Shown here: piece by piece, positions 1 to 60,665 of the stretch
Layout of the letters: each line of letters opens with the position of its first letter
How positions within the stretch are numbered: the stretch's first letter is position 1
Translations under genes and position numbers: made by a program
Notes under the pieces: generated by a model
Seen by the model: the letters and a program-made list of their open reading frames with translations, nothing else
What the model was told of the DNA's origin: nothing
The model's database searches: none
From: Bdellovibrio sp.
Lineage (GTDB): Bacteria; Bdellovibrionota; Bdellovibrionia; Bdellovibrionales; Bdellovibrionaceae
Assembly: GCA_025359945.1 (NCBI GenBank)
Contig: JANYDD010000081.1
Coordinates: 1 to 60,665 of the forward strand
Direction: 5' to 3'
DNA length: 60,665 nucleotides

Positions 1-49
1 ATCTAAAGCCCAAAAGCTATAAATACTGTTGTCATCAGACTTATATTTT

Positions 50-487
50 TCATTTAAAGCTCCCTCGGACGGTGCAGTCGGCTCCGCCAACTCGCTTTTT
101 TTCAAGGCTGGCTTCCATCATTTTTCCCATCGTGTCGGCAAGCTCTTGGGCGATCAGGGGGCCCTCTAATAGAACTTCGATTTTTTCTCGGCGCTTTTGT
201 TTCTCGGCAATCGAAGATTGATTTAGGCTGGCCTTCAGATTTTCTTCAACGGTCTTTCGACATTCTTTTTCGTCGATGGAATAGCAACTTAAAAAATAGC
301 CCTCGTCCTTGCAAAGGTCGTCGGGCAAATGTCCTAAAAATTCTTTGGCCCAGAACTGGGGTTGGATGAAGACTTTTTCCAATCCTTTTTTTTTCGGCGT
401 AAGCCCCGCACCCGTCGCCGCTTGCGACAAAAGAATTCCCCACAGAAATAGAATCTTAAACCCAAAATTAATTTTCGATGTCACCAT
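50..487 (-). CDS. Hypothetical exported protein, about 145 aa
   Basis: I do not recognise this protein. Its N-terminus (MVTSKINFGFK, then the hydrophobic ILFLWGILLSQ ending in AATGA) looks like a Sec signal peptide, so export to the periplasm or envelope is likely. The mature part is highly charged with a Lys/Glu-rich helical middle, and has four cysteines (DLCKDEGYFLSC, KECRK, GADC) that could form disulfides. I chose the ATG at 487 because the start eleven codons upstream would put MAHHLLLRYLY in front of the signal peptide; neither start has a convincing Shine-Dalgarno sequence. It lies on the same strand as the oxidoreductase ending at 579, about 90 bp away. No function is inferred. Confidence 0.65.
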   Translation of the reverse strand: MVTSKINFGFKILFLWGILLSQAATGAGLTPKKKGLEKVFIQPQFWAKEFLGHLPDDLCKDEGYFLSCYSIDEKECRKTVEENLKASLNQSSIAEKQKRREKIEVLLEGPLIAQELADTMGKMMEASLEKKRVGGADCTVRGSFK

Positions 488-578
488 ATATAAATATCTT
501 AGCAGCAAGTGATGGGCCATCCAAAGCCAGTCCCTTGATCCTCGACGATTTGCTAGGAATATTTCAGCGTTTCCGAGT

Positions 579-1721
579 CTAATTTGTTATCGGATCAGCA
601 ACGGGTCTAGCCGAAGTACCAGAAACATCTTCAAATGAGGTATCTCGCTTTTGTAAATCCCTCAGCAGTGTTTCTGAAACCGCCTTCGCTTGAATCAGGC
701 ATGAATAAATCGATAGGCCATCTTGCAACTGCGAACAACCCAAATAAAAATTCTTTAAATCAGGAAGTTTACAATCTTTTAGAAAAAAATCTTCTAGCAA
801 TGTATAAAAGGGTGCCACCAACACGCGCTCAGAAATTTTATTTTCTAAAACTTCTGGAAAAACCTTTTTTATATTTCGCTTTATTTTTTTTAAGGCCTCG
901 CCCAGTTTTTCGCTGTCGTCAGCTTGCTCGTATGGAACGAACGTCATCCAATGTGAAGTCTGATGGCCTTCGGGTGATGGGTTTTGAAAAAACCCAAGGC
1001 TTGGCAAATCATTTTGGGTCGGAATCAATCCCATGCGATAGCCATCGAAATGAAATTTTGGATGAATTAAATCCAACTGCAGTGCTGTTAAGTAAGGTCC
1101 TTTGGTGGCCCTTTGTTTGTGTTTAATTCCCCATTCATAATTTTTCATCAACGGCGGTAATTCAAACAATGGCGCACAGAACACATAAGTTTTTGCCTGA
1201 ATTATTTTTTGACCATTGACCTGGATAGATTGAACTTCTTTTTGTTCAACCAAAATTTGAGTGATTTCAGAGCGCGAAAAAAAATCACCAGTAAATTTTT
1301 GAAAAAGCGAAGCCGCCCAATCTGCCACCGGCAAGGTGGTTGAGAAAAGCGAAGTGCTTAAAAAATAACTGTACTGGCGATGAAATTCCGGGGCGGCGTC
1401 GCCAAAACCCATAAACGATTTTATCTGGGCAGAATCATAGATCCATGGATTGGTTTCGTGGCTTTTGATGGATAAATCCATATCTAAAAGCTGACTTAAA
1501 AATTCTAAAGATTTCTGACCCAATTCATTCCCAGCCAACCATCTTAAACCATTGCTGGATCCTGAATGAACTTGATGATTTAATCCGCCCCAAGTTTCGG
1601 CGCTGTCAAACAGCGCTACTTTATATCCGCGCTTGGAAAAATCCACTGAAACAGCCAAGCCCGTCAGGCCGCTTCCGATAACTGCGATGTCGTAATAAGA
1701 ATTGTTTTTTTTCTCAGCCAT
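579..1721 (-). CDS. FAD-dependent oxidoreductase, amine-oxidase/phytoene-desaturase-like fold
   Basis: The 380-residue protein opens with a Rossmann dinucleotide-binding fold: YDIAVIGSGLTGLAV at residues 9-23 contains the GxGxxG motif, followed by an acidic strand end (VALFDSAE) and WGGLN, as in FAD enzymes of the protoporphyrinogen oxidase/amine oxidase superfamily. The C-terminal part has FYLGCSQLQDGLSIYSC, where these enzymes close the FAD site. There is no signal peptide or membrane segment, so it is probably cytoplasmic. The substrate cannot be told from sequence. A typical family length is 400-500 residues, so this is a compact member. It stands alone, 130 bp from the next gene, with no pathway neighbours. 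Confidence 0.8.
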   Translation of the reverse strand: MAEKKNNSYYDIAVIGSGLTGLAVSVDFSKRGYKVALFDSAETWGGLNHQVHSGSSNGLRWLAGNELGQKSLEFLSQLLDMDLSIKSHETNPWIYDSAQIKSFMGFGDAAPEFHRQYSYFLSTSLFSTTLPVADWAASLFQKFTGDFFSRSEITQILVEQKEVQSIQVNGQKIIQAKTYVFCAPLFELPPLMKNYEWGIKHKQRATKGPYLTALQLDLIHPKFHFDGYRMGLIPTQNDLPSLGFFQNPSPEGHQTSHWMTFVPYEQADDSEKLGEALKKIKRNIKKVFPEVLENKISERVLVAPFYTLLEDFFLKDCKLPDLKNFYLGCSQLQDGLSIYSCLIQAKAVSETLLRDLQKRDTSFEDVSGTSARPVADPITN

Positions 1722-1853
1722 AGATGACTTAAGTTTAGCTTAAGCCGTTCGGTAAACTCAACACGCATTTTAACGGAGATCTTGATCTAGCATGCACGCT
1801 AGTATCACTTTTCATATTTCTGGCTCATTCGACCAGCAAACAATTTTTATATT

Positions 1854-2717
1854 TTATCTTGAAATGGCTTTTTGATTTTTGTCGCAGAAATGGACAATTG
1901 GAAAAATCAATTTTCGAACAAAAGGCTTAAAGATAGGCGCCCGATCTAAAAAGTAGGCAATCGCTGGCGAAAAAATATAGTAGATAAAATTTAAATAATA
2001 AATCCATGATGAAGTGAGTAATTTTTGGTCCCGCCAATTTTGTAAAATAAAAACTTCTGTACTTGATGGCGAGTCATAAACGCTTGAAGCAATAAAACAT
2101 CGGCCCTTATTTTGCGAAGCCATTTTAATAAATTGCTTGATCGCAGGTGGGTTTCTTGCGGTCTTCTGGAAGGCCTCGGCCTTTCGCAAAATATCTGGAT
2201 AAATCGGAGTGAAGCGCAGGAATTGCGCAAGCTTCATCGTCGCCAAGGTTTGTCTTTGATTGTATTGATCAGAGGTGTCGTAAATTCGAATCAAATCCCA
2301 AAAGGCAGAGGCCACCACGGTTAGCTCTTGAGTTCTAGCGGAATCTTTAAAGTTCTCGGGCTTCAGTTCGCCGGGTTTAACTTCGAATACCATTTCTAAC
2401 ACTCGGATGTACTTTTCATACTGAACGGCAGCTTGAGCATAAGATTTTTGGTTCATGCACTGCCTAGCATTTTTAATCAAATTGACCCGAGTTTTCCAAA
2501 GAATTGCTTTCCTTTGTTCTTTAGCTTTTTCTCGGGCCAACAAAACTGAACCTCGCGCGATAGATCCCGCCAATTCAGTAAAGCAATTGATGCAAACTTG
2601 TTTTGGAATACCGGCAGCAGGCCCGCCGGTTTCTTTAATTCTATCGATGATTCCCTGATCTATCGTCGTTAGCTCGTCGACAGACTTTTGGCATCGGGGA
2701 CAGGTGATCTGAGACAT
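1854..2717 (-). CDS. Zinc-ribbon protein with C-terminal CFI-box domain
   Basis: The 287-residue protein starts with a four-cysteine zinc ribbon (CPRC at 6-9, CINC at 42-45). A helical, TPR-like middle follows (about 60-200). The C-terminus holds a CFI-box: RCFIASSVYDSP around residues 205-216, then EVFILQNWRDQKLL and a hydrophobic tail (IYYLNFIYYIFSPAIAYF) that could enter the membrane. The CFI-box is known as a short conserved domain of unknown function in deltaproteobacteria-like lineages; here the usual CFIATAAYGS is degenerate. The gene lies 12 bp downstream of priA on the same strand and is probably co-transcribed with it, which may be incidental. A molecular function cannot be given. 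Confidence 0.75.
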   Translation of the reverse strand: MSQITCPRCQKSVDELTTIDQGIIDRIKETGGPAAGIPKQVCINCFTELAGSIARGSVLLAREKAKEQRKAILWKTRVNLIKNARQCMNQKSYAQAAVQYEKYIRVLEMVFEVKPGELKPENFKDSARTQELTVVASAFWDLIRIYDTSDQYNQRQTLATMKLAQFLRFTPIYPDILRKAEAFQKTARNPPAIKQFIKMASQNKGRCFIASSVYDSPSSTEVFILQNWRDQKLLTSSWIYYLNFIYYIFSPAIAYFLDRAPIFKPFVRKLIFPIVHFCDKNQKAISR

Positions 2718-2729
2718 ATCTTTATTCTG

Positions 2730-4811
2730 TTAGAGAAGATGTGCTGGGTCAACATCGGGACTGACTCGCACCGAGGCAGGGATCCAGTTTTGGTCTCCCA
2801 TCAGGTGCAAATAAAATTTTTGCAGTCGATGTGGCATCGTACTTTTAAGAAGAATTTGAAATCGAAATTGATTTCGAATTTTACTAATCGGTGCTTCCGA
2901 TGGACCCAAAATTTCGATGCCCGCGTACTGGCTTTGGTATTGGGGGTTTGCCAGAAGGGCCTTAGCTCTTGTCGCAAAAGCTTCGGCCGTATTTTCGACA
3001 GAATCTTTCTTTAGACTTTGAAAGCGAACGCTTAAAAGTCTTCCGAAAGGTGGGTAATAAAGCTCTTTTCGATTTTCTAACTCGCTATTAATAAAACCTT
3101 CGATATCGTTTTTCACCAAATACAAAAGGCTAGGGTGATCCACATTATATGTTTGAAGAAAAACTCGACCTGGGTCCTGGTCTAGTCCCACGTGTCGGCC
3201 GGACCGGCCCGCCATCTGAGTGAAAAGTTGAAAACTTCTTTCCGTCGATCGAAAGTCTGGAATCTGAAAACTTAAATCTGCCAAGACCAAGCCCACTAGA
3301 TTTAATTTTTTAAAATCTAGCCCTTTTGCGATCATCTGTGTGCCCACCAAAATATCGATTTCGTGATTTTCCATTTTTTGGATAAGATCTTCAAGCTCGT
3401 GTCGATTTTGAACTTCATCGCGATCGGCGCGGGCTACTCGGGCTTGGGGAAAGTATTTTCTAAGGTCACTTTCGATTTGTTCTGTACCAAACCCGACGGA
3501 TTTTATTTCGCCCTCGTGGCAATCGGGGCAGACTTCGTCTTTGGTGTGGGTGTACTCGCAGTAGTGGCAAACCAGATGATTTTTTCCGTGCAATGTCAGC
3601 TTAATGTCGCAATTGGGGCAGTCGTAAGTATAACCGCAGGCCGGGCACAGCACCAGGGGCGAGTACCCTCGGCGATTTAAAAACAAAGCTGATTGTTGAC
3701 CCTTGCCCAAAGTGACTTGCAAGGCTTCGAAAAGTTTTTCACTTAGCCAAAGGGGCCGGTTTTTTTGTAAGTTCGGGGTTTTCAGTTTTCCTTCAGAGAT
3801 CTTGGAGACGTCTTCTTTCATATCAATAATTTCGATGGTGGGTAAAGGGCTATTGCCGAATCTATTCTTAAGGCGATGCAGGTGGTAGCGCCCCTCTTGC
3901 GCGTTTTTCCAGCTTTCAAGACTGGGGGTGGCCGATCCTAAAATAATCGGGCATCCACTCAATCGGGCTAACATCACGGCACTGTCTCGCGCTTGGTATT
4001 TTAATTTTTCATCTTGTTTGAAATTTAGCTCGTGCTCCTCGTCAATCACGATCAGGCCCAAGTCGGGTAAAGGACAAAACAAGGCTGACCTGGCGCCAAT
4101 TAAAATTTGTTTTTTCTTTTCGGTCATTTCCCACCAGTGGATGGTGCGTTCGCGATCGGTAAGCTGGGAATGGATCACGGCGATCTGATTGGGAAAGCGT
4201 AAATTAAACCGATCGACCAATTGCGGGGTCAGAGAAATTTCAGGGACAATAAAAAGTCCCTGTTTTTTCTGCTGCAGAATTTTCTCAAAAAGTTCCAAAT
4301 ACACTTCGGTCTTTCCAGATCCAGTAACGCCAAAAATCAAGTGCGTGGAAAAACATTCTAAGCTTTTTGAAATATCGGCGACGATCTGATCCTGCTCTTC
4401 GTTTAAAGATTTTTTTTGAGGCTCGTCATGACTTTGCAAAATAAAGGAATTTGTTTTTCTGCCCTTTTTTTTCAAGGGGGGGAAAAAAAGCGTCGAAACC
4501 TGCCCCACCGGATGCATATAATATTTAGATAGCCACTCAAGCCACTGCAAATAATTTTCCGGGATTGGAAAAAGATCTTCGGACTTGCCGATGACATTTT
4601 TTAACACAAATTTTCTTGAGCTTTCATCGGCGTTGGGCGTGATCTTTTCCAAAAGCAGGCCACGCACCTGGCGTTTTCCTAAGGGGACCACGACCGATTG
4701 TCCGCGTTGCAAAAACAAATCGGGTGAAGCCTGATAGGTCAAAGCTTCTCGCAGAGGAGCTTCTACTGACACTCGCCAGATTTCTGTTTCTGGTTTTAAA
4801 AGTTCAATCAT
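2730..4811 (-). CDS. priA: Primosomal protein N' (replication restart helicase PriA)
   Basis: PriA is the 3'-to-5' DNA helicase that reloads the replisome at stalled forks. The 693 residues include the N-terminal DNA-binding domain, a helicase core with Walker A GVTGSGKT (161-168) and a DEEH box, and the paired zinc-binding cysteines unique to PriA (CPAC, CPNC, CHYC, CPDC). Motifs of the second helicase lobe follow (VGTQMIAKGLDF, QMAGRSGR). The length is slightly below the E. coli protein (732), with no domain missing. It overlaps the upstream exported-protein gene by 4 nt (ATGA), implying translational coupling, and is followed by the CFI-box gene after 12 bp. Confidence 0.97.
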   Translation of the reverse strand: MIELLKPETEIWRVSVEAPLREALTYQASPDLFLQRGQSVVVPLGKRQVRGLLLEKITPNADESSRKFVLKNVIGKSEDLFPIPENYLQWLEWLSKYYMHPVGQVSTLFFPPLKKKGRKTNSFILQSHDEPQKKSLNEEQDQIVADISKSLECFSTHLIFGVTGSGKTEVYLELFEKILQQKKQGLFIVPEISLTPQLVDRFNLRFPNQIAVIHSQLTDRERTIHWWEMTEKKKQILIGARSALFCPLPDLGLIVIDEEHELNFKQDEKLKYQARDSAVMLARLSGCPIILGSATPSLESWKNAQEGRYHLHRLKNRFGNSPLPTIEIIDMKEDVSKISEGKLKTPNLQKNRPLWLSEKLFEALQVTLGKGQQSALFLNRRGYSPLVLCPACGYTYDCPNCDIKLTLHGKNHLVCHYCEYTHTKDEVCPDCHEGEIKSVGFGTEQIESDLRKYFPQARVARADRDEVQNRHELEDLIQKMENHEIDILVGTQMIAKGLDFKKLNLVGLVLADLSFQIPDFRSTERSFQLFTQMAGRSGRHVGLDQDPGRVFLQTYNVDHPSLLYLVKNDIEGFINSELENRKELYYPPFGRLLSVRFQSLKKDSVENTAEAFATRAKALLANPQYQSQYAGIEILGPSEAPISKIRNQFRFQILLKSTMPHRLQKFYLHLMGDQNWIPASVRVSPDVDPAHLL

Positions 4812-5629
4812 CTAAATCTCGAATAAAACTCTTCGATGGTAGATTGCAGGGGTAAACCTTCAAAGCTTGCGGAACTTGAATTTTCTAAGCTTGTGCTAGA
4901 AAAGAAATTTTGAACTTTTTCGCCTCTCCACGACACACTTTGCACCGAGGCACTGACGGGAAAGTTACTGCCCATCAATTTCATGATTTTTTGCTTAGGG
5001 TGGATTAAACCTTTGGCGAAAGGAGTGACTTCGCTGGCCAAAACTTCCGCGCCGTCTTGAAATCGGATTTTTCGAATCACGAATTGATCCTGTTCGACCC
5101 ACAGACCAGAGGCGCCGCCCACGGGACCAAAAACGTAACTGACTACGCCTGAATGTCTGGCCAAGCGAAGCAGGGGGTCAGGCGTTGGGTCAAAATCTTT
5201 AATGTTTTTGGCAATTTTTTTCTGCAAGTAAGTAGAATTTAGAATACCCATCTGTGAAAGTTGAAAAGCTAAGTTTTCAGACTTTCGAAAATGAAAAAAC
5301 TTTTCTGAAAAATCCGCGCCAGTGGGTACCACTTTGCGGCTTCCGGATAAATTAATTAATTTATTTTTTCCTTGGTAAAGGTAGGTGATTTTTATTTTAT
5401 CTTTAAATTCTTTCAAGCCCAGAATTTGCAGTTTCAAAGTATTTTCGTTTTCGACCCACCAAATTTCTTTCAAGGTCACGCGATCTTTTTCGTTTTGAAA
5501 AAGGACCTCTTGTTCGATGCGATAAATTCCGAGTCCTGAATTATCGGTCAATTTATTAAGGATGGTGGTCCCCTTGGGGATTGCGGCGAATACTGGAAAG
5601 CTTGCAAACAACAATAATATAAATCGCAT
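4808..5629 (-). CDS. Hypothetical exported protein upstream of priA
   Basis: This protein of about 273 residues is not recognised. It begins with a short signal peptide (MRFILLLFASFPVFA) and has a beta-rich mature part with alternating hydrophobic residues, suggesting a periplasmic or outer-membrane-associated protein. Segments such as LWVEQDQFVIRKIRFQDGAEV resemble proteins of the LolA/LolB-like outer-membrane lipoprotein-sorting fold, but the match is only impressionistic. It ends overlapping priA by 4 nt. I chose the ATG at 5629. Upstream GTG (5644) and TTG (5656) codons are in frame, and the GTG would give an n-region QIKRMR that is also credible. Confidence 0.65.
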   Translation of the reverse strand: MRFILLLFASFPVFAAIPKGTTILNKLTDNSGLGIYRIEQEVLFQNEKDRVTLKEIWWVENENTLKLQILGLKEFKDKIKITYLYQGKNKLINLSGSRKVVPTGADFSEKFFHFRKSENLAFQLSQMGILNSTYLQKKIAKNIKDFDPTPDPLLRLARHSGVVSYVFGPVGGASGLWVEQDQFVIRKIRFQDGAEVLASEVTPFAKGLIHPKQKIMKLMGSNFPVSASVQSVSWRGEKVQNFFSSTSLENSSSASFEGLPLQSTIEEFYSRFR

Positions 5630-6020
5630 TCTTTTAATCTGCACCAAACACCCCAAGAAAGCCTACGAAAAAATTTCTGGGATGGTGGTTCTATAAAAGC
5701 ATTTTCTTAATGTTTGGAAAATGTAACGCAAATTCGAAGTACTTTCCGGTCAGCCCTTTTTCCAGAAATTCACCCTTCACCACCGTCTGCAATACGTAGA
5801 CATGGTTCTCGTTTTATATGTAAAAATGAGAACATGATAACCAGATTGCAGCGGCAGCAAATTGCGTCTTCCAAGAAAAGCGCCCTTGTGGGTTTCATTT
5901 GCGGACAGCCGCCACGGAGTTGTCTCATCTTGAGGCGAATTTGCCCTTTAAATTCAAAAAAATTCGTGTTTCTTCCGAGCGATGATATTCTTAAAGGGTG
6001 CCTTGTTTTGGGGGGATTGT
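5630..6020. other. Divergent intergenic region, 391 bp
   Basis: This region separates the leftward priA-linked gene from the rightward lipoprotein gene and should hold both promoters. I see no convincing protein in it. It holds an imperfect inverted repeat at 5805-5833 and a very G-rich Shine-Dalgarno (GGGGGG) just before the lipoprotein start. An open frame crosses from 5714 to 6127 but has no supporting features. Confidence 0.5.
5805..5833. repeat. Imperfect 29-bp inverted repeat, possible operator
   Basis: GTTCTC at 5805-5810 is mirrored by GAGAAC at 5828-5833, with TTTT and AAAA symmetrically inside and an AT-rich centre. The arms match perfectly over 6 bp plus 4 inner bases. It lies 188 bp upstream of the lipoprotein start, in the divergent intergenic region. 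A dimeric regulator could bind here, but the site matches no named box that I can assign with confidence. Confidence 0.4.
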
Positions 6021-7505
6021 ATGTCATTTTCAAAGATCAAATCTTTGAACTTAAAACCTATAGCGATTTTATTCTCAGGCGCTCTAGTTATGGTGAGCTT
6101 TCAAAACTGTGGCCAAGCGGGATTTGAAAACTCTAGTCTTTCTTCGCAAGAATCTGCTAGCAACCAGGCTTACGCTCAGGCTCCTCACCCCTTAGATGTT
6201 CGATTCAATCAAATTGCGTATATGTCATGTCCTCGCGCAGGAACAGCGGATGCCGGATCTGGTGGCGCCGTCGGAGTCACAGCACAGGGCGGATCTGGTG
6301 CCGCAAAAACGGTCCCTAGCGGAGATTTAAATGACTATCCTTATTTTACTCTTCGAGCGGCCGGTTTCGATAATAGCGATTTATTAAATTCGCCAGTAGC
6401 ACCTGGTGGAGTAGGTTTTAGCCCGGAGGGTCTTGAATTTGTGAGAAACACTTTGTCGCCGGCCGCGACACCGCAAAGCTTGGCTTATTTTTTGAAAAAT
6501 TCGCCTTTCACAAAAAATAAATCCATTGTGTCAACGATCCTATTAAAAAATAGAACTCCTCAAGCTTTAACTCCGCCCGAATCAAAATCATTTCCGATTC
6601 TAGAACCGCTGAGCGCGCCTGCCGTTTCCTCGATGCTGACCAACGCTCCCGCGGTTGAAAAAAAGGGTACACAGAAAGTGAGCTTTTTTTCGCAGTCACC
6701 CACTTTGGGCTTACAGAATTTTGCGGTTAGTATGAATTTCATGGGCGATGCCGTTAAAAATATTCGCACCAACTTCACCGACGCGAACAAAAAAGCCTAT
6801 TTATTTTTAGGCTATGCCGATGCCACTTCGACAACATCTGCAGCTTCCATTGTTAACAGCCTGTCGGGACCCGACAATGACCCCGTGAAAAGGCTTTACG
6901 GAAAAGGCTACGAGCTTACTTTTTCGCAAAATAAAACCGGATTTAATTCAGTTATGGACGTTCAAGAAGTGGATCTTAGCAAAACCGACGAACCCGTGAA
7001 TGTTTCGCAGACCGAGGGGCAAGCCTGGGAATGTTTGCCACCGTTGACTGTAGTGCGACCAGTGGATCGAATTTATAAACTTAAAAATGATAGTTTTGTT
7101 CGCAAGACTGATATCAACGCAGAACCAAGCCGGCCCTATTTCATAAAAAATGGATTTCAATTAAGAAAGCTCGAGGCCGCGCAATTTTTCGGTCAGAAAA
7201 ATCCGCTTCGAATGGGAATTCAAAAAGTGTGCCCTCCGCAAGAGGCCAACGATTTAGATTCCATCGAGATGCGCGACAAATGGCGTATTGTGCGACGAAT
7301 GTTACCCGCGGATCTATTTGATCTGAATTTAAAGGAAAACTGTGTGGTTCCAACAGAAAAAGCATTGGCATCGGGCCAAACTTGTTATGCCTCGGGAGAC
7401 GCGGACACCGGAAAATACATCGTTTATGATTCTTCTTTTGAATGCGGACCCAGTCCCCAAGACGAATGTTCCGCGTTTGTCTCTGTCTGCTATCGAAAAA
7501 AATAA
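6021..7505 (+). CDS. Large lipoprotein with SFQNCG lipobox
   Basis: The 494-residue product starts MSFSKIKSLNLKPIAILF and has a hydrophobic stretch ending VSFQNCGQAG. The Cys is the expected lipidation site, so this is a predicted lipoprotein. The SFQNC/FQNCG lipobox recurs in Bdellovibrio-type lipoproteins. The mature part is low-complexity at first (GSGGAVGVTAQGG) and then globular, with cysteines clustered at the C-terminus (CYASGD, CGPSPQDEC, SVCYRK). No catalytic motif is recognised. The ATG at 6021 follows a run of six G after a suitable spacing, which decides the start over an upstream ATG at 5982. Function unknown. Confidence 0.8.
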   Translation: MSFSKIKSLNLKPIAILFSGALVMVSFQNCGQAGFENSSLSSQESASNQAYAQAPHPLDVRFNQIAYMSCPRAGTADAGSGGAVGVTAQGGSGAAKTVPSGDLNDYPYFTLRAAGFDNSDLLNSPVAPGGVGFSPEGLEFVRNTLSPAATPQSLAYFLKNSPFTKNKSIVSTILLKNRTPQALTPPESKSFPILEPLSAPAVSSMLTNAPAVEKKGTQKVSFFSQSPTLGLQNFAVSMNFMGDAVKNIRTNFTDANKKAYLFLGYADATSTTSAASIVNSLSGPDNDPVKRLYGKGYELTFSQNKTGFNSVMDVQEVDLSKTDEPVNVSQTEGQAWECLPPLTVVRPVDRIYKLKNDSFVRKTDINAEPSRPYFIKNGFQLRKLEAAQFFGQKNPLRMGIQKVCPPQEANDLDSIEMRDKWRIVRRMLPADLFDLNLKENCVVPTEKALASGQTCYASGDADTGKYIVYDSSFECGPSPQDECSAFVSVCYRKK

Positions 7506-7532
7506 ATTACATAAATTCATCCTCTAATCTGA

Positions 7533-7562
7533 TTGCGTCCAAGCGATCCCTGTTGCTAGGCT
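7533..7562 (+). promoter_or_regulatory. Candidate promoter for the gene at 7569
   Basis: A -35-like TTGCGT (7533-7538) and a -10-like TAGGCT (7557-7562) are 18 bp apart. Only 6 nt separate the -10 from the ATG at 7569, and no Shine-Dalgarno is visible, so the transcript may be leaderless. The hexamers match the consensus only partly. Confidence 0.4.
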
Positions 7563-7568
7563 TTCGGA

Positions 7569-8444
7569 ATGAGAATTTTCTTTTCGCTTTTGATGCTGTT
7601 GTCTTTAAAATCTTGGGCTGACTTTTCAGGCGCGGTGACGACTTCCACAGCCGGAACGGGTCGAGGCTCGGCGGAAGGCACGGGATCTTTTTTTTTAAAT
7701 CCGGCGACGCTGAATTACCTTAAAGGTTATCAATTAAACACCACTTACAACACGGCGATTGGCAAAACAAATAACACATTTCGTGATTTCCAAGTCTATG
7801 CCTTTGATAACACCAAAGACACAGTATTTCCGGCAGCATTGTCCTTTCGCGAACAGCAGATTTTTTTCGACGAGAAACCCAAAGTCACAAAAGTGAAATG
7901 GAATGAAATGAACATCGTTGTTTCGCACACAGTTCTGCCCAGGGTTTCTTTGGGTGGGTCGCTGAATTATAGAAACTTTTTCCCGCCCCCTGGAGCGATT
8001 GATCGTGATCAGACCCCAACATTAACTCAATGGAACGGAACCATCGGCGTTTTACTGGCACCCGCCGAAAATATTGGTTTGGGTTTGGTTTTAGAAAATC
8101 CATTTGGCGAAAAAACGGCCGTTCCTGAAGCCTATCGATATCTTACCAAAACCAGTTTAGGGGCCTCTTACATTCTAAGTCGCACAGTGAAACTAAAATC
8201 AGATTTTTCCACAGCCAGAAATAATTCTTGGACTAAACCCACGGCTTCCATTGGGCTTGAGACATTTTTAAATTCCTGGATCGTCTGGCGTTTGGGAGCG
8301 GGCAAGGATTTTGACCAGCAAGTGCAGACTTACGCTGCCGGCATTGGGTTTCAAGGTCCTAAGTTTGGACTTCATTACGGGTTTGAAAAATCGGATGTGA
8401 TATTCGAACGACATGCAATTGACTTAAGTATGCCCCTTTGGTAA
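7569..8444 (+). CDS. Predicted outer-membrane beta-barrel protein
   Basis: The 291-residue protein has a signal peptide (MRIFFSLLMLLSLKSWA). The mature start carries FLNPATLNYLKGYQL, the NPA-type segment seen near the N-terminus of FadL/OmpP1-like and related barrels. The rest is built of alternating-residue beta strands separated by short turns and ends in an aromatic residue (SMPLW), the usual barrel-assembly signal. I infer an outer-membrane location. Substrate and role are unknown. It follows the lipoprotein gene by 63 bp on the same strand, with its own possible promoter at 7533-7562. Confidence 0.7.
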   Translation: MRIFFSLLMLLSLKSWADFSGAVTTSTAGTGRGSAEGTGSFFLNPATLNYLKGYQLNTTYNTAIGKTNNTFRDFQVYAFDNTKDTVFPAALSFREQQIFFDEKPKVTKVKWNEMNIVVSHTVLPRVSLGGSLNYRNFFPPPGAIDRDQTPTLTQWNGTIGVLLAPAENIGLGLVLENPFGEKTAVPEAYRYLTKTSLGASYILSRTVKLKSDFSTARNNSWTKPTASIGLETFLNSWIVWRLGAGKDFDQQVQTYAAGIGFQGPKFGLHYGFEKSDVIFERHAIDLSMPLW

Positions 8445-8473
8445 TTCCCAAGACCTTACGATAGGAGAACTTC

Positions 8474-8602
8474 ATGGCTTCAAAAACTAAAAAAACGGAA
8501 TTGCAGCGCACACGACGCGACAAACGCATGGGCCGCAAGCGAAAAAATAAAGAAGCTAAAAATGGAACTTCTCAGTCTCCAAAAGTTCTTTTTCAAGATT
8601 AA
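8474..8602 (+). CDS. Tiny highly basic protein, 42 aa
   Basis: A 43-codon frame starts at ATG 8474, preceded by a good Shine-Dalgarno (ATAGGAG, 7 nt before the start). The product begins MASKTKKTELQRTRRDKRMG and continues RKRKNKEAKNG before a neutral tail QSPKVLFQD. Nearly half of the first 29 residues are Lys or Arg, so binding to RNA, ribosomes or DNA is plausible but unproven. It lies between the barrel gene and the convergent TonB-like gene, 5 bp from the latter's stop. The start signal makes it more credible than a chance frame. Confidence 0.6.
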   Translation: MASKTKKTELQRTRRDKRMGRKRKNKEAKNGTSQSPKVLFQD

Positions 8603-8607
8603 TTTGA

Positions 8608-9726
8608 TTATTTAACTCTTAAGCGGGCGGGCATTTCTTGTGCTCCCCCTTTGAGATCCCATTTAAAAGGGATTTCGACCCAACCTTCTTGCCCCGGATA
8701 GAATTTCCAAGTTTGCAAGGCTTTCAAAGTTTTTTGATCTAGGGTTTGATGGCCTGTGCCTTTGATCATTTTAAACTGATTTAATTGACCTGATCTGGTC
8801 ACGTAGGCCAAGAACACAATCTCTCCCTGGCGACCAGCCAAGCGATCAGCATAATCGTATCGCGGTTTTACGTTTCCGTTCACTTGGCGAAGGTCTTCTA
8901 GCGATCGGATATTTCCGCCCTGTGGGTCGCCAGTTCCCGTGCCATTGACAGAGGACTTTCTAGAGTTCGTAAGCCCCCCGGCAATTTGTTCGGCTCGTCG
9001 TTGTGCGGCTACGGCAGCCATTCTATCTGATCGCTCTTTGTTTTCTTTTTCTAATGTTTTTAAGGCTTCTTCGTTTTCAAGCTTCGCAGTATCACTTTTT
9101 TCACTAAATTCTTTTTTGGCTTGTTCAAGTCCTGCGGGGTTGTTGTCTTCAACTTCTTCAAACGCAGAATTAAGTTCTTGAGTATCGAAGTTACTTTTTT
9201 CATTGATAACTTCTTTAGACCGCATCGACCTTTCGAAATCTTGCGTGTTTAACTGCGGCGCTTCAACTACCGATTCGCCCTTGTAGACCATGGGCGCTAT
9301 TTTTCGGCCGGCCTTTGCTTGAGGTTTGGCCTGAGTGATTATTTTGGCTTTGGAAACTCGAACTTTTATTTTTGCGGGCGCAGGGGGAAGCAGCTTATGC
9401 ACCTTTGCAGCCTTAATTTTTTTAGGAATTTTGATGTGATGAACTTTTGGAATTAACACTTCTGAATAAGATTTAGGGTTGGGGCTTTCGGTCACAACTG
9501 ATTTTTTCTTGGGAGCCGCGTGTTTTGATGACGGAACGGGAATCAGATCCAAAGAATTTGCTGACAAAAATTCAACCTCGACGACTGGCGGAGCTTTGAT
9601 CTGCGGAAAGCCCATGTTCATGGTCAAAATAGCCATCGCCAACAAAGCATGTAAAACGCCCGAAACCACCACAAACTTGGGGGTCTCGACGGGTCGCTCA
9701 ATTTGATATCCATAGGCAGCGCTCAA
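8608..9726 (-). CDS. TonB/AgmX-type energy-transduction or envelope protein
   Basis: The 372 residues have the TonB-family layout. There is a short cytoplasmic N-terminus, one membrane segment (about 20-40, VVVSGVLHALLAMAILTMNM), a Pro/Lys-rich periplasmic stretch (PKKIKAAKVHKLLPPAPAKIK), and a charged coiled coil (about 190-245). The C-terminal TonB-like domain is marked by YDYADRLAGRQGEIVFLAY and LDQKTLKALQTWKFYP. TonB links the proton-motive force to outer-membrane transport. No exbB/exbD is next to it, so a gliding-type AgmX/AglW-like role is also possible. The gene is monocistronic and convergent with the tiny basic gene. Confidence 0.85.
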   Translation of the reverse strand: MSAAYGYQIERPVETPKFVVVSGVLHALLAMAILTMNMGFPQIKAPPVVEVEFLSANSLDLIPVPSSKHAAPKKKSVVTESPNPKSYSEVLIPKVHHIKIPKKIKAAKVHKLLPPAPAKIKVRVSKAKIITQAKPQAKAGRKIAPMVYKGESVVEAPQLNTQDFERSMRSKEVINEKSNFDTQELNSAFEEVEDNNPAGLEQAKKEFSEKSDTAKLENEEALKTLEKENKERSDRMAAVAAQRRAEQIAGGLTNSRKSSVNGTGTGDPQGGNIRSLEDLRQVNGNVKPRYDYADRLAGRQGEIVFLAYVTRSGQLNQFKMIKGTGHQTLDQKTLKALQTWKFYPGQEGWVEIPFKWDLKGGAQEMPARLRVK

Positions 9727-9773
9727 AAATCACCTCACTTAAGCAAGATCCTTCAATTTTCAGACCGCGCGAA

Positions 9774-9980
9774 GTGGCATTTTATCTGGGCTGGGCCCCA
9801 AAAAGTGTCGAAACTTTAGTTCGGGTGCCCCCAAGCGGCACACTTAAAACCCATTATTTGTTTAAAAAAATAAAAAACGGCGGTTACTACGTCGAGTGGA
9901 ATTGTGGCGCTGATCTTTCTGCAGACACAATCGAAGCGCAGTTAAAGAATATCAAAATTGCAGCTAACAAAGGCCTTTAA
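9774..9980 (+). CDS. Small orphan protein, 68 aa (uncertain)
   Basis: A short frame begins at GTG 9774 and ends just before a strong hairpin-plus-T-run terminator at 10004. The product (MAFYLGWAPKSVETLVRV..., with a YYVEWNCGADLSAD segment) has no recognised domain. The frame is open upstream (IFRPREVAFYLG) without a better start, and the Shine-Dalgarno is weak. The terminator is the main support for a transcribed gene here. The frame could also be a remnant, as the neighbouring 10-12.8 kb region is decayed. Confidence 0.45.
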   Translation: MAFYLGWAPKSVETLVRVPPSGTLKTHYLFKKIKNGGYYVEWNCGADLSADTIEAQLKNIKIAANKGL

Positions 9981-10003
9981 ATTTGTCGTGATTCACCAAG
10001 AGA

Positions 10004-10040
10004 AATCCCAGCGACGTTTTGACGCTGGGATTGATTTTTT
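10004..10040 (+). terminator. Rho-independent terminator
   Basis: AATCCCAGCG (10004-10013) pairs perfectly with CGCTGGGATT (10023-10032) around a 9-nt loop, followed by a run of six T (10035-10040). This is the clearest intrinsic terminator in the window. It follows the small gene ending at 9980. Confidence 0.8.
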
Positions 10041-10053
10041 GCGGATTGTTTTT

Positions 10054-10419
10054 TTACTTTCGAGAGCTCTGGTAACAAAGCTCTTTTGGAATACAGTTCC
10101 AACCATCCACACGCTCTATCCTGAATCTTCCTTTTTGCTCACTTCGGGTTACGGCAAGTTGTCTATGTTTGCATATCGAACGAATGCCTCCGATGAAATC
10201 TGATAACCGAACGGCCTCGTCCCGATCTTCGCCTACACATGCGAATAGTGTGGTCGGCAGGTCTTGCCTTGTTGCTAATTCATAAGCAGTAAATTTGAAA
10301 GGGTCGCTTTTCATTCCTTTCCAAGGATACTTGAAGAAAGGCAGACGTCCTACCCGTTTGTAACTGGCTGATAAAACGTGGCGTGGAATAGGTTTACTTA
10401 AATGAAATGCGGATCCACC
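10054..10419 (-). pseudogene. Unidentified gene fragment
   Basis: An open frame on the minus strand runs from about 10419 to a stop at 10054. An internal ATG at 10314 would give 86 residues, but the frame continues upstream without a start (SKPIPRHVLSASYKRVGRL). It then runs into the truncated ATPase in a different frame. The sequence looks protein-like (LPTTLFACVGEDRDEAVRL) but I recognise no family. I read it as the 3' part of a gene whose 5' end was lost or shifted. It could also be a short real gene. Confidence 0.35.
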
Positions 10420-10538
10420 GAATACGCGTCAGGAAAGGCATTCTTTAGAAAAGTGGATTTTCCCGTTTGGCGTGGGCCCAACAAGAACAGACTTTTTCTT
10501 TCCAGAATTCCATGAGGATCAAGAACTCTTTGGATCAT
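10398..10538 (-). pseudogene. Truncated DUF4143-type AAA ATPase (N-terminal fragment)
   Basis: The fragment starts MIQRVLDPHGILERKS and contains FLLGPRQTGKSTFLKNAFP, the Walker A P-loop typical of ATPases with a C-terminal DUF4143 domain, about 400 residues long when intact. Here the frame stops after 46 residues. The start is well preserved, with AGGAGG 5 nt before the ATG at 10538, so the initiation site survives while the rest of the gene is gone. An intact relative lies at 10804-11997. Confidence 0.7.
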
Positions 10539-10717
10539 TTTTACCTCCTGTTGGGACAGCTTGATCTTGTCTTTATTGATGATAAATAGCAACCCTACTG
10601 CCGATTATCATGAAATAATACAGAATCAGGAGCGCCCGTTCTAGACTAACAGTTAGTGTAACACGCGCCCTAGAGGTGCTCTGGAAAGCCGCCCGATTTT
10701 TGCCAACGAGCTTTGAA

Positions 10718-10732
10718 GGGGCTGCCAGCCCC
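10718..10732. repeat. GC-rich hairpin downstream of the ATPase gene
   Basis: GGGGCT (10718-10723) and AGCCCC (10727-10732) form a 6-bp stem with a 3-nt loop. On the minus strand it lies 72 bp past the ATPase stop, without a following T-run, so it is not a classical intrinsic terminator in that direction. It may still be an RNA structure at the transcript end. Confidence 0.35.
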
Positions 10733-10782
10733 GCCCGCCCGATAGTTTTTTAATCCGATACTTAGATTGGTTGGACCGGTAA

Positions 10783-10832
10783 GAAAAAAACCACAAATCA
10801 ATTTTACTGTGTCGGCGATGGCCCAAATTTTT
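10783..10832. repeat. Imperfect direct repeat, copy 1 (ATPase 3' end)
   Basis: This copy begins GAAAAAAACCACAAATCAAT, identical over 20 bases to copy 2 at 12079. It then shares TTTAC, diverges for about 14 bases and ends in the identical CCCAAATTTTT. It overlaps the last codons and stop of the DUF4143-type ATPase, while copy 2 lies upstream of that gene, so the pair brackets it in direct orientation. Confidence 0.65.
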
Positions 10833-11997
10833 CCAGCACGTGGCTTTGCAAAAACCGAATGGGCACGTGTCCATCCATGACGCCCTCGCCTTCTTGATGG
10901 CACAAGATAAGTTGGGGAATGCGGGTCTTAAAAACTTTGCGAACCTCGGGTAACTTTGATGGGTCGACTTTCTTCTGCCACCCAACCTTACTTTCCACAA
11001 AAAATGTTTCACGTGGATTTTTCTGAATCACAAAATCAATCTCTTCGCCGTCTTTGGACCGCCAGTGAAAAATGTCCCATTTCAACTGGAAATTTGTGTT
11101 CATCTTTTGCAGTTCTGCAAAGACTAAATTCTCAAACAAAGCACCCTGTTGAGGTGAGGTTAAAATCGGTTCAGGGGATGTCCATCCCTGCAATCGACAG
11201 GCAAGGCCGGTATCCATAAAATACACTTTCGGGGACTTGATCAGGCGGCTGGACAAATTCGAAGAATAGGGCGGAACCAACGCAATCAGCTGCATTTTTT
11301 CCAAGATCGAAAGCCAAGATTTTACAGTCACACTGTCGATACCCAAGTCTCGGCCAATACTGGTGTAGTCCAAAATATTTCCGACTCGGCCCGCGATCAG
11401 TTTCAAAAAAGTTAGAAACTCTCGTTGTCGAACAATTCCTGCCGACAAAACGATATCTTTTTCAACATACGAAGAAATGTAATCATTCAGAAATTGATGC
11501 GAGTCTTTTCCGGGATTCGCAATCAGTTCGGGCCAGCCTCCGTGAAAAATGATCTGTTGAATTGACATTTCACGTGCCGCAAGAATTTCAGCCACAGACA
11601 AAGTGTTCACATCAAAAAAACTGGCACGACCTGCAAGACTTTCTTTCACTTGTTGATCCATCAAAATCTGATTTGAACCAGTTAAACAAATTTGCGGCGT
11701 AAACCCGGATTGCGCGCGCTTGCGAAGATCCACTTTGCGCTTGAGCGCTGAAAAAATTTCGGGAACGTATTGAGCTTCATCGATAATAAGTGACTGCTCA
11801 CCGAACTGTTCCAGAAACATGGTCGGATCCTGAATTGCCAATTGTCGCAGACCTAAATCATCAAATGAGATCTCGCGAAAACCGGGTCGCAGGCGTAAAA
11901 ACAAGCTTGATTTGCCACACTGACGAGGTCCTCGCAAAACTTGAATCGCATCGGTACTAGACTTCAAATAGTTAGAAATATTCCGTTCAATCCACAC
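10804..11997 (-). CDS. AAA ATPase with C-terminal DUF4143 domain
   Basis: The 397-residue protein has Walker A GPRQCGKSS near residue 23, Walker B SLIIDEAQ near 90, and sensor-like ICLTGSNQ. The C-terminal half matches the DUF4143 layout, ending in a nuclease-like fold with FHWRSKDGEEIDFVI and FFVESKVGW (the D...E-x-K pattern). These proteins are common, patchily distributed and of uncertain role; links to mobile or addiction-type elements have been proposed. The start is GTG at 11997, directly behind a very good promoter. Two imperfect direct repeats bracket the gene, and its C-terminus lies inside copy 1. It sits in the decayed 10-12.8 kb island and may be horizontally acquired. Confidence 0.9.
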   Translation of the reverse strand: MWIERNISNYLKSSTDAIQVLRGPRQCGKSSLFLRLRPGFREISFDDLGLRQLAIQDPTMFLEQFGEQSLIIDEAQYVPEIFSALKRKVDLRKRAQSGFTPQICLTGSNQILMDQQVKESLAGRASFFDVNTLSVAEILAAREMSIQQIIFHGGWPELIANPGKDSHQFLNDYISSYVEKDIVLSAGIVRQREFLTFLKLIAGRVGNILDYTSIGRDLGIDSVTVKSWLSILEKMQLIALVPPYSSNLSSRLIKSPKVYFMDTGLACRLQGWTSPEPILTSPQQGALFENLVFAELQKMNTNFQLKWDIFHWRSKDGEEIDFVIQKNPRETFFVESKVGWQKKVDPSKLPEVRKVFKTRIPQLILCHQEGEGVMDGHVPIRFLQSHVLEKFGPSPTQ

Positions 11998-12005
11998 ATT
12001 TGGCC

Positions 12006-12034
12006 ATAATATATCCGAAATATATTTTGGTCAA
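12006..12034 (-). promoter_or_regulatory. Strong sigma70-type promoter of the ATPase gene
   Basis: On the minus strand, TTGACC (12034-12029) and TATTAT (12011-12006) are separated by exactly 17 bp. Each hexamer differs from consensus at one base. The GTG start at 11997 is only 8 nt beyond the -10, so transcription should begin at or next to the start codon, giving a leaderless mRNA. Confidence 0.7.
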
Positions 12035-12078
12035 ATGCTTTATTTTGGACCGTCGATATTGTGGTTAAGGGCTGGGAC

Positions 12079-12130
12079 GAAAAAAACCACAAATCAATCT
12101 TTACCATGCCAATGACGTCCCAAATTTTTT
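12079..12130. repeat. Imperfect direct repeat, copy 2 (upstream of ATPase)
   Basis: This is the partner of the repeat at 10783-10832. Read on the minus strand it encodes EKIWDVIGMVKI, resembling GKIWAIADTVKL in an alternative frame of copy 1. Both may derive from the 3' end of one ancestral gene. Unlike copy 1, it is not inside an intact gene. Confidence 0.6.
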
Positions 12131-12224
12131 CTGCAATTTGCTTGCGCCCCCAAAAAGCAAATTGATTATTTAACAATGACAGTACTGAAATTTTTTGGGT
12201 TGCTTTTAAAACTAGGCCTCGGAA

Positions 12225-12635
12225 TTAGTCACGGTCCTTGTTCCACCAATACACTCCTTCTTCCGATTGCTGTTTCTGAAATCCAATGGATTCATAGATT
12301 TTTATGGCATAGTAATTGAGATCAGCAAACATTACCAATTGATTTGTTTTTCCCGACAATAGAACCTGCTATGATGAAAGGTAAACCAGTGTCTGACAGT
12401 AACCCTTTCGTTGATGTTTCGGGTCTGTTGTAACTACCTGAAAGCGAGCTAGCTGGTCGTTATAAAAATCCCCAGGGAAGCTACAAATTTCCCTTTAAAA
12501 AAACCGCCAAAGAATTGGCAAATAATTTTCGGATTCTGATGTTGCAACCTGAATCTGAATAGCGTTTTCCCATTCTTCCGGATCTTGCAGTATTCGCAAT
12601 TCCAACTCTTCTTCAATTACACTTTTGGCCGCCAT
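12225..12635 (-). pseudogene. Decayed GNAT acetyltransferase
   Basis: Translating the minus strand in pieces recovers a GNAT protein broken by stops and frameshifts. The N-terminal piece starts at ATG 12635 (MAAKSVIEEELELRIL...). Next comes KGKFVASLGIF in a second frame, then YNDQLARFQVVTTDPKHQRK followed by GYCQTLVY back in the first frame. The latter contains the acetyl-CoA-binding (Q/R)xxGxG/A signature. The C-terminal piece (LVMFADLNYYAIKIYESIGF, ending EEGVYWWNKDRD) is typical of the family's last strands. Shifts occur at T-rich runs, and a segment between the last two pieces appears deleted. Gene order is kept but no intact protein can be made. Confidence 0.8.
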
Positions 12636-12832
12636 AAAAGAAATACGCTAGGTATAGGAATGGAGGTGGTGAACGCCCGCTCCCTATAAGGGATTCATGA
12701 CTGAAAGATTGTGTATCAAGTTGAACCATTTTTAAAGTTTCTACTCGATAGACCCACGTCTTAAGTTATAATTAAGCCTTGGGGAAGGAGAACCAACGAG
12801 AGGGCCAAACTATTTGCGAGGGTGTGCTTAAA

Positions 12833-14527
12833 ATGACTAGTGCCATCGTCATTTCCGTTTTTGCAGTTTCAATTGGATTTCCGAATCAAGCATATGCTCA
12901 GGAGAAAGCCGAACCCGTTCGTGCTGCAAAGATTGCTAAGCTTGTGAGTTCCCTAAACCAATGTCGCAATTCGCTGGGCTTGTCCGCGGATATCTCGACG
13001 AACCCTAGCCCGGGCGACCAAAAAGATGCCAGCAATGTGCAGTCGAATTTTAGTCCCATCTGGAGCGAGCTTCGAGGGGCTGACTTAGCGGAACTTGCTG
13101 ATTTAACCGCCTCGGATTCTCAGAACAAATTTTTGCGCACAAAAGGAAATTGGTTTGAAGTTCGAAAAACAAGTACTGATGGAAAAACATTGCCAGTATT
13201 AGATAGCGAGATCAGATGGGCGCCAACTCCCATCGAAAAGTTTGCTGCGCACACACCAGGACTTCTTTTTGAAGGAGAAACATACAACTCGGTCTCTCAA
13301 CAAGTTGAAAAGCTGCAAGAGATAGCGACTTGGATCGATAAAACAGACGAAGTCTTGTCCGGCCTTAGTGATGACCAAAAAACACGCGTAGAAGATTCTG
13401 AATCATTGATTCAAGTGCAGGCAAACTCAGTTTTTGGCTTACCCAAGGGTCCGACAATCAAAGCTCCAGCCCAGGTTCCTCTATCCATTGAACAAATTTT
13501 TGAAACAAACTCGGAAGCAATGACGCATCTTGTCTTACTTATGCACAAGCCGCCACCTACCTGTCGTGTTCGACTGGAGCGCATTCAAGTCGACAATATT
13601 CGACAAGGCGAATTTGCTGGCGTCATGTGCATAGGTGGGCATCTTGTATACAATTCAAAGAAAAACCAAATTGGATACTATGAAAAAAAATTGGAAACCG
13701 TTGTTGTGCCTCGCAATGAATTGATCAGTCGTCTCAAAACGCATTCAAATTTTGATTTGGCGCCTGGCCAAAAATGGAATCTCGCCGGGGGTTCTGAATT
13801 GATGGAAGTTCATTTAGCTGACGGCGTTTCGGGATCCTTGTCTTTTCAACAAATTCCGCTTAGTGAGCTGAACAAGATTTCAAATGACTCGAACATCAAG
13901 TTAGGACCAAACCGAAAAATCGTCGATGGAGTAGTTAAAAAGTTGGTGATACCGATGAGCGAGCCCCAATATCTAGTGGGCCGCACTATTCGAGCCGCGG
14001 ATCTTGAAATTTTAAGGATCGGCGTAGGGAAGTTAATTGATGATTACAACGCGCTCGCTGGGCCGAGCAATCTCCAGATCAAAAACCCAGTGTTCACATA
14101 CAAGCACGGAATGTTGGATCCGCACGTTAGAATTATTTCAAGCATTTCATCGGGTCAGGTCATTAAAAAAAATGCAATCTCAGATTTGTCCGCAAGCCTA
14201 AACCAGATTCCATGCAAGAAAAGACAGCTTCAGCAGGAAGTGTTCTTTGACCTAGATTGTTCGGCAGAAAACAATACCTGCAATAGCTGTAGCTATGACT
14301 TCTACTCAAAAAATGCGGTCCCTTCGATCGTTCCTAGAAGTGAAATTAAGGCGTTGAAAATCGGAGAGTCAGTGTTGGCTAACAACGGCTGTGGTTCTGG
14401 ATGTTGGGCTGATGGGGCCATCAAGCCAATTGTGGTGAAAGATGGAGTTATCACTTCTACAGTTTGCCAAATCACGGGTCGAGTAAAAATTAAAGCGTCT
14501 TATAACTTCACTTATTTCGAGAAGTAG
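12833..14527 (+). CDS. Large hypothetical exported protein with Cys-rich C-terminus
   Basis: This product of about 564 residues is unrecognised. It starts MTSAIVISVFAVSIGFPN with an AYAQ-type cleavage site, so it is probably secreted across the inner membrane. The body has no familiar motif. The last 110 residues hold about nine cysteines (CKKRQ, DLDCSAENNTCNSCSYD, NNGCGSGCWADG, TVCQ), suggesting disulfides or metal binding in the periplasm. The ATG at 12833 follows GAGGGTG; an upstream in-frame TTG at 12779 would add 18 residues before the signal peptide and is less likely. A TATAAT lies at 12767-12772 without a clear -35. A hairpin terminator follows. Confidence 0.75.
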   Translation: MTSAIVISVFAVSIGFPNQAYAQEKAEPVRAAKIAKLVSSLNQCRNSLGLSADISTNPSPGDQKDASNVQSNFSPIWSELRGADLAELADLTASDSQNKFLRTKGNWFEVRKTSTDGKTLPVLDSEIRWAPTPIEKFAAHTPGLLFEGETYNSVSQQVEKLQEIATWIDKTDEVLSGLSDDQKTRVEDSESLIQVQANSVFGLPKGPTIKAPAQVPLSIEQIFETNSEAMTHLVLLMHKPPPTCRVRLERIQVDNIRQGEFAGVMCIGGHLVYNSKKNQIGYYEKKLETVVVPRNELISRLKTHSNFDLAPGQKWNLAGGSELMEVHLADGVSGSLSFQQIPLSELNKISNDSNIKLGPNRKIVDGVVKKLVIPMSEPQYLVGRTIRAADLEILRIGVGKLIDDYNALAGPSNLQIKNPVFTYKHGMLDPHVRIISSISSGQVIKKNAISDLSASLNQIPCKKRQLQQEVFFDLDCSAENNTCNSCSYDFYSKNAVPSIVPRSEIKALKIGESVLANNGCGSGCWADGAIKPIVVKDGVITSTVCQITGRVKIKASYNFTYFEK

Positions 14528-14547
14528 AATCATTCCATTCAATTGTT

Positions 14548-14570
14548 GATGGTTTCCATCCTGTTTTTTT
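14548..14570 (+). terminator. Probable intrinsic terminator
   Basis: GATGG (14548-14552) and CCATC (14556-14560) form a short 5-bp stem with a TTT loop, followed by CTG and seven T (14564-14570). The stem is short but the T-run is good. It lies 20 bp after the stop of the large exported protein. Confidence 0.5.
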
Positions 14571-14588
14571 ACTGATAAACATACTTTT

Positions 14589-15521
14589 ATGGAACCATTC
14601 AATACATTTAGTCTTCGCGTGTCGGATCTTCATCAACTTTACGTCGAGGAAAGCGGAAATCCAAAAGGGTATCCGATTGTTTTCCTTCATGGTGGGCCCG
14701 GCGGAGGCACGACTTCACTTCAACGCGAATTTTTTGATCCCAAGTTTTATCGAATTATTTTGTACGATCAGCGTGGGTGTGGAAAGAGCCTTCCGTTTGC
14801 CGAGCTTCGCGAAAATACAACTTGGGATTTGGTCGACGACCTAGAAAAAATTCGCAAGCATTTGGGCATTTCAAAATGGCACGTGTTTGGCGGAAGTTGG
14901 GGTTCTACCTTGGCACTTTGTTACGCCATCAAGTATCCTCAGGTGATTTCGGCACTTTTGCTCAGAGGCATTTTTTTGTGTCGGCATCTTGAGCTTCAAT
15001 GGTTTTATCAAAGTGGCGCATCGATGATTTTTCCGGATTTTTGGGAAAAGTATAAAAACTTTATTCCTGCTGATGAACGCGATGATTTTATCTCTGCCTA
15101 CTACCGGCGTTTAACCAGTGCGGACAAGACGCTTCAACTTCAGGCCGCCCGAGTTTGGAGTCAGTGGGAAGCTGCGACCTCGTATCTTTATGTCAATGAG
15201 CCTTCGATTGCAGAATATGCTGATCCTCACAAAGCACTGCCGTTCGCAAGAATCGAAGCTCACTACTTTGTAAACAATGCCTTTTTAAAATCTGACAATC
15301 AGATTTTAGAAAACGCCAGCCAATTTCAAAATATCCCAGGAAGAATTGTTCAAGGTCGATACGACGTGGTTTGCCCCGTTCGAAGCGCCTTTGATTTGCA
15401 CCATGTTTGGAAAAAATCTGAGCTCGTGGTGGTTCCAGATTCAGGGCACTCAGCCTTCGAACCTGGAATTAAAAAAGACCTGATCAGGGCTTGCGAGGAC
15501 TTTAAGGTCTTTGCAAATTAG
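14589..15521 (+). CDS. pip: Prolyl aminopeptidase (peptidase family S33)
   Basis: Prolyl aminopeptidase removes N-terminal proline from peptides in the cytoplasm. The 310 residues show the diagnostic HGGPGGGTT oxyanion segment (near 36), DQRGCGKS, and the nucleophile elbow GGSWGSTLAL. An acid follows in GRYDVVCP and the catalytic His in DSGHSAFEPG. The length and the GGSWGS elbow fit the proteobacterial monomeric type. The gene follows a terminator and has no visible Shine-Dalgarno. It converges with menH, overlapping its 3' end by about 20 bp. It may help use peptides, which would suit a predatory or protein-degrading lifestyle, but that is inference. Confidence 0.93.
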   Translation: MEPFNTFSLRVSDLHQLYVEESGNPKGYPIVFLHGGPGGGTTSLQREFFDPKFYRIILYDQRGCGKSLPFAELRENTTWDLVDDLEKIRKHLGISKWHVFGGSWGSTLALCYAIKYPQVISALLLRGIFLCRHLELQWFYQSGASMIFPDFWEKYKNFIPADERDDFISAYYRRLTSADKTLQLQAARVWSQWEAATSYLYVNEPSIAEYADPHKALPFARIEAHYFVNNAFLKSDNQILENASQFQNIPGRIVQGRYDVVCPVRSAFDLHHVWKKSELVVVPDSGHSAFEPGIKKDLIRACEDFKVFAN

Positions 15522-16266
15522 GATTTAGACTATCAACGAAATTTGAAATTGTATCTGCCAGAGGCTGAATTTTTTCAGCAAATATCAACCGATGTCCTTG
15601 CCCTTCTAAAATTGCCGTTTTGGTTTTTGGAATTTTTTGAATTGCTAAGTTCAAAAATTTTTCATCTTGGCCGCCGATGATCCATAAATATTTTTTTTCT
15701 GAATTTTGAAGCCTATCAGCATAATTTTCTTGATGTGCCAACGACCAATTTTTTAAAGCAGCACTTAAGATATCTCTCGAGAAATTTTCTTCCAGACGAA
15801 TAGGTTCCGGGAAATTCTTAAATACCGTTTGCTGGTTCCAACTTTTATAAAGCAATTGCCAATCTTCATTCAAGAATCGCCTTGCCCATTCAAGATCACT
15901 TTTTTGCCTGCTGATTTTTTCTTCGAGACAAAGCAAGCCGGGGTGGGTGGAAATAAAAATCGCTGCATCCCAGAATGTTTGATTTTCAAAAAAAGATTGC
16001 AGAGCAAGCCGGCCACCCATGGAATAGCCGACTAAAATTTTTAATTTTTCCGAACTAAAACTAACCATTTTAGAGTTCAAATAATCATGGAACTTTTTAG
16101 ACCATTCAGCTTTAGCCCCACTGGGTTGAAGCATTGTTTCGCCGAACAAAGAGTGTTGATACCACTGCCAACCCTTTGGTGCCAAAGATGATTTCAGAAA
16201 ATCCCAATCAGAAGGTTCACCTAAGAATCCATGCAAGCAATGAAATTCAACCAAGGGTTTAATCAT
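15502..16266 (-). CDS. menH: MenH-type alpha/beta hydrolase (SHCHC synthase)
   Basis: MenH removes pyruvate from SEPHCHC to give SHCHC, the step after MenD in menaquinone synthesis. The product of about 254 residues has the alpha/beta-hydrolase pattern: LHGFLGEPSDW near the N-terminus, nucleophile elbow VGYSMGG, acid in GGQDEKF and His in GQGHRL. Family membership alone would not fix the substrate, but its position directly after menD does. The ATG at 16266 overlaps the menD stop (TGATG), indicating translational coupling, so I prefer it to the in-frame start at 16290. It is the last gene of menF-menD-menH. Confidence 0.88.
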   Translation of the reverse strand: MIKPLVEFHCLHGFLGEPSDWDFLKSSLAPKGWQWYQHSLFGETMLQPSGAKAEWSKKFHDYLNSKMVSFSSEKLKILVGYSMGGRLALQSFFENQTFWDAAIFISTHPGLLCLEEKISRQKSDLEWARRFLNEDWQLLYKSWNQQTVFKNFPEPIRLEENFSRDILSAALKNWSLAHQENYADRLQNSEKKYLWIIGGQDEKFLNLAIQKIPKTKTAILEGQGHRLIFAEKIQPLADTISNFVDSLNPNLQRP

Positions 16267-17867
16267 CAGATTTTTCGGTAACCTTGCCAAAAAAGTTTTG
16301 ATTGCAGATCATCCGGTTTTAGTTCAACGACTGTTCGGCGCGGAAGTTTCGACAACTGCGAAATATCTTCGCAATATAAATAGTTCCAATTCCACATTTT
16401 CGCCCAATGAGAAAAATTTAATTGATGGTTGTTGGTCATCATCAGTTTTAAATTTTCTGTTTCGGAATCACCCAGGGTAGTTCCTGAGAAAATATTATTA
16501 AAAATTTGGCCGCCACTATTGTTTACTATTACCAAAGTGGTTTTGTCGCAGTTGACTTGATTCAGCGAGGGCCACAAACCAGAAAGGTCATACAAGGCCG
16601 TTAAATCACCAAAAACTCCCAGCGAAGTTTTTTCCGCGGACAAAGCGCCGATAAAACTAGAAATCTGCCCATCGATTCCGTTAGCACCGCGAAGCCCCCA
16701 ATACTTTTTGTGATTCGAAAGGCTTCCGTCCAAATCCCATTCGCGAATGGGAAGGCTATTGCCCAGGAAAACAAAATCAAATGCGAAATCTTTTTTTAAT
16801 TTTGCAAGTTGCGCCGATTCACTAAGCGGATAATTTTCTAAAATCTGCACGACTTTTTGTCTTTGTGATTGGTCCAAATTCAAAAGTGTTTGAACCTCGG
16901 TACTAGCCCAATCACTTTCAAAATATTTAAGATGATCATAGCCTGTATAATGCTGAACACTTCGACCTAGTCCTTTGAACTCTAGGTGCGACACTGAAAT
17001 CACGGGTACTTCCTTCAGATCTAAATCTAAATCTCGCCAAAATCTTGGGGTGGGCGTTCCGCCAATCTTTAAAACACTATGAAATTTCCCATCAAGGAAG
17101 GCCTTTTTGACCCATAAATCAGCAGCTGCCAAAACATTTTGCGAAGGTCTTACCATGCTCAAGGACTCGCACCATATGGGGGCTTTGAAATTTTCTAAAA
17201 AAGTTTGAATGAATTCCGTGTTTTCGCAGTAGGGACCAAGAATGACCAAGGGCTTTTTCATCGCCCTTTTCTTTAGGGAATGAAAAAAAGTTTTCCGCTC
17301 GTGGGGTGATATCTCAACCCGGATGTTTGCAGGCTGAGCTTGTGAAACCTGCTGCTCCAAGGCAGAAGTCGCCAGGAGGGGCTCGCTAAAACAAACATTC
17401 AAATGGAATGGCTGGGATTGATCCCACTGCTGCAAATTTAAAGTTTCGTCCAGATGTTCGATGTCCTGTACTGACTGCACATATTTTCCAAACAGATGAA
17501 CTTGATCGATGGTTTGCGGCGCCCCGGATCCGCGAAAAGACCTGGGCCGGTCAGCAGAAACAATCAACAGTGGCAATCCCTGGTAGTGGGCTTCAATCAC
17601 TGCGGGTAAACATTCCGCCACAGCGGTGCCGGAAGTCATAAATAAAGCCACCGGTTTTTGACTCTCTGATATTCGCCCTAAAGAAAAAAAGGCGGCACAT
17701 CGTTCCTCGAAAAATGAAAAGACTTTGAAAGTTCCCGGGTTAAGCGAATTGATTTTCTGGATCGCAGGCAAGAAGGGTGCGTTTCTGCCACCTGGGCAAA
17801 AAACAATTTCACAGATTTGCAAGGCCGCTAAATTTTGTAGAATTTTTTCGGCCAAAGCTGAATTCAA
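16266..17867 (-). CDS. menD: SEPHCHC synthase MenD (thiamine-diphosphate enzyme)
   Basis: MenD joins isochorismate with 2-oxoglutarate, using thiamine diphosphate, the first committed step of menaquinone synthesis. The 533 residues have the ThDP-enzyme layout. The N-terminal PYR domain starts with VFCPGGRNAPFLPAI and has FEERCAAFFSLG (with the cofactor-activating Glu) and MTSGTAVAECLPAVIEA. A central domain follows, then a PP domain with GDLTALYDLSGLW and IVNNSGGQIF. It overlaps menF by 4 nt upstream and menH by 1 nt downstream. Nothing looks truncated relative to the usual 550-580 residues. Confidence 0.96.
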   Translation of the reverse strand: MNSALAEKILQNLAALQICEIVFCPGGRNAPFLPAIQKINSLNPGTFKVFSFFEERCAAFFSLGRISESQKPVALFMTSGTAVAECLPAVIEAHYQGLPLLIVSADRPRSFRGSGAPQTIDQVHLFGKYVQSVQDIEHLDETLNLQQWDQSQPFHLNVCFSEPLLATSALEQQVSQAQPANIRVEISPHERKTFFHSLKKRAMKKPLVILGPYCENTEFIQTFLENFKAPIWCESLSMVRPSQNVLAAADLWVKKAFLDGKFHSVLKIGGTPTPRFWRDLDLDLKEVPVISVSHLEFKGLGRSVQHYTGYDHLKYFESDWASTEVQTLLNLDQSQRQKVVQILENYPLSESAQLAKLKKDFAFDFVFLGNSLPIREWDLDGSLSNHKKYWGLRGANGIDGQISSFIGALSAEKTSLGVFGDLTALYDLSGLWPSLNQVNCDKTTLVIVNNSGGQIFNNIFSGTTLGDSETENLKLMMTNNHQLNFSHWAKMWNWNYLYCEDISQLSKLPRRTVVELKPDDLQSKLFWQGYRKI

Positions 17868-18919
17868 TTTTTAATTCCTAATTGAGAAAAAATTGACTGT
17901 CTTTTTAACAAAGTCTCGGCCCATTCTTGATCCAATTCGCTGGCATCCACGATTCCGCTGCCGCTGCCGATTAAAAACTGATCCTGATTCCATTCTAAAT
18001 GTCGGATGGCGACCAGGCCCAACTGTTCTGCGGGTAAATTAAAAACCAATGGCGCTCCGTGAAAATAGCGAAGTTCTTGTTCGGGCAAATTGCGAAGCCA
18101 ATGATAGCCGTAATTTCTTGGGGCTACCCCTAAGGCCGCGGTGGGGTGAAGCATTTTTATTATATCTAGAACTCCCGGAAGCTCCAGGCTGGTGACTGTC
18201 AATTCAGTAATCAGGTGGTAAAGCATAGGAAGCTCAAGCACGCGGGTGGGGGATTGAGTGGGCTTTCCAAAAATGCCTAGTTGCTTTGCCAAATCCTTCA
18301 CGACCAATAGATGCTCGTGCATTTCTTTTGGGTTTTTGATTAGGTCCGCGGGGCTTAGATTCAAAGTTTTGGCCATCGTTCCCGCTAATGCAGCAGTTTT
18401 TAGTTCTGTCCCGCGTTTGCGAAATAAAATTTCAGGAGTGGCACCGATGGCTCCACGTTCCGAGTTCCAAATTCCAAACGGAAAAAAATTCTCCGCTGCT
18501 TTTAAAACAGAAATCATCCAACCCGCCAAAAACTTCGAGGGGTCCAAGCGGGGTCCCTTGGAAAAGTTGACTAAAATGGCCTTATCAATTTCGCCGCGTT
18601 GGACTTGGCCTTTAATAAACTGAAAAGAATTATCGTAGTTTTTTCGGTCGGGTGGCTGAAAGTGGCCAGAAGTTAAGGGTTGAGCCCCTAAAAATGGTTC
18701 CAAAATCCGAATGGCCTCAAAAACCGGAATTTTTAAGGGCGGCTTTTCAAAGGTAATGGCTGAAACCGACGATTCGAAAAACGGCAAAAGATACAGATTT
18801 TCATCTTCGCCCGCGTTCGATGGTCGCTGTGCGCCCGACCAAATCCAAACTTCTTGGGCAGACGCTCGCAGAAAAGCGCCTGACACACAAAATTCTTGCC
18901 AATTGAAATGTTCGGTCAT
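17864..18919 (-). CDS. menF: Isochorismate synthase
   Basis: The enzyme isomerises chorismate to isochorismate, opening the menaquinone branch. The 351-residue protein belongs to the chorismate-binding family (with anthranilate and aminodeoxychorismate synthases). Conserved C-terminal blocks are visible: GATPEILFRK, AALAGTMAK, HLVVKDL-like HEHLLVVKDLAK, LHPTAALGV and GSGSGIVDASELDQEWAE. Placement in front of menD identifies it as isochorismate synthase rather than another family member. The ATG at 18919 follows AAAGGGG, which decides the start over a TTG-type start at 18937. About 105 bp separate it from the divergent DAHP synthase gene. Confidence 0.93.
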   Translation of the reverse strand: MTEHFNWQEFCVSGAFLRASAQEVWIWSGAQRPSNAGEDENLYLLPFFESSVSAITFEKPPLKIPVFEAIRILEPFLGAQPLTSGHFQPPDRKNYDNSFQFIKGQVQRGEIDKAILVNFSKGPRLDPSKFLAGWMISVLKAAENFFPFGIWNSERGAIGATPEILFRKRGTELKTAALAGTMAKTLNLSPADLIKNPKEMHEHLLVVKDLAKQLGIFGKPTQSPTRVLELPMLYHLITELTVTSLELPGVLDIIKMLHPTAALGVAPRNYGYHWLRNLPEQELRYFHGAPLVFNLPAEQLGLVAIRHLEWNQDQFLIGSGSGIVDASELDQEWAETLLKRQSIFSQLGIKN

Positions 18920-19024
18920 AGTCCCCTTTGATAACATTTGTCTCCCTTATCAAGATGTATTGTTATATATATATTTTCGTATTTAGACTTTATCAATTCC
19001 TCGAAAGGCCCTGCTTTAAGATTT

Positions 19025-19843
19025 ATGTCAGAATTTTCAGAGAATTCGTTTCGTATCGGTGGTGGATACTTTGGCGTTATTGCAGGACCTTGTTCTATCG
19101 AGAGCGAACAGCAGTTTTTAAAAACTGCACTGTCAGTAAAGGCATCTGGTGCTGGGCTACTTCGTGGCGGCATTTGGAAAATGCGAACAAGCCCTGACAG
19201 TTTCCAAGGCTTGGGCGGGCAAGCGATCTCGTTAGTAAAAAATGTTTTAAACCAATCCAAGATCGGTTTGGTTTGCGAAATCACAGACCCAAGGCAAATT
19301 CCCTTACTGGATGACTTCGTTGCCATGTATCAAGTCGGCGCCAGAAATATGTACAATTATTCTTTACTCAAAGAGTTGGGGCAAACCCGAAAGCCGGTTT
19401 TGTTAAAAAGATCATTTGCCGCTTTGCTTTCCGAGTGGCTGAAGGCTGCTGACTATATCGAAAAAGGTGGAAACAAAAATATTATTTTGTGCGAGCGGGG
19501 GATCAGAACCTTTGAAACCTCGTCAAGGTACACATTTGATTTGAATTCGGTCCTTTTGGCCAAAGCGGAAAGCCGCTTTCCGGTGATTGTTGATCCGTCT
19601 CACGCGATCGGTTTAAGCGAGCACGTGCCGGCCTTAGCTCGCGCTGCTGCAGCGGCGGGAGCCGACGGAATGATTATCGAAGTCCATCCTGATCCTGCGA
19701 AGGCACTTTCGGACGGTCGCCAGTCTTTGAACTTGTTGCAGTTTGCGGACCTAATGAAAGACTTGGAAAAAATTCTGGCCGTTGTGAATAAAAAAATTCA
19801 CCGCCCAATGCCTAATTCTGTTTCTGCACCTTTAAATCTGTGA
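19025..19843 (+). CDS. DAHP synthase, type I-beta (first step of the shikimate pathway)
   Basis: It condenses phosphoenolpyruvate and erythrose-4-phosphate to DAHP. The 272 residues match the short KDO8P-synthase-like class: GPCSIESEQQF, RGGIWKMRTSPDSFQGLG, KPVLLKRSFAA, CERGIRTFE, DPSHAIGL and VHPDPAKALSDGRQSL. There is no extra ferredoxin-like, ACT or chorismate mutase domain, so simple feedback inhibition through such a domain is not expected. Compared with the usual AFKPRTSPYSF, the segment reads IWKMRTSPDSF. The start at ATG 19025 puts the first conserved block at the usual distance. The gene is divergent from menF and is followed after 10 bp by ubiE/menG, linking chorismate supply with menaquinone. 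Confidence 0.92.
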   Translation: MSEFSENSFRIGGGYFGVIAGPCSIESEQQFLKTALSVKASGAGLLRGGIWKMRTSPDSFQGLGGQAISLVKNVLNQSKIGLVCEITDPRQIPLLDDFVAMYQVGARNMYNYSLLKELGQTRKPVLLKRSFAALLSEWLKAADYIEKGGNKNIILCERGIRTFETSSRYTFDLNSVLLAKAESRFPVIVDPSHAIGLSEHVPALARAAAAAGADGMIIEVHPDPAKALSDGRQSLNLLQFADLMKDLEKILAVVNKKIHRPMPNSVSAPLNL

Positions 19844-19853
19844 AAGAAAATTT

Positions 19854-20564
19854 ATGAACGCCAAAAGTTCCCAACCGCTGACGATTCAAAATATGTTCTC
19901 GAAAATTGCGCCCCGATATGATCTAGCCAATTCGGTTTTATCATTGGGGATTCATCATTTGTGGAAAGAAAAGTTGGTCAAAGTTTCTGCTGCAAAAGCT
20001 GGGGAATCTGTTCTTGATTGCGCCACGGGCACCGGCGATTTGGCGATTCGGTTTAAGAGAAAAGTGGGGCGAACTGGGAAGGTGATGGGTATCGATTTTT
20101 GTTCAGAAATGGTGGCGCTTGCGCCGGCCAAAGCTACTGCCGAAAATTTGGATGTACAGTTCCAACGGGCCGATGTGTTGCGCTTGCCTTTTAGTGATAA
20201 AAGTTTTGATATTGTTTCCATCTCATTCGGCATAAGGAACGTCGCAGACCCACTGAAAGGCCTTAACGAAATGGCCCGAGTGTTAAAACCTGGCGGTCGT
20301 CTGGTGATTTTAGAATTTGGGCAAATTCAAAATCCGGTCTTGGGAAAGTTGTATCAATTTTATGCGCAAAAAGTTTTGCCCGTTTTAGGTGGCATTTTGA
20401 CGGGGCAAAAAAAGGCTTATGAATATCTTGAGAATTCGTCAGCACAGTTTCCTTGCCGAGAAAATTTTTTGAATTTAATGAATGAAACTAAGTCATTTTC
20501 GAAAACTTCGTATCGGTCACTTTCCGGCGGAGTGGCTTATATTTATGAAGCGATTAAAATCTAA
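19854..20564 (+). CDS. ubiE: Demethylmenaquinone (ubiquinone) C-methyltransferase
   Basis: UbiE/MenG methylates demethylmenaquinone with S-adenosylmethionine, the last step of menaquinone synthesis. The 236 residues show the family N-terminus MFSKIAPRYDLANSVLSLG, SAM motif I VLDCATGTGDLAIRF, motif DVLRLPFSDKSFDIVSISFG with RNVADP, and the family segment RVLKPGGRLVILEF. The C-terminus SFSKTSYRSLSGGVAYIYEA fits the family signature. It follows the DAHP synthase by 10 bp in the same transcript and overlaps the convergent outer-membrane gene by 11 bp. With only menaquinone genes nearby, MenG activity is the more likely one. Confidence 0.95.
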   Translation: MNAKSSQPLTIQNMFSKIAPRYDLANSVLSLGIHHLWKEKLVKVSAAKAGESVLDCATGTGDLAIRFKRKVGRTGKVMGIDFCSEMVALAPAKATAENLDVQFQRADVLRLPFSDKSFDIVSISFGIRNVADPLKGLNEMARVLKPGGRLVILEFGQIQNPVLGKLYQFYAQKVLPVLGGILTGQKKAYEYLENSSAQFPCRENFLNLMNETKSFSKTSYRSLSGGVAYIYEAIKI

Positions 20565-22173
20565 ATCCGACTCCAAATTCCGCAGCTAGGGCCGCGTGGG
20601 TGACTTTGCTTAAAGCGGTTTGCACTCCTGCTGTACTTTCAGATCTCTCAAACTGATAGTTATGACCGTAAAAAGCTAAAATCATATTAATTTTAGGGGA
20701 GTAATAGATGTACCCCTTCAAAGAAAGAATCAGCGCCTGAGCTTTTGCCACATCTTGGATTGTAGTGAACGGTAAGTACTCTAAATTAATTTCTAAAGTT
20801 TTTGGTTTTCGCAAAAAAGGAATTAAATTGATTATCCTTTGCAGGGGTGACCAAAGATCATCAGTGTAGGCAACCCCTATTCCATAAAAAGCGCCGGTCG
20901 GACCAGATGTTTTAATTTGTTTGTAGACGATTCCTGGCACAATACTTTGCCCGTATTTGGCGTTAGACCAACGATATCGGTATTGCAAAAGAACCCCGAT
21001 AAGTTGCGCGTAGTTGTTGTAAGAGGCTCCTAAGTTATCTACGTATTGTGCCCGGATTCCATATTTTCCAAACCACTGGCGCGCCGTTAAATCCACTGAA
21101 TTTGTAATCGACGAAGAGGCAAATCCGGCGCTGTAAAGAATATCAAGTTCGGATCGAAATCGGTCCTTCGAGAGGTCTTGGATATTTTCAATATCCATAT
21201 CAATCATCTGTGCCATCACTTCATCTTGTTTTTGAATTTGCACCAGCACTGAAACTTGGGATTCGTTTGAAAAATCCGCCTGAGGACGATTTCTGACCAA
21301 ACCAAATTGCGTCAATACGTCAATCAGTTCAAAAATCTTGGCCGCCGGAACTTTAAACGAAAAGCCAGTGTGAGTGTCAGAATCAACAATCGTGAGTTGA
21401 GGCTCAATTTTTCTTAATTCGTTTTCTACATCTTCAGTTTCAGAAGAAAACAAATAAGCTGGCACTAGGTCCAATATCAAATCAGCCTTGACAGTTTTTT
21501 TATCGGTACTGCCCACCGAATCCGAGGGATTAATTTCCAAGACCGAAACTACTAAGGGCACTTGGTTTGTATTGCCTTGGGATTTCTTCGAATCTTCGGC
21601 AAGAATTACGGACTCTTTTAAATTGGGCAAATTTAAGAGCTGTGAAAAATTATCTTGCGGCACTTGACCCGACAACGAACTTTTCCAGCCTTGAGATTTC
21701 TCGAACGGAAATTTGAACTCGCTCAATTTAGTTTTTAGGTCTTTGACCACCTGATTGGGCTCGCTGGAAGCTTGAAAGATTCTCATGCGGCCGTCGGGCG
21801 CAGGCAGGCCGCGATCCTGAAAAAACCAGATCACGATTTGGACTTTTCCCTTTTCAACCGATTTAACGGTTGGTCGTTTCTCGACAAAAATATCGCCTTG
21901 TTCGCTAAGATCTGTAAAAAGATCAAGGACAAGTTCTTGATCCAATTTAAAATAAAAGTATCGACTTCCTAAAAAAAGGCCATCGTAACGGACGGGTCCT
22001 AAATCTTCGGCGGCCCATGCATCCAGCTGGCTTTGCACGAATTCGGCATTTTTATCCTGGGAGTAATAGGCCACGTGATAAACTTGATCTTGCTGGGCAA
22101 AAGCAAAGGGAGAAATCAAAAATAAAGCAATCAGCGGAATAAGTCCGCCGATTATTTTTCGAAAAGCTGTCAT
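20554..22173 (-). CDS. Hypothetical exported protein with C-terminal beta-barrel-like region
   Basis: The 539-residue protein starts with a signal peptide (KIIGGLIPLIALFLISPFAFA, then QQDQ). The first 300 residues look like soluble periplasmic domains with repeated beta-alpha units (IVIWFFQDRG..., SFKVPAAKIFELIDVLTQF). The second half, from about 330, has alternating-pattern strands and ends in GVGFRF with a terminal Phe, the classic outer-membrane barrel end. I infer an outer-membrane protein with a periplasmic N-terminal part. It is downstream of aroC on the same strand (gap about 55 bp) but unrelated in function. No family recognised. Confidence 0.72.
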   Translation of the reverse strand: MTAFRKIIGGLIPLIALFLISPFAFAQQDQVYHVAYYSQDKNAEFVQSQLDAWAAEDLGPVRYDGLFLGSRYFYFKLDQELVLDLFTDLSEQGDIFVEKRPTVKSVEKGKVQIVIWFFQDRGLPAPDGRMRIFQASSEPNQVVKDLKTKLSEFKFPFEKSQGWKSSLSGQVPQDNFSQLLNLPNLKESVILAEDSKKSQGNTNQVPLVVSVLEINPSDSVGSTDKKTVKADLILDLVPAYLFSSETEDVENELRKIEPQLTIVDSDTHTGFSFKVPAAKIFELIDVLTQFGLVRNRPQADFSNESQVSVLVQIQKQDEVMAQMIDMDIENIQDLSKDRFRSELDILYSAGFASSSITNSVDLTARQWFGKYGIRAQYVDNLGASYNNYAQLIGVLLQYRYRWSNAKYGQSIVPGIVYKQIKTSGPTGAFYGIGVAYTDDLWSPLQRIINLIPFLRKPKTLEINLEYLPFTTIQDVAKAQALILSLKGYIYYSPKINMILAFYGHNYQFERSESTAGVQTALSKVTHAALAAEFGVGFRF

Positions 22174-22228
22174 CTGTCTCTATTAAATAGAAAGAATCTG
22201 GAAAAAACAAATATATATATTTTGAATT

Positions 22229-23254
22229 TTAGATCCTATCCAATCGAGACCACAAAATGTGATCACATAAAGTTAACCAGATCATCGACTGCAGCACGGG
22301 GATAACTCGGGGAAGTAAACAGGGGTCGTGTCTACCTTTTTTTGAAACATCTAAAATTGAAGAAGTCGGCTTAATCCCAACCTCTAAAAAAATATCTTGG
22401 CCATTGCTGATGCCTCCGTTCACTCCACCGTAAACAAAGTTTTGTTGATTGTGAAAAGCCGATCCTGTTTGGGCTAAATCGAGGTCCCGCCCCAATTCAT
22501 AGCTGACCACAGAACCCACGCTGACTAGGGCTTTTGCGAAATCACTTTTTAATTTTCGAAACACGGGCTGACCTAAACCTGCTGGTGCACCTTGAATCAA
22601 AAGTCCGACATTGCCGCCCCAGCTTTCGCCATTTTCTTGGGCTGCCATCAGCATTTTTTTAATTTCAGATTCTCTTTCGCCAGGAAAGTAGCAGGACCGT
22701 TCAAAAAGATCCTTAGGATTTGTGAAGAATTTTTCCGCTTCTGATTTCGTCAGCGAAAAGGGACCAACTGCAGAGCTAAAGGCGTACACCTTAAGTTTTG
22801 GGAACAAAGTTTTTACGACCATCTCGGCAACACTTCCACCGATTACTCGGCCAACGGTTTCGCGACCCGAAGCCCGACCCCCTCCGCGGTAGTCAACATG
22901 TGCAAACTTTTCTCTCCACGCTTGATCGGCATGTCCTTTGCGGGGATTTTCTTTGATTTCATCATAGTCCTTCGATCGAGCGTCGGTATTGCGCACAAGA
23001 ATAGTTATCGGTGTACCCAATGTTTTGTCTTCAAAAACGCCACTCAAAATTTCTGGCGTATCCATTTCTTGTCGGGCTGAAACAATTTGTTTCCCTGCAG
23101 CGCCTGGTCGCCGGCGGATTAAATTTTTTTGTAAGATTTCTTGATCGAAAATAACTCCGGCCGGGCATCCTTGGATAAGGGCGCCAACAGCTGGTCCATG
23201 GCTTTCTCCAAAAGTAGTTAATTTAAAAATCTCGCCAAATTCGTTGCCGCTCAT
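22229..23254 (-). CDS. aroC: Chorismate synthase
   Basis: AroC converts EPSP to chorismate with reduced FMN, the last shikimate-pathway step. The 341 residues carry the signatures GESHGPAVGALIQGCPAG (12-29), RRPGAAGKQIVSARQE, DYRGGGRASGRETVGRVIGG and, near the C-terminus, GRHDPCLLPRVIPVLQSM. The length is near the usual 350-390, slightly short at the C-terminus. It starts 6 bp after the aroK/D/E fusion gene, so it is the final pathway gene of the aroB-aroA-aroKDE-aroC operon, in reaction order for the last steps. Confidence 0.96.
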   Translation of the reverse strand: MSGNEFGEIFKLTTFGESHGPAVGALIQGCPAGVIFDQEILQKNLIRRRPGAAGKQIVSARQEMDTPEILSGVFEDKTLGTPITILVRNTDARSKDYDEIKENPRKGHADQAWREKFAHVDYRGGGRASGRETVGRVIGGSVAEMVVKTLFPKLKVYAFSSAVGPFSLTKSEAEKFFTNPKDLFERSCYFPGERESEIKKMLMAAQENGESWGGNVGLLIQGAPAGLGQPVFRKLKSDFAKALVSVGSVVSYELGRDLDLAQTGSAFHNQQNFVYGGVNGGISNGQDIFLEVGIKPTSSILDVSKKGRHDPCLLPRVIPVLQSMIWLTLCDHILWSRLDRI

Positions 23255-23260
23255 AAAAAG

Positions 23261-25018
23261 TTAAACCTCTTGTTCTTTCCAAAAAACTTGTTGACCTTCT
23301 GCTTGCTCGATAAACATTCTATATCCTGAAACATATTTAGCTCCCACCAATAAAGCGTATTCGCGCGCCCTAGAGTGTTGAACGTAGTTCAAATCAAAAA
23401 CCTGCTTTGGTTTCCATTCTACCGGTGGCAACTCAGAAGTTGGTGACCCCGCCCAAATTAAAACGCTTGGACAGACATCAATGGTCAATTCAGCAATGCT
23501 GGCATCGCGGGCGGACTTAAAAATCGCGTCCGGCAAAATTTCTTTAATAGTGCTTAGAACTCCCCCGCCCCCCCAAACCACGACACTTGTTAAATCTATA
23601 TTTTGGCTTTGGAGGGATTCTGCAAGGCCAACGATGTCTGTGTTTTCAGCTTGATTGCGGGTTTCACAAATAAAAAGACTATTGGCAGACTCTAATTTTT
23701 TAACCCTCAAAGAATGTGAATTTGAAAACTGATAGGCGCAATTTTTTAACGGAGACGTCACCGCGGCCCATTTTAGACCTAACTTTTTAAAAAGCCTGAT
23801 TCCTTGGTCCCAATCTTCCTTTTGCAACTGAACTCTAAAAAAGGGAGATTTTCGCGCGCGAAAAAAACTTTCATGCTCCACGGGCGAAAAGCTATGAACG
23901 ACAGGATTTCCCAAGACTGCCGCCCAATTCTTTGTGTCGTAGGGGGTGGCCAACCATTCGAACAAAGTGGGCTGATCCAGTACGCCTGAGAATCCGTCGT
24001 TGATAAAATTTATTTTCTGTCGCCCTTTTAAATACCGGCGCAACCAATTCCACCTACCGTCGTTCGAACGCGGAAGAAAACTTCTCTGCAAATGGTCTTG
24101 TGCTTGCCAATCGATCATTTTTTCAGCTACTTCCCACGACACTTCTGCAGGAGAAAGTTTCAGATGCCGATGAGGCTGGGCTTCTAAAAACTCCGAAGAT
24201 ATTTCGTTTTGGTGGGTCGACAAAACGTGGGGATGGTCGAACGAAGAATTTCCCAACACTAAATCCCAATCTACTTTCAATTTTTCAAATTTTAAAAAAT
24301 GCAACAGCTCGTGAGAAATATTTGCTTTTCTGATCGAGAACAAAATTTTGGAATGAGGAATCTTTTTGGCCAACCCAAATATTTGCGATTCACTTAAAAG
24401 ATCATTACGAAGCTCGAACAGATCGTATCCCCATCTTAAACCACGAATTTCAAAACTGGCCCAATGAGCAAGATGACTTTGAGTCAAAGTTAAGCAACCG
24501 CCCAGACTTCGGATTTGATTTTGAAGAATTCGCCGCTCAATCTCGTGGGGCGCCTGCAGACCTTCTGGGACTTGATAGACCCAAGACGCCCATTGCCTAA
24601 ACTGGGGATCTCGCTGCGAAAATTTTACCGCGTATTCCGCTTGCGGTGATAGGTTTTTTAGAAGTCTAGGTCGGTCCAAAAAAATTCTGGGTTCGCTGTC
24701 CAACGCCCTTCGAATCCAAACCACCTCGAGGTCCTTGACTAGTTCAATAGCGTTTAAATCAAACCCAGCTCCAAGTGCTATCACAAAATCCGAGTGCTGA
24801 TTAAAAATTTCAGAGAAATATTTTTTTTCCAAATTTCGAAAGCTTTGCTCGCCTTGCCTATCGAAAATATTTTGGATTTTTCGACCTTCTCGGTTCTCGA
24901 TCTCTTGATCCAAATCAAAAAAACGAGTCTTTTGTTTTTCCATAGCGGCGTAAACACTCCAGCGCTTAAGCACGGAAGACTTTCCACAGCCACGATGACC
25001 TATAAGAACAATTTTCAT
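23261..25018 (-). CDS. Trifunctional fusion: shikimate kinase, type I 3-dehydroquinase, shikimate dehydrogenase
   Basis: One 585-residue polypeptide carries three shikimate-pathway enzymes. Residues 1-165 are shikimate kinase: P-loop GHRGCGKSS (7-15), FDLDQEIENREG, GEQSFRNLE and the adenine/lid RPRL. Residues 185-355 are a diverged type I dehydroquinase: ELRNDLL (202-208), H269 in LSTHQNE, Schiff-base Lys K287 in HLKLSP, an Arg segment LRRYLKG and the Q349 loop. Residues 366-585 are shikimate dehydrogenase: AAVLGNPVVHSFSP, VTSPLK with K425, NTDIVGL with D461, nucleotide loop VWGGGGV and SGYRMFIEQAEGQ. It overlaps aroA by 4 nt (ATGA). The SK-DHQ-SDH order matches the C-terminal half of eukaryotic AROM. 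The dehydroquinase domain is the weakest of the three. Confidence 0.92.
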   Translation of the reverse strand: MKIVLIGHRGCGKSSVLKRWSVYAAMEKQKTRFFDLDQEIENREGRKIQNIFDRQGEQSFRNLEKKYFSEIFNQHSDFVIALGAGFDLNAIELVKDLEVVWIRRALDSEPRIFLDRPRLLKNLSPQAEYAVKFSQRDPQFRQWASWVYQVPEGLQAPHEIERRILQNQIRSLGGCLTLTQSHLAHWASFEIRGLRWGYDLFELRNDLLSESQIFGLAKKIPHSKILFSIRKANISHELLHFLKFEKLKVDWDLVLGNSSFDHPHVLSTHQNEISSEFLEAQPHRHLKLSPAEVSWEVAEKMIDWQAQDHLQRSFLPRSNDGRWNWLRRYLKGRQKINFINDGFSGVLDQPTLFEWLATPYDTKNWAAVLGNPVVHSFSPVEHESFFRARKSPFFRVQLQKEDWDQGIRLFKKLGLKWAAVTSPLKNCAYQFSNSHSLRVKKLESANSLFICETRNQAENTDIVGLAESLQSQNIDLTSVVVWGGGGVLSTIKEILPDAIFKSARDASIAELTIDVCPSVLIWAGSPTSELPPVEWKPKQVFDLNYVQHSRAREYALLVGAKYVSGYRMFIEQAEGQQVFWKEQEV

Positions 25019-26217
25019 AAAAAATTATCCGGGAATGCCTTCCAGAAATCAGGAATACTTTTTCTCACCGCCGACGAATTCTGTATTTTAATTTCGGGAT
25101 TTTTAATTTTAAACAAAGCTGCCGCAAAGACCATGCGGTGATCGTCAAAGGGGTCAAACGTAAAGCTTCTAGGCTTAAAACCAATCCCTTGCCCAAAAAT
25201 TTTTAAAAAGTTTTTTTCTAATTCAAAAGAAACGCCCGCTTCTTTTAACAATTTTATGGTGCGCTCTAGCCGGTCGGACTCTTTAAATTGAATGTGATGA
25301 AACCCGGTCAGTAGGCTAGTGCCCTGGGCAAAAGAAAGCATTCCACACATCACCGGAAACAAATCTGGAGTATTTTTGAAATCAAAATCAAAGGAATTAA
25401 TTTTTTTTGCTTTCGAAACCTTTAAAACTTCTAAGCGATTTTCGCATAAAATTCCCATGCGGTTAAATAATTCTAGAAACACATGATCAGGTTGAAGTCC
25501 TGTGTCCAAAAAGGGATTCAAGACAAGGTCTCCGCCCACAGCTGCGCAAGCCGCAAATGTAAATGCCGAGCTCATATCGGTTTCACATTTAGCGAGCACC
25601 ATTGAGCCTTCGCCCAAATGTCTGTCAAAATCCGGCGGAATAAAAATTCCCGAATCAATGGTTTCCATTCGCGCGCCCCATTGCTTTAAACAGCGAATGG
25701 TCATCTGCAGGTATTCGTTTGAAACTCCGGCTCCCGGTGGGTCTAAACGGATGGTTAGACCATTGTTTCTTAGCTGTGGCCAATCCAGGCAGTTTAAAAG
25801 AAACGCACTGGCAAATTGACTAGAAATTTCATTTGAAATTCGAAGCTCTTTTTCGGGCTTTATCCATCCATTTGATTTGATTTTTAATTCGCGCTTTCCC
25901 CAATCTGTTTGAACACCCAAGTCATTTAAAATCGCCGTTAGGGTTTGATGAGGTCTTGAAAAAAGATTATCTTCGCCTTGAATAATAAATTCACCGACCT
26001 GGCGAGATAGTCGCAGCGCCAAAAAGCGAAAGGGTGCCGCGCCAAAAGAAATTTTTTGAACGGGTTTTTTAATATCTTCCAAAGCGTTTTTAAGATCCAA
26101 AACGTCTTGGGATTCGGTGTTAAATAGTAGCTGGTGCTTTGGAAAAAAAGAGCTGACGATCAAACTGCGTAAGACAATCGATTTCGAAGAATGAAGTGGT
26201 CCTGAATAACTAAACAC
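25015..26217 (-). CDS. aroA: 3-phosphoshikimate 1-carboxyvinyltransferase (EPSP synthase)
   Basis: EPSP synthase transfers the enolpyruvyl group of PEP to shikimate 3-phosphate. The 400 residues show the family blocks: SGPLHSSKSIVLRSL near the N-terminus (substrate-binding Lys), QGEDNLFSRP, ISSQFASAFLL, KCETDMSSAFTFAACAA, KESDRLERTIKLLKEAG and FDDHRMVFAAAL. It is slightly shorter than the usual 420-450 residues. It overlaps aroB upstream by 8 nt and the aroK/D/E fusion downstream by 4 nt, so ribosomes probably pass from one frame to the next. Sequence alone does not settle the glyphosate-sensitivity class. Confidence 0.96.
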   Translation of the reverse strand: MFSYSGPLHSSKSIVLRSLIVSSFFPKHQLLFNTESQDVLDLKNALEDIKKPVQKISFGAAPFRFLALRLSRQVGEFIIQGEDNLFSRPHQTLTAILNDLGVQTDWGKRELKIKSNGWIKPEKELRISNEISSQFASAFLLNCLDWPQLRNNGLTIRLDPPGAGVSNEYLQMTIRCLKQWGARMETIDSGIFIPPDFDRHLGEGSMVLAKCETDMSSAFTFAACAAVGGDLVLNPFLDTGLQPDHVFLELFNRMGILCENRLEVLKVSKAKKINSFDFDFKNTPDLFPVMCGMLSFAQGTSLLTGFHHIQFKESDRLERTIKLLKEAGVSFELEKNFLKIFGQGIGFKPRSFTFDPFDDHRMVFAAALFKIKNPEIKIQNSSAVRKSIPDFWKAFPDNFL

Positions 26218-27220
26218 AAGCTTGCCTTTTCCATTCGTTCTTGAACATTTGGATGGAAATTTTTTCTCTAACGACTTTGCCGGGTTTTAGAATAAAGGTC
26301 TCTTCAATTTTGTGTGGGCTCACTAATTTTTTGTCCTGAAGCAGTTCGAAATGGGGGTTTGAAACTAAATTTAAAAAAGTTCGTTTTTGATGAAAGGCTT
26401 GGGACATCTGGGGTGCCGCTAATATTAAAATTTTGATTTTTTCATATTCGATTTGAGACAAATATTTTTTCTTAAGACTCCAATCCAGCGCAAACAAGAC
26501 TCCGAAAAAAACCGCTTTGCCGTGGGGCAAGCTCAAACGAGACTCCAAAACATGACCCACAGAATGGCCTAAATTCAAAACTCTTCGAAGTCCTTTTTTT
26601 TCGAAAGGATCTTTGGCGACGATTCGCATTTTAGCGCTGACCAGGTCAGGTAGGACTAACCAAAAATTTTGATCTATTTTTTTCCAAAGCGATCCCCCGG
26701 AAATTAAACCCATTTTCAAGACTTCACCCCAGGCTTCTTGAATATTTGAGGACGGCAGCTGATCAATCACTTCGGCCACAATAAAAACATGTTTGGCAGG
26801 GTAGAAAGTTCCCAACTGATTTTTAATATCCAAAAAATTAAGGGCAGTCTTTCCGCCGTGGCTGGAATCCATTGCCGCCAAAGCCGTGCTAGGAATGTGC
26901 ACTAAGCCTACGCCGCGTTTGTAGATGCTAGCTAAAAAGCCAACAAAGTCTCCGACACTGCCGCCACCAAATGACAAAAAAGTAATCTCGGCACAAGGCA
27001 GTCCGCCGGTGGCCTTTAATGCCAAAGGTAAAACATCCCGAATACTTTCAAGACTTTTTAATTTTTCCCCAGATTTCAATGCTATTTTATTTGGAAACGT
27101 CTTCAAAAACTTTGGATATTTTTTTTCAAAAATCGAATCGTAGAATAAAAATGAGCCCTTCGTTATGGGAATTTTTTCTAGCCGCTTTAAAAAGATAACT
27201 TCAGTTTCTAGAGTCTCCAA
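26210..27220 (-). CDS. aroB: 3-dehydroquinate synthase
   Basis: AroB converts DAHP to 3-dehydroquinate with NAD and a metal ion. The 336-residue product has the NAD/substrate blocks FGGGSVGDFVGFLASIYKRG, IPSTALAAMDSSHGGKTALN, and the metal ligands in EVLKMGLI (Glu), LNLGHSVGH (His) and LPHGKAVFFG (His). I set the start at TTG 27220. It has a strong Shine-Dalgarno (GGAGG, 7-8 nt upstream) and overlaps the ung stop by 13 nt, whereas the longer frame up to 27457 lies inside ung and has no AroB-like sequence. It heads the aroB-aroA-aroKDE-aroC run. Confidence 0.94.
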   Translation of the reverse strand: METLETEVIFLKRLEKIPITKGSFLFYDSIFEKKYPKFLKTFPNKIALKSGEKLKSLESIRDVLPLALKATGGLPCAEITFLSFGGGSVGDFVGFLASIYKRGVGLVHIPSTALAAMDSSHGGKTALNFLDIKNQLGTFYPAKHVFIVAEVIDQLPSSNIQEAWGEVLKMGLISGGSLWKKIDQNFWLVLPDLVSAKMRIVAKDPFEKKGLRRVLNLGHSVGHVLESRLSLPHGKAVFFGVLFALDWSLKKKYLSQIEYEKIKILILAAPQMSQAFHQKRTFLNLVSNPHFELLQDKKLVSPHKIEETFILKPGKVVREKISIQMFKNEWKRQACV

Positions 27221-27918
27221 TCGACGGCCTCCAATTTTTTCTGGGTCAAAAAATTGTTGGCTTTTGAAAAGGGTTTTGACCCTAAGAATCCTCGATACGC
27301 AGATAAAGGCGAAGGGTGCACGGACTGCAACACCAAATGTTTTACCGTATCGATCAAATGAATTTTTTTCTGAGCTTGGCTTCCCCAAAGCATAAAAACA
27401 ACATGCTGCTTTTGTTCTGAAATCACTTGGATCACGCGATCGGTCCAAGTTTTCCACCCCTGATTTTGATGCGACCCTGGTTTGCCGGATTCGACGGTCA
27501 AAACACTGTTGAGCAAAAAAACCCCACTTTTAGCCCACTTTTCTAAATACCCAGAACTGGGTCGAATCACTCCGACATCAGTTTCTAATTCTTTAAAAAT
27601 ATTCATCAGCGAGGGTGGTGGTCTTTGGCCAGGAGGAACCGAAAAACTAAGACCATGCGCTTGACCCGGTCCGTGGTAAGGATCTTGACCCAAAATTACA
27701 ACTTTTAATTTTGTCAATGGAGTCAGCCGAAAGGCTTCGAAATAATTTTTTTTCTCTGGAAAAATGACTTTATTTTTTTGATATTCGGCCTTTAAAAAAA
27801 GTTTCAGTTTAATCATATATTCTTTTTGAAATTCAGTTTCCAAAAATGGACTCCAGCTTTGTTCTAGGCCGCTTTTTGACGCAGTTTTGGTCGGTGCGAG
27901 GTCGATTTGTTTTTGCAT
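27208..27918 (-). CDS. ung: Uracil-DNA glycosylase
   Basis: Ung excises uracil from DNA. The product of about 236 residues has the water-activating GQDPYHGPGQAHGLSFSV motif, the uracil-binding LLNSVLTVE segment and the His-containing HPSPLSAYRGF loop. The ATG at 27918 (MQKQIDLAPTK) gives the usual family length; the frame is open 53 codons further upstream but that extension is unlike Ung. It lies immediately upstream of aroB, with a 13-nt overlap, so the repair gene may supply the promoter of the aro operon. Confidence 0.95.
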   Translation of the reverse strand: MQKQIDLAPTKTASKSGLEQSWSPFLETEFQKEYMIKLKLFLKAEYQKNKVIFPEKKNYFEAFRLTPLTKLKVVILGQDPYHGPGQAHGLSFSVPPGQRPPPSLMNIFKELETDVGVIRPSSGYLEKWAKSGVFLLNSVLTVESGKPGSHQNQGWKTWTDRVIQVISEQKQHVVFMLWGSQAQKKIHLIDTVKHLVLQSVHPSPLSAYRGFLGSKPFSKANNFLTQKKLEAVDWRL

Positions 27919-28271
27919 AAATCTTTGATTACCACTCGCGCGGGGGCTTTTAACAGCAAAAATTATTTCAATTGGTTTCGTATGTAAGTCTTGAAGGAGT
28001 TTTGAAAATATCTGGGTGGGGGTAAAAACACTGTGCCAAACTCTAAGGACAAGGTGTCGTTCCCGTGTCGTTCGCACAAATACTTTTTCAATACCCTCCC
28101 AATATTAAACGGCTCAAAGTGTGCCGTCTCGACTTTAGATAAGTCTCAAAATGAGAAATCTAATTTTTAAATCGAACTCATTGGCTTTTATTGAAAAACG
28201 ACAAACTAGACCAGCCTTGACCTGAAAAAAGTGAGCTCTATTGATATAATTAATAATGGAAGGAGCACTTT
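27919..28271. other. Divergent intergenic region, about 350 bp
   Basis: It separates ung/aro (leftward) from the 132-residue gene (rightward). I see an 11-bp-spaced duplication of GTGTCGTTC (28054-28062 and 28065-28073), a small inverted repeat ACGGC/GCCGT (28109-28113 and 28123-28127), and a promoter at its right end. Part of the left side stays open in the ung frame, but nothing supports an N-terminal extension. Confidence 0.4.
28222..28250 (+). promoter_or_regulatory. Extended -10 promoter of the 132-aa gene
   Basis: A perfect TATAAT (28245-28250) is preceded by TGA to give an extended -10 (TGATATAAT). The -35 is poor: CTGAAA at 28222-28227 with 17-bp spacing; a better TTGACC at 28217 is 22 bp away, too far. 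The start codon at 28272 has an excellent GGAAGGAG Shine-Dalgarno, so the leader would be only about 15 nt. Confidence 0.55.
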
Positions 28272-28670
28272 ATGGAATTCCAAAAAAACAAGCAACTTCA
28301 AGGTATAGACCCTGAAATTAGCGCCTACATTTACCAACTTAGTGCCGAATTCCAAGCCTTCTCGACGCCCGATACTAAGATTGAGGTCGTCGCAAAAGAT
28401 CCCCTAGAGCTTCAGAATGCAGAGGCTCTTTCGGAAGAGCTGCCGCCTAAAGACGTTTTAAAAGACATGTACCGAATTGGGATTCTGTTGTCAGACAATG
28501 GAACTAATATCGAGGCCGAAGCTCTTCATCAAAATATTTTTGAAGCTATTCGACTAGCGAAAGAAAAATTATTAATCACCCTTAACGAAATTAGCGACGA
28601 ATTGATTAGCAAAAACGACCGACATAAAGAAATCAAAGAAGCTTTGGATGGATCGGACAACCAACATTAA
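28272..28670 (+). CDS. Hypothetical small cytoplasmic protein, 132 aa
   Basis: The protein is acidic and strongly helical, with no signal peptide, cysteine or recognised motif. The second half (AEALHQNIFEAIRLAKEKLLITLNEISDELI) looks like one or two amphipathic helices, as in small regulatory or chaperone-like proteins. It has an excellent Shine-Dalgarno (GGAAGGAG) and its own extended -10 promoter, which support expression. It overlaps the convergent transketolase stop by 4 nt. Function unknown. Confidence 0.75.
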   Translation: MEFQKNKQLQGIDPEISAYIYQLSAEFQAFSTPDTKIEVVAKDPLELQNAEALSEELPPKDVLKDMYRIGILLSDNGTNIEAEALHQNIFEAIRLAKEKLLITLNEISDELISKNDRHKEIKEALDGSDNQH

Positions 28671-30691
28671 ATTCCTGTAAGAATTTTTTCTGCAGCCAAG
28701 CAAATGCTTTCGCAATCCAATCCGTGTAATTTGTAAAGTTCTGATGATTTATAGGCACTTTGTCCGAAAGTTCCATTCACCCCTAAAATCTGGATTTTTA
28801 TGGGGTGACCAAGCTGTGCAAAGGTAGCCGCTAAATGTTCTCCGAATCCGCCTAATTTCTGATGGTCCTCGACAGTGATAACTTTATAGTTAGCCTTTTC
28901 GAAGGCTTGCGAAAGTCCCTGAATGTCTAAAAGGTTCAGGCACGAGGGGTTCACCAAAACTACGCCGTAACCTTTTGCTGAAAGTTTTTGTGCGGCTTTA
29001 TAACCCTCATACAACATTGATCCTGCAGCGACGATGGCAACGGTTTTTTCTGGTGATAGAGCTTGCGAAAATACGGTTTGAGACTTTCCCGCTTTATACA
29101 CAGGTTCATCCACATATTTCAGCGGAAAATTTTCTCGTCCCAGAAAAAATACGCTTGTCTTAGGAACTTTAGAATTTCGAACATCGTGGGCGAACTGTTG
29201 GCCAACTTGGCCCATAAGATCCTTAGCTTCCGAAGCACAAGTTAATGCAAAAACCTGAATATTAGGTATCGACTGCAGCATTGACAGGTAAGTCAGTGCC
29301 TGATGAGAAGCCCCATCCGCAGCATCCTGAAATCCTGTGTGCGAGAAAACACAAATCATAGGAGCTTGTGAAAGTTGAGCCATCGTCAATGGCAGCGCAC
29401 CTTTGGTGACTCCAAACTGCGAAAAAGTATCCACCACGGGAATAAAACCAGCTTTCGAAAAGCCAGCCGCCACTGAAATCATATTGGATTCAGCGACGCC
29501 CACATCGAAAGTATCTGCCGGGAATTTTTTTTGAAACGCCGCAAGACCGGTCGAACCGGGCAAATCCGATGTCAACGAGACTATGGGCAAACCACTTTCG
29601 CGAAGCTCGATCAGGCTTTGCGAAATTCCAACTTGAATTTTATCTTCCGGTCCCAAAAGACTGGGCTCTTTTTTTTGATTTTTTTCAATTTCATTAAGCT
29701 CCGCAATCCAATTTTCAAAGAACTCTGGCATGGCGGTATTGCCTAAAATTTCCTGAAGAAACATTTTAAGTTCTTTTGGCGATTTTAACGGGAAACCGTG
29801 CGCTCCGGATGAGGACTGGGCGGTTTGTTTAGTGCCAAATCCTTTAATTGTTTTGGCGTGAATAACGACGGGCTGTTTCGGGTTATGCCGGACCAATTCA
29901 ACCGCTGTCTCGAATGTTTGGTAACAGCTTTGCAAGTTGTGTCCGTCTGCCAAATCCAGTTTTTTCCATCCCAAGGCCGCAACCGCTGCAAATGTCGGGT
30001 TCATTGAAAAACTATCCTGATCGATGCGCCCTGACAGTTTAGTGTTGTTATCACTGATGACCAAAATAAAAGGAGCCATCAGACCACGTTCGGCGAATCC
30101 AGGAATGGAAGCTAAAGCTTCCCGGGCTTCTCCCTCCATACAGGCACCGTCTGAAATGGCAGTAACAGTAACCCTATTTAGGCCCAGTCGAGCATCGGCC
30201 ATGGCCAAGCCTTGGGACTGAGGCAACGCAGATCCTAAGGGGCCGTTACTTAAATAAACTCCCTCGGGAAACAAATGGGATTCGCCGTGTCCGCACAAAG
30301 GACTATCGATGGATCGAAATTTTTTTAGATCTTCTAATTTCAGCTTCGGAAATCCGTAAGCGGCTTTCAATGCGTAAAGTCCGTTCTCGCAGTGGCCTGC
30401 ATCGTTGATCAAATGAAAAAGCTGGAACCAATCTTTTTTCTGCTTTTCGGCTTCTAGAAAAACAAACCCATGGATTGCCGACATTAAATCGGCAAATGCC
30501 GCCGGGCCTCCAAAGTGACTAGCAGCTCCACCCAAGACGGCGTACATATCCATCAAGGCTACCAATGCGCGGGTCATTTTTGGATCGGCTAATTGAACGG
30601 ATTCGTTTTTTAAATTGCGTATGACTGTGGGAAAGAGCGGGGTCGTCCGGCTTGGGGGGGCCAGTTCAGACTTGATCGGCAACACTTGCAT
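28667..30691 (-). CDS. tkt: Transketolase
   Basis: Transketolase moves two-carbon units between sugar phosphates with thiamine diphosphate. The 674-residue protein has the two-domain layout: N-terminal ThDP/Mg segment ISDGACMEGEAREALASI with a downstream DNN (ISDNNTKLSGR), CGHGESHLFPEGVYLSNGPL upstream of it, and C-terminal PYR region DVGVAESNMISVAAGFSKAG with the activating Glu. KTIKGFGTKQTAQSS... and SHTGFQDAADGASHQA are family-like. The N-terminal 60 residues and several blocks diverge from typical enterobacterial TktA, so the exact substrate is less certain. It could supply erythrose-4-phosphate to the nearby DAHP synthase. Confidence 0.88.
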   Translation of the reverse strand: MQVLPIKSELAPPSRTTPLFPTVIRNLKNESVQLADPKMTRALVALMDMYAVLGGAASHFGGPAAFADLMSAIHGFVFLEAEKQKKDWFQLFHLINDAGHCENGLYALKAAYGFPKLKLEDLKKFRSIDSPLCGHGESHLFPEGVYLSNGPLGSALPQSQGLAMADARLGLNRVTVTAISDGACMEGEAREALASIPGFAERGLMAPFILVISDNNTKLSGRIDQDSFSMNPTFAAVAALGWKKLDLADGHNLQSCYQTFETAVELVRHNPKQPVVIHAKTIKGFGTKQTAQSSSGAHGFPLKSPKELKMFLQEILGNTAMPEFFENWIAELNEIEKNQKKEPSLLGPEDKIQVGISQSLIELRESGLPIVSLTSDLPGSTGLAAFQKKFPADTFDVGVAESNMISVAAGFSKAGFIPVVDTFSQFGVTKGALPLTMAQLSQAPMICVFSHTGFQDAADGASHQALTYLSMLQSIPNIQVFALTCASEAKDLMGQVGQQFAHDVRNSKVPKTSVFFLGRENFPLKYVDEPVYKAGKSQTVFSQALSPEKTVAIVAAGSMLYEGYKAAQKLSAKGYGVVLVNPSCLNLLDIQGLSQAFEKANYKVITVEDHQKLGGFGEHLAATFAQLGHPIKIQILGVNGTFGQSAYKSSELYKLHGLDCESICLAAEKILTGI

Positions 30692-30821
30692 AGAATTTTC
30701 CTTTAAAGAACTTTTGATGACCTTTTGAAGACCTTTGAATCTTCTAGCTCGACTTGGAAGAAAAAGCCACTTCAGCAGTTAGTCTAAAATCCGCTTCGAG
30801 AATCTCCAAAAAATTTTTAAA

Positions 30822-30851
30822 TTGCTCAAAGTTGATTTTTAAAGTTATAAA
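30822..30851 (+). promoter_or_regulatory. Candidate promoter of tatA
   Basis: TTGCTC (30822-30827) and TATAAA (30846-30851) are 18 bp apart. The ATG at 30857 lies 5 nt after the -10 and no Shine-Dalgarno precedes it, so the mRNA may start at the start codon. Confidence 0.5.
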
Positions 30852-30856
30852 ATCTT

Positions 30857-31144
30857 ATGGGCGGATTTAGTTTTACTCATCTTTTAATTTTGGTCATTAT
30901 TGCGATGATTTTCTTTCGGCCACAAAAAGTGGGCGAGGTTGGGAAATCACTTGGTAAGGCGCTTCGAAACTTTAAAGAAGGTCTTAGTGAAGTGGACGCC
31001 GACTTTAAAGAAGTTCGTCCGGACAAAAAAGAATCAGCTCCGCTAGTGAATCAGTCTACCCACGTAACTCACGTAACTGATGAATCGCAGGCTTCTTCTT
31101 CGTCATCGTCTTCAGAAAATAAAAAGAAAACTAACCAGACTTAG
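30857..31144 (+). CDS. tatA: Sec-independent protein translocase TatA family
   Basis: TatA/E forms the pore of the twin-arginine pathway that exports folded proteins. The 95 residues begin with a membrane helix (FSFTHLLILVIIAMIFF), a hinge RPQKVGEVGKS and an amphipathic helix (LGKALRNFKEGLSEV), followed by an acidic, Ser-rich tail (QASSSSSSSENKKKTNQ). The usual GPxKLP hinge reads RPQKVG. TatA fits better than TatB by the short length and the LGKALRNFK segment. No tatB or tatC is adjacent. The next gene starts directly after its stop (TAGATG). Confidence 0.9.
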   Translation: MGGFSFTHLLILVIIAMIFFRPQKVGEVGKSLGKALRNFKEGLSEVDADFKEVRPDKKESAPLVNQSTHVTHVTDESQASSSSSSSENKKKTNQT

Positions 31145-31996
31145 ATGGTAATTTTCTTAGCATCTTTTCTGCTGGCGGCAAAAATATACGCTGTCCAAGT
31201 TCATGAAACCCCTCCAAAAGATTTAGCATCCGACTGTGTTGCAAGGCTTACTTATTTTCCGGGAAAAGCAGACAAAGAAATTCTGACAAAAGCTTGTCAG
31301 AAAGCCATCGTGTTTTCTGCTTGCGAAAGTGTTTTAAAAGTTCCTATTTTTCATTACGAAAAAAAGGGTTCGCATGCGTCTCAACAAAAAATTTTAGTTT
31401 TTTCTTTGATTCACGGAAATGAAACACCCGCTGGTAGTGTGGGTCGCCTGTGGATGGAGCGTTTAGAATCCATCGATCCGCGAAACACTTGGAGAGTCAT
31501 TCCGATTTTAAACCCTGATGGCGTCAAATTGAAAACTCGAACTAACGCCAATAAGGTTGACGTGAATCGAAATTTTCCGACAAAGGATTGGTCCGAAAAA
31601 GCATTGGCCTACTGGAAAAAAGAATCAAACTCTAGTCCCCGGCGATTTCCGGGAAGCTCCTCAAATAGTGAGCCCGAAACCGCATGTGCCATCAAGCACA
31701 TCGAGGATTTTAAACCCGATCTTATTGTTTCAATCCATACCCCACTTAAGGTTCTTGATTTTGATGGGCCCAAGGTAAAGCCACCTAAGTTTGATTATTT
31801 GCCCTGGAAAAATTTAGGAAATTACCCCGGCAGTTTGGGCCGTTACATGTGGCACGAACGGAAAGTTCCCGTTTTAACGATGGAGCTGAAAGAGGACCTA
31901 CCCCCTTCTCAGCAACCGTTTTTACAGCTTCAAGATATCATTGGTTATCTGACTAGCCTGGATATTCCGCGATCAAAAATAGTCGAAAAAAAATAA
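31145..31996 (+). CDS. M14-family zinc carboxypeptidase, murein peptide amidase-like
   Basis: The 283-residue protein has a signal-like N-terminus (MVIFLASFLLAAKIYA). It then shows the M14 zinc site: LIHGNETPAG (His and Glu ligands), the substrate Arg in VDVNRNFP, the third ligand His in VSIHTP, and the catalytic Glu in LTMELKE. MpaA-type M14 enzymes cleave the gamma-D-Glu-diaminopimelate bond of murein peptides, which fits cell-wall recycling or degradation of prey wall; this substrate is inferred. It starts directly at the tatA stop and is probably co-transcribed with tatA, but its signal lacks a twin-arginine motif. Confidence 0.85.
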   Translation: MVIFLASFLLAAKIYAVQVHETPPKDLASDCVARLTYFPGKADKEILTKACQKAIVFSACESVLKVPIFHYEKKGSHASQQKILVFSLIHGNETPAGSVGRLWMERLESIDPRNTWRVIPILNPDGVKLKTRTNANKVDVNRNFPTKDWSEKALAYWKKESNSSPRRFPGSSSNSEPETACAIKHIEDFKPDLIVSIHTPLKVLDFDGPKVKPPKFDYLPWKNLGNYPGSLGRYMWHERKVPVLTMELKEDLPPSQQPFLQLQDIIGYLTSLDIPRSKIVEKK

Positions 31997-31997
31997 C

Positions 31998-33617
31998 TTA
32001 ATAATACGGATTTTTTAAAGTTCGAATCTTTGCAACGTTTGGAATTTTCGCCGCTGTTTCTTGAATTCTGGCCTCTTCGCCAACTAAAACGATCACCATA
32101 TCATGTGTTGAGAAGCCTCGTTTTAGAGCGATTTTGGCGTCCTCCACATTGAAGTCGTTGAGCTGATTAAGCTTCTGTAGTTTAGTCATCGGGCGAAAAC
32201 CATAAAGCTCCTTCTTGATCTTTCGGTCCAAAGTGTTTGAAGCCGAATCGTACAGGGCCAGTTTATTAGTGTCGGACTCTTTGAATATATCAAATTCTTT
32301 GCCTAAAAGTGGGCCAAAAAAATCAGCGGAATTTTTTAAGGTTTCTGCTGGAAAATGATTAGTAAAATCCTGCAAATCACTTTCAGAATTAAAATAGTTT
32401 TTCAAAAGCGCGATAGAACTCAAGGTGTTTTTTGTCAAAAAGTCATCAGCCTCGTTAGGGCCTTTTGGCACTACACGTGGGGTGAAAAAAGCTCTAAGGA
32501 TTCCAAAGTCCTCGCCCGTATATTCAAAAGATCCGCCCGCTACGTATGTCCAACCGGTCAACTCGCGAAGCACATGATACAATCTAGACGACTGACCTTC
32601 GTTCAAAGGCTTAAGGGCCGTGGTAATAATATCTGCATCTGGTGAACGATGATCGGGAGCTCGAAAGCCCAACAAAGTTATCGAAGACCTGGGATTGGCA
32701 AAGGGAACTAAAACGACCTCGCGTCCCTTGAGTTCTGGAATTGCAGGGACAGAAAAAATCTTAAAACCTTGCCCTGCTTGTACTTTGCTGAATGAATTTG
32801 CTAAAGCTCGTTTTAGGGCATGTTCTGAAAAGTCAGAAGCAATAAAAAACCTAAGGTCGTTCACTCGGACTATATTTAAAAACAAATCTTTTAAGTCTTT
32901 TGCACCAATGGACTCGACGCTGACCTGATTTCCAGCTGATGAAAAGCTTTTTGGATGGTCTTGATAAAGCCCTCGCAATAGCGCTCGGGTGGCCAGATCT
33001 CTTGGATTTTTTTCCGAAAAAGAAAGTTGGGATTTTATTTCAGATTTTAATAAATCCCACTCGGCCGGTTCAAAGTTTGGGTTGATGAATATTTTTGCAA
33101 GCTGATCAAAAACTTTTTTGTAATTGGCGGAAATGAAAACACATGAAATTCTAGTAGTTTGGTAACCTACCGTAAGCTTAATTTCTGAAATTCCCAATTT
33201 GGCAAGACTAGCGCTAAAATTTTCGTTACTTAAACCGTCGGCTCCGCGAAGCATTAACTTAAAAGTAGCTTCGGTCAGCCCCAATTTATCTGGCTTATCC
33301 TGTACGAACCCATTGTCGACTACGATTTCAATCATGGATAATTTCTTTTTTCCCGGTAATGCCTCAACAAAAGTATTGGTTTTAATAAACTCACGAACGG
33401 CTTTTATTTCGGGACTAAGAGCTTCCTCAGCCTTGGCTTCGATTTCCTCGGGCGTGAGACTTGGATCCGATGTTGTTGGGGGATCATCGATCTCGAAAAC
33501 CTCGCCTGTAATTGCTGATGGTTTGGCAGGTGCAGGGTCTGCGGAAAAAGCACTTGAACAAAAAGCCAAAGACAAAACTAAACCTAAAATAAATAACGAT
33601 AAATTATTTGTTTTCAT
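31998..33617 (-). CDS. M16-family peptidase homologue without catalytic zinc motif
   Basis: The 539-residue protein has a signal peptide (LSLFILGLVLSLAFCSSAFSA) and a Pro-rich mature start. The remainder follows the M16 two-domain fold (ELTGWTYVAGGSFEYTGEDFG, IPNVAKIRTL-type end), but the HxxEH zinc motif is absent. Such partners pair with a catalytic M16 subunit, as in processing peptidases. The catalytic partner is the upstream gene, whose end overlaps this start by 14 nt, so I infer a two-subunit periplasmic peptidase. The Cys in AFCSSAFSA is close to a lipobox but lacks the expected spacing. Confidence 0.82.
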   Translation of the reverse strand: MKTNNLSLFILGLVLSLAFCSSAFSADPAPAKPSAITGEVFEIDDPPTTSDPSLTPEEIEAKAEEALSPEIKAVREFIKTNTFVEALPGKKKLSMIEIVVDNGFVQDKPDKLGLTEATFKLMLRGADGLSNENFSASLAKLGISEIKLTVGYQTTRISCVFISANYKKVFDQLAKIFINPNFEPAEWDLLKSEIKSQLSFSEKNPRDLATRALLRGLYQDHPKSFSSAGNQVSVESIGAKDLKDLFLNIVRVNDLRFFIASDFSEHALKRALANSFSKVQAGQGFKIFSVPAIPELKGREVVLVPFANPRSSITLLGFRAPDHRSPDADIITTALKPLNEGQSSRLYHVLRELTGWTYVAGGSFEYTGEDFGILRAFFTPRVVPKGPNEADDFLTKNTLSSIALLKNYFNSESDLQDFTNHFPAETLKNSADFFGPLLGKEFDIFKESDTNKLALYDSASNTLDRKIKKELYGFRPMTKLQKLNQLNDFNVEDAKIALKRGFSTHDMVIVLVGEEARIQETAAKIPNVAKIRTLKNPYY

Positions 33618-35013
33618 TGATTACCTCAGGAGCAGCAAGGGGTTTAATTTTAACTAGAACAGCCTGATCGGGTTTTAAATACTTCTCAATAACTTTTGCT
33701 AAATCGCCCACAGTAAGCGTTTGATATAGGTAGGATTGGTTCATTGCGTACAAAAAATCATTCGAAACTGAAATCGAATTTGATAATAACTTCGCCAAAC
33801 TGATGCCTGGGGGATCGTCTTTTTCTAAGACTAACGAGAAATCTATTAATTTCTTTTTCTTTAAAGTACTTAAAAGGTCAGCGCCGTAACTTTGGGTTTT
33901 GATTCTTTCTAGGGCTTGAAAAAAAGCTTTAGAAACTTCGGAAGAATCTTTCTTATTTAGAACAAATTCAGTACGAAAAAGCGAAGTGTCTTTAAACTGA
34001 AATGTTCCGCTGGAAACAGAGATAACATCCTTGGTTTTAACCATGTCACGTCTTAATAAGGAAAATGGGCTTCGTGCCAATAAATCGCTGATCATTTCCA
34101 AAGCAGCCGAATCTTTTACTAGTTCAGCTGCAGGCCCTTGAAAATTGATCACTAAGCTCTCGGTGGGTTGATTGGGGCTTGAGAACTCTAGAACTTTTTG
34201 CGTGGTTATCGGGGTTGTTTTCGGAGTTTTCAAAACTGTAAACGGAACAAATGGAATTTGCCCATAGTACTTTTCAACTAAACTTAAACCCACTTTGCGA
34301 TCAAAATTGCCGACCAAAATGACCGTCATATTTCCTGGAGAATAGTATTCCTTAAAAAAATGAGTGGCCTGTTCGGCAGTCATTTTTTCCAGGTCCGAGT
34401 CATCGCCAATGGTTAAGAATTCGTAGGGGGTCCCACCAAAAAGAGCTTTTTGAGTCAGCAGACTTTCTTGATAGTCAACGCGACTTTTATGCATGGCCAG
34501 CTCGCCTCGAACGGCACCTCTTTGTAACTCAAAATTGGTGGGATCGATTTGGATATTTTGAAATCGATCAGCATTCATCTTAATTAAATTTTCTAAATTC
34601 GCGCTTGGGGTCACTGAAAAATAATTAGTCCGGTTAAAGTATGTGGTCGCATTATCAACGAAAGTTCCAAAGCGAGTCATTTCCCTAGCGTAAACATCGG
34701 CCGGAAAATTTTTTGTACCACCAAACAAAGCATGTTCAAGAAAATGTGCCAGCCCGCACCGGTAAGAGGGGTTCAGGCAGTCGTCGACGGAGCCCGCTTG
34801 AACGTGGGTCAGCAAGCTTACCGTGTCCAAACTGTCGGATTCCTGGGGAACCAATAGCACTTGCAGTTTATTATCTAGACGGAACTCAAAAATTTGAGTT
34901 CCGTTGGGAAGTGCTGACTGAGAAATTTGCTCAGTCGAATTCGCAAATGGCAAAAACGATAGGCAAAATAAAAAGCAAGAAGTGATAAACAAAAATACCT
35001 GATGATGGAGCAT
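33604..35013 (-). CDS. M16-family zinc peptidase, catalytic subunit
   Basis: The protein has a hydrophobic signal (VFLFITSCFLFCLSFLPFANS) and the inverted zinc motif HFLEH in CGLAHFLEHALFGG, with a downstream Glu in the RGAVRGELAMHKS segment. The rest matches M16 proteins (YYSPGNMTVILVGNFD, PTESLVINFQGP). It probably degrades peptides in the periplasm together with the motif-less partner downstream. The start is ambiguous. ATG 35013 gives a normal signal peptide, whereas GTG 35070 has a stronger Shine-Dalgarno (AGGGGG, 8 nt away) but adds 19 residues before it. A run of about 20 Phe/Leu residues in the signal is unusual but plausible. Confidence 0.9.
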   Translation of the reverse strand: MLHHQVFLFITSCFLFCLSFLPFANSTEQISQSALPNGTQIFEFRLDNKLQVLLVPQESDSLDTVSLLTHVQAGSVDDCLNPSYRCGLAHFLEHALFGGTKNFPADVYAREMTRFGTFVDNATTYFNRTNYFSVTPSANLENLIKMNADRFQNIQIDPTNFELQRGAVRGELAMHKSRVDYQESLLTQKALFGGTPYEFLTIGDDSDLEKMTAEQATHFFKEYYSPGNMTVILVGNFDRKVGLSLVEKYYGQIPFVPFTVLKTPKTTPITTQKVLEFSSPNQPTESLVINFQGPAAELVKDSAALEMISDLLARSPFSLLRRDMVKTKDVISVSSGTFQFKDTSLFRTEFVLNKKDSSEVSKAFFQALERIKTQSYGADLLSTLKKKKLIDFSLVLEKDDPPGISLAKLLSNSISVSNDFLYAMNQSYLYQTLTVGDLAKVIEKYLKPDQAVLVKIKPLAAPEVINENK

Positions 35014-35137
35014 TTTAAAAAACTCACGATTGAACCCACAAAATAGAACTGAATTTTTTTGAAACTTCACTAGCTGTACCCCCTGTTAATCAAGCCCAGA
35101 GCCTACGAGATTTAAGCTATTGGATGCCTATTTCCTA

Positions 35138-36349
35138 TTATTTTTCGGCTTTGTGCAAGGCACTACTGCGGTTTTTCCAAAAGCAAAGAGCGTTTGAAGA
35201 AAACAAATAGTCCCATTCTGCCAAATGGATCGAAGGTTCGAACTCGGGTCGTTCCAGGAAGGTCTTCTGGCGCCGTGGTCCGCGTCGGATAAATTGGGCC
35301 GGGTTTGGAAATCGCGAAATAAAATGAAACGCCTGGTGAATCTCTAAATGCTCGGTCCTAAATAAACCAAGCTCTAGACGAAGGCATTTTTCGTACTCTT
35401 CCGAATTTAATCCAGGCTCAAGCTCAACCAGTTCGTCAGTGGTTTCAGTATCCGAGTCCTCGGTTGTGGTCGCTACTGGCGATGGATTCAAGACGTTGTT
35501 CAACACATAAACGAAAGGTAAAAATAAATTTTGGGGCAGGGCACTTTTCCGCGGAAAGTCAGGAAGTCGCTCAAAATAGCTAGAGATCTCTGAAAATAGT
35601 TCTTTTGAATCAAAAGTTTTTTCTAGAGTGGGTATAAAATACGTCAAAACTCCCAAATCTTTGGCCTCAAGAAACAATCGAAATGGGTCGGGTAATTTCA
35701 ATATTTTTAAGAGCTCTTCGCGCCTCCTGGGCAGAACTGACAGTTCCAAAGATGACGCATTTTCTTGAATTGCCGATCGAAGTTCAGGATCCAACTTCAA
35801 GTTCAATTTGTGGGACAAACGAAGGGCTCGTAAAATCCGAATCGGGTCTTCCACTAGCCGTTCTTTGGGGTCCCCTAGCATTCTTAGGGTGCGGCCCAGA
35901 ATGTCTTGCTCGCCCTGCGCATAATCAATCAATTCATCGGCGATAGGATCGTAGAACAATCCGTTGATTGTAAAATCCCGTCTCCGGGCATCCTGCTCGG
36001 GAGTTCCAAAAAAATTATCACCGATGGGCGAATTTTCGCTGGAAAAGTCTTCGGGCTTGGAATCTCTTCGAAAGGTGGCGACTTGGAATTCTTCTATGCC
36101 CCGCTTAACCAAAACCAGTTTAAAGCGGCGGCCAATGATGTAACTTCGTGCGATCACCTGACGAACTTGTTCGGGCAAAGCTTCAGTGGCGATATCATAG
36201 TCTTTGGGTTCATACCCCAGCAGCAGGTCGCGAACACAACCGCCCACTAAATAAGTTTTGAAACCTTTTTTTTGCAACCGATCAACAATCATCCGAGCTT
36301 GTGGATTGATAAATTGTGTCTGTAACTGCCATTTTCGGTTACTCTGCAT
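35138..36349 (-). CDS. pcnB: Poly(A) polymerase / CCA-adding nucleotidyltransferase family
   Basis: The 403 residues belong to class II nucleotidyltransferases. The catalytic site is VGGCVRDLLLGYEPKDYDIAT (DxD carboxylates), followed by ARRRDFTINGLFYDP and the RILRALRLSHKLN segment of the neck. The C-terminal part contains an acidic linker (TTTEDSDTETTDELVELEPG) and a basic tail (RRGPRRQKTFLERP). This family includes poly(A) polymerase I and tRNA CCA-adding enzymes; the long C-terminal half and basic tail favour poly(A) polymerase, but sequence alone does not decide. Divergent from the hydrolase gene, 28 bp away. Confidence 0.85.
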   Translation of the reverse strand: MQSNRKWQLQTQFINPQARMIVDRLQKKGFKTYLVGGCVRDLLLGYEPKDYDIATEALPEQVRQVIARSYIIGRRFKLVLVKRGIEEFQVATFRRDSKPEDFSSENSPIGDNFFGTPEQDARRRDFTINGLFYDPIADELIDYAQGEQDILGRTLRMLGDPKERLVEDPIRILRALRLSHKLNLKLDPELRSAIQENASSLELSVLPRRREELLKILKLPDPFRLFLEAKDLGVLTYFIPTLEKTFDSKELFSEISSYFERLPDFPRKSALPQNLFLPFVYVLNNVLNPSPVATTTEDSDTETTDELVELEPGLNSEEYEKCLRLELGLFRTEHLEIHQAFHFISRFPNPAQFIRRGPRRQKTFLERPEFEPSIHLAEWDYLFSSNALCFWKNRSSALHKAEK

Positions 36350-36365
36350 ACAAAACTTATGGCAC

Positions 36366-36371
36366 TATAAC
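36366..36371 (+). promoter_or_regulatory. Candidate -10 box of the hydrolase at 36378
   Basis: TATAAC lies 6 nt upstream of the ATG, with no Shine-Dalgarno between. I see no good -35 at the right distance, so this is only suggestive of another leaderless start. Confidence 0.3.
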
Positions 36372-36377
36372 GGCGAC

Positions 36378-37202
36378 ATGTCATCCTATCTAGAGAATTT
36401 CAACTATCAAATTTTGGGTCCCGAAAGGGGTCGGCGCTGGGTTTTTTTGCACGGCTTGATGGGCTCTTTGGTTAACTGGAAAAAAATTGTCAGCAGTTTG
36501 AACGCGACCGAAAGAACTTTAATTTTCGATCAGCGGGGTCACGGAAAATCTTTTCAACCTGCCACCGGCTACAGTCCCGAAGATTACGCCGACGACCTTT
36601 TTTTAATTACTCAAGATCTTGGATGGGATGATTTTATTTTAGTAGGGCATTCGATGGGGGCGCGCAACTCGCTAGTTTTTGCAGCCCGCTTTCCCGAAAA
36701 AGTAAATAAGCTTGTGATGGAGGATTTGGGGCCAGAAGCCAAACCCAAAGCCTTGGATTATTATTTAGAACTGATGCACGCGATTCCGCTTCCGTTCTCA
36801 AGCTTACGCGAAGGAAAAGAGTTTTTCTTAAACCAGTTTCCGCGACTTTGGCGCGGGAAATCAGCTGAACCCGTAGAAATTCTGGGTCAGTTTTTATACT
36901 CGAACTTAATTGAAAACGCCCAGGGCCAAGCCTGGTTTCGGTTTTCGCCCGCAGCAGTCACCGAAAGCGTGCGATGGGGAAGGCAAAATGATCACTGGGA
37001 AGAGCTTCGCGATCTGCGGGTGCCAACCCTGATTGTTCGAGGTCAAAACTCAAATGAACTTTCGGTCGAAACGTTTCTGCAAATGAAAACAGAAAACCCC
37101 ACTTTGACCGCCGTCCAGATTGCTAACGCTGGGCATTGGGTACACTACGATCAACCCGAAGAGTTCCTTCGAAGTTTGAAGTCTTTTGTTGGCGGATTTT
37201 GA
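36378..37202 (+). CDS. Alpha/beta hydrolase, YbfF/MenH-like
   Basis: The 274-residue protein has the hydrolase pattern: HGLMGSLVNWKK near the N-terminus, FDQRGHGKS, nucleophile elbow VGHSMGARNSLVFA, an acid in VRGQNSNE and a His in AGHWVHYDQPEEF. It has no signal peptide, so it is cytoplasmic. The substrate is unknown; the closest shape is that of small esterases such as YbfF. I chose the ATG at 36378; a longer frame starting inside pcnB on the opposite strand is not supported. It has no related neighbours, being flanked by pcnB and a DEAD-box helicase. Confidence 0.8.
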   Translation: MSSYLENFNYQILGPERGRRWVFLHGLMGSLVNWKKIVSSLNATERTLIFDQRGHGKSFQPATGYSPEDYADDLFLITQDLGWDDFILVGHSMGARNSLVFAARFPEKVNKLVMEDLGPEAKPKALDYYLELMHAIPLPFSSLREGKEFFLNQFPRLWRGKSAEPVEILGQFLYSNLIENAQGQAWFRFSPAAVTESVRWGRQNDHWEELRDLRVPTLIVRGQNSNELSVETFLQMKTENPTLTAVQIANAGHWVHYDQPEEFLRSLKSFVGGF

Positions 37203-37277
37203 CAATGACTTATAATCCACGTAAGAGGATACAGATCTTTGCTTAGCCATTGAATTCGGGCCTTAAGGAGTATTTTT

Positions 37278-38969
37278 TTGAAGTTTTCGGAATTGAATCT
37301 CGACCCTCGATTGCAGCAGTCTTTAGAAAAAATCGGCTTCCTTGAAACGACACCTATACAAGAAGCTTGCATCCCAGAAATTCTTGCAAAAAAAGATATC
37401 GCGGGTTTGGCCCAAACCGGTACCGGAAAAACGGGCGCCTTTTTGATTCCTCTGATCGAAAGAATTTACAGTTCTTTAAATACTAGCAGCGAAAAACCAG
37501 CCGAAAAACAGGCTTTGAATTTTGAAAATTGGAATGCCCAAAGTTTTATCTTAGTTTTGGTACCCACTCGCGAGTTAGCGGATCAAATTCACGAAAATAT
37601 CTTATCGCTCACTCAGTTTGAGCCTTTGCGTTCTGTGACAGTCTACGGCGGTACGTCCTATGACAAACAAACTTCGATGCTTCGTCAGGGTGTGCACTTT
37701 GTTGTCGCTACTCCTGGTCGTCTGATTGATTTATACAAAGAACATATTGTCGATTTTAAACAGGTTAAAGCTTTGGTTATTGATGAAGCCGATCGCCTGT
37801 TTGATATGGGCTTTAAGGACGACATGAGTTTTATTCTCAGTCGGATTCCGCGCGAGCGTCAGTTTTTGTGTTTCAGCGCGACGCTTAACTTTGATGTGCT
37901 GAATATGGCTTATCAGTTTGGCGCTCAACCGGTTGAAATTTCCTTGAGTCGAGACCAAAAAAAATCAGACAACGTGAAGGACGAAATTTTTCATATTTCC
38001 CAGAGCGAAAAATACACTTATATTTTATCCATTCTTAAAAAATACAATCCCAAGCAAGTTATTGTGTTCACCAATTTTAAATTTCAAGTGGAACGCATAG
38101 TTCAGTTTTTAAATCAAAACAAAGTTCCCGCCATTGGGATTTCTAGTTTGCTAACTCAAGCGCAAAGAAATCGGGTGATCGATCAGTTTCGATCTGAAAA
38201 TGAAAGTAATCTTTTGGTGGCCACTGATTTAGCTGCTCGGGGATTAGATATTGTCGGCGTTGATTTGGTCATTAACTATGACATGCCTCAGGATCCGGCC
38301 AATTACATTCATAGGGTTGGTCGAACTGGCCGCGCTGGCCAATCGGGTTTAGCGTTTTCGCTAATCTGCGATCAGGATCTAGAGTCTTTGAAAAGAGTTG
38401 AAGATTTAACCAAAACTAAAATCGATGCCGGTTGGTTTGAAGAGACTGAACTTATTCAGCCAGTCAAACAGACCTTTGCACCTCGATCCCATTCCAACTC
38501 AAGAAATAATCAGGGTCACAGAGAACAGGCCAGAGAAAATAGCAGAGACCGTGGCAGAGACAATGGCCCCCGAGACGCAGGGGCCAACCGCAGTTCAAAT
38601 AGGGGACCAAGAAATGCGGATCGCCGCCCAGATTTGCGTGAACGAGGGCCTAGGGCTACGGTTCAGGCCGGCGGGGTAGGGTCCAATCCAAGGCCTTTAA
38701 ACAAAAACAACTCTACCCATTCCGCGGGTGCAACCCATGCGGCAGTATCTGGTCCGCGCCTTTCCTCGGCTAAGCCGCTTGAAAAAAGAAATATGAATCC
38801 TCAGAATGGTGGTCATCCTGCAAGAAAGACTTCAAAGCGACCCGAATTTAAAAACGTCCGTCGAACCGAAGTCAGGACTGGAACAAGGGTGCCGCCGACT
38901 TTGATGAAAAAAGTAAAAGGATTTTTCAAAACACTATTGAAGAAAAATCCTGCGAAGAAGTCCATCTAA
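37278..38969 (+). CDS. DEAD-box RNA helicase, RhlE-like
   Basis: The 563-residue ATP-dependent RNA helicase shows GLAQTGTGKTGAFLIPL (motif I), PTRELADQ, ATPGRLIDL, VIDEADRLFDMGF (DEAD), FSATL, and VATDLAARGLDI with HRVGRTGRAGQ in the second domain. The Arg/Asn/Gly-rich C-terminal tail from about 400 (RENSRDRGRDNGPRDAGANR) probably binds RNA. It starts at TTG 37278, supported by AAGGAG 7 nt upstream; no ATG fits the start of motif Q better. It overlaps the convergent exported-protein gene by 44 bp. RhlE/CsdA-type enzymes help ribosome assembly and RNA turnover in the cold. Confidence 0.93.
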   Translation: MKFSELNLDPRLQQSLEKIGFLETTPIQEACIPEILAKKDIAGLAQTGTGKTGAFLIPLIERIYSSLNTSSEKPAEKQALNFENWNAQSFILVLVPTRELADQIHENILSLTQFEPLRSVTVYGGTSYDKQTSMLRQGVHFVVATPGRLIDLYKEHIVDFKQVKALVIDEADRLFDMGFKDDMSFILSRIPRERQFLCFSATLNFDVLNMAYQFGAQPVEISLSRDQKKSDNVKDEIFHISQSEKYTYILSILKKYNPKQVIVFTNFKFQVERIVQFLNQNKVPAIGISSLLTQAQRNRVIDQFRSENESNLLVATDLAARGLDIVGVDLVINYDMPQDPANYIHRVGRTGRAGQSGLAFSLICDQDLESLKRVEDLTKTKIDAGWFEETELIQPVKQTFAPRSHSNSRNNQGHREQARENSRDRGRDNGPRDAGANRSSNRGPRNADRRPDLRERGPRATVQAGGVGSNPRPLNKNNSTHSAGATHAAVSGPRLSSAKPLEKRNMNPQNGGHPARKTSKRPEFKNVRRTEVRTGTRVPPTLMKKVKGFFKTLLKKNPAKKSI

Positions 38970-39474
38970 AATTTTTAATTTTCTTTTGGCAATCGTCTAA
39001 AAAAACCAAGAAATTTTTAGCGTCTTCCGAACAAGTTAACGTCACAATTTGTTTCCCTTTCATCATCAGAATAAAACGGGATTGCTTGTTTGTTTTTGGA
39101 TCTAACAAATCTCCGATAAACAGTTCACTGCTGTCAGACTTTTGATTTTTAGCTTGTAGGACCTGAAATCCCAATTGTGCGAAATCTTTGATCCACTTTT
39201 TACTTGAACTATGAAAATCCATTGGTGTTTTCAAATTTTGAAATTCAATTTGCAGAAAGCCCGAGTCTTTGGGTTCTTTTTTGAATCGATAGATTTTTTT
39301 AAAATTTGCAGGGTCTTGCTGAAGTGCCTGCAAAGTCCAGTCGCGCAAAGAATTTTGAAAAGTGAACTTTTGTTCCTTCCAGAAAAACTCGGGGTCTAAC
39401 TTTTGCAAAGTTCTAAACGCTTGCGGCGACTGCGCGAAAATCTGAAATAAAAAAGTAACAAAGAAAATCCCCAT
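38926..39474 (-). CDS. Hypothetical exported protein, 182 aa
   Basis: The N-terminus (MGIFFVTFLFQIFAQS) looks like a short signal peptide. The rest is a single globular domain with repeated Phe-Lys patterns and a pair of cysteines late in the sequence (LTCSEDAKNF, DDCQKKIKNF). I recognise no family. It follows the sugar-nucleotidyltransferase gene by 22 bp on the same strand and is probably the last gene of that operon, so a role with cell-wall sugars is possible but only by association. Confidence 0.68.
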   Translation of the reverse strand: MGIFFVTFLFQIFAQSPQAFRTLQKLDPEFFWKEQKFTFQNSLRDWTLQALQQDPANFKKIYRFKKEPKDSGFLQIEFQNLKTPMDFHSSSKKWIKDFAQLGFQVLQAKNQKSDSSELFIGDLLDPKTNKQSRFILMMKGKQIVTLTCSEDAKNFLVFLDDCQKKIKNFRWTSSQDFSSIVF

Positions 39475-39496
39475 GAATTAAGCTTATCCGCTGAAT

Positions 39497-40306
39497 TCAC
39501 GATTCGCTAGTTTGTCCCTGGACTATCGTCGTACATCGTTGAAGATGCTGAAGGGCAAAGGGGCTATCAGGATTAAAACTTGCCAAACGCTGAATTAAAC
39601 TTAGCTCGGCTTCAGTGAAATCTTGAGGGGATCCGACCTCGAACCAATCACAAGAACCGTGAAAGGCTGCAACCGATTCGCCCTGCTGAATTGCCAAGGT
39701 CAAAGTTTCAAAAAGAATATTTTCCTCAACAATTTCAGTTTTAAAATAATTAAAAACTTTTTGGCTCAATATGCAAAAGCCCGTGTAGTGAAAGGCCTCA
39801 AAGCCGGGGATTAGAGTTTTAGAAAATTTCTTGATTTGCATTTGAGGATCGACAAAGCAGCCCCCGAACTTTGTCCCTACTCCGGGGTGCTTGATCACTA
39901 AAAGGGTGGCTAGGTTTTGATCTCGTTCATGAGTGTGAATCAAATCCTCAAAAAGTCCCAGCGAATAAGGCAGCAAAACCTCATCTCCGTTCGCCAGAAT
40001 AAAATTTTTCGAATCCTTTAAAAATGCATGCGCGTTGTGGACCGCGCCGCCGCTACCTAAAAGAACTTTTTCGTGGCTAAAAATCAGCCGCTGACAAGGC
40101 CAATTGATTTTCCAGAAAAGTTGTTCGATTTGTTCGGGCAAATAATGGGTATTAACAACAAGGTTTTTAATTTTAATTCGGTCCATGGCCATAAGAGGAT
40201 AAACGGCCAAAGGCACCCCTAAAAAAGGAATCGCTGGTTTGGGGGTTTTCAAAGTCCAAGGTCTTAACCTTGACCCCGTCCCGGCGCAAAGAATCATCAC
40301 ATTCAT
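39497..40306 (-). CDS. murU: Nucleotidyltransferase, MurU-type (MurNAc-1-P uridylyltransferase)
   Basis: MurU makes UDP-MurNAc from MurNAc-1-phosphate, bypassing de novo synthesis during cell-wall recycling. The 269 residues have the NDP-sugar pyrophosphorylase start MILCAGTGSRLRPWT with PKPAIPFLGVPL, the catalytic-metal segment LANGDEVL and a C-terminal KFGG...EVGSPQDF. The short length without a left-handed beta-helix fits MurU rather than GlmU. The gene overlaps the kinase gene upstream by 4 nt, the AmgK-MurU arrangement of pseudomonads. Substrate assignment rests on that pairing; another sugar-1-phosphate is possible. Confidence 0.8.
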   Translation of the reverse strand: MNVMILCAGTGSRLRPWTLKTPKPAIPFLGVPLAVYPLMAMDRIKIKNLVVNTHYLPEQIEQLFWKINWPCQRLIFSHEKVLLGSGGAVHNAHAFLKDSKNFILANGDEVLLPYSLGLFEDLIHTHERDQNLATLLVIKHPGVGTKFGGCFVDPQMQIKKFSKTLIPGFEAFHYTGFCILSQKVFNYFKTEIVEENILFETLTLAIQQGESVAAFHGSCDWFEVGSPQDFTEAELSLIQRLASFNPDSPFALQHLQRCTTIVQGQTSES

Positions 40307-41319
40307 AAAGTCTCGTAATTTTTGTCTAGGGCGCCAGATTCCATAAGCACATCTGAAAAAACTTTGTATTCCGGAAATTGAATTAAACTTTTTAAAACTT
40401 TTTTTAAAGTGCCGCTGATATATTTTAAATACCGGGTATCTTGCCGTTGAAAATAAAAGCTAGAAAAACTACCACAGGCCTTGAAACATCTTTGAATCGA
40501 CTGAATTTCGTAAATCTTTTGAAAATGCCCGTGCGAAAACCCAGATGCAGTGGACTTCTTTAAAAAAGGTTCTGCCAGCTGAAGGTAATAATTTAATGCG
40601 CGATCGCCGAAATCCTCACTTAGGTTTACGTACGAGTCACGCAAAAGGCTAACCAGATCGTATTGAATTGGACCCAAACGGGCATCTTGAAAATCGATCA
40701 CCCGAAGATCGTCAAATTTTATCATCAGATTTCTTGAATGATAATCACGATGGGAAATCCATTTAGGCTCGTGGTCTAACTTTTGGCAAATATCCAAAAA
40801 GGAATTTTGTAATTCTTTTGATTGAGTCTCCGAAAGTTCGAACTGAAGAATTCCCTTGATCAGATTGTCTAAACCATAATTCATTTCCCACAGAAATTTT
40901 TCGGTATCGAATTGAATTTTAAAAGCGCTACAGTCAGAACGGTCCAACGTAGATACAAAATGAATTTTAATTAATTCCTCAATAGCCTTCTGATAAAAAG
41001 ACCACGAGGCCTCTTCACTTTGACTTTCCCAAAAACGACGTTCCAAGGTTAGATCGCCCAGATCCTCAAGAAGAACCAAACCTTCTTCCGGAGAAATTTT
41101 GATCACCTGCGGAACACGAACTTTATTTTTTAGAAAATGAGATTGCACCGACAGAAAAGGATAAGAGGTAGCCTCGAAAGGCTCCCAGACCATAAGCACC
41201 CAGCTTTGATTTTCTTTGATGACACGATAGTAACGACGGTTCGAAGCATCGCCAGCCAGCTGATAAATTCGGTAGGGTGAAGAATCAAAAAAAGATTTAA
41301 GGAACCGATGAAAATCCAT
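40303..41319 (-). CDS. amgK: Sugar kinase of the aminoglycoside-phosphotransferase fold, AmgK-like
   Basis: AmgK phosphorylates the anomeric position of MurNAc/GlcNAc for recycling. The 338 residues show the phosphotransferase family pattern: YQLAGDASNRRYYRV at the N-terminus, LVLLEDLGDLTLERRF, the catalytic loop ISHRDYHSRNLMI and the metal-binding VIDFQDARLGPIQYDLVSLL. These match cytosolic anomeric kinases. It is followed immediately by the MurU-type gene (4-nt overlap), and the preceding gene ends 11 bp upstream. In a predator of Gram-negative prey such enzymes could also salvage prey wall sugars (inference). Confidence 0.82.
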   Translation of the reverse strand: MDFHRFLKSFFDSSPYRIYQLAGDASNRRYYRVIKENQSWVLMVWEPFEATSYPFLSVQSHFLKNKVRVPQVIKISPEEGLVLLEDLGDLTLERRFWESQSEEASWSFYQKAIEELIKIHFVSTLDRSDCSAFKIQFDTEKFLWEMNYGLDNLIKGILQFELSETQSKELQNSFLDICQKLDHEPKWISHRDYHSRNLMIKFDDLRVIDFQDARLGPIQYDLVSLLRDSYVNLSEDFGDRALNYYLQLAEPFLKKSTASGFSHGHFQKIYEIQSIQRCFKACGSFSSFYFQRQDTRYLKYISGTLKKVLKSLIQFPEYKVFSDVLMESGALDKNYETL

Positions 41320-41330
41320 TCCTTTAAATA

Positions 41331-42164
41331 CTAAACGAGTTGCAGATAAGGATCAAGGATCAGTTCTAAGGTCTCTTGAAGCAAATTTTTGTTTTGAGGA
41401 AGCAGATCAATTTGAATTTTGCTGTCGTTAAGCTTTAAGAAAAATTCGGCCGGAGTTAAAATTTCAGGTGTTAAATTTTTTAGTTCTGAAGTTGATCCCA
41501 CCAAAATCAATGGATCTGTCGAAGCATCGTGATTTTTGAAAAGTTCAAAAAGAACCATTTTTTCTTCCTGGGACAGCACTAAAATATCTTCGATAAACAA
41601 AGTCACTGGACCCAATTCTTTGTAATCATTCACGGATCTAAAAGGATAATGCAGCTCTTTGTAATTCAGAAAGCTCCAGCTTCGGACCACATGATGAATT
41701 TGCACGGCGATACGTAAAATCGAATGTGGATTTTTGGACTGAAGCAAAAAGAAATGAGACGATATGTCCTGCGGACGATGAAAAGGGTTTGCAAGAAGTT
41801 GGTCAACATCATGTTTTAAAATTTGAAACGGAAAATGATTAAGATTGGCCTGCGCGTTCTGCGCCAACTGTAAAAGCTTCCACTTTTTAAGTGCGGGTTC
41901 GATCACCATGCGAACCATCTGACTGACGTTTTTGCGCTCAGCAAAATAATTGGGAACGTCGTGAATCACGGCCGTGGCCAAGTATTCATTTTTAGTAAGA
42001 ATCGGAACATGTAAATTTCCGTTTTTGATAAATGGATCTCGGTTTTGAAGATCAAAATGCGAAACGTCTTCAATAAATCGAAGTGTTACGATTTTTCCAA
42101 ATCGCCCCTGAACTAGTTTTTGTAGCCTCATGTAGGCGGAAGATTTTAAAATTTCTTGGATCAA
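41331..42164 (-). CDS. Hypothetical protein, possibly a degenerate sigma-54-activator relative
   Basis: I do not recognise this cytoplasmic protein of about 277 residues. The segment LGPVTLFIEDILVLSQEEK followed by LILVGST resembles the Walker B and sensor I strands of an AAA+ ATPase, but no Walker A loop is present. Its N-terminus (RLQKLVQGRFGKIVTLRF...RDPFI) faintly recalls the sensor region of the sigma-54 activator encoded upstream. TTG 42164 has GGGG 7 nt ahead; an in-frame TTG at 42170 is too close. It is first in the run to amgK-murU and could regulate it. Confidence 0.7.
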   Translation of the reverse strand: MIQEILKSSAYMRLQKLVQGRFGKIVTLRFIEDVSHFDLQNRDPFIKNGNLHVPILTKNEYLATAVIHDVPNYFAERKNVSQMVRMVIEPALKKWKLLQLAQNAQANLNHFPFQILKHDVDQLLANPFHRPQDISSHFFLLQSKNPHSILRIAVQIHHVVRSWSFLNYKELHYPFRSVNDYKELGPVTLFIEDILVLSQEEKMVLFELFKNHDASTDPLILVGSTSELKNLTPEILTPAEFFLKLNDSKIQIDLLPQNKNLLQETLELILDPYLQLV

Positions 42165-42170
42165 AGCCAA

Positions 42171-42478
42171 ACCCCTTTAATTACTGACAGGCAAAACCCA
42201 GGCCAAGGTTAAAGATTAAAATCGAAATCGGGATTTTCTTTTTTTTTAACTTTGGGGGAGCGAAAAAATTCATAAAAATTTCAAAAATTTTTGTGACTCT
42301 TTTTTTAAAGAGAATTCATTTTAACTGGTGAAAGGATTTTAATAAATTCTGCAGGGTCGTCAAAATCTTCAGCAACTTTGAAAGTCTGCCGGACCAGGGC
42401 TCAATTCGTTTGTAGGCCTAATCTGTCCCGATGAACAGCGCAAAAAAGTTGTCGAACTTTAACCCAATTGGGATAAAA
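42171..42478. other. Intergenic region, 308 bp
   Basis: Between the 279-codon gene and the sigma-54 activator. On the plus strand AAAATC (42219-42224) and GATTTT (42233-42238) form a small hairpin followed by about nine T, terminator-like, though no plus-strand gene precedes it. The right end holds the palindromes described separately. Otherwise AT-rich, with no gene seen. Confidence 0.4.
42442..42472 (-). terminator. Possible terminator of the sigma-54 activator gene
   Basis: Just past the stop on the minus strand are a perfect 10-bp palindrome CCCAATTGGG (42463-42472) and then AAAGTT-CGAC-AACTTT (42445-42460) with extra T. Each could end the transcript. The stems are short, so the call is tentative. 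Confidence 0.4.
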
Positions 42479-44047
42479 TTAACCTTGGCGAAGAATCTTT
42501 CTCTTATCCAGACCGTACTTCTCGACCTTCATAATTAAACCTGCTCTGGATATGCCAAGTTCCTTGGCCAGCTTGGATTTATTCCAGCCCGTTCTGCGTA
42601 GACCTTCTCTGATCATTTCTCGTTCTAATTCTTCCAACGAATCTTTTAGTCTACCGTCAAGTCGAGCACCTTGAACTTTCTGTTTGTCGGTGGATTCCAT
42701 GATTTTTGGCGAAAGCATTTCCGGCAGAATTTTAGTCTCATCACCGGCCAAAACTACGACCCGCTCGATTTCATTTTGAAGTTCGCGAACGTTCCCTGGG
42801 AAACTATAGTCGTAAAGATATTCTAGCGCGCGTTTAGTGAGAATTTTTTTTGGCAAATTAGCCACTTCACATGCTTTCTGAAGAAAATATTCGGCTAGCA
42901 AGGGAATATCTTCTTTTCGTTCGCGCAAAGGGGGAACTCGCAAATTAATGACATTTAAGCGGTAATAAAGATCTTCGCGGAAAGTTCCTTGTTCGACCAT
43001 TTCTTTAAGATTTTTATTGGTCGCCGCAATAATTCTAACATCAACTTTTCGCATTTCTGTTGAACCGACCGGAGTATAAGTCCCTTCCTGAATCACTCTT
43101 AAAAGTTTGACTTGCATTTGCGGAGACGTATCGCCGATCTCGTCCAAGAAAAAGGTGCCCTTATCGGCCATTTCAAAAAGACCTTTTTTATCTTTGATCG
43201 CGCCAGTAAAAGATCCTTTGATATGTCCAAACAGTTCCGATTCCAATAAATTATCGTTAAAGGCAGAACAGTTTTGAATCACAAAGGGTTTATCTTTTCT
43301 AACGGAATTGTAGTGAATCGCTTTTGCGATCAGTTCTTTACCCGTTCCGTTATCCCCTTGAATCATGACTGTGGATTCAGCTCCTTTGATTTTATCCAAA
43401 AGAGAATACATTGCCTGCATGGGTTTGGATTTTCCAATCATGTTGTCGTATTTGTAGCGACTGCCCAGTTCTTTACTTAGTTCACGGATTTGATCTTCTC
43501 TGCGCGTAATTTCCAAATGAAGTGTGACAACTTCTTGAGCCACCAAGGTAAGAAGTTCGCAAAAATGTTCGCGATCTTTGGGTTCTAAATATTTTATTTT
43601 GGAAAGCGATCGATCGACGAGATCGGACGAAGCTCCAAAAGCGGCCAAGCGATCGCGGACCTCGGAAACTCGTTGAGTGTCGTTTTGATCTTTAAAAAAT
43701 CCAACGGCCAAAACAGTCCCCAGGAAATCATTTTCGATAGTGATCGGAAAAACGCCGACATCAAAACCCGCCAGGTCCCATTTCTTCAGAAGAAATTGCG
43801 ACGACGTCAATCTTAGCTCATCCATAGATTTTGAAATAAGCTCTGTGACGTTTTGTTTGGTAGAATCTTTTTGAAATAAAAACTGAGTCGCTGGATTTAT
43901 AAAAGGATTTTTTGTATTCTCAAACCCTTTAATTTCGCCTCGTTCGTCAGTGAAAATAACGTCTACGTTCCACCACGATGATAAAATTTGGCGAAGTCTT
44001 TTGATCACATGAATATGTTCGAAATCATCCCAATTAATTGTCGACAT
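42479..44047 (-). CDS. Sigma-54-dependent transcriptional activator
   Basis: The 522-residue regulator has an N-terminal sensor domain (about 1-190) without a receiver aspartate motif, resembling PocR/GAF-like ligand sensors. A sigma-54 AAA+ domain follows: Walker A QGDNGTGKELIAKAI, GSFTGA loop, Walker B GTFFLDEIGD, VRIIAATNKN and arginine finger region FREDLYYRL. The C-terminal Fis-type helix-turn-helix is RTGWNKSKLAKELGISRAG. The loop that contacts sigma-54 reads GSFTGA instead of GAFTGA. The Shine-Dalgarno AAAGGAG precedes the ATG. The cell-wall salvage operon downstream is a possible target, but no -24/-12 promoter was found. Confidence 0.92.
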   Translation of the reverse strand: MSTINWDDFEHIHVIKRLRQILSSWWNVDVIFTDERGEIKGFENTKNPFINPATQFLFQKDSTKQNVTELISKSMDELRLTSSQFLLKKWDLAGFDVGVFPITIENDFLGTVLAVGFFKDQNDTQRVSEVRDRLAAFGASSDLVDRSLSKIKYLEPKDREHFCELLTLVAQEVVTLHLEITRREDQIRELSKELGSRYKYDNMIGKSKPMQAMYSLLDKIKGAESTVMIQGDNGTGKELIAKAIHYNSVRKDKPFVIQNCSAFNDNLLESELFGHIKGSFTGAIKDKKGLFEMADKGTFFLDEIGDTSPQMQVKLLRVIQEGTYTPVGSTEMRKVDVRIIAATNKNLKEMVEQGTFREDLYYRLNVINLRVPPLRERKEDIPLLAEYFLQKACEVANLPKKILTKRALEYLYDYSFPGNVRELQNEIERVVVLAGDETKILPEMLSPKIMESTDKQKVQGARLDGRLKDSLEELEREMIREGLRRTGWNKSKLAKELGISRAGLIMKVEKYGLDKRKILRQG

Positions 44048-44146
44048 TGGAAATCTCCTTTTTTTGTCTTGGTTGTGATCGTCAAAACTTTCGACAAACT
44101 TGAGACTAAATTTTTAGAATTGAAAGCTAGACGTTGAGCTAGCGGC

Positions 44147-45037
44147 TTAAGGGCGGGCGCGCTCGCGTTGTGTCGTCAAAACCAACAGCTGACCCAAAAA
44201 GCACAGCGCTATTCCTAAAAGCATTAAGAAGTTCAGCTGTAAGTTTTCAAAAAAATACGAAAGCAAGAGCGCAATCACAGGAGTTGTCACCGTGACATAT
44301 GCGGCCTTAACCATGCCGATGCGATGGATTAGCTCGATGTACATATAAAATGCGATGATCGTTCCAAAGACTGATAGGTATGACAAAGCCCCCAGATATT
44401 CCCAGGTCAGTGGAATTTGAAAAGACAAACCCTTTGATAAGCAAAGGGCCGAGGTCAACAAACTTCCATAGACCAAAGCCCAGGTCATGCTAGGAAGAAT
44501 TGGAATTTTTTTTTCTTTGTAGCGGGCCGAGATCAGGTTTCCAACGGAAGAAAAACCCACGGCAAAAAGGGCTAGTCCGATGCCCAGAAGCTCATTTTTG
44601 GATGCCTTGAAGGTCAAAATCTCATCGTGGAAAATAAAAAAAACACCCAAGGCCCCAACCAAAGATCCCAAAACCGTCCGCTTCGAAGCCCGTTGGTTTA
44701 AAAAAAACCTGGCTCCAAACATATTGACGTAAATCAACATTGTAAAAAGAACGGCGACTAACCCTGAAACCAAGAACCTCTCGGCGTGATAGGTCAGGAT
44801 ATAATTCATGCAGAACATGCAAAGGCCTTGAAAGAAAAAAGTAAGATGGTGACTTCGCGAAAAGCGGAGAGTTTCTTTTTTAAAAAAGCACAATCCTAGT
44901 GCCAAAACAGTTGTTAAAACAAATCTGTAAAAAACCGAGATTTCAGGCGGCGTCGGCCCCAACTGGAAGGTGATGACAATCCAAGTAGAGCCCCAAATCA
45001 AAGTAGGAACGAGAAATAGCAAGGTGACGCGATTCAT
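44147..45037 (-). CDS. EamA/DMT-family transporter
   Basis: The 296-residue integral membrane protein has ten hydrophobic segments in two EamA repeats (LLFLVPTLIWGSTWIVITFQLG at the start, and AYVTVTTPVIALLLSYFFENL at the second repeat). EamA proteins export or import metabolites, often amino acids, in the inner membrane. The specific substrate is not readable. It lies upstream of the sigma-54 activator on the same strand, 99 bp away, and is divergent from pstS. Confidence 0.88.
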   Translation of the reverse strand: MNRVTLLFLVPTLIWGSTWIVITFQLGPTPPEISVFYRFVLTTVLALGLCFFKKETLRFSRSHHLTFFFQGLCMFCMNYILTYHAERFLVSGLVAVLFTMLIYVNMFGARFFLNQRASKRTVLGSLVGALGVFFIFHDEILTFKASKNELLGIGLALFAVGFSSVGNLISARYKEKKIPILPSMTWALVYGSLLTSALCLSKGLSFQIPLTWEYLGALSYLSVFGTIIAFYMYIELIHRIGMVKAAYVTVTTPVIALLLSYFFENLQLNFLMLLGIALCFLGQLLVLTTQRERARP

Positions 45038-45140
45038 AACTAATCATTTCCTAACATACCTTAAAAATAGAATTTGTTACCTTGGGGCCATTGCGAAAAA
45101 AAGACAACCAAAAAAAGGTTTTACAGGGAGAACGACAGAT

Positions 45141-46211
45141 ATGAAAAAAAATTTTGTTATCGCTCACAGGCTGGGTTCTTATTTTGGCGAAATTTTGGAT
45201 CTTCAAATTTTCATTCCCTCGCTTTTTGCATTTGCCCTACTTTTGGTGTCCTCCGCTGCTTTTTCAGCCTTGCCAACTATGATCAAAATTGACGGATCCA
45301 GCACTGTTTTCCCCATAAGTGAAGCTGCGGCCGAGGATTTCCAGGCGCAAAAAGATAATAAAGTAAAAGTGACGGTTGGGATTTCAGGAACTGGCGGAGG
45401 TTTTAAAAAATTCTGCCGCAATGAAACTGATATTCAAAACGCATCGCGACCGATTTTAGGAATGGAATTAAAGGATTGTAAGGCTGCAAATGTAAAGTTT
45501 TTTGAAACTCCCATCGCCTACGATGCAATGGTGATAGTTGTAAATCCAAAAACAAAGTGGATTTCTGAAATCACAATCGACGAGCTAAAAGTCATGTGGG
45601 AGGCTTCGGCTCAAGGAAAGATTCAGAACTGGAATCAGATTAATCCCAAGTACCCGGACGTGCCTCTTAAACTTTTTGGAGCGGGCGCTGATTCCGGAAC
45701 TTTCGATTATTTCACCGAGGCTATCGTTGGTAAGGCGAAATCTAGCCGGGGCGACTATACGGCCAGCGAAGACGATAATACCCTGGTTTCAGGAGTTTCT
45801 CGCCAAGAGGGTTCGCTGGGTTTTATTCCGCTTTCCTATTATGAGGAAAATAAAGATAAACTAAAAGCTTTAGCAGTTGTCGGTGGGCCAAATTCGCCGA
45901 TGAAAACCAAAGCGATCCTTCCCAGCGCTCAGACGGTGATTGACGGAAGTTATTATCCTTTGTCGCGACCAATTTTTATTTACATCAATCAAAACGCTTA
46001 TTCGCGAGTTGAGGTAAAAGATTTTGTTTCGTTTTATCTCAAAAATGGTCTTCGCTTGGTCAAACAAGTAAAATACATTCCATTGCCAGAAAAAAGTTAT
46101 GAGATTGGACTGAAAAATGTCCAAGCCGGGAAGGTTGGAACCGTTTTCGATGGTCACTCTGCCATTGGTCTTAAAGTGGAAGATTTGCTAAAGAAAGAAA
46201 GCAAACTCTAA
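45141..46211 (+). CDS. pstS: Phosphate ABC transporter, substrate-binding protein PstS
   Basis: PstS is the periplasmic phosphate-binding protein. The product of about 356 residues shows [52 protein letters not shown] and [15 protein letters not shown], the usual phosphate-pocket loops. The start is ATG 45141 behind AGGGAG. The signal region is long: about 43 residues ([19 protein letters not shown], then [19 protein letters not shown]). It heads pstS-pstC-pstA-pstB. I did not find a PhoB-type box upstream. Confidence 0.95.
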
Positions 46212-46215
46212 GTTC

Positions 46216-47169
46216 GTGGAATTGGCTGAAGTACAGGTAAATGCGGCCCGACCGTCTTCGCTCGCTGGGGTCAGAAATCCATTTCAAAAATGGCGAAAAT
46301 TAAAAGAAAAAATCATCGAGCTTTGTCTGCTGACTAGCGCAATGACCTCTGTCGTGGTCGTATTCACCATTCTTTGGATTTTGGTATCGGAATCAATTCC
46401 CTTTTTTCAACACGTTCGCTTGATTGATTTTTTAACTGATACCGAGTGGACGCCGCTTTTTGAGCAGGCCCACTATGGAATTTTGCCTCTGCTTTGCGGA
46501 ACTTTTTTAACAACTTTGATTGCCCTATCGGTGGCTATACCCTGCGGGACAATGATGGCTTTATTTCTTAGCGAATATGCAACGCCCTTTTGGCGAGAAA
46601 CTCTTAAACCCGTGCTTGAGCTTTTGGCCGCCGTCCCTACCGTTGTTTACGGTTACTTTGCTTTGATGACAGTAACTCCGTTGTTGCAAAAATTAATTCC
46701 AAGTTTGCCCGGCTTTAATGTTTTGTCAGCGGGAATTGTGATGGGCGTGATGATTGTTCCTTACGTAAGCTCGCTGACTGAGGATGCTTTAAGATCGGTG
46801 CCCAATTACCTGCGCGAAGGTTCCATGGCAATGGGGGCCTCGAAAGCGCAAACTGCACTAAGGGTTCTTTACCCAGCAGCTTTTTCAGGAATTTCTTCAG
46901 CGTATATTTTAGCCATCTCGCGAGCTTTGGGGGAAACAATGGTGGTTTCTATCGCAGCCGGCTTAAAACCGAATTTAACGCTAAATCCTTTAGAGCCCGC
47001 CGCCACGGTCACTGCTTTTATCGTGCAGGTCAGTCAGGGCGATCTTCCTCATGGATCTATCGGCTTTCAATCGATTTATGTGGCCGGCCTAGCGCTTTTG
47101 ATTTTGACCCTTGTATTTAACCTTTTTGGGTTTTATCTGAGACGACGATTTAAGGAAACCTATGATTGA
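46216..47169 (+). CDS. pstC: Phosphate ABC transporter permease PstC
   Basis: The inner-membrane permease of 317 residues has about six membrane segments and the permease EAA loop (REGSMAMGASKAQTALRVLYPAAFSG). The N-terminus up to residue 30 is cytoplasmic and charged. It starts at GTG 46216, 4 bp after the pstS stop. It overlaps pstA by 8 nt. Confidence 0.95.
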   Translation: MELAEVQVNAARPSSLAGVRNPFQKWRKLKEKIIELCLLTSAMTSVVVVFTILWILVSESIPFFQHVRLIDFLTDTEWTPLFEQAHYGILPLLCGTFLTTLIALSVAIPCGTMMALFLSEYATPFWRETLKPVLELLAAVPTVVYGYFALMTVTPLLQKLIPSLPGFNVLSAGIVMGVMIVPYVSSLTEDALRSVPNYLREGSMAMGASKAQTALRVLYPAAFSGISSAYILAISRALGETMVVSIAAGLKPNLTLNPLEPAATVTAFIVQVSQGDLPHGSIGFQSIYVAGLALLILTLVFNLFGFYLRRRFKETYD

Positions 47170-48061
47170 AGTCTCAAATTTAACGATTCGAAAGTGGATC
47201 GATTTTCTTTTTCAAATCGTGGGTCTTTTGATTTTATTTCTGGCGTTAGTCACGCTGTTAAGTTTGATTCTAGATTTGTCGACCAAGGGACTGCATCGAA
47301 TTGATTGGGCGTTTATGACTCATTTTCCATCAAGATTCCCAGAAAGGGCGGGAATTCTTTCAGCTTGGGTGGGAAGTCTACTAGTCATATTGCTCACTTC
47401 GTTTTTCGTTATTCCGCTAGGGATCGCCGCCGGGATTTATCTTGAGGAGTACGCGCCCAAAAATTTTTTCAGTACTTTCATTGAGTTAAACATTGTGAAT
47501 TTAGCTGGAATTCCGTCGATTACTTTTGGGCTGATGGCTTTAGGTTTTTTTGTTTACACGTTAAATTTTGGCCAAAGCATTCTGACCGCTGGGCTTACAT
47601 TAAGCCTTTTAGTTTTACCTATAATTATCGTAACCACCCGCGAAGCGATTCGAACAATTCCGCAAACTATTCGCGAAGCTGCCTTTGGCTTAGGTGCCAG
47701 TCGTTGGCAGGTCATTCAACACCATGTTCTGCCCTACTCTTCTGGAGGAATCTTGACTGGCGTGATCATTGCTTTGTCGCGCGCTATTGGCGAAACCGCG
47801 CCTTTGATTACGATAGGTGCTTTGACTTTTATCGCTTTTTTGCCACCTAACCCTTTGGGCACAGATCAGAATTTTTATGATTGGATTTTTTCACCTTTTA
47901 CGGTGTTGCCGATTCAAATGTTTAATTGGGTCAGTCGTCCACAGTCGGAATTTCACGTTAATGCAGCGGCTACGGGATTGATTTTGTTACTTTTGACTCT
48001 TGTTCTTAATGCGGTCGCGATTTTTATCCGCTTTCGTTTTCGTAGGAGAATTAAGTGGTAG
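47162..48061 (+). CDS. pstA: Phosphate ABC transporter permease PstA
   Basis: The 299-residue permease has about six membrane helices. The cytoplasmic EAA loop is [27 protein letters not shown], and [14 protein letters not shown] matches the conserved segment after it. It overlaps pstC by 8 nt and pstB by 7 nt, so all transporter subunits are translationally coupled. Confidence 0.95.
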
Positions 48062-48837
48062 AAATCCTAAAAAAAGAGATCCTTCGGTCCGACGTCCGCA
48101 ATCTTTCTTTTTCCTACGGGGATAAAAAGGTTCTTAAAAATATTAATTTACCAATCGCCGACAACAAAGTGACGGCATTGATCGGTCCAAGCGGATGTGG
48201 CAAAACCACTTTACTTCGGTGTTTTAATCGCATGCATGATTTGTACAAATCGACCCATTACGAAGGTGAAATCATCCTGTTCCCTGAGGGCATCAATATT
48301 ATCTCTGCAAAACTTGATCCCATCGAAGTTCGAATGAAGATCGGGATGGTTTTTCAAAAACCCAATCCATTTCCCAAGTCGATTTTTGAAAATGTCTCGT
48401 ATGGTTTAAAAGTTCGGGGAATTCGTAAAAGTAGTTTTATCAAAGACAAATCTGAAAAAGCTTTGAAGCAGGCGGGACTTTGGGAAGAAGTTAAAGACAG
48501 ACTACATCAACCAGCGACTTCGCTTTCCGGTGGACAGCAGCAGCGCTTATGTATTGCGCGAGCTTTGGCCACGGACCCCGAAATTCTGCTTTTGGATGAA
48601 CCCACTTCAGCACTTGATCCGATAAGCACTGCGCATATTGAAAAATTGATCGTGGATTTAAAAAGCACGGTAACGATTGTGATCGTCACGCATAACTTGC
48701 ACCAAGCAGCCCGAGTTTCTGATTCAACCGCCTTTATGTATTTAGGGGAAATGGTCGAGTTCGGAACTACCAATCAGATTTTTACAAATCCCCAACAGAA
48801 AAGAACGGAAAACTACATCACTGGTAGATTCGGTTAG
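48055..48837 (+). CDS. pstB: Phosphate ABC transporter ATP-binding protein PstB
   Basis: The ATPase of 260 residues drives phosphate import. Walker A is GPSGCGKTT (41-49 region), followed by FNRMHDLY, the Q-loop [19 protein letters not shown] signature [15 protein letters not shown] and Walker [13 protein letters not shown] with the H-loop VTHN. These are typical PstB hallmarks. It starts at GTG 48055 behind TAGGAG. The operon ends here without phoU; the next gene is convergent. Confidence 0.97.
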
Positions 48838-48846
48838 AACGATGAT

Positions 48847-49227
48847 TTAATCTTCGGCTGGGTCGGGTTCAGACTCCTCGTCATCCTCTTCTTCTTCGTC
48901 CTCATCAAGATCTTCGTCGGATTCGACTTTAAAAAGCCAAGCGTCGTAGGGATCTTCGGTGATGGATTCCGGATTTTCGATGACCGAGGAATTGACCTCG
49001 ATGATCTTCCCAGAAACGGGTGAGTAAATATCCAAAGGGCCGTCGTCGGTTTCAACACTGCCGCAAACAATGTCGGCTTCTATTTCTTCGTTTTCTTGCG
49101 CTAACTCGACGGAATTGATTTTGTCGATTTCTTCAAGGCCTTCTTCGTTGATACCAATCGTGTAGACGTTATCTTCTTTTTGGTACCAAAGATAACCCAT
49201 GTAGTTTCGATATTGTTCTGTGCTCAT
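48847..49227 (-). CDS. GcvH-like protein lacking the lipoyl lysine
   Basis: The 126-residue protein follows the glycine-cleavage H-protein fold: VYTIGINEEGLEEIDKINSV, then DIYSPVSGKIIEVNSSVIEN and DPYDAWLFKVES. In true GcvH the lipoate is attached to Lys in ESVKA just before the (D)IYAPVSG strand. Here that place reads GSVETDDGPLD, so Lys is replaced by Glu (E59) with a two-residue insertion, and lipoylation is not possible there. A long acidic tail (DEDLDEDEEEEDDEESEPD) ends the protein. It starts 14 bp after the glnA stop with a good GGAAAGG Shine-Dalgarno, so it is an operon partner of glutamine synthetase. Confidence 0.85.
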   Translation of the reverse strand: MSTEQYRNYMGYLWYQKEDNVYTIGINEEGLEEIDKINSVELAQENEEIEADIVCGSVETDDGPLDIYSPVSGKIIEVNSSVIENPESITEDPYDAWLFKVESDEDLDEDEEEEDDEESEPDPAED

Positions 49228-49241
49228 TTAAAACCTTTCCG

Positions 49242-50681
49242 TCACATGTCGTAGTAGAGATGAAATTCATAAGGAACTGGTCTTTGTTGGATAGGTCGGA
49301 TTTCTTTTTCCAATTTGTATTCAATCCAAGTCTCGATAAGTTCTTTCGTAAAAACGTTACCTTGGCACAAAAATTGCGAATTTTTCGCTAGTTGATTTAA
49401 AGCTTCTTCCAGATTTCCCGGTATCGAAGGAACCTTTGCAGATTCTGATGCCGAAAGACTGTAGATATCTTTGTCCAAGGGATCGCCAGGATGGATCTTA
49501 TTTTTAATTCCATCAAGTCCGCCCATGATTAACGCAGCTTGTGCCAGATAAATATTGGCCATTGGATCCGGAGTTCGAAATTCAATCCTTTTAGCTTTGG
49601 GACTTGGTCCCGAATTAGGAATTCGGATCGCAGCCGATCGATTTTTAAAACTGTAGGCCAACTTAATCGGTGCTTCGAAACCGGGAACTAATCTTTTATA
49701 AGAGTTAGTCGTTGGGTTAATAATCCCGCAAAGTGCTGGGGCATGTTTTAAAATTCCACCGATAAAAAACAAAGCCGTTTCAGAAAGCCCAGCGTAACCC
49801 TTTCCGGCAAAAAGATTCTCGCCGTTTTTCCACAGCGAAATATGGACGTGCATTCCAGATCCATTATCGCCAAAAAGTGGCTTAGGCATAAACGTAACGG
49901 TTTTGTTATTTCGCCTAGCCGTGTTTCGAATAATATATTTAAACCACATCATTTTGTCGGCCATCTCTAAGGCAGCATCGTACTTAATGTTGATCTCGGC
50001 CTGACCGGCAGAGGCCACCTCGTGATGTTGTCGCTCTAGGATCATTCCAGCTTTTTCAAGTTCTAAGCTCATCTCGGTTCGAAGGTCATGAAGCGTGTCT
50101 GTTGGTAAAACCGGAAAGTAGCCCTCTTTGTGGCGGGGTTTGTAACCCAAATTTGGCCGTTCACTCTTTCGACCTGAATTCCAAATACCTTCATCACTGT
50201 CGATGGCGTAAAAGCCTGAGTAGTTATTTTGGTCGTAGCGGATTTCGTCAAAAATAAAAAATTCGGCCTCGGGACCAAAATTCGCAGTGTCCGCAACGCC
50301 GGATTTTTTCATGTATTCGATTGCTTTTTTTAAAATAAATCGTGGATCACGGTCGTACGGAGCCAAATTTTCTGGGTGAACTACATCACAGATAAAAGAG
50401 ACAGTAGGGACTTCCATAAAGGGATCCATTTTTGCCGTTGCAGGATCAGGAAGGACAACCATGTCTGATTCTTCAATGGATTTCCAACATCGGATCGAGC
50501 TTCCATCAAAACCCAAACCCTCGCTGAATAAGCTTTCATTCAGAGCCGATGCGGGGATTGTAAAGTGTTGCCACATTCCAAGCAGATCACAAAACTTAAG
50601 ATCGACCATGCGAGCGCCTTTTTCTTTGGCATATTCAATGGCCGTGGGGATTGATTTTTCGCGAGAATCTTGAACCTTCAT
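49242..50681 (-). CDS. glnA: Glutamine synthetase, type I
   Basis: GlnA makes glutamine from glutamate, ammonia and ATP. The product of about 479 residues shows the GSI blocks FDGSSIRCW, GPEAEFFIFD, HHEVASAGQAEINI, FMPKPLFGDNGSGMHVHISLW, NSYKRLVPGFEAP, RNR-like KNRSAAIRIP and RFEFRTPDP-like RIEFRTPDPMANIYLA. The Tyr of the adenylylation loop is present in KDIYSLSASE, though the surrounding residues differ from the usual NLYDLPPEE. ATG 50681 has AAAGAGG 5 nt upstream. It is co-oriented with the GcvH-like gene. Confidence 0.97.
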   Translation of the reverse strand: MKVQDSREKSIPTAIEYAKEKGARMVDLKFCDLLGMWQHFTIPASALNESLFSEGLGFDGSSIRCWKSIEESDMVVLPDPATAKMDPFMEVPTVSFICDVVHPENLAPYDRDPRFILKKAIEYMKKSGVADTANFGPEAEFFIFDEIRYDQNNYSGFYAIDSDEGIWNSGRKSERPNLGYKPRHKEGYFPVLPTDTLHDLRTEMSLELEKAGMILERQHHEVASAGQAEINIKYDAALEMADKMMWFKYIIRNTARRNNKTVTFMPKPLFGDNGSGMHVHISLWKNGENLFAGKGYAGLSETALFFIGGILKHAPALCGIINPTTNSYKRLVPGFEAPIKLAYSFKNRSAAIRIPNSGPSPKAKRIEFRTPDPMANIYLAQAALIMGGLDGIKNKIHPGDPLDKDIYSLSASESAKVPSIPGNLEEALNQLAKNSQFLCQGNVFTKELIETWIEYKLEKEIRPIQQRPVPYEFHLYYDM

Positions 50682-50778
50682 AAAAACCTCTTTCATAACT
50701 TTTCTGGAATCGGTGAAACGCTAACAAATTTTTTTTCCCGACGTATCCACTAACGCAGTTCTCCTTGAGAAAAAAGCC

Positions 50779-50823
50779 AAAGTTGCGAAACCCTTTAAAG
50801 TTGCGAAAGTCTTTCAAGGTTGG
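50779..50823. repeat. Tandem 18-bp repeat upstream of glnA
   Basis: AAAGTTGCGAAACCCTTT (50779-50796) is followed directly by AAAGTTGCGAAAGTCTTT (50797-50814) and a partial third unit CAAGGTTGG (50815-50823). It lies about 100 bp upstream of glnA and 32 bp before the divergent GGCT-like gene. It could be a multi-site operator shared by both; no known box is assigned. Confidence 0.6.
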
Positions 50824-50854
50824 TAAGTCCGCTGGGGTAGGTGGGGGCCTTTCG

Positions 50855-51451
50855 ATGTCAGCAAATAATTTTTTTGTCTATGGTTCGCTTTCCGAGGGCC
50901 TAGTTCATTTTTCTAAAATCAAAGATTTTGTTATCCGCTCCCAGCCCGGACAAGTTTTGGGGCAAGCATTTCGTTTGAAAGTAGGATTTCCAACCCTTGT
51001 CGATCAAGGCGCCGACATCGTTCCGGGACATCTTCTTTGGTTAAAGCCTTCCGAGATTCTACTGACATTTTTGGATCAGTTTCATGGCGTCAACCCAGAG
51101 GACCCGCAGAAAAGTTTGTACTTCCGGGTTGAAAAGACGGTCGTGACCGAGACCGAATCCCATCGGGCCCAAGTTTACGTGCTTAATCCCGCAAAGCTTC
51201 CAAAAGAGGCGCAGTATATTGAAGGGGGCGACTGGAAAAAGTCTTTGAAGACCAATCCCGCGTTGCCCGAAAAGCTGACCGAGCGGCAAAAAACCTACGT
51301 TGTCAGATTGGGAACCTGTTCTGGTCGTGATATTGTGCCCATTGATTTGGGACTCTACCGCGAACTGATGAAATTAGAGTTGATTGTTGATAAAGGCCGC
51401 CGATTGGCTTTGTCCAAACTGGGCCATGAGGTCCTTAAGTACCTGACGTGA
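50855..51451 (+). CDS. Gamma-glutamylcyclotransferase-like (AIG2/GGCT fold) protein
   Basis: The product of about 198 residues begins with FFVYGSLSEGLVHFSKIKDF, the FxYGSL signature of GGCT/AIG2 folds that cyclise gamma-glutamyl compounds. A second family segment, VPGHLLWLKPSEILLTFLDQFHG, carries a candidate acidic residue near the active site. The last 80 residues (KSLKTNPALPEKLTERQKTY...) are an extension not seen in the basic fold. The ATG at 50855 follows GGTGGGGG. The gene is divergent from glnA, which fits glutamyl metabolism but proves nothing. It overlaps trmL by 4 nt (GTGA). Confidence 0.75.
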   Translation: MSANNFFVYGSLSEGLVHFSKIKDFVIRSQPGQVLGQAFRLKVGFPTLVDQGADIVPGHLLWLKPSEILLTFLDQFHGVNPEDPQKSLYFRVEKTVVTETESHRAQVYVLNPAKLPKEAQYIEGGDWKKSLKTNPALPEKLTERQKTYVVRLGTCSGRDIVPIDLGLYRELMKLELIVDKGRRLALSKLGHEVLKYLT

Positions 51452-51927
51452 CAATTTCTGCAGAACTAAGAACATTCAATGTTGTTTTGATCGAACCCGA
51501 AATTCCGCAAAACACCGGCAATATCGGGCGTACTTGTGTTGCGACCGCAAGCTCGCTTCATTTAGTGGGAAAAATGGGATTTGAAATCAACGACAAAAAC
51601 CTTAAGCGAGCCGGTTTAGATTATTGGCCGCATCTAAGCTGGAAAGTTCATTCAAGTTTTGAAGGCTGGTGGGCAGAAGTTCCCAATCCCGACCGTGTTT
51701 TTTTTATCGAAACGACTGGTCAAAGGTCTATCTGGGAACCTCGCTACCAGAAAGGCGATTGGTTCGTATTTGGAAAAGAAACGATTGGCTTGGATAAAAC
51801 TCTTCTGCAACGCAACGAGGAGCGTGTGTTTCGGATTCCTCAATATGGTCCAGTGCGGTCTTTGAATGTCGCAACCGCTGTCGCGATAACGCTTTTCGAA
51901 GCGCATCGCCAGATTGTCGGGCAATAA
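51448..51927 (+). CDS. trmL: tRNA (cytidine/uridine-34 2'-O)-methyltransferase TrmL
   Basis: TrmL methylates the wobble base ribose of tRNA-Leu using S-adenosylmethionine. The 159-residue protein shows the SPOUT knot motifs: IEPEIPQNTGNIGRTC, FGKETIGLD and the knot IPQYGPVRSLNVATAVAI. It starts at GTG 51448, overlapping the preceding gene. It is a complete short SPOUT enzyme. Confidence 0.95.
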   Translation: MTISAELRTFNVVLIEPEIPQNTGNIGRTCVATASSLHLVGKMGFEINDKNLKRAGLDYWPHLSWKVHSSFEGWWAEVPNPDRVFFIETTGQRSIWEPRYQKGDWFVFGKETIGLDKTLLQRNEERVFRIPQYGPVRSLNVATAVAITLFEAHRQIVGQ

Positions 51928-51933
51928 TCGCAA

Positions 51934-51963
51934 TTGCCGTGGTCTGCTTTCTTTGTTTAAAAT
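51934..51963 (+). promoter_or_regulatory. Candidate secA promoter
   Basis: TTGCCG (51934-51939) and TAAAAT (51958-51963) are 18 bp apart. The -10 ends 9 nt before the first ATG of secA (51973) and no clear Shine-Dalgarno is visible, so the leader would be a few bases at most. Confidence 0.45.
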
Positions 51964-51972
51964 ACGGAATCT

Positions 51973-54642
51973 ATGATGAATGAACTTTTAAAAAAAATAT
52001 TTGGGACTAAACATGATCGCGAGATGAAGGTTTTGCAGCCTTTAGTTCAAAAAATTAATGATTTTGAAGCTACCACGGCCAAGCTCTCGGATTCAGAACT
52101 TAAAAACAAAACCGTCGAGTTCAAAGAAAGAATCAAACAGGGAATTTCTTTGGATGAGCTTCTGCCCGAAGCCTTTGCGGTTTGCCGAGAAGCCTCGAAG
52201 CGGGTCCTTGGCATGCGCCATTATGATGTGCAGTTGATTGGTGGAATAGTTTTGCATCGGGGATCGATTGCCGAAATGCGCACCGGCGAGGGGAAAACTT
52301 TGGTCGCTACACTTCCCATCTACTTGAATGCTCTTTCGGGACTAGGTGTTCATCTGGTGACCGTGAATGATTATTTGGCGAAACGGGATTCGGAATGGAT
52401 GGGAAAGCTTTATAGTTTTCTAGGGTTATCTATAGGTACCATCGTTCATGACTTGAGCGATGCTGAGCGAAAGATCCAGTACAACTCTGACATTACTTAC
52501 GCGACCAATAACGAACTTGGTTTTGATTATTTGCGCGACAATATGAAATTTGATCTGAACGACTATGTTCAACGCGATCTTAATTTTGCAATTGTGGACG
52601 AATGTGACTCGATTCTTGTGGATGAAGCACGAACGCCCTTGATTATTTCGGGACCCGCCGAATCCTCGACTGAAAAATATTATTTGGTAAATAAAATAAT
52701 CCCGTCTTTGGTTCGAGATGTGCATTTTATTATGGAAGAAAAATCCAAGACGGCTTCGTTAACAGAAGATGGCAACGCGCTAGCTGAAAAACTTTTGAAA
52801 GTAGGAAATCTTTATGACCCTGAACATATTGAATTTTTACATCATATTTATCAGGGGTTAAAAGCTCATTATCTCTACCGCTTAGATGTCGACTATATGA
52901 TCAAGGACGGCGAAGTCGTCATTGTCGACGAGTTTACTGGTCGGCTGATGCCGGGTCGAAGATGGTCTGATGGGCTCCACCAGGCGATCGAAGCTAAAGA
53001 AAATGTCGAGGTGAAAAACGAAAACCAAACCTTGGCGACAATTACGTTTCAAAATTATTTCAGAATGTATAAAAAATTAGCTGGGATGACAGGGACAGCC
53101 GATACCGAAGCCGTCGAGTTTAAGAAGATATATAACTTAGATGTTTCGGTGATTCCGACAAACAAGCCGATCCGTCGTTCTGATTTGGACGACGTCGTTT
53201 ACAAAAATCAAGATGCAAAATTTCGGGCTATTGTTCACGATATCCGAGAAAGAAATAAAAAAGGTCAGCCGATATTAGTTGGTACAGTCAGTATCGAAAG
53301 ATCAGAGCTCCTTAGTCAATTTTTGAAAAAAGAAAACGTGCGCCACCATGTTTTGAATGCAAAACATCATGAGCGTGAAGCCGAAATCGTAGCTCAGGCA
53401 GGTCGCAAAGATTCTGTGACTATCGCCACAAATATGGCCGGTCGTGGAACGGATATAGTTCTGGGTGGAAACCCCGAATTTATGGCAAAAGCCGAAACAA
53501 AATTAGAATCCGGTCCGGAATTTGAAGCGGCATTGAAGAAATTTAAAGCGGCTTGCGAGAAAGAACGAGATCAGGTCGTTTCCGCCGGCGGTCTTTACAT
53601 CGTAGGAACTGAGCGCCATGATTCTCGGCGTATCGACAATCAGTTGCGCGGTCGATCGGGTCGCCAGGGTGATCCGGGGGAATCGAAATTTTATCTTTCT
53701 CTGGAAGATAATTTAATGCGTATTTTCAATGGGGACATGATTAAAAAAATCATGGAGCGTTTGAACGTTCCAGAAGATGAACCCATCACCGCAAGAATGG
53801 TCACTAGATCCATCGAAGGAGCGCAAAGAAAAGTCGAAGGTCATAACTTTGATATCCGAAAACACCTTTTAGATTATGACAACGTGATGAATAGTCAGCG
53901 CCATATCATCTATGGATTGCGCCGAAAGATCTTAGTGGGCGACCAGGTTGAAAGAACTTTTTTGGATATGTTAGGTGATGTCACCAGCGATATTTTAGAT
54001 CTTTACTTGGCCGAAAACGCAAGGAAAGAAGACTGGAATGTCGAGGGTCTTAACACCGCTTTGCTGCAGCAGTTTGGAATTAAACTCTCGAATAATGACC
54101 CAACAGAATCCACTCTGGATCAATTGACCGCCGAAATTAGCGCCGAAGTGAAGCGGGCTTTTGAAACTCAGAAAACAAGACTTGGTCCGTATTATGCGCA
54201 AGTTCAAAAAATGATTTTGTTGCAGTCGATCGATGCCCGGTGGAAAGAGCATCTTTTGCGTGTTGATCGTTTAAAAGAGGGAATTAACCTGCGCGGTTAT
54301 GCTCAGAAAGATCCTTTGATCGAATATAAAAAAGAAGCTTTCAAGGCCTTTGAATCTTTGAATACAAGCATTAAGTCCGAAGCGATCGAAAAATTTTTAA
54401 AAGTTCAGTTGGTTGATCCCGAACAATCTAAAAATCTTGAAGGAATGTTTCGAGCGCCTGAAATTCCAATGGAATATTCGGGACCCGAGGAGGCTGCAGA
54501 GCCCGCAGAGTCATTAGAGGCTTTGGCCAGTTCTGGAATTAGCGGTTCACGCCTGCGCCAAGAAATGAACGAGGAAAATTCGAAGATGAACCGAGCCGAC
54601 CGTCGACGTTTGGAAAAAAATCGAAAACTCGGCAAACGTTAA
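51973..54642 (+). CDS. secA: Preprotein translocase ATPase SecA
   Basis: SecA drives Sec-dependent export of unfolded proteins. The 889 residues contain Walker A MRTGEGKTLVATLP, VNDYLAKRD, the DEAD-type VDECDSILVDEARTPLIISG, GTVSIERSE, NMAGRGTDIVLGG and RGRSGRQGDPGESKFYLS. The C-terminus is short and ends RADRRRLEKNRKLGKR, without the Cys-rich zinc domain (CxCxS...) of many SecA proteins, so SecB/phospholipid contacts through it are absent. ATG 51973 and 51976 are equally possible starts. Confidence 0.97.
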   Translation: MMNELLKKIFGTKHDREMKVLQPLVQKINDFEATTAKLSDSELKNKTVEFKERIKQGISLDELLPEAFAVCREASKRVLGMRHYDVQLIGGIVLHRGSIAEMRTGEGKTLVATLPIYLNALSGLGVHLVTVNDYLAKRDSEWMGKLYSFLGLSIGTIVHDLSDAERKIQYNSDITYATNNELGFDYLRDNMKFDLNDYVQRDLNFAIVDECDSILVDEARTPLIISGPAESSTEKYYLVNKIIPSLVRDVHFIMEEKSKTASLTEDGNALAEKLLKVGNLYDPEHIEFLHHIYQGLKAHYLYRLDVDYMIKDGEVVIVDEFTGRLMPGRRWSDGLHQAIEAKENVEVKNENQTLATITFQNYFRMYKKLAGMTGTADTEAVEFKKIYNLDVSVIPTNKPIRRSDLDDVVYKNQDAKFRAIVHDIRERNKKGQPILVGTVSIERSELLSQFLKKENVRHHVLNAKHHEREAEIVAQAGRKDSVTIATNMAGRGTDIVLGGNPEFMAKAETKLESGPEFEAALKKFKAACEKERDQVVSAGGLYIVGTERHDSRRIDNQLRGRSGRQGDPGESKFYLSLEDNLMRIFNGDMIKKIMERLNVPEDEPITARMVTRSIEGAQRKVEGHNFDIRKHLLDYDNVMNSQRHIIYGLRRKILVGDQVERTFLDMLGDVTSDILDLYLAENARKEDWNVEGLNTALLQQFGIKLSNNDPTESTLDQLTAEISAEVKRAFETQKTRLGPYYAQVQKMILLQSIDARWKEHLLRVDRLKEGINLRGYAQKDPLIEYKKEAFKAFESLNTSIKSEAIEKFLKVQLVDPEQSKNLEGMFRAPEIPMEYSGPEEAAEPAESLEALASSGISGSRLRQEMNEENSKMNRADRRRLEKNRKLGKR

Positions 54643-54659
54643 AAAGGGGATTTTGAACA

Positions 54660-55295
54660 TTGAGCCTTGTTTGTCCCCAGTGCCAAAGTCCCTTAGATCA
54701 AGATTTTGGAATCTTTAATTGTCCCCAATGCAAAGCGCTTCTGGTCGTGGATTTTTCGGGTCAAGTTCAGCTTAGTCAAAACGCTGAGATAGCTTCGGAA
54801 TCAGCTTCGCCGGCCGAACACCCGCGCGATTTTCCCATCGCGGCGGATGCGTCCCCAAAAGAAAAACCAGAACCGGCCCAAGAATTTCAAGAAGAGCCTC
54901 TGCATGATCAACAGCTGGGTCAGCCTTTAGACAATTTCGTTGAAAGTCATTTAAATTTTTCCTCGGAAATTGAGGGCGACCAAAGTGCACCTGAGAATGA
55001 AATTTCCAAAAAGGGTCTGCAAGAAGTTATCGACTTCGCCAATGCCGCGGAAAGCACGGGACCTTTGTCTTATACCCTTAAGATTTCTGGGATAGATTTG
55101 GCTCTGCAAAAAGATTTTTTGTTGGAGGTCCTGAAAGATCCCAAGTTTCAGTTCAATGCTGCCGAAATGATGAATAAGATTAGTGCTGGGCAACTTGAAA
55201 TACCAAATCTGAATCCAGCGCAAGCGTCGGTTCTAGTTCGAAAACTAAGAGTTTCGAATCTGATGTTAAGTTGGAGACAGCATTTGTATGAATAA
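54660..55295 (+). CDS. Hypothetical zinc-ribbon protein
   Basis: The 211-residue protein begins with a four-cysteine zinc ribbon (VCPQCQSPLDQDFGIFNCPQC) and then a low-complexity acidic region (about 40-120). It ends in a helical domain with LALQKDFLLEVLKD and LEIPNLNPAQASVLVRKLRVS, which looks like a paired helical repeat. I do not recognise a family. The start is TTG 54660, 18 bp after the secA stop. It overlaps the next exported-protein gene by 8 nt, so both are probably in the secA transcript. Confidence 0.7.
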   Translation: MSLVCPQCQSPLDQDFGIFNCPQCKALLVVDFSGQVQLSQNAEIASESASPAEHPRDFPIAADASPKEKPEPAQEFQEEPLHDQQLGQPLDNFVESHLNFSSEIEGDQSAPENEISKKGLQEVIDFANAAESTGPLSYTLKISGIDLALQKDFLLEVLKDPKFQFNAAEMMNKISAGQLEIPNLNPAQASVLVRKLRVSNLMLSWRQHLYE

Positions 55296-55824
55296 ACTTT
55301 TCATTCCACAGAAAATTTTGGCAGCTCTAATTATTTTCTTGGGTTTGTCAGCGCAAGCTCAGCACGGCGGGCCTGCGGAGCAGCCCGGAGAAAAGTCAGG
55401 AGAAAAAGGAAAAAACCTGCCGGAATGGGTTGTTGTCCAAGGAAAAATCCAAACTCTGGAAGGAAAAATCGGGGTGTTAGAAGTTAACCTGAAGAAATTA
55501 TTGGATGAAAAAGCCAAAATGGATTCAAGGAATCCAGAGTTATCGGCACTCATTAAGAGTTTAATTTCCATGCATCGGGATTTGGTCCAGGCTGTTGAGG
55601 ATCGTAATAAACAAGAAGGTATCCTAAAATTTCGATTTCCCGAACGCGCGGCAAAAATGGATAGATCCTACCAAAAAAACGTTCCCTCGCTGGAAGAATT
55701 GGAGCAGGAAGTCGGAGTGGATTATAAGCTCAGTCAAATGACAACCAAGTTAGAAAAGACCTATGGCAGAAGTCCAGCCTCAAAGAAGGGTCACAAGAAG
55801 AATCATGACGTTCAGGAAAAATAA
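55288..55824 (+). CDS. Hypothetical periplasmic coiled-coil protein
   Basis: The 178-residue protein has a signal peptide (ILAALIIFLGLSAQAQ) and a Gly/Pro/Glu-rich linker (HGGPAEQPGEKSGEKGK). It then has a likely coiled coil (about 50-115) built of heptad-like Leu/Lys/Glu positions. A basic tail ends the protein (KTYGRSPASKKGHKKNHD). Export and helical structure are visible; function is not. It overlaps the zinc-ribbon gene by 8 nt and is the last of the secA-linked run. Confidence 0.72.
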   Translation: MNKLFIPQKILAALIIFLGLSAQAQHGGPAEQPGEKSGEKGKNLPEWVVVQGKIQTLEGKIGVLEVNLKKLLDEKAKMDSRNPELSALIKSLISMHRDLVQAVEDRNKQEGILKFRFPERAAKMDRSYQKNVPSLEELEQEVGVDYKLSQMTTKLEKTYGRSPASKKGHKKNHDVQEK

Positions 55825-55940
55825 ATCCCTTTAAATCAATACTCATTCCTGAATTTTAGGACTATGCAATAATATGGAAGTCTGTTCATCTGCGAGAGTA
55901 CTAGAGCGGGATTTCTTTTTTGTTTATTTGGAGGTAGCGC

Positions 55941-57110
55941 ATGAGTTCGCTAGATCATTTTTCGCAAAATTTAAATCATCAGCCATCGCTTGGAGCCTCA
56001 TTACCACCCCTTAAAATTAGAAAAACCACAGTTGAAGTTCCCATTATTCAGGGTGGGATGGGGATTGGTTTGTCGACTTATACTTTAGCCGGAAATGTAG
56101 CTAAAGAAGGCGGCTTAGGTGTCCTGTCCTCAGCGGCTTTGGATCGGATCGTGTCGGCCAGAAAAGGGAAAAAATTTAACGCTCGAGATGCGGCCGCGCA
56201 AGATGTTCGGGATGCCAAAGAAATTGCCGGCGGAAAACCGATTGGAATGAACATAATGGTCGCAGTTATCAACCAGTACGGAGATTCTGTATTGGGATCG
56301 ATGGACGGTGGTGTGGACGTGATAATTTCAGGTGCCGGTCTTCCATTGGCACTTCCGGAAATTGCTTTGTCCCATCCGCGGGCCGATGATGTGGCGCTTG
56401 TCCCGATTGCTAGTTCTGGAAGGGCCTTAGATATTATTTGTCGACGTTGGAGTCGAACCGGAAGACTTCCGGATGCGGTGGTTGTCGAAGGTCCTTTGGC
56501 CGGTGGACATATTGCATGGAAAACTCTTGCCGAGGCCGAAGACCCTAAAAACAAATTGGAAAGTTTGCTGGAAGAAGTTTATCCGATCGCAAAAAAATGG
56601 GGAAACTTTCCGGTGATCGCCGCGGGTGGAATTTATAGCCATCAAGATATTTTAAATTCAATTGACGGGGGCTGCCAGGGCGTTCAGATGGGGACCAGGT
56701 TTTTAGCCACTTTTGAAAGCGGCGCCAACGATGAGTACAAGCAATTCCTAGTAGAAAGCACCCCTGAAGACATCGAGCTTGCTTCGGGGCCAGGTTCGCC
56801 GTGCGGAATGCTTTTTAGGGTCATCAAAAAATCTCCTTTTTATCAGCAAGCCCTTTTGCGCGAGCGAGCTCCGAAATGCGACAAGGGTTATTTGTTAAAT
56901 AAAGGATTTTGCCCGTCTAAATATGAAAACGAAAAAACGTTTTGTATCTGCAACGGACTTTTGGCTTCGATAGATCTAAATAATCAAAACGAAAAACGAC
57001 TTTATACCGTCGGCGAAAATGCCTACAAAATTAATCGGATTATGAGTGTGCGCGAGCTGATGCACGAGCTTCAAGGGTTTCCGGCTATTGAAGTGAAAGC
57101 ATACGTTTAA
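55941..57110 (+). CDS. Nitronate monooxygenase-family flavoprotein (FMN-dependent)
   Basis: The 389-residue TIM-barrel flavoprotein shows PIIQGGMGIGLSTYTLAGNVAKEGGLGVLSS and SGAGLPLALPE. The FMN-phosphate and catalytic-His region is EGPLAGGHIAWK, followed by AAGGIYSHQDILNSIDGGCQGVQMGTRFLAT. The family includes nitronate monooxygenases and FabK/PfaD-type enoyl reductases. A C-terminal extension has clustered cysteines (APKCDKGYLLNKGFCPSK, TFCICNG) that might bind metal or an iron-sulfur cluster. A GGAGG Shine-Dalgarno precedes the ATG. It overlaps the convergent ligase gene by 26 bp. Confidence 0.85.
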   Translation: MSSLDHFSQNLNHQPSLGASLPPLKIRKTTVEVPIIQGGMGIGLSTYTLAGNVAKEGGLGVLSSAALDRIVSARKGKKFNARDAAAQDVRDAKEIAGGKPIGMNIMVAVINQYGDSVLGSMDGGVDVIISGAGLPLALPEIALSHPRADDVALVPIASSGRALDIICRRWSRTGRLPDAVVVEGPLAGGHIAWKTLAEAEDPKNKLESLLEEVYPIAKKWGNFPVIAAGGIYSHQDILNSIDGGCQGVQMGTRFLATFESGANDEYKQFLVESTPEDIELASGPGSPCGMLFRVIKKSPFYQQALLRERAPKCDKGYLLNKGFCPSKYENEKTFCICNGLLASIDLNNQNEKRLYTVGENAYKINRIMSVRELMHELQGFPAIEVKAYV

Positions 57111-58575
57111 GAATTTTTCCACTTTCATTTTTAGGAAGAGATTCTAAAAACTGAAAATGCTTTGGAATTTTAAATCCTGCCAAATTGTTCTGCGTAAAAA
57201 GTCGAAGTCGGTCTAGGACTTCGGCTTGGTCTGCTTGTGTAACGATAAAAGCTTTTCCGACTTCGCCCCATTTTTCATCAGGGACTCCGATCACTGCGAC
57301 TTCTTGAATTCCAGGAATTTTTCGAAGAGCTTCTTCGATCTCGGCCGGGTAAACATTTTCCCCGCCCGAAATAAACATTTCCTTTCGGCGACCCACAACA
57401 AAAAAATATCCGTCAGTGTCTTTCCTGACTAAATCACCGGTCAGAAGCCAACCCTGGCAAAAGGATTCAGCCGTGGCCGTGGGATTATTCCAGTAACCTT
57501 GCATAGCAACGGGACCTTTCAAAGCCAGTTCGCCAATTTCGTCAGTGGCGCAATCTTCTCGGTCGGCGTTCAGAATTCTAGCTTGGACATAGAAATTAGG
57601 AAAACCAACGGATCCTTTTTTTCTGATGGCATCTTGTTCACTGAGCGAAAAAACATTGGGGCCGAATTCTGTCAGACCATAGCCCTGCCGAATTGGCACC
57701 CCTTTTTGGTGCCATTTTTTAATCAGTTGAGTGGGCATTGGTTCTCCGCCGACTATGGCAAAGCGAAGACTTTCGAAACTGCTTTTTTCGAAAGCTGGGC
57801 ATTGGCTCATCATATCCATCGTGGTGGGGACGCCAAAAAGTAGGGTGCACTTTTGCCCGGTGGTTAAATCTAAAACTTGGTTAGCTTCAAATTTTTTAAT
57901 TAAAATAATTTCGGCACCCCGATGGAAAAAAGGCGTGGTCAAAACATTCCAGCCCCCTGTATGAAACAAGGGAAGAAAAATCACAGCGCGATCGTGTTGG
58001 GTGATGTCCAAGCCAATCGAAGTGTTAATGGAATTCCAGAATAAATTAGCAAACGTAATCATCGCACCTTTTGGAGAGCCCGTAGTTCCCGAGGTGTAAA
58101 GAATAAAGGCCAAGGAATCATCGACGGCTTTAAATTCGGAGAACTCGTTTTGGCAGTTATGTAGGTCAGAGCTCCAATCCACTAAGGAAACGGGGCTCCA
58201 GGTTTTGGGTTCGCCGTTTGAAATCAATTTTTCAAGACTTAGAAGTGTTTCCGAATCGAAGAATATAACTTTTGGCGTACTATCAGCTAGTATATGAGAA
58301 ATCTCGGGACCTTTCAGACGTGTATTGATCGGGACCAACGTTGCGCCCAAACGATTTAAACTAAAAAATAAAATTATAAATTCTAGGCTGTTGGAACAAA
58401 GCGCGGCAACGCGATCACCCGGTTCGATATTCCATTCTTGGGACAAAATGGCGGCCCCTTTTTTTGCAGTAACGAAAAGCTGCAAATAGCTCAGTTGGCG
58501 TCCAGTGTCGCCGTCCCGAAGGGCGGTTTTTTGCGGCGAGTATGTGCTCCATTTCTTTAGCCAATCAAGTTCCAA
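57085..58575 (-). CDS. Acyl-CoA synthetase (AMP-forming)
   Basis: The 496-residue adenylate-forming enzyme carries ILYTSGTTGSPKGAMITF, the ATP-binding loop, plus IRQGYGLTEFGPNVF, LLTGDLVRKDTDGYFFVVGRRKEMFISGGENVYPAEIEE and KNESGKILKR with the catalytic Lys. These fit long- or medium-chain acyl-CoA ligases; OSB-CoA synthetase (MenE) has a similar size, but the gene is far from the men genes and next to a KAS III homologue, which favours fatty acids. Its stop overlaps the convergent flavoprotein gene. The KAS III-like gene ends 21 bp upstream and is presumably co-transcribed. Confidence 0.9.
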   Translation of the reverse strand: MELDWLKKWSTYSPQKTALRDGDTGRQLSYLQLFVTAKKGAAILSQEWNIEPGDRVAALCSNSLEFIILFFSLNRLGATLVPINTRLKGPEISHILADSTPKVIFFDSETLLSLEKLISNGEPKTWSPVSLVDWSSDLHNCQNEFSEFKAVDDSLAFILYTSGTTGSPKGAMITFANLFWNSINTSIGLDITQHDRAVIFLPLFHTGGWNVLTTPFFHRGAEIILIKKFEANQVLDLTTGQKCTLLFGVPTTMDMMSQCPAFEKSSFESLRFAIVGGEPMPTQLIKKWHQKGVPIRQGYGLTEFGPNVFSLSEQDAIRKKGSVGFPNFYVQARILNADREDCATDEIGELALKGPVAMQGYWNNPTATAESFCQGWLLTGDLVRKDTDGYFFVVGRRKEMFISGGENVYPAEIEEALRKIPGIQEVAVIGVPDEKWGEVGKAFIVTQADQAEVLDRLRLFTQNNLAGFKIPKHFQFLESLPKNESGKILKRMLSLQ

Positions 58576-58596
58576 GATTTCTCCAGAGTTTGGTTT

Positions 58597-59622
58597 TTAG
58601 GTGTCGAAGCCCCAGGTCAAAGCCATTGCAGCCATCGAAAGTCCGCCGCCACTTCCAAGTAAAAAGACTAAATCGTTTTTCTTTAATTTGTGAGCTCGCG
58701 CGGCGTCGGCCAAGCACATCCCAACACTGGCCGATCCCGTATAGCCAAACCGATCCATAATATTGTGCGATCGATCTCTGGGTATTTTCAGCTTATCAAG
58801 GGCTTCGTTGATGCTTTGAATATTAATTTGCGTCATGCAAAATAGCGAAATGTCTTCGGACTTTTTTTGGATGCGATCTAAAATTTTATGAGTTAATCGC
58901 GGCCAGTGAAATCCGTTGGTCTCAATGGGAATTTTTTTAGCGAAATTTAAAAGATGGGCTTTGCTCTCGATCAATTGATGGGTCATCGGTTGAAAAGTTC
59001 CGCCCCCGTAGAGCCCCATGTAATCGTGGTACTGGCCGTCAGTATACAACTCTGACGCCAATATTCCGTTTTCGTCATTGGAACGACTAACAACACAGGC
59101 TGAGGCGCCGTCAGCAAATAAACTGGCGATTTTAAAATCGTCAAAGTTTAAAAATTTACTCATCCCGTAGGCGCCAACGACTAAAACATTTTGATAGCCG
59201 TTGGGAGAAGTTACAAATCGCGAGGCCGTGTCCACAGCAGCAACAAAGCCCGCACACGCTGAATTCAAATCAAAAGTTCCGGCATTGGTAGCTTGCAGTT
59301 TAAATTGTAGAACGCTAGCCGTTGAAGGCGACAAATAATCCGGTGTATCCGTTGCAACGATAATCAAATCTATATCGCGCGCACTAAGCCCAGAATTTTT
59401 TAAAGCTTCGATTGCCGCTGGCACGCACAGATCTGATGTCGTTTGCTCTGAAGCCATCCAGCGACGTTCTACGATATTTCTTTGCTGGCGCAAAAACGAA
59501 TCGATATCTTTTTTATAGAGATCGTTGAAAAACGAATTTGCTACCACGCGCTCGGGAGCATAAAAACCCGTCCCAATAATTGTTGCCAAGTTTTGGTTCG
59601 CAGCGTTTTTTGTTTTCGACAT
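58597..59622 (-). CDS. KAS III (FabH)-like protein without the His and Asn of the catalytic triad
   Basis: The 341-residue protein has the KAS III fold: IIGTGFYAPERVVAN, TDTPDYLSP, the active-site Cys C123 in LNSACAGFVAAV, and LLGSGGGLSMAAMAL at the end. In FabH the Cys works with a His (HQAN) and an Asn (GNTS). Here those positions read MTQIN (T264) and GYTGSAS (Y294), so only Cys is kept. That would disable normal decarboxylative condensation but still allow acyl transfer or condensation by another mechanism. It precedes the acyl-CoA ligase gene by 21 bp. A GGATTTAAAA leader gives the start. Confidence 0.85.
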   Translation of the reverse strand: MSKTKNAANQNLATIIGTGFYAPERVVANSFFNDLYKKDIDSFLRQQRNIVERRWMASEQTTSDLCVPAAIEALKNSGLSARDIDLIIVATDTPDYLSPSTASVLQFKLQATNAGTFDLNSACAGFVAAVDTASRFVTSPNGYQNVLVVGAYGMSKFLNFDDFKIASLFADGASACVVSRSNDENGILASELYTDGQYHDYMGLYGGGTFQPMTHQLIESKAHLLNFAKKIPIETNGFHWPRLTHKILDRIQKKSEDISLFCMTQINIQSINEALDKLKIPRDRSHNIMDRFGYTGSASVGMCLADAARAHKLKKNDLVFLLGSGGGLSMAAMALTWGFDT

Positions 59623-59705
59623 TTTTAAATCCTTTGGTTTTTCAATTTCTTTTGCTTGAAGGCATTTTGATTCGACGATAAAAAGTCAAAGGGGGGGTGC
59701 TTTCA

Positions 59706-60581
59706 ATGAATCAGATTTTTTTCCTATTCTTTATGTTTGTCAATTTTTCTGGTGTTTTTTCTAGTAGTCTTTTTGGATTAAGTTTTTCGGCGGCGCTGGC
59801 CCGTCCGCAGGTTGATCAAGCGTACAAAGGGTTTGTCGAAATTGCTCCGCAAAGAGAGCTTTACGTGGAGTATGATCGCGCAGGCAAAACGGGAAAAACT
59901 TTGGTGCTTTTAAACGGACTGACTTACTCGACGGCCCAATGGCAAAGCCTCCGAGACCAATTGGTAAAACTGGGCTACGGGGTTTTGCGATTCGATTTTT
60001 TTGGAATGGGCAAAACGCTTTTGAAGTATGGGCCCGTCTTAGACGTTATTCCGCAAGAGGACCAGGTCCGCGATCTGGATTTATTGATTCAGCAATTTAA
60101 GCTTAAAAACCCCTGTATCATAGGTCTTTCGTACGGCGGGGGAATTGCGATTTCTTATATCGCTAAACATCCAAAAAATTTGGGTGAAGTCTTTTTGATG
60201 GCGCCGTATCTTGAGCCTTTGCCGGATCAAGATAAATGGATCGAGTCTCAAATCTGGTACACTGAGAAAATGTGGGATTCGACGGACCAATTTTTCCCGT
60301 TGACCCGAAGGATGCGCCCCAACCACGAGCAACTGTATAATTACTTTTTAAAGGTTTTGGTCTACACTACTTATCCTTTGGCTGAACCCAGTGTTTTAGA
60401 AAACAGTTACAAATTGGAGGCCGTCTATCGATTAGCTCAAGGCATCCGAAAATTAAAGGCTTCTGATTTGATTCCCCACTTTCCCAATCATAAAATTCAC
60501 TTGATGATTTCGGGTAAGGATCAGTGTAACTACTCACCTAAATTCCGCAGTTTCTTAGTTTTTCAGAAGCGGTACTCATAA
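59706..60581 (+). CDS. Exported alpha/beta hydrolase, 3' end probably frameshifted
   Basis: The product of about 291 residues has a long hydrophobic N-terminus (FFLFFMFVNFSGVFSSSLFGL) that could be a signal peptide or membrane anchor. The hydrolase pattern follows: VLLNGLTYSTAQW, FDFFGMGKT, elbow IGLSYGGGIAISY, and an acid in SGKDQCNYSP. The catalytic His is missing in this frame, which ends at 60581. In another frame beyond the T-run, HKISVISFGSSDDAHKDG, with a plausible His, continues to the window end. The ATG at 59706 follows seven G; the GTG at 59697 lies inside that Shine-Dalgarno. The substrate is unknown. Confidence 0.7.
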   Translation: MNQIFFLFFMFVNFSGVFSSSLFGLSFSAALARPQVDQAYKGFVEIAPQRELYVEYDRAGKTGKTLVLLNGLTYSTAQWQSLRDQLVKLGYGVLRFDFFGMGKTLLKYGPVLDVIPQEDQVRDLDLLIQQFKLKNPCIIGLSYGGGIAISYIAKHPKNLGEVFLMAPYLEPLPDQDKWIESQIWYTEKMWDSTDQFFPLTRRMRPNHEQLYNYFLKVLVYTTYPLAEPSVLENSYKLEAVYRLAQGIRKLKASDLIPHFPNHKIHLMISGKDQCNYSPKFRSFLVFQKRYS

Positions 60582-60665
60582 AATTTCGGTTATTTCTTTT
60601 GGCAGTAGCGATGATGCTCATAAGGATGGCTTGATTGTTTTTTCCAGCTTCCGATCGGTTACAAT

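Follow-up and report, generated by a model that had tools for sequence, protein, structure and literature searches.

The window, that is, the whole 60,665-nucleotide stretch analysed, carries an aro operon that encodes a conserved bacterial multienzyme in the order of the eukaryotic AROM protein, with an overlooked, predicted dehydroquinase, and that is most likely independent of AROM. The transcription order on the minus strand is ung-aroB-aroA-(aroK-aroD-aroE)-aroC (Table 1), where ung and aroB overlap by 13 nt, aroB and aroA by 8 nt, and aroA and the trifunctional aroKDE by 4 nt, while a gap of 6 nt separates aroKDE from aroC. In AROM, the domains run DHQS-EPSPS-SK-DHQD-SDH (PMC6851490). 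An earlier note on this DNA had read the genes as aroB, aroA, a K/D/E fusion and aroC; gene calls and Pfam matches confirmed this order, its coordinates and its 8- and 4-nt overlaps were exact, and the match with AROM that it had pointed out holds as gene order plus fusion.

AroB, AroA, the shikimate kinase, the shikimate dehydrogenase and AroC all scored above the Pfam cut-offs. The TTG start of aroB is preceded by a GGAGG ribosome-binding site, and in AroA the SKS motif and residues D292, E320, R323, R368 and K393 (alignment A3 numbering) were invariant among 23 sequences. Near the operon, the other strand carries genes for a DAHP synthase, which catalyses the first pathway step, and for a ubiE/menG methyltransferase; since DAHP synthase is so near, every step to chorismate is found within ~8 kb. 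The gene directly after aroC encodes a 539-aa protein that matches no Pfam family and, judged by eye, has a signal-like N-terminus; it may be an outer-membrane protein.

Table 1. Coordinates of the aro operon, the domains of AroKDE and neighbouring genes in the window
Feature	Position	Strand	Details
DAHP synthase	18938-19843	+	
ubiE/menG methyltransferase	19854-20564	+	
539-aa protein	20554-22173	-	
aroC, chorismate synthase	22229-23254	-	341 aa; PF01264 306.6 bits
aroKDE, trifunctional protein	23261-25018	-	585 aa, ATG start; one uninterrupted reading frame
Shikimate dehydrogenase domain of AroKDE, residues 366-585	23264-23923	-	PF08501 38.1 bits (cut-off 27)
Putative cryptic type I dehydroquinase domain of AroKDE, residues 171-361	23936-24508	-	invariant residues, structure matches
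Shikimate kinase domain of AroKDE, residues 1-165	24524-25018	-	PF01202 69.9 bits (cut-off 22.1)
aroA, EPSP synthase	25015-26217	-	400 aa, GTG start; PF00275 117.5 bits, TIGR01356 178 bits
aroB, 3-dehydroquinate synthase	26210-27220	-	336 aa; PF01761 97.1 bits, PF24621 69.3 bits, TIGR01357 192.6 bits
ung	27208-28077	-	gene upstream of aroB

That shikimate kinase, type I dehydroquinase and shikimate dehydrogenase form one polypeptide, as had been proposed, was borne out by the 585-aa frame, in which all catalytic residues are kept. Invariant in 21 homologues were the Walker A motif, D37, R61, R116 and R136 of the kinase domain, shikimate-binding residues included, and K425, N446, D461 and Q572 of the dehydrogenase domain, where K425 and D461 are the catalytic Lys/Asp pair. 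Against the bacterial model TIGR00507 the dehydrogenase domain reached 79.5 bits, below the cut-off of 200.2, and it is not of the AROM type (TIGR01809, 41.7 bits against a curated cut-off of 196). The kinase of AroKDE is the only shikimate kinase in this genome. A PDB search with the sequence of the fusion alone returned weak and mixed matches.

The dehydroquinase domain had no Pfam match, PF01487 included, in any of the 21 sequences searched (AroKDE and 20 homologues). Residues E202, R204, D206, R230, H269 and K287 of this domain were invariant among 21 sequences, and H269 and K287 align with H143 and K170, the catalytic dyad of E. coli AroD, in a weak profile alignment to known dehydroquinases (probability 25%, E 8e-4). 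The AlphaFold model of AroKDE (mean pLDDT 91.5, pTM 0.90) had as its best PDB matches the SK-DHQase-SDH part of AROM (6HQV, E 2.5e-22) and the Arabidopsis DHQ-SDH (2GPT), with the whole stretch covered. As modelled, the dehydroquinase domain is a TIM barrel of the family fold, since the prediction matches both AROM and Arabidopsis DHQ-SDH across it. From the invariant residues, the profile alignment and these structure matches, we infer that the middle domain of AroKDE is a type I dehydroquinase with the corresponding predicted activity. Such a cryptic enzyme would close what looks like a gap in the pathway of Bdellovibrio-like predators and Bradymonadia.

A full-length collinear K-D-E fusion was detected in about 128 of the 141 genomes of the order, Bdellovibrionales to judge by record titles, and the matching named genomes are labelled Bdellovibrionales, Pseudobdellovibrionaceae or Bdellovibrio, with complete genomes among them. 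The gene-order survey in related genomes that the earlier note had called for showed aroB-aroA-aroKDE contiguous in that order in 51 of 60 fetched loci, with aroC next in most, and named records repeat the order; the layout is therefore no peculiarity of a single assembly. An assembly artefact behind the K-D-E fusion itself was ruled out by its recurrence in >100 genomes, complete single-contig ones included. Within the order, the family f8 members L238, L239 and L240 have no fusion; their separate genes run aroA-aroE-aroC-aroK-aroB, and a type II dehydroquinase is encoded nearby.

Two lineages of the order extend the fusion to AroA-K-D-E, in frames of 978-1138 aa where aroA is in frame with the kinase across a linker of 7-9 residues. 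They are genus g2 (G001 and G020) and family f10 (G076, G081, G085, G093 and G095), to which G101, also of family f10, adds an AroA-K-D-E frame cut by the contig end. On the concatenated tree of the order, the A-K fusion requires at least two changes. A 998-aa frame in G135 was considered as an extra fusion and rejected, as it is really a split aroA beside a normal KDE. In L075 and L142 (G119, RBG_16_40_8) a frame change interrupts the kinase and the K-D-E frame continues in frame into aroC, which could be either an assembly error or a K-D-E-C fusion. No pentafunctional bacterial protein was found, as no frame longer than ~1150 aa with these domains occurred in the searched genomes of the order and of Bradymonadia.

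Outside the order, G332 (L252) has an AroA-K-D-E frame of 1149 aa with aroB upstream; the rest of its family has ordinary or AroKB-length kinases. This tetrafusion may have come in by horizontal transfer, or its contig may be mis-binned. In other parts of the phylum, shikimate kinase stands alone or belongs to AroKB-length frames (about 470-500 aa). An unrelated genome of the phylum, G214 (L253), encodes AroA-SK and DHQ-SDH fusions, and hence another independent A-K junction. A complete aro operon of the Bdellovibrionales type (35% identity) is also present in L113, a contig titled Planctomycetota, by mis-binning or transfer. In the deltaproteobacterial L167 (G151; positions 3676-6489), whose phylum has two genomes in the collection, aroB-aroA-aroK stand in AROM order and the contig ends before any aroD; its AroB (98%, together with L253) and its shikimate kinase (86%) branch next to AROM.

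Full-length K-D-E relatives were identified in Lujinxingia vulgaris, which we take to be a member of Bradymonadia (Myxococcota), and in genomes related to it. When compared with hhalign, the Bdellovibrionales and Bradymonadia K-D-E profiles were collinear over 562 columns (probability 100%, E 1e-61), and therefore the fusion is homologous in the two phyla, whether by descent or by transfer. Bradymonadia also have an AroB-AroA fusion protein of about 750-780 aa, and in three of their genomes (G393, G460 and G518) AroBA, AroKDE and AroC are adjacent in that order. In a Myxococcaceae locus, the neighbouring genes are K, D-E, C, B and A, with the D-E protein read by eye. Since K-D-E, AroA-K-D-E and AroB-AroA were all found, each junction of AROM exists as a bacterial fusion. 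All five domains together were found in none of the genomes searched, the maximum being the four of the relatives.

We hold it to be very probable that this aro operon serves steps 2-7, that its module is common with Bradymonadia and partly with Myxococcaceae, and that it resembles AROM in order and has a separate origin. In the proposed pathway, AroB would produce dehydroquinate, on which AroKDE would carry out dehydration (through a type I Schiff-base dehydroquinase), reduction (shikimate dehydrogenase) and phosphorylation (shikimate kinase), and AroA and then AroC would complete chorismate. The conserved residues and the absence of substitutes suggest that all three domains of AroKDE are catalytic. 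The neighbouring genes probably fused stepwise within the module shared with Bradymonadia and Myxococcaceae, giving D-E, K-D-E, B-A and A-K-D-E.

To relate the operon to AROM, one quick IQ-TREE phylogeny was built per domain (LG+C20, PMSF), in which AROM was sampled by one or two fungal sequences, the Chaetomium one being taken from PDB alignments, and the bacterial references were few. These domain trees, which the earlier note had also named as a check, placed AROM among ordinary enzymes, those of E. coli and plants included, in all five best topologies, with Bdellovibrionales and Bradymonadia together on the other side. AROM AroA grouped with plant and E. coli EPSPS (99% SH-aLRT) and AROM AroB with other bacteria (98%). 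Joining AROM to Bdellovibrionales was rejected by the AU test for aroB (p=3e-5) and aroA (p=9e-5), with p=0.17 for SDH and p=0.49 for SK. Joining it to the whole clan was rejected for aroB (p=0.002) and aroA (p=0.033) and modestly for the five-domain concatenation (p=0.036), with p=0.39 for SDH, 0.52 for SK and 0.50 for DHQase, where the clan under test is the group named by the finding and the model could share long-branch bias. Bdellovibrionales profiles scored higher against bacterial enzymes than against AROM for AroB (214 vs 167 bits), AroA (238 vs 197), SDH (78 vs 51) and SK (61 vs 44). The DHQase-SDH arrangement of the model superposed on that of Arabidopsis with an rmsd of about 5 over about 490 columns, and the AroKDE model on AROM with an rmsd of about 18 over about 720 columns (TM 0.31), such that the predicted arrangement is closer to the plant enzyme than to AROM. 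A shared origin of AROM and this module is therefore not supported, although SK, DHQase and SDH taken alone are compatible with one.

The earlier note had left the choice between an ancestor of AROM and an independent convergence; the convergence is supported, and the ancestor fails where the data decide, namely for AroB, AroA and the concatenation, with SK, DHQase and SDH giving p values of 0.17-0.52. It is thus very unlikely that the operon marks the lineage behind eukaryotic AROM, through transfer of a B-A-K-D-E operon and loss of its stop codons, even though the order is identical, three domains are fused here and four in relatives, the B-A junction occurs in Bradymonadia, and the SK, DHQase and SDH trees are compatible with it. 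Against such a source stand the strong rejection by AroB and AroA and the modest one by the concatenation, the grouping of AROM AroA and AroB with other enzymes, and the SDH score, which is lower on the AROM-type model than on the bacterial one (41.7 vs 79.5 bits). We also regard it as improbable that the middle domain of AroKDE is a dead dehydroquinase relic, with another enzyme doing step 3. This is what Pfam, which missed the domain in every member, might lead one to expect, and Candida albicans Aro1 offers a precedent, its dyad loss going with the presence of a type II enzyme (PMC9074039). However, the His/Lys dyad and the E-R-D motif are kept in 21 Bdellovibrionales and 11 Bradymonadia sequences, and a type II dehydroquinase is absent from this genome and was found in no KDE-bearing genome searched (it occurred in 4 of 100 genomes, all without a proper KDE), a distribution that mirrors the Aro1/type II complementarity in Candida.

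The order match could itself be a coincidence without any shared constraint, and we give this somewhat less than even chances. Five genes can stand in 120 orders, such that one fixed order has a probability of 0.8%, and a single coincidence is unremarkable since many bacterial lineages with aro clusters could supply the match. The Bradymonadia and Bdellovibrionales modules, being homologous, do not count as independent cases, and other orders exist nearby, as in family f8 (A-E-C-K-B) and in the Myxococcaceae genome (K-DE-C-B-A). On the other hand, the A-K fusion appeared again in the unrelated, Bacteriovoracia-like G214 besides its two or more changes in the order, and several groups unrelated to one another have a D-E fusion; such recurrence hints that the choice of fusing neighbours is constrained to some degree. 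Perhaps, and we put this forward tentatively as a somewhat less probable reading, bacteria independently rebuilt AROM almost fully, with junctions B-A, A-K, K-D and D-E made in frame within one clan across two phyla, and the order reflects an assembly constraint. If so, the AROM order would stem from a physical constraint on the assembly of the shikimate metabolon and not from one historical accident. The tri- and tetrafunctional bacterial fusions in AROM order provide natural, testable multienzyme intermediates, and a second evolutionary instance for judging channelling or assembly arguments.

AROM has been called a long-standing enigma, because prokaryotes were assumed to have a separate gene for each step or, at the most, bifunctional fusions (PMC10792529); in the literature searched, which did not cover all journals, we found no tri- or tetrafunctional bacterial shikimate fusion, the prokaryotic exceptions being bifunctional (PMC10792529). 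The operon has its enzyme set and order in common with AROM/Aro1 of fungi and protists (PMC6851490), whose SK-DHQD-SDH part is the top structural match of the AroKDE model, but AROM holds five domains per chain compared with three here and at most four in relatives, the domain sequences branch apart, and the interdomain geometry of the model differs. With the plant (Arabidopsis 2GPT) and bacterial DHQ-SDH fusions AroKDE has in common the D-E order and, in the predicted structure, a similar domain placement, whereas those proteins have no kinase domain, their sequences are distant, and the plant DHQase is caught by ordinary models. The clostridial DHQD-SK fusion (CASP15 target T1180), one of several bifunctional prokaryotic exceptions (PMC10792529), is likewise a prokaryotic shikimate-pathway fusion, but of two domains rather than K-D-E or A-K-D-E. 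Bacterial AroKB (shikimate kinase/DHQ synthase) is also a known aro fusion, and frames of its length also occur elsewhere in the phylum, in families outside the order; it differs in its K-B order, without D or E, which is not the order of AROM.

Follow-up and report, generated by a model that had tools for sequence, protein, structure and literature searches.

The window, a stretch of 60,665 nucleotides from a Bdellovibrio draft genome, carries on its minus strand the genes ung, aroB, aroA, aroKDE, and aroC, in that order; nearby, on one strand or the other, are genes for step 1 of the shikimate pathway and for the menaquinone branch from chorismate. The aroKDE product is predicted to combine shikimate kinase (SK), dehydroquinase (DHQase), and shikimate dehydrogenase (SDH). 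The features are as follows:

27208..28077, minus: ung, uracil-DNA glycosylase; upstream gene, adjoining the operon in many relatives
26210..27457, minus: aroB, 3-dehydroquinate synthase; overlaps aroA by 8 nt
25015..26217, minus: aroA, EPSP synthase; shares 4 nt (ATGA) with aroKDE, to which it is fused in frame in some relatives
23261..25018, minus: aroKDE, predicted trifunctional SK-DHQase-SDH, 585 aa (ORF, Pfam, alignment of relatives, whole-protein fold prediction)
24539..25018, minus: SK domain, ~residues 1-160, with P-loop GHRGCGKSS, D35, D37, R61, R116, and R136 (Pfam SKI, invariant residues)
23945..24514, minus: diverged type I DHQase domain, ~residues 169-358, with E202, R204, R230, H269, K287, and Q349 (profile against PDB, fold of the domain alone, invariant residues)
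23264..23929, minus: SDH domain, ~residues 364-585, with S376, T421, K425, N446, D461, GGGG 483-486, and Q576 (Pfam Shikimate_dh_N, VIA match to AroE 1nyt, invariant residues)
22229..23254, minus: aroC, chorismate synthase; starts 6 nt past aroKDE
19854..20564, plus: menG/ubiE methyltransferase
18938..19843, plus: DAHP synthase, step 1 (TIGR01361 above cut-off)
15502..18937, minus: overlapping genes of an operon, the menaquinone branch from chorismate: menF-like 17864-18937, menD 16266-17867, menH-like 15502-16290

The two overlaps and the short gap suggest that the aro genes are translationally coupled. The true start of aroB is probably a TTG near 27220, shortly ahead of where ung ends. The order aroB-aroA-aroKDE-aroC was kept in most of the relatives inspected, often with ung upstream; scans for promoters and terminators yielded hits at about the level expected by chance. 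Directly downstream of aroC lies a gene for a 539-aa protein (20554-22173, minus) that begins with a signal-like hydrophobic stretch and is matched by no Pfam or NCBIfam model.

The aroKDE frame and its outer domains

The aroKDE ORF begins with an ATG and, as the original prediction had proposed, bears the hallmarks of three enzymes in a single frame of 585 residues. GHRGCGKSS (residues 7-15), H269, K287, VTSPLK (420-425), and NTDIVGL (459-465) were all located where that prediction had placed them, and the catalytic residues among them do not vary across an alignment of 28 sequences. Matches to the protein were found in 52 of 59 related genomes, most of them full-length at 33-44% identity, which, together with the invariant catalytic residues, excludes chance. 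There is almost no prospect that the fusion is an artefact of assembly or frameshift that joined neighboring genes: the window does come from a draft genome of 106 contigs, but full-length open frames are present in more than 90 independent genomes, single-contig ones included.

The identity of the two outer domains is shown by curated profiles and by fold. Pfam SKI (PF01202) matched residues 9-149 (E 3.5e-19; 69.9 bits against a curated cut-off of 22.1), and the SK residues of the P-loop, D35/D37, R61, R116, and R136, whose functional roles we take from AroK structures, are invariant in the 28 sequences. Shikimate_dh_N (PF08501) matched residues 368-447 (E 1.9e-9; 38.1 bits against a cut-off of 27), and in the substrate-binding domain of SDH the catalytic Lys, K425, and the Asp, D461, are likewise invariant. 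The SDH domain matched AroE 1nyt with a Z of 23 over 219 residues (VIA). It is short (~222 residues), and an unusual GGGG replaces the usual cofactor loop. NCBIfam likewise pointed to SDH and SK, though neither score reached its cut-off; for SDH the equivalog-level model TIGR00507 gave 79.5 bits against 200.2.

The middle domain and the third step of the pathway

The middle segment was missed by single-sequence scans with both Pfam and NCBIfam, and no significant Pfam match was obtained in residues 165-360 when the single sequence was searched. PF01487 rose above its curated cut-off in none of the 116 genomes of the order, and was matched by four of 28 single members (best E 0.0013). Once the relatives were pooled, however, the segment did match DHQases. 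The four best matches of a profile made from this part alone of 28 relatives, compared with all PDB sequences, were the type I DHQases 2ocz (E 1.8e-4), 3l9c, 2egz, and 4ph6. In that comparison the His and Lys of the query fell opposite the His of S-Y-H-N and the K of KIAV, respectively. Across the 28-sequence alignment, the middle part has among its invariant residues E202, R204, D206, R230, S267, H269, K287, and Q349, and the His-Lys pair was retained even in very divergent members. The alignment also revealed that the glutamate of R-x-x-E-G-G, a motif of classical DHQases, is not conserved.

The middle domain alone was modeled by AlphaFold2 at a pLDDT of 94.6. Foldseek ranked an archaeal dehydroquinase first for this model, with a probability of 1.00 and a TM of 0.63 at an E of only 4.6e-3. 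In VIA, each of the first 40 entries contains a type I DHQase, with Z from 14.3 down to 11.2 and an rmsd of 3.0-3.7 over 174-189 residues; pyruvate kinase came next, at Z 11.1, so that at the lower end the DHQases are level with other TIM barrels. Estimates of dN/dS for the middle domain were ~0.04 and ~0.11 in two close Bdellovibrio pairs, low values that indicate purifying selection on the domain. The profile and fold results are each modest alone, but taken together with the invariant His and Lys they identify the middle domain as a diverged type I DHQase.

The content of the genome points the same way. One SK match and one SDH_N match were found in it, both inside the aroKDE ORF. A separate aroD or aroQ, which the original prediction had named as evidence against itself, was not found: the draft (106 contigs, ~96% complete) has no type II DHQase and no other type I DHQase. 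A second DHQase could sit in a gap of the genome, though the same pattern repeats in more than 100 genomes. Given this, and given the profile, the fold, and the invariant residues, the middle domain very probably performs the otherwise missing DHQase step, by its predicted activity. The strongest argument for an active middle domain is that the fusion and type II DHQase are distributed in a complementary manner. Type II DHQase was detected in only three of the 116 genomes of the order (G043, G048, and G053), all of them in family f8, all with aro genes but lacking the fusion; G048 has unfused aro genes, with that for type II DHQase directly after aroB.

A protein that is functionally bifunctional, with SK and SDH on either side of an inactive, structural DHQase-like domain, has a known precedent. 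In Aro1 of Candida albicans the DHQase domain is without its His, and step 3 is left to a separate type II enzyme (PMC9074039). Inactive DHQase domains are thus known in such fusions (PMC9074039), and the middle domain here is the fastest evolving of the three and very diverged. We nevertheless consider an inactive middle domain improbable, as H269 and K287 are invariant, whereas the His has been lost in the C. albicans domain, no DHQase of type II, and no second one of type I, occurs in the fusion-bearing genomes, and the middle domain is under purifying selection. The best supported reading of the 585-aa protein is that of a trifunctional SK-DHQase-SDH enzyme with a diverged middle DHQase, its activities being predicted ones, and we hold this reading with high confidence. 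SK and SDH are recognized by Pfam, and the middle segment by the profile of pooled relatives and by its type I DHQase fold.

By this trifunctional reading, AroKDE would convert 3-dehydroquinate, the product of AroB, to shikimate 3-phosphate. The middle TIM barrel would dehydrate its substrate through a Schiff base formed by Lys287, His269 acting as general acid/base (step 3); the C-terminal domain would use a nicotinamide cofactor, probably NADPH, to reduce 3-dehydroshikimate (step 4); and the N-terminal kinase would phosphorylate shikimate (step 5). The original prediction was mistaken in calling these steps non-consecutive, as only their order along the chain (5-3-4) departs from that of the pathway. 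AroA and AroC, whose genes belong to this coupled operon, would then convert shikimate 3-phosphate to chorismate, and in this genome the chorismate would most likely feed menaquinone synthesis through MenF/MenD/MenH/MenG. The ~96% complete genome yielded just one chorismate-binding enzyme, the MenF-like protein (17864-18937), and when it was searched for chorismate mutase of the CM_2 type and for prephenate dehydratase, neither turned up; the pathway therefore probably serves menaquinone here. It is by inference that we assign activities to the individual domains, menaquinone as the destination, and any functional advantage to the fusion. Channeling of intermediates by AroKDE is possible; for fungal AROM, as quoted in PMC9074039, no gain in throughput was seen.

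Because Pfam and NCBIfam do not see this DHQase, a hole in the pathway can be false, and homology-based predictions of auxotrophy may for that reason be wrong at the DHQase step. The Bdellovibrionaceae have been singled out in such predictions (PMC10665431). The main text of the iCH457 model paper of B. bacteriovorus mentions neither shikimate nor dehydroquinate.

Distribution of the fusion and its extension by AroA

Within the Bdellovibrio order the SK-DHQase-SDH fusion is the rule. The fusion or pieces of it were found in 109 of 116 genomes, and the fusion profile was matched in 111, with G043 and G048 matching by SK alone. The original prediction that a triple arrangement is unusual in bacteria therefore holds for bacteria at large, but not within this order. 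Beyond the order the trifunctional form has a patchy distribution, occurring in some members of families f15, f16, and f24, and family f17 has mostly separate SK and SDH matches. A scan of genome contigs with the single protein as query returned only a stand-alone SDH.

Several other arrangements were noted among the relatives. G228, which belongs to a different family in the phylum, carries between aroA and aroB a fusion of 466 aa in which SDH precedes SK, the reverse order (L084:1785-3182, plus). In G174 and G208 (L075, L077), aroKDE directly follows aroB, with no aroA or aroC match within the stretch examined. In G118 (L088:4065-6655, plus), the DHQase-SDH part continues in frame into AroC and the kinase is split over two frames, an arrangement that is possibly an SDH-AroC fusion or a frameshift of the draft genome.

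In nine genomes, AroA was found in frame with aroKDE, its match ending 7-16 residues before the kinase: G001 and G020 (f1), G046, G051, G055, G088, and G089 (f10), and G214 and G177 (f16, outside the order). These EPSPS-SK-DHQase-SDH frames are ~1,000 residues long and occur in at least three lineages (L034, L035, L036, L037, L038, L073, L074, L080, L081). A quick tree of 55 fusions, unrooted and with some long branches, requires three state changes, two of them forced by well-supported branches, which suggests that the AroA fusion probably arose more than once. Among the relatives examined no frame includes AroB, and hence there is no pentafunctional form, the fusions having at most four domains. 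Two candidates were set aside: a 1366-aa frame of G214 considered as pentafunctional, in which AroB lies in another frame, leaving it tetrafunctional, and a 1073-aa frame of G058 considered as an aroA fusion, in which aroA lies in another frame. An order that includes predators has kept the trifunctional form, with several lineages tetrafunctional, in an operon of AROM order. Such living intermediate stages could be used to probe why shikimate fusions exist and whether they channel intermediates.

Comparison with AROM and other shikimate fusions

Fungal AROM has the arrangement N-DHQS-EPSPS-SK-DHQD-SD-C (PMC6851490). AroKDE shares with AROM/Aro1 of fungi and protists (PDB 6hqv, 7tbv, 7u5s) the domain order SK-DHQase-SDH and the DHQase of type I, and aroB and aroA adjoin aroKDE in the order of the N-terminal half of AROM. 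It differs from AROM in being bacterial, in having three domains (four in some relatives) rather than five, and in its much shorter domains. The whole protein, for which the original prediction had proposed a structure prediction, was modeled at a pLDDT of 92.7 and a pTM of 0.91, and the best Foldseek matches of this model in the PDB were AROM and then plant DQD-SDH. The DHQase-SDH pair superposes on the plant enzyme over ~404 residues at 3.6 A, but on AROM only at 17-19 A rmsd. The mutual placement of DHQase and SDH is thus predicted to be plant-like and not AROM-like, from a predictor that was trained when the plant structures were public. The plant-like placement is the type that reuses the DHQase dimer face between domains (PMC10792529).

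We considered whether the fusion shares an origin with fungal and protist AROM, either because AROM derived from such a bacterial operon or fusion or because the genes were transferred from a eukaryote to bacteria. The shared domain order, the aroB-aroA-aroKDE gene order, and the tetrafunctional forms would fit with this, and AROM tops the PDB lists both by profile and by fold. That lead, however, is the sum of several domains; for single domains, the SDH of Aquifex scored 81 bits against 43-49 for AROM, and its SK 62 against 42-47, and the predicted geometry between domains also differs from that of AROM. A common origin is accordingly unlikely in our estimation. As the per-domain scores reveal no special kinship with AROM, the AROM-like arrangement likely arose by convergence. 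More tentatively, we hypothesize that the Bdellovibrionota independently evolved an AROM-like system in which AroB, AroA, and AroKDE act as one assembly, stepwise from an operon of AROM order, with its trifunctional and tetrafunctional stages extant; this is an idea that we think has some chance of being correct, though less than an even one. If true, it would provide a bacterial model for how AROM arose.

In a systematic search, bifunctional shikimate fusions were found in prokaryotes and the large ones were placed in eukaryotes (PMC10792529). No report of a bacterial trifunctional or tetrafunctional shikimate fusion was found in the literature searched, which for the most part did not extend to subscription papers. 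Plant DQD/SDH (Arabidopsis, PDB 2gpt, 2o7s) also has a type I DHQase followed by SDH in the same predicted mutual placement, whereas AroKDE is bacterial, has an N-terminal SK, and is ~19-20% identical to it. The clostridial DHQD-SK (CASP15 T1180, UniProt R7C7N8; PMC10792529) also joins a type I DHQase to SK in a bacterium, but it is bifunctional, in the reverse order, and without SDH. The chlamydial AroDE (NCBIfam NF006802, bifunctional DHQase/SDH) is a bacterial DHQase-SDH fusion without SK, and its model matches the SDH part of AroKDE (E 1.5e-13) but misses the middle domain. The N-terminal SK is shared by the AroK-AroB bifunctional enzymes (NCBIfam NF010556, NF010627), in which it is joined to AroB, without DHQase or SDH. 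Shikimate multi-enzymes are known as a class, and it is the bacterial trifunctional and tetrafunctional version, in the order of AROM, that appears to be new.
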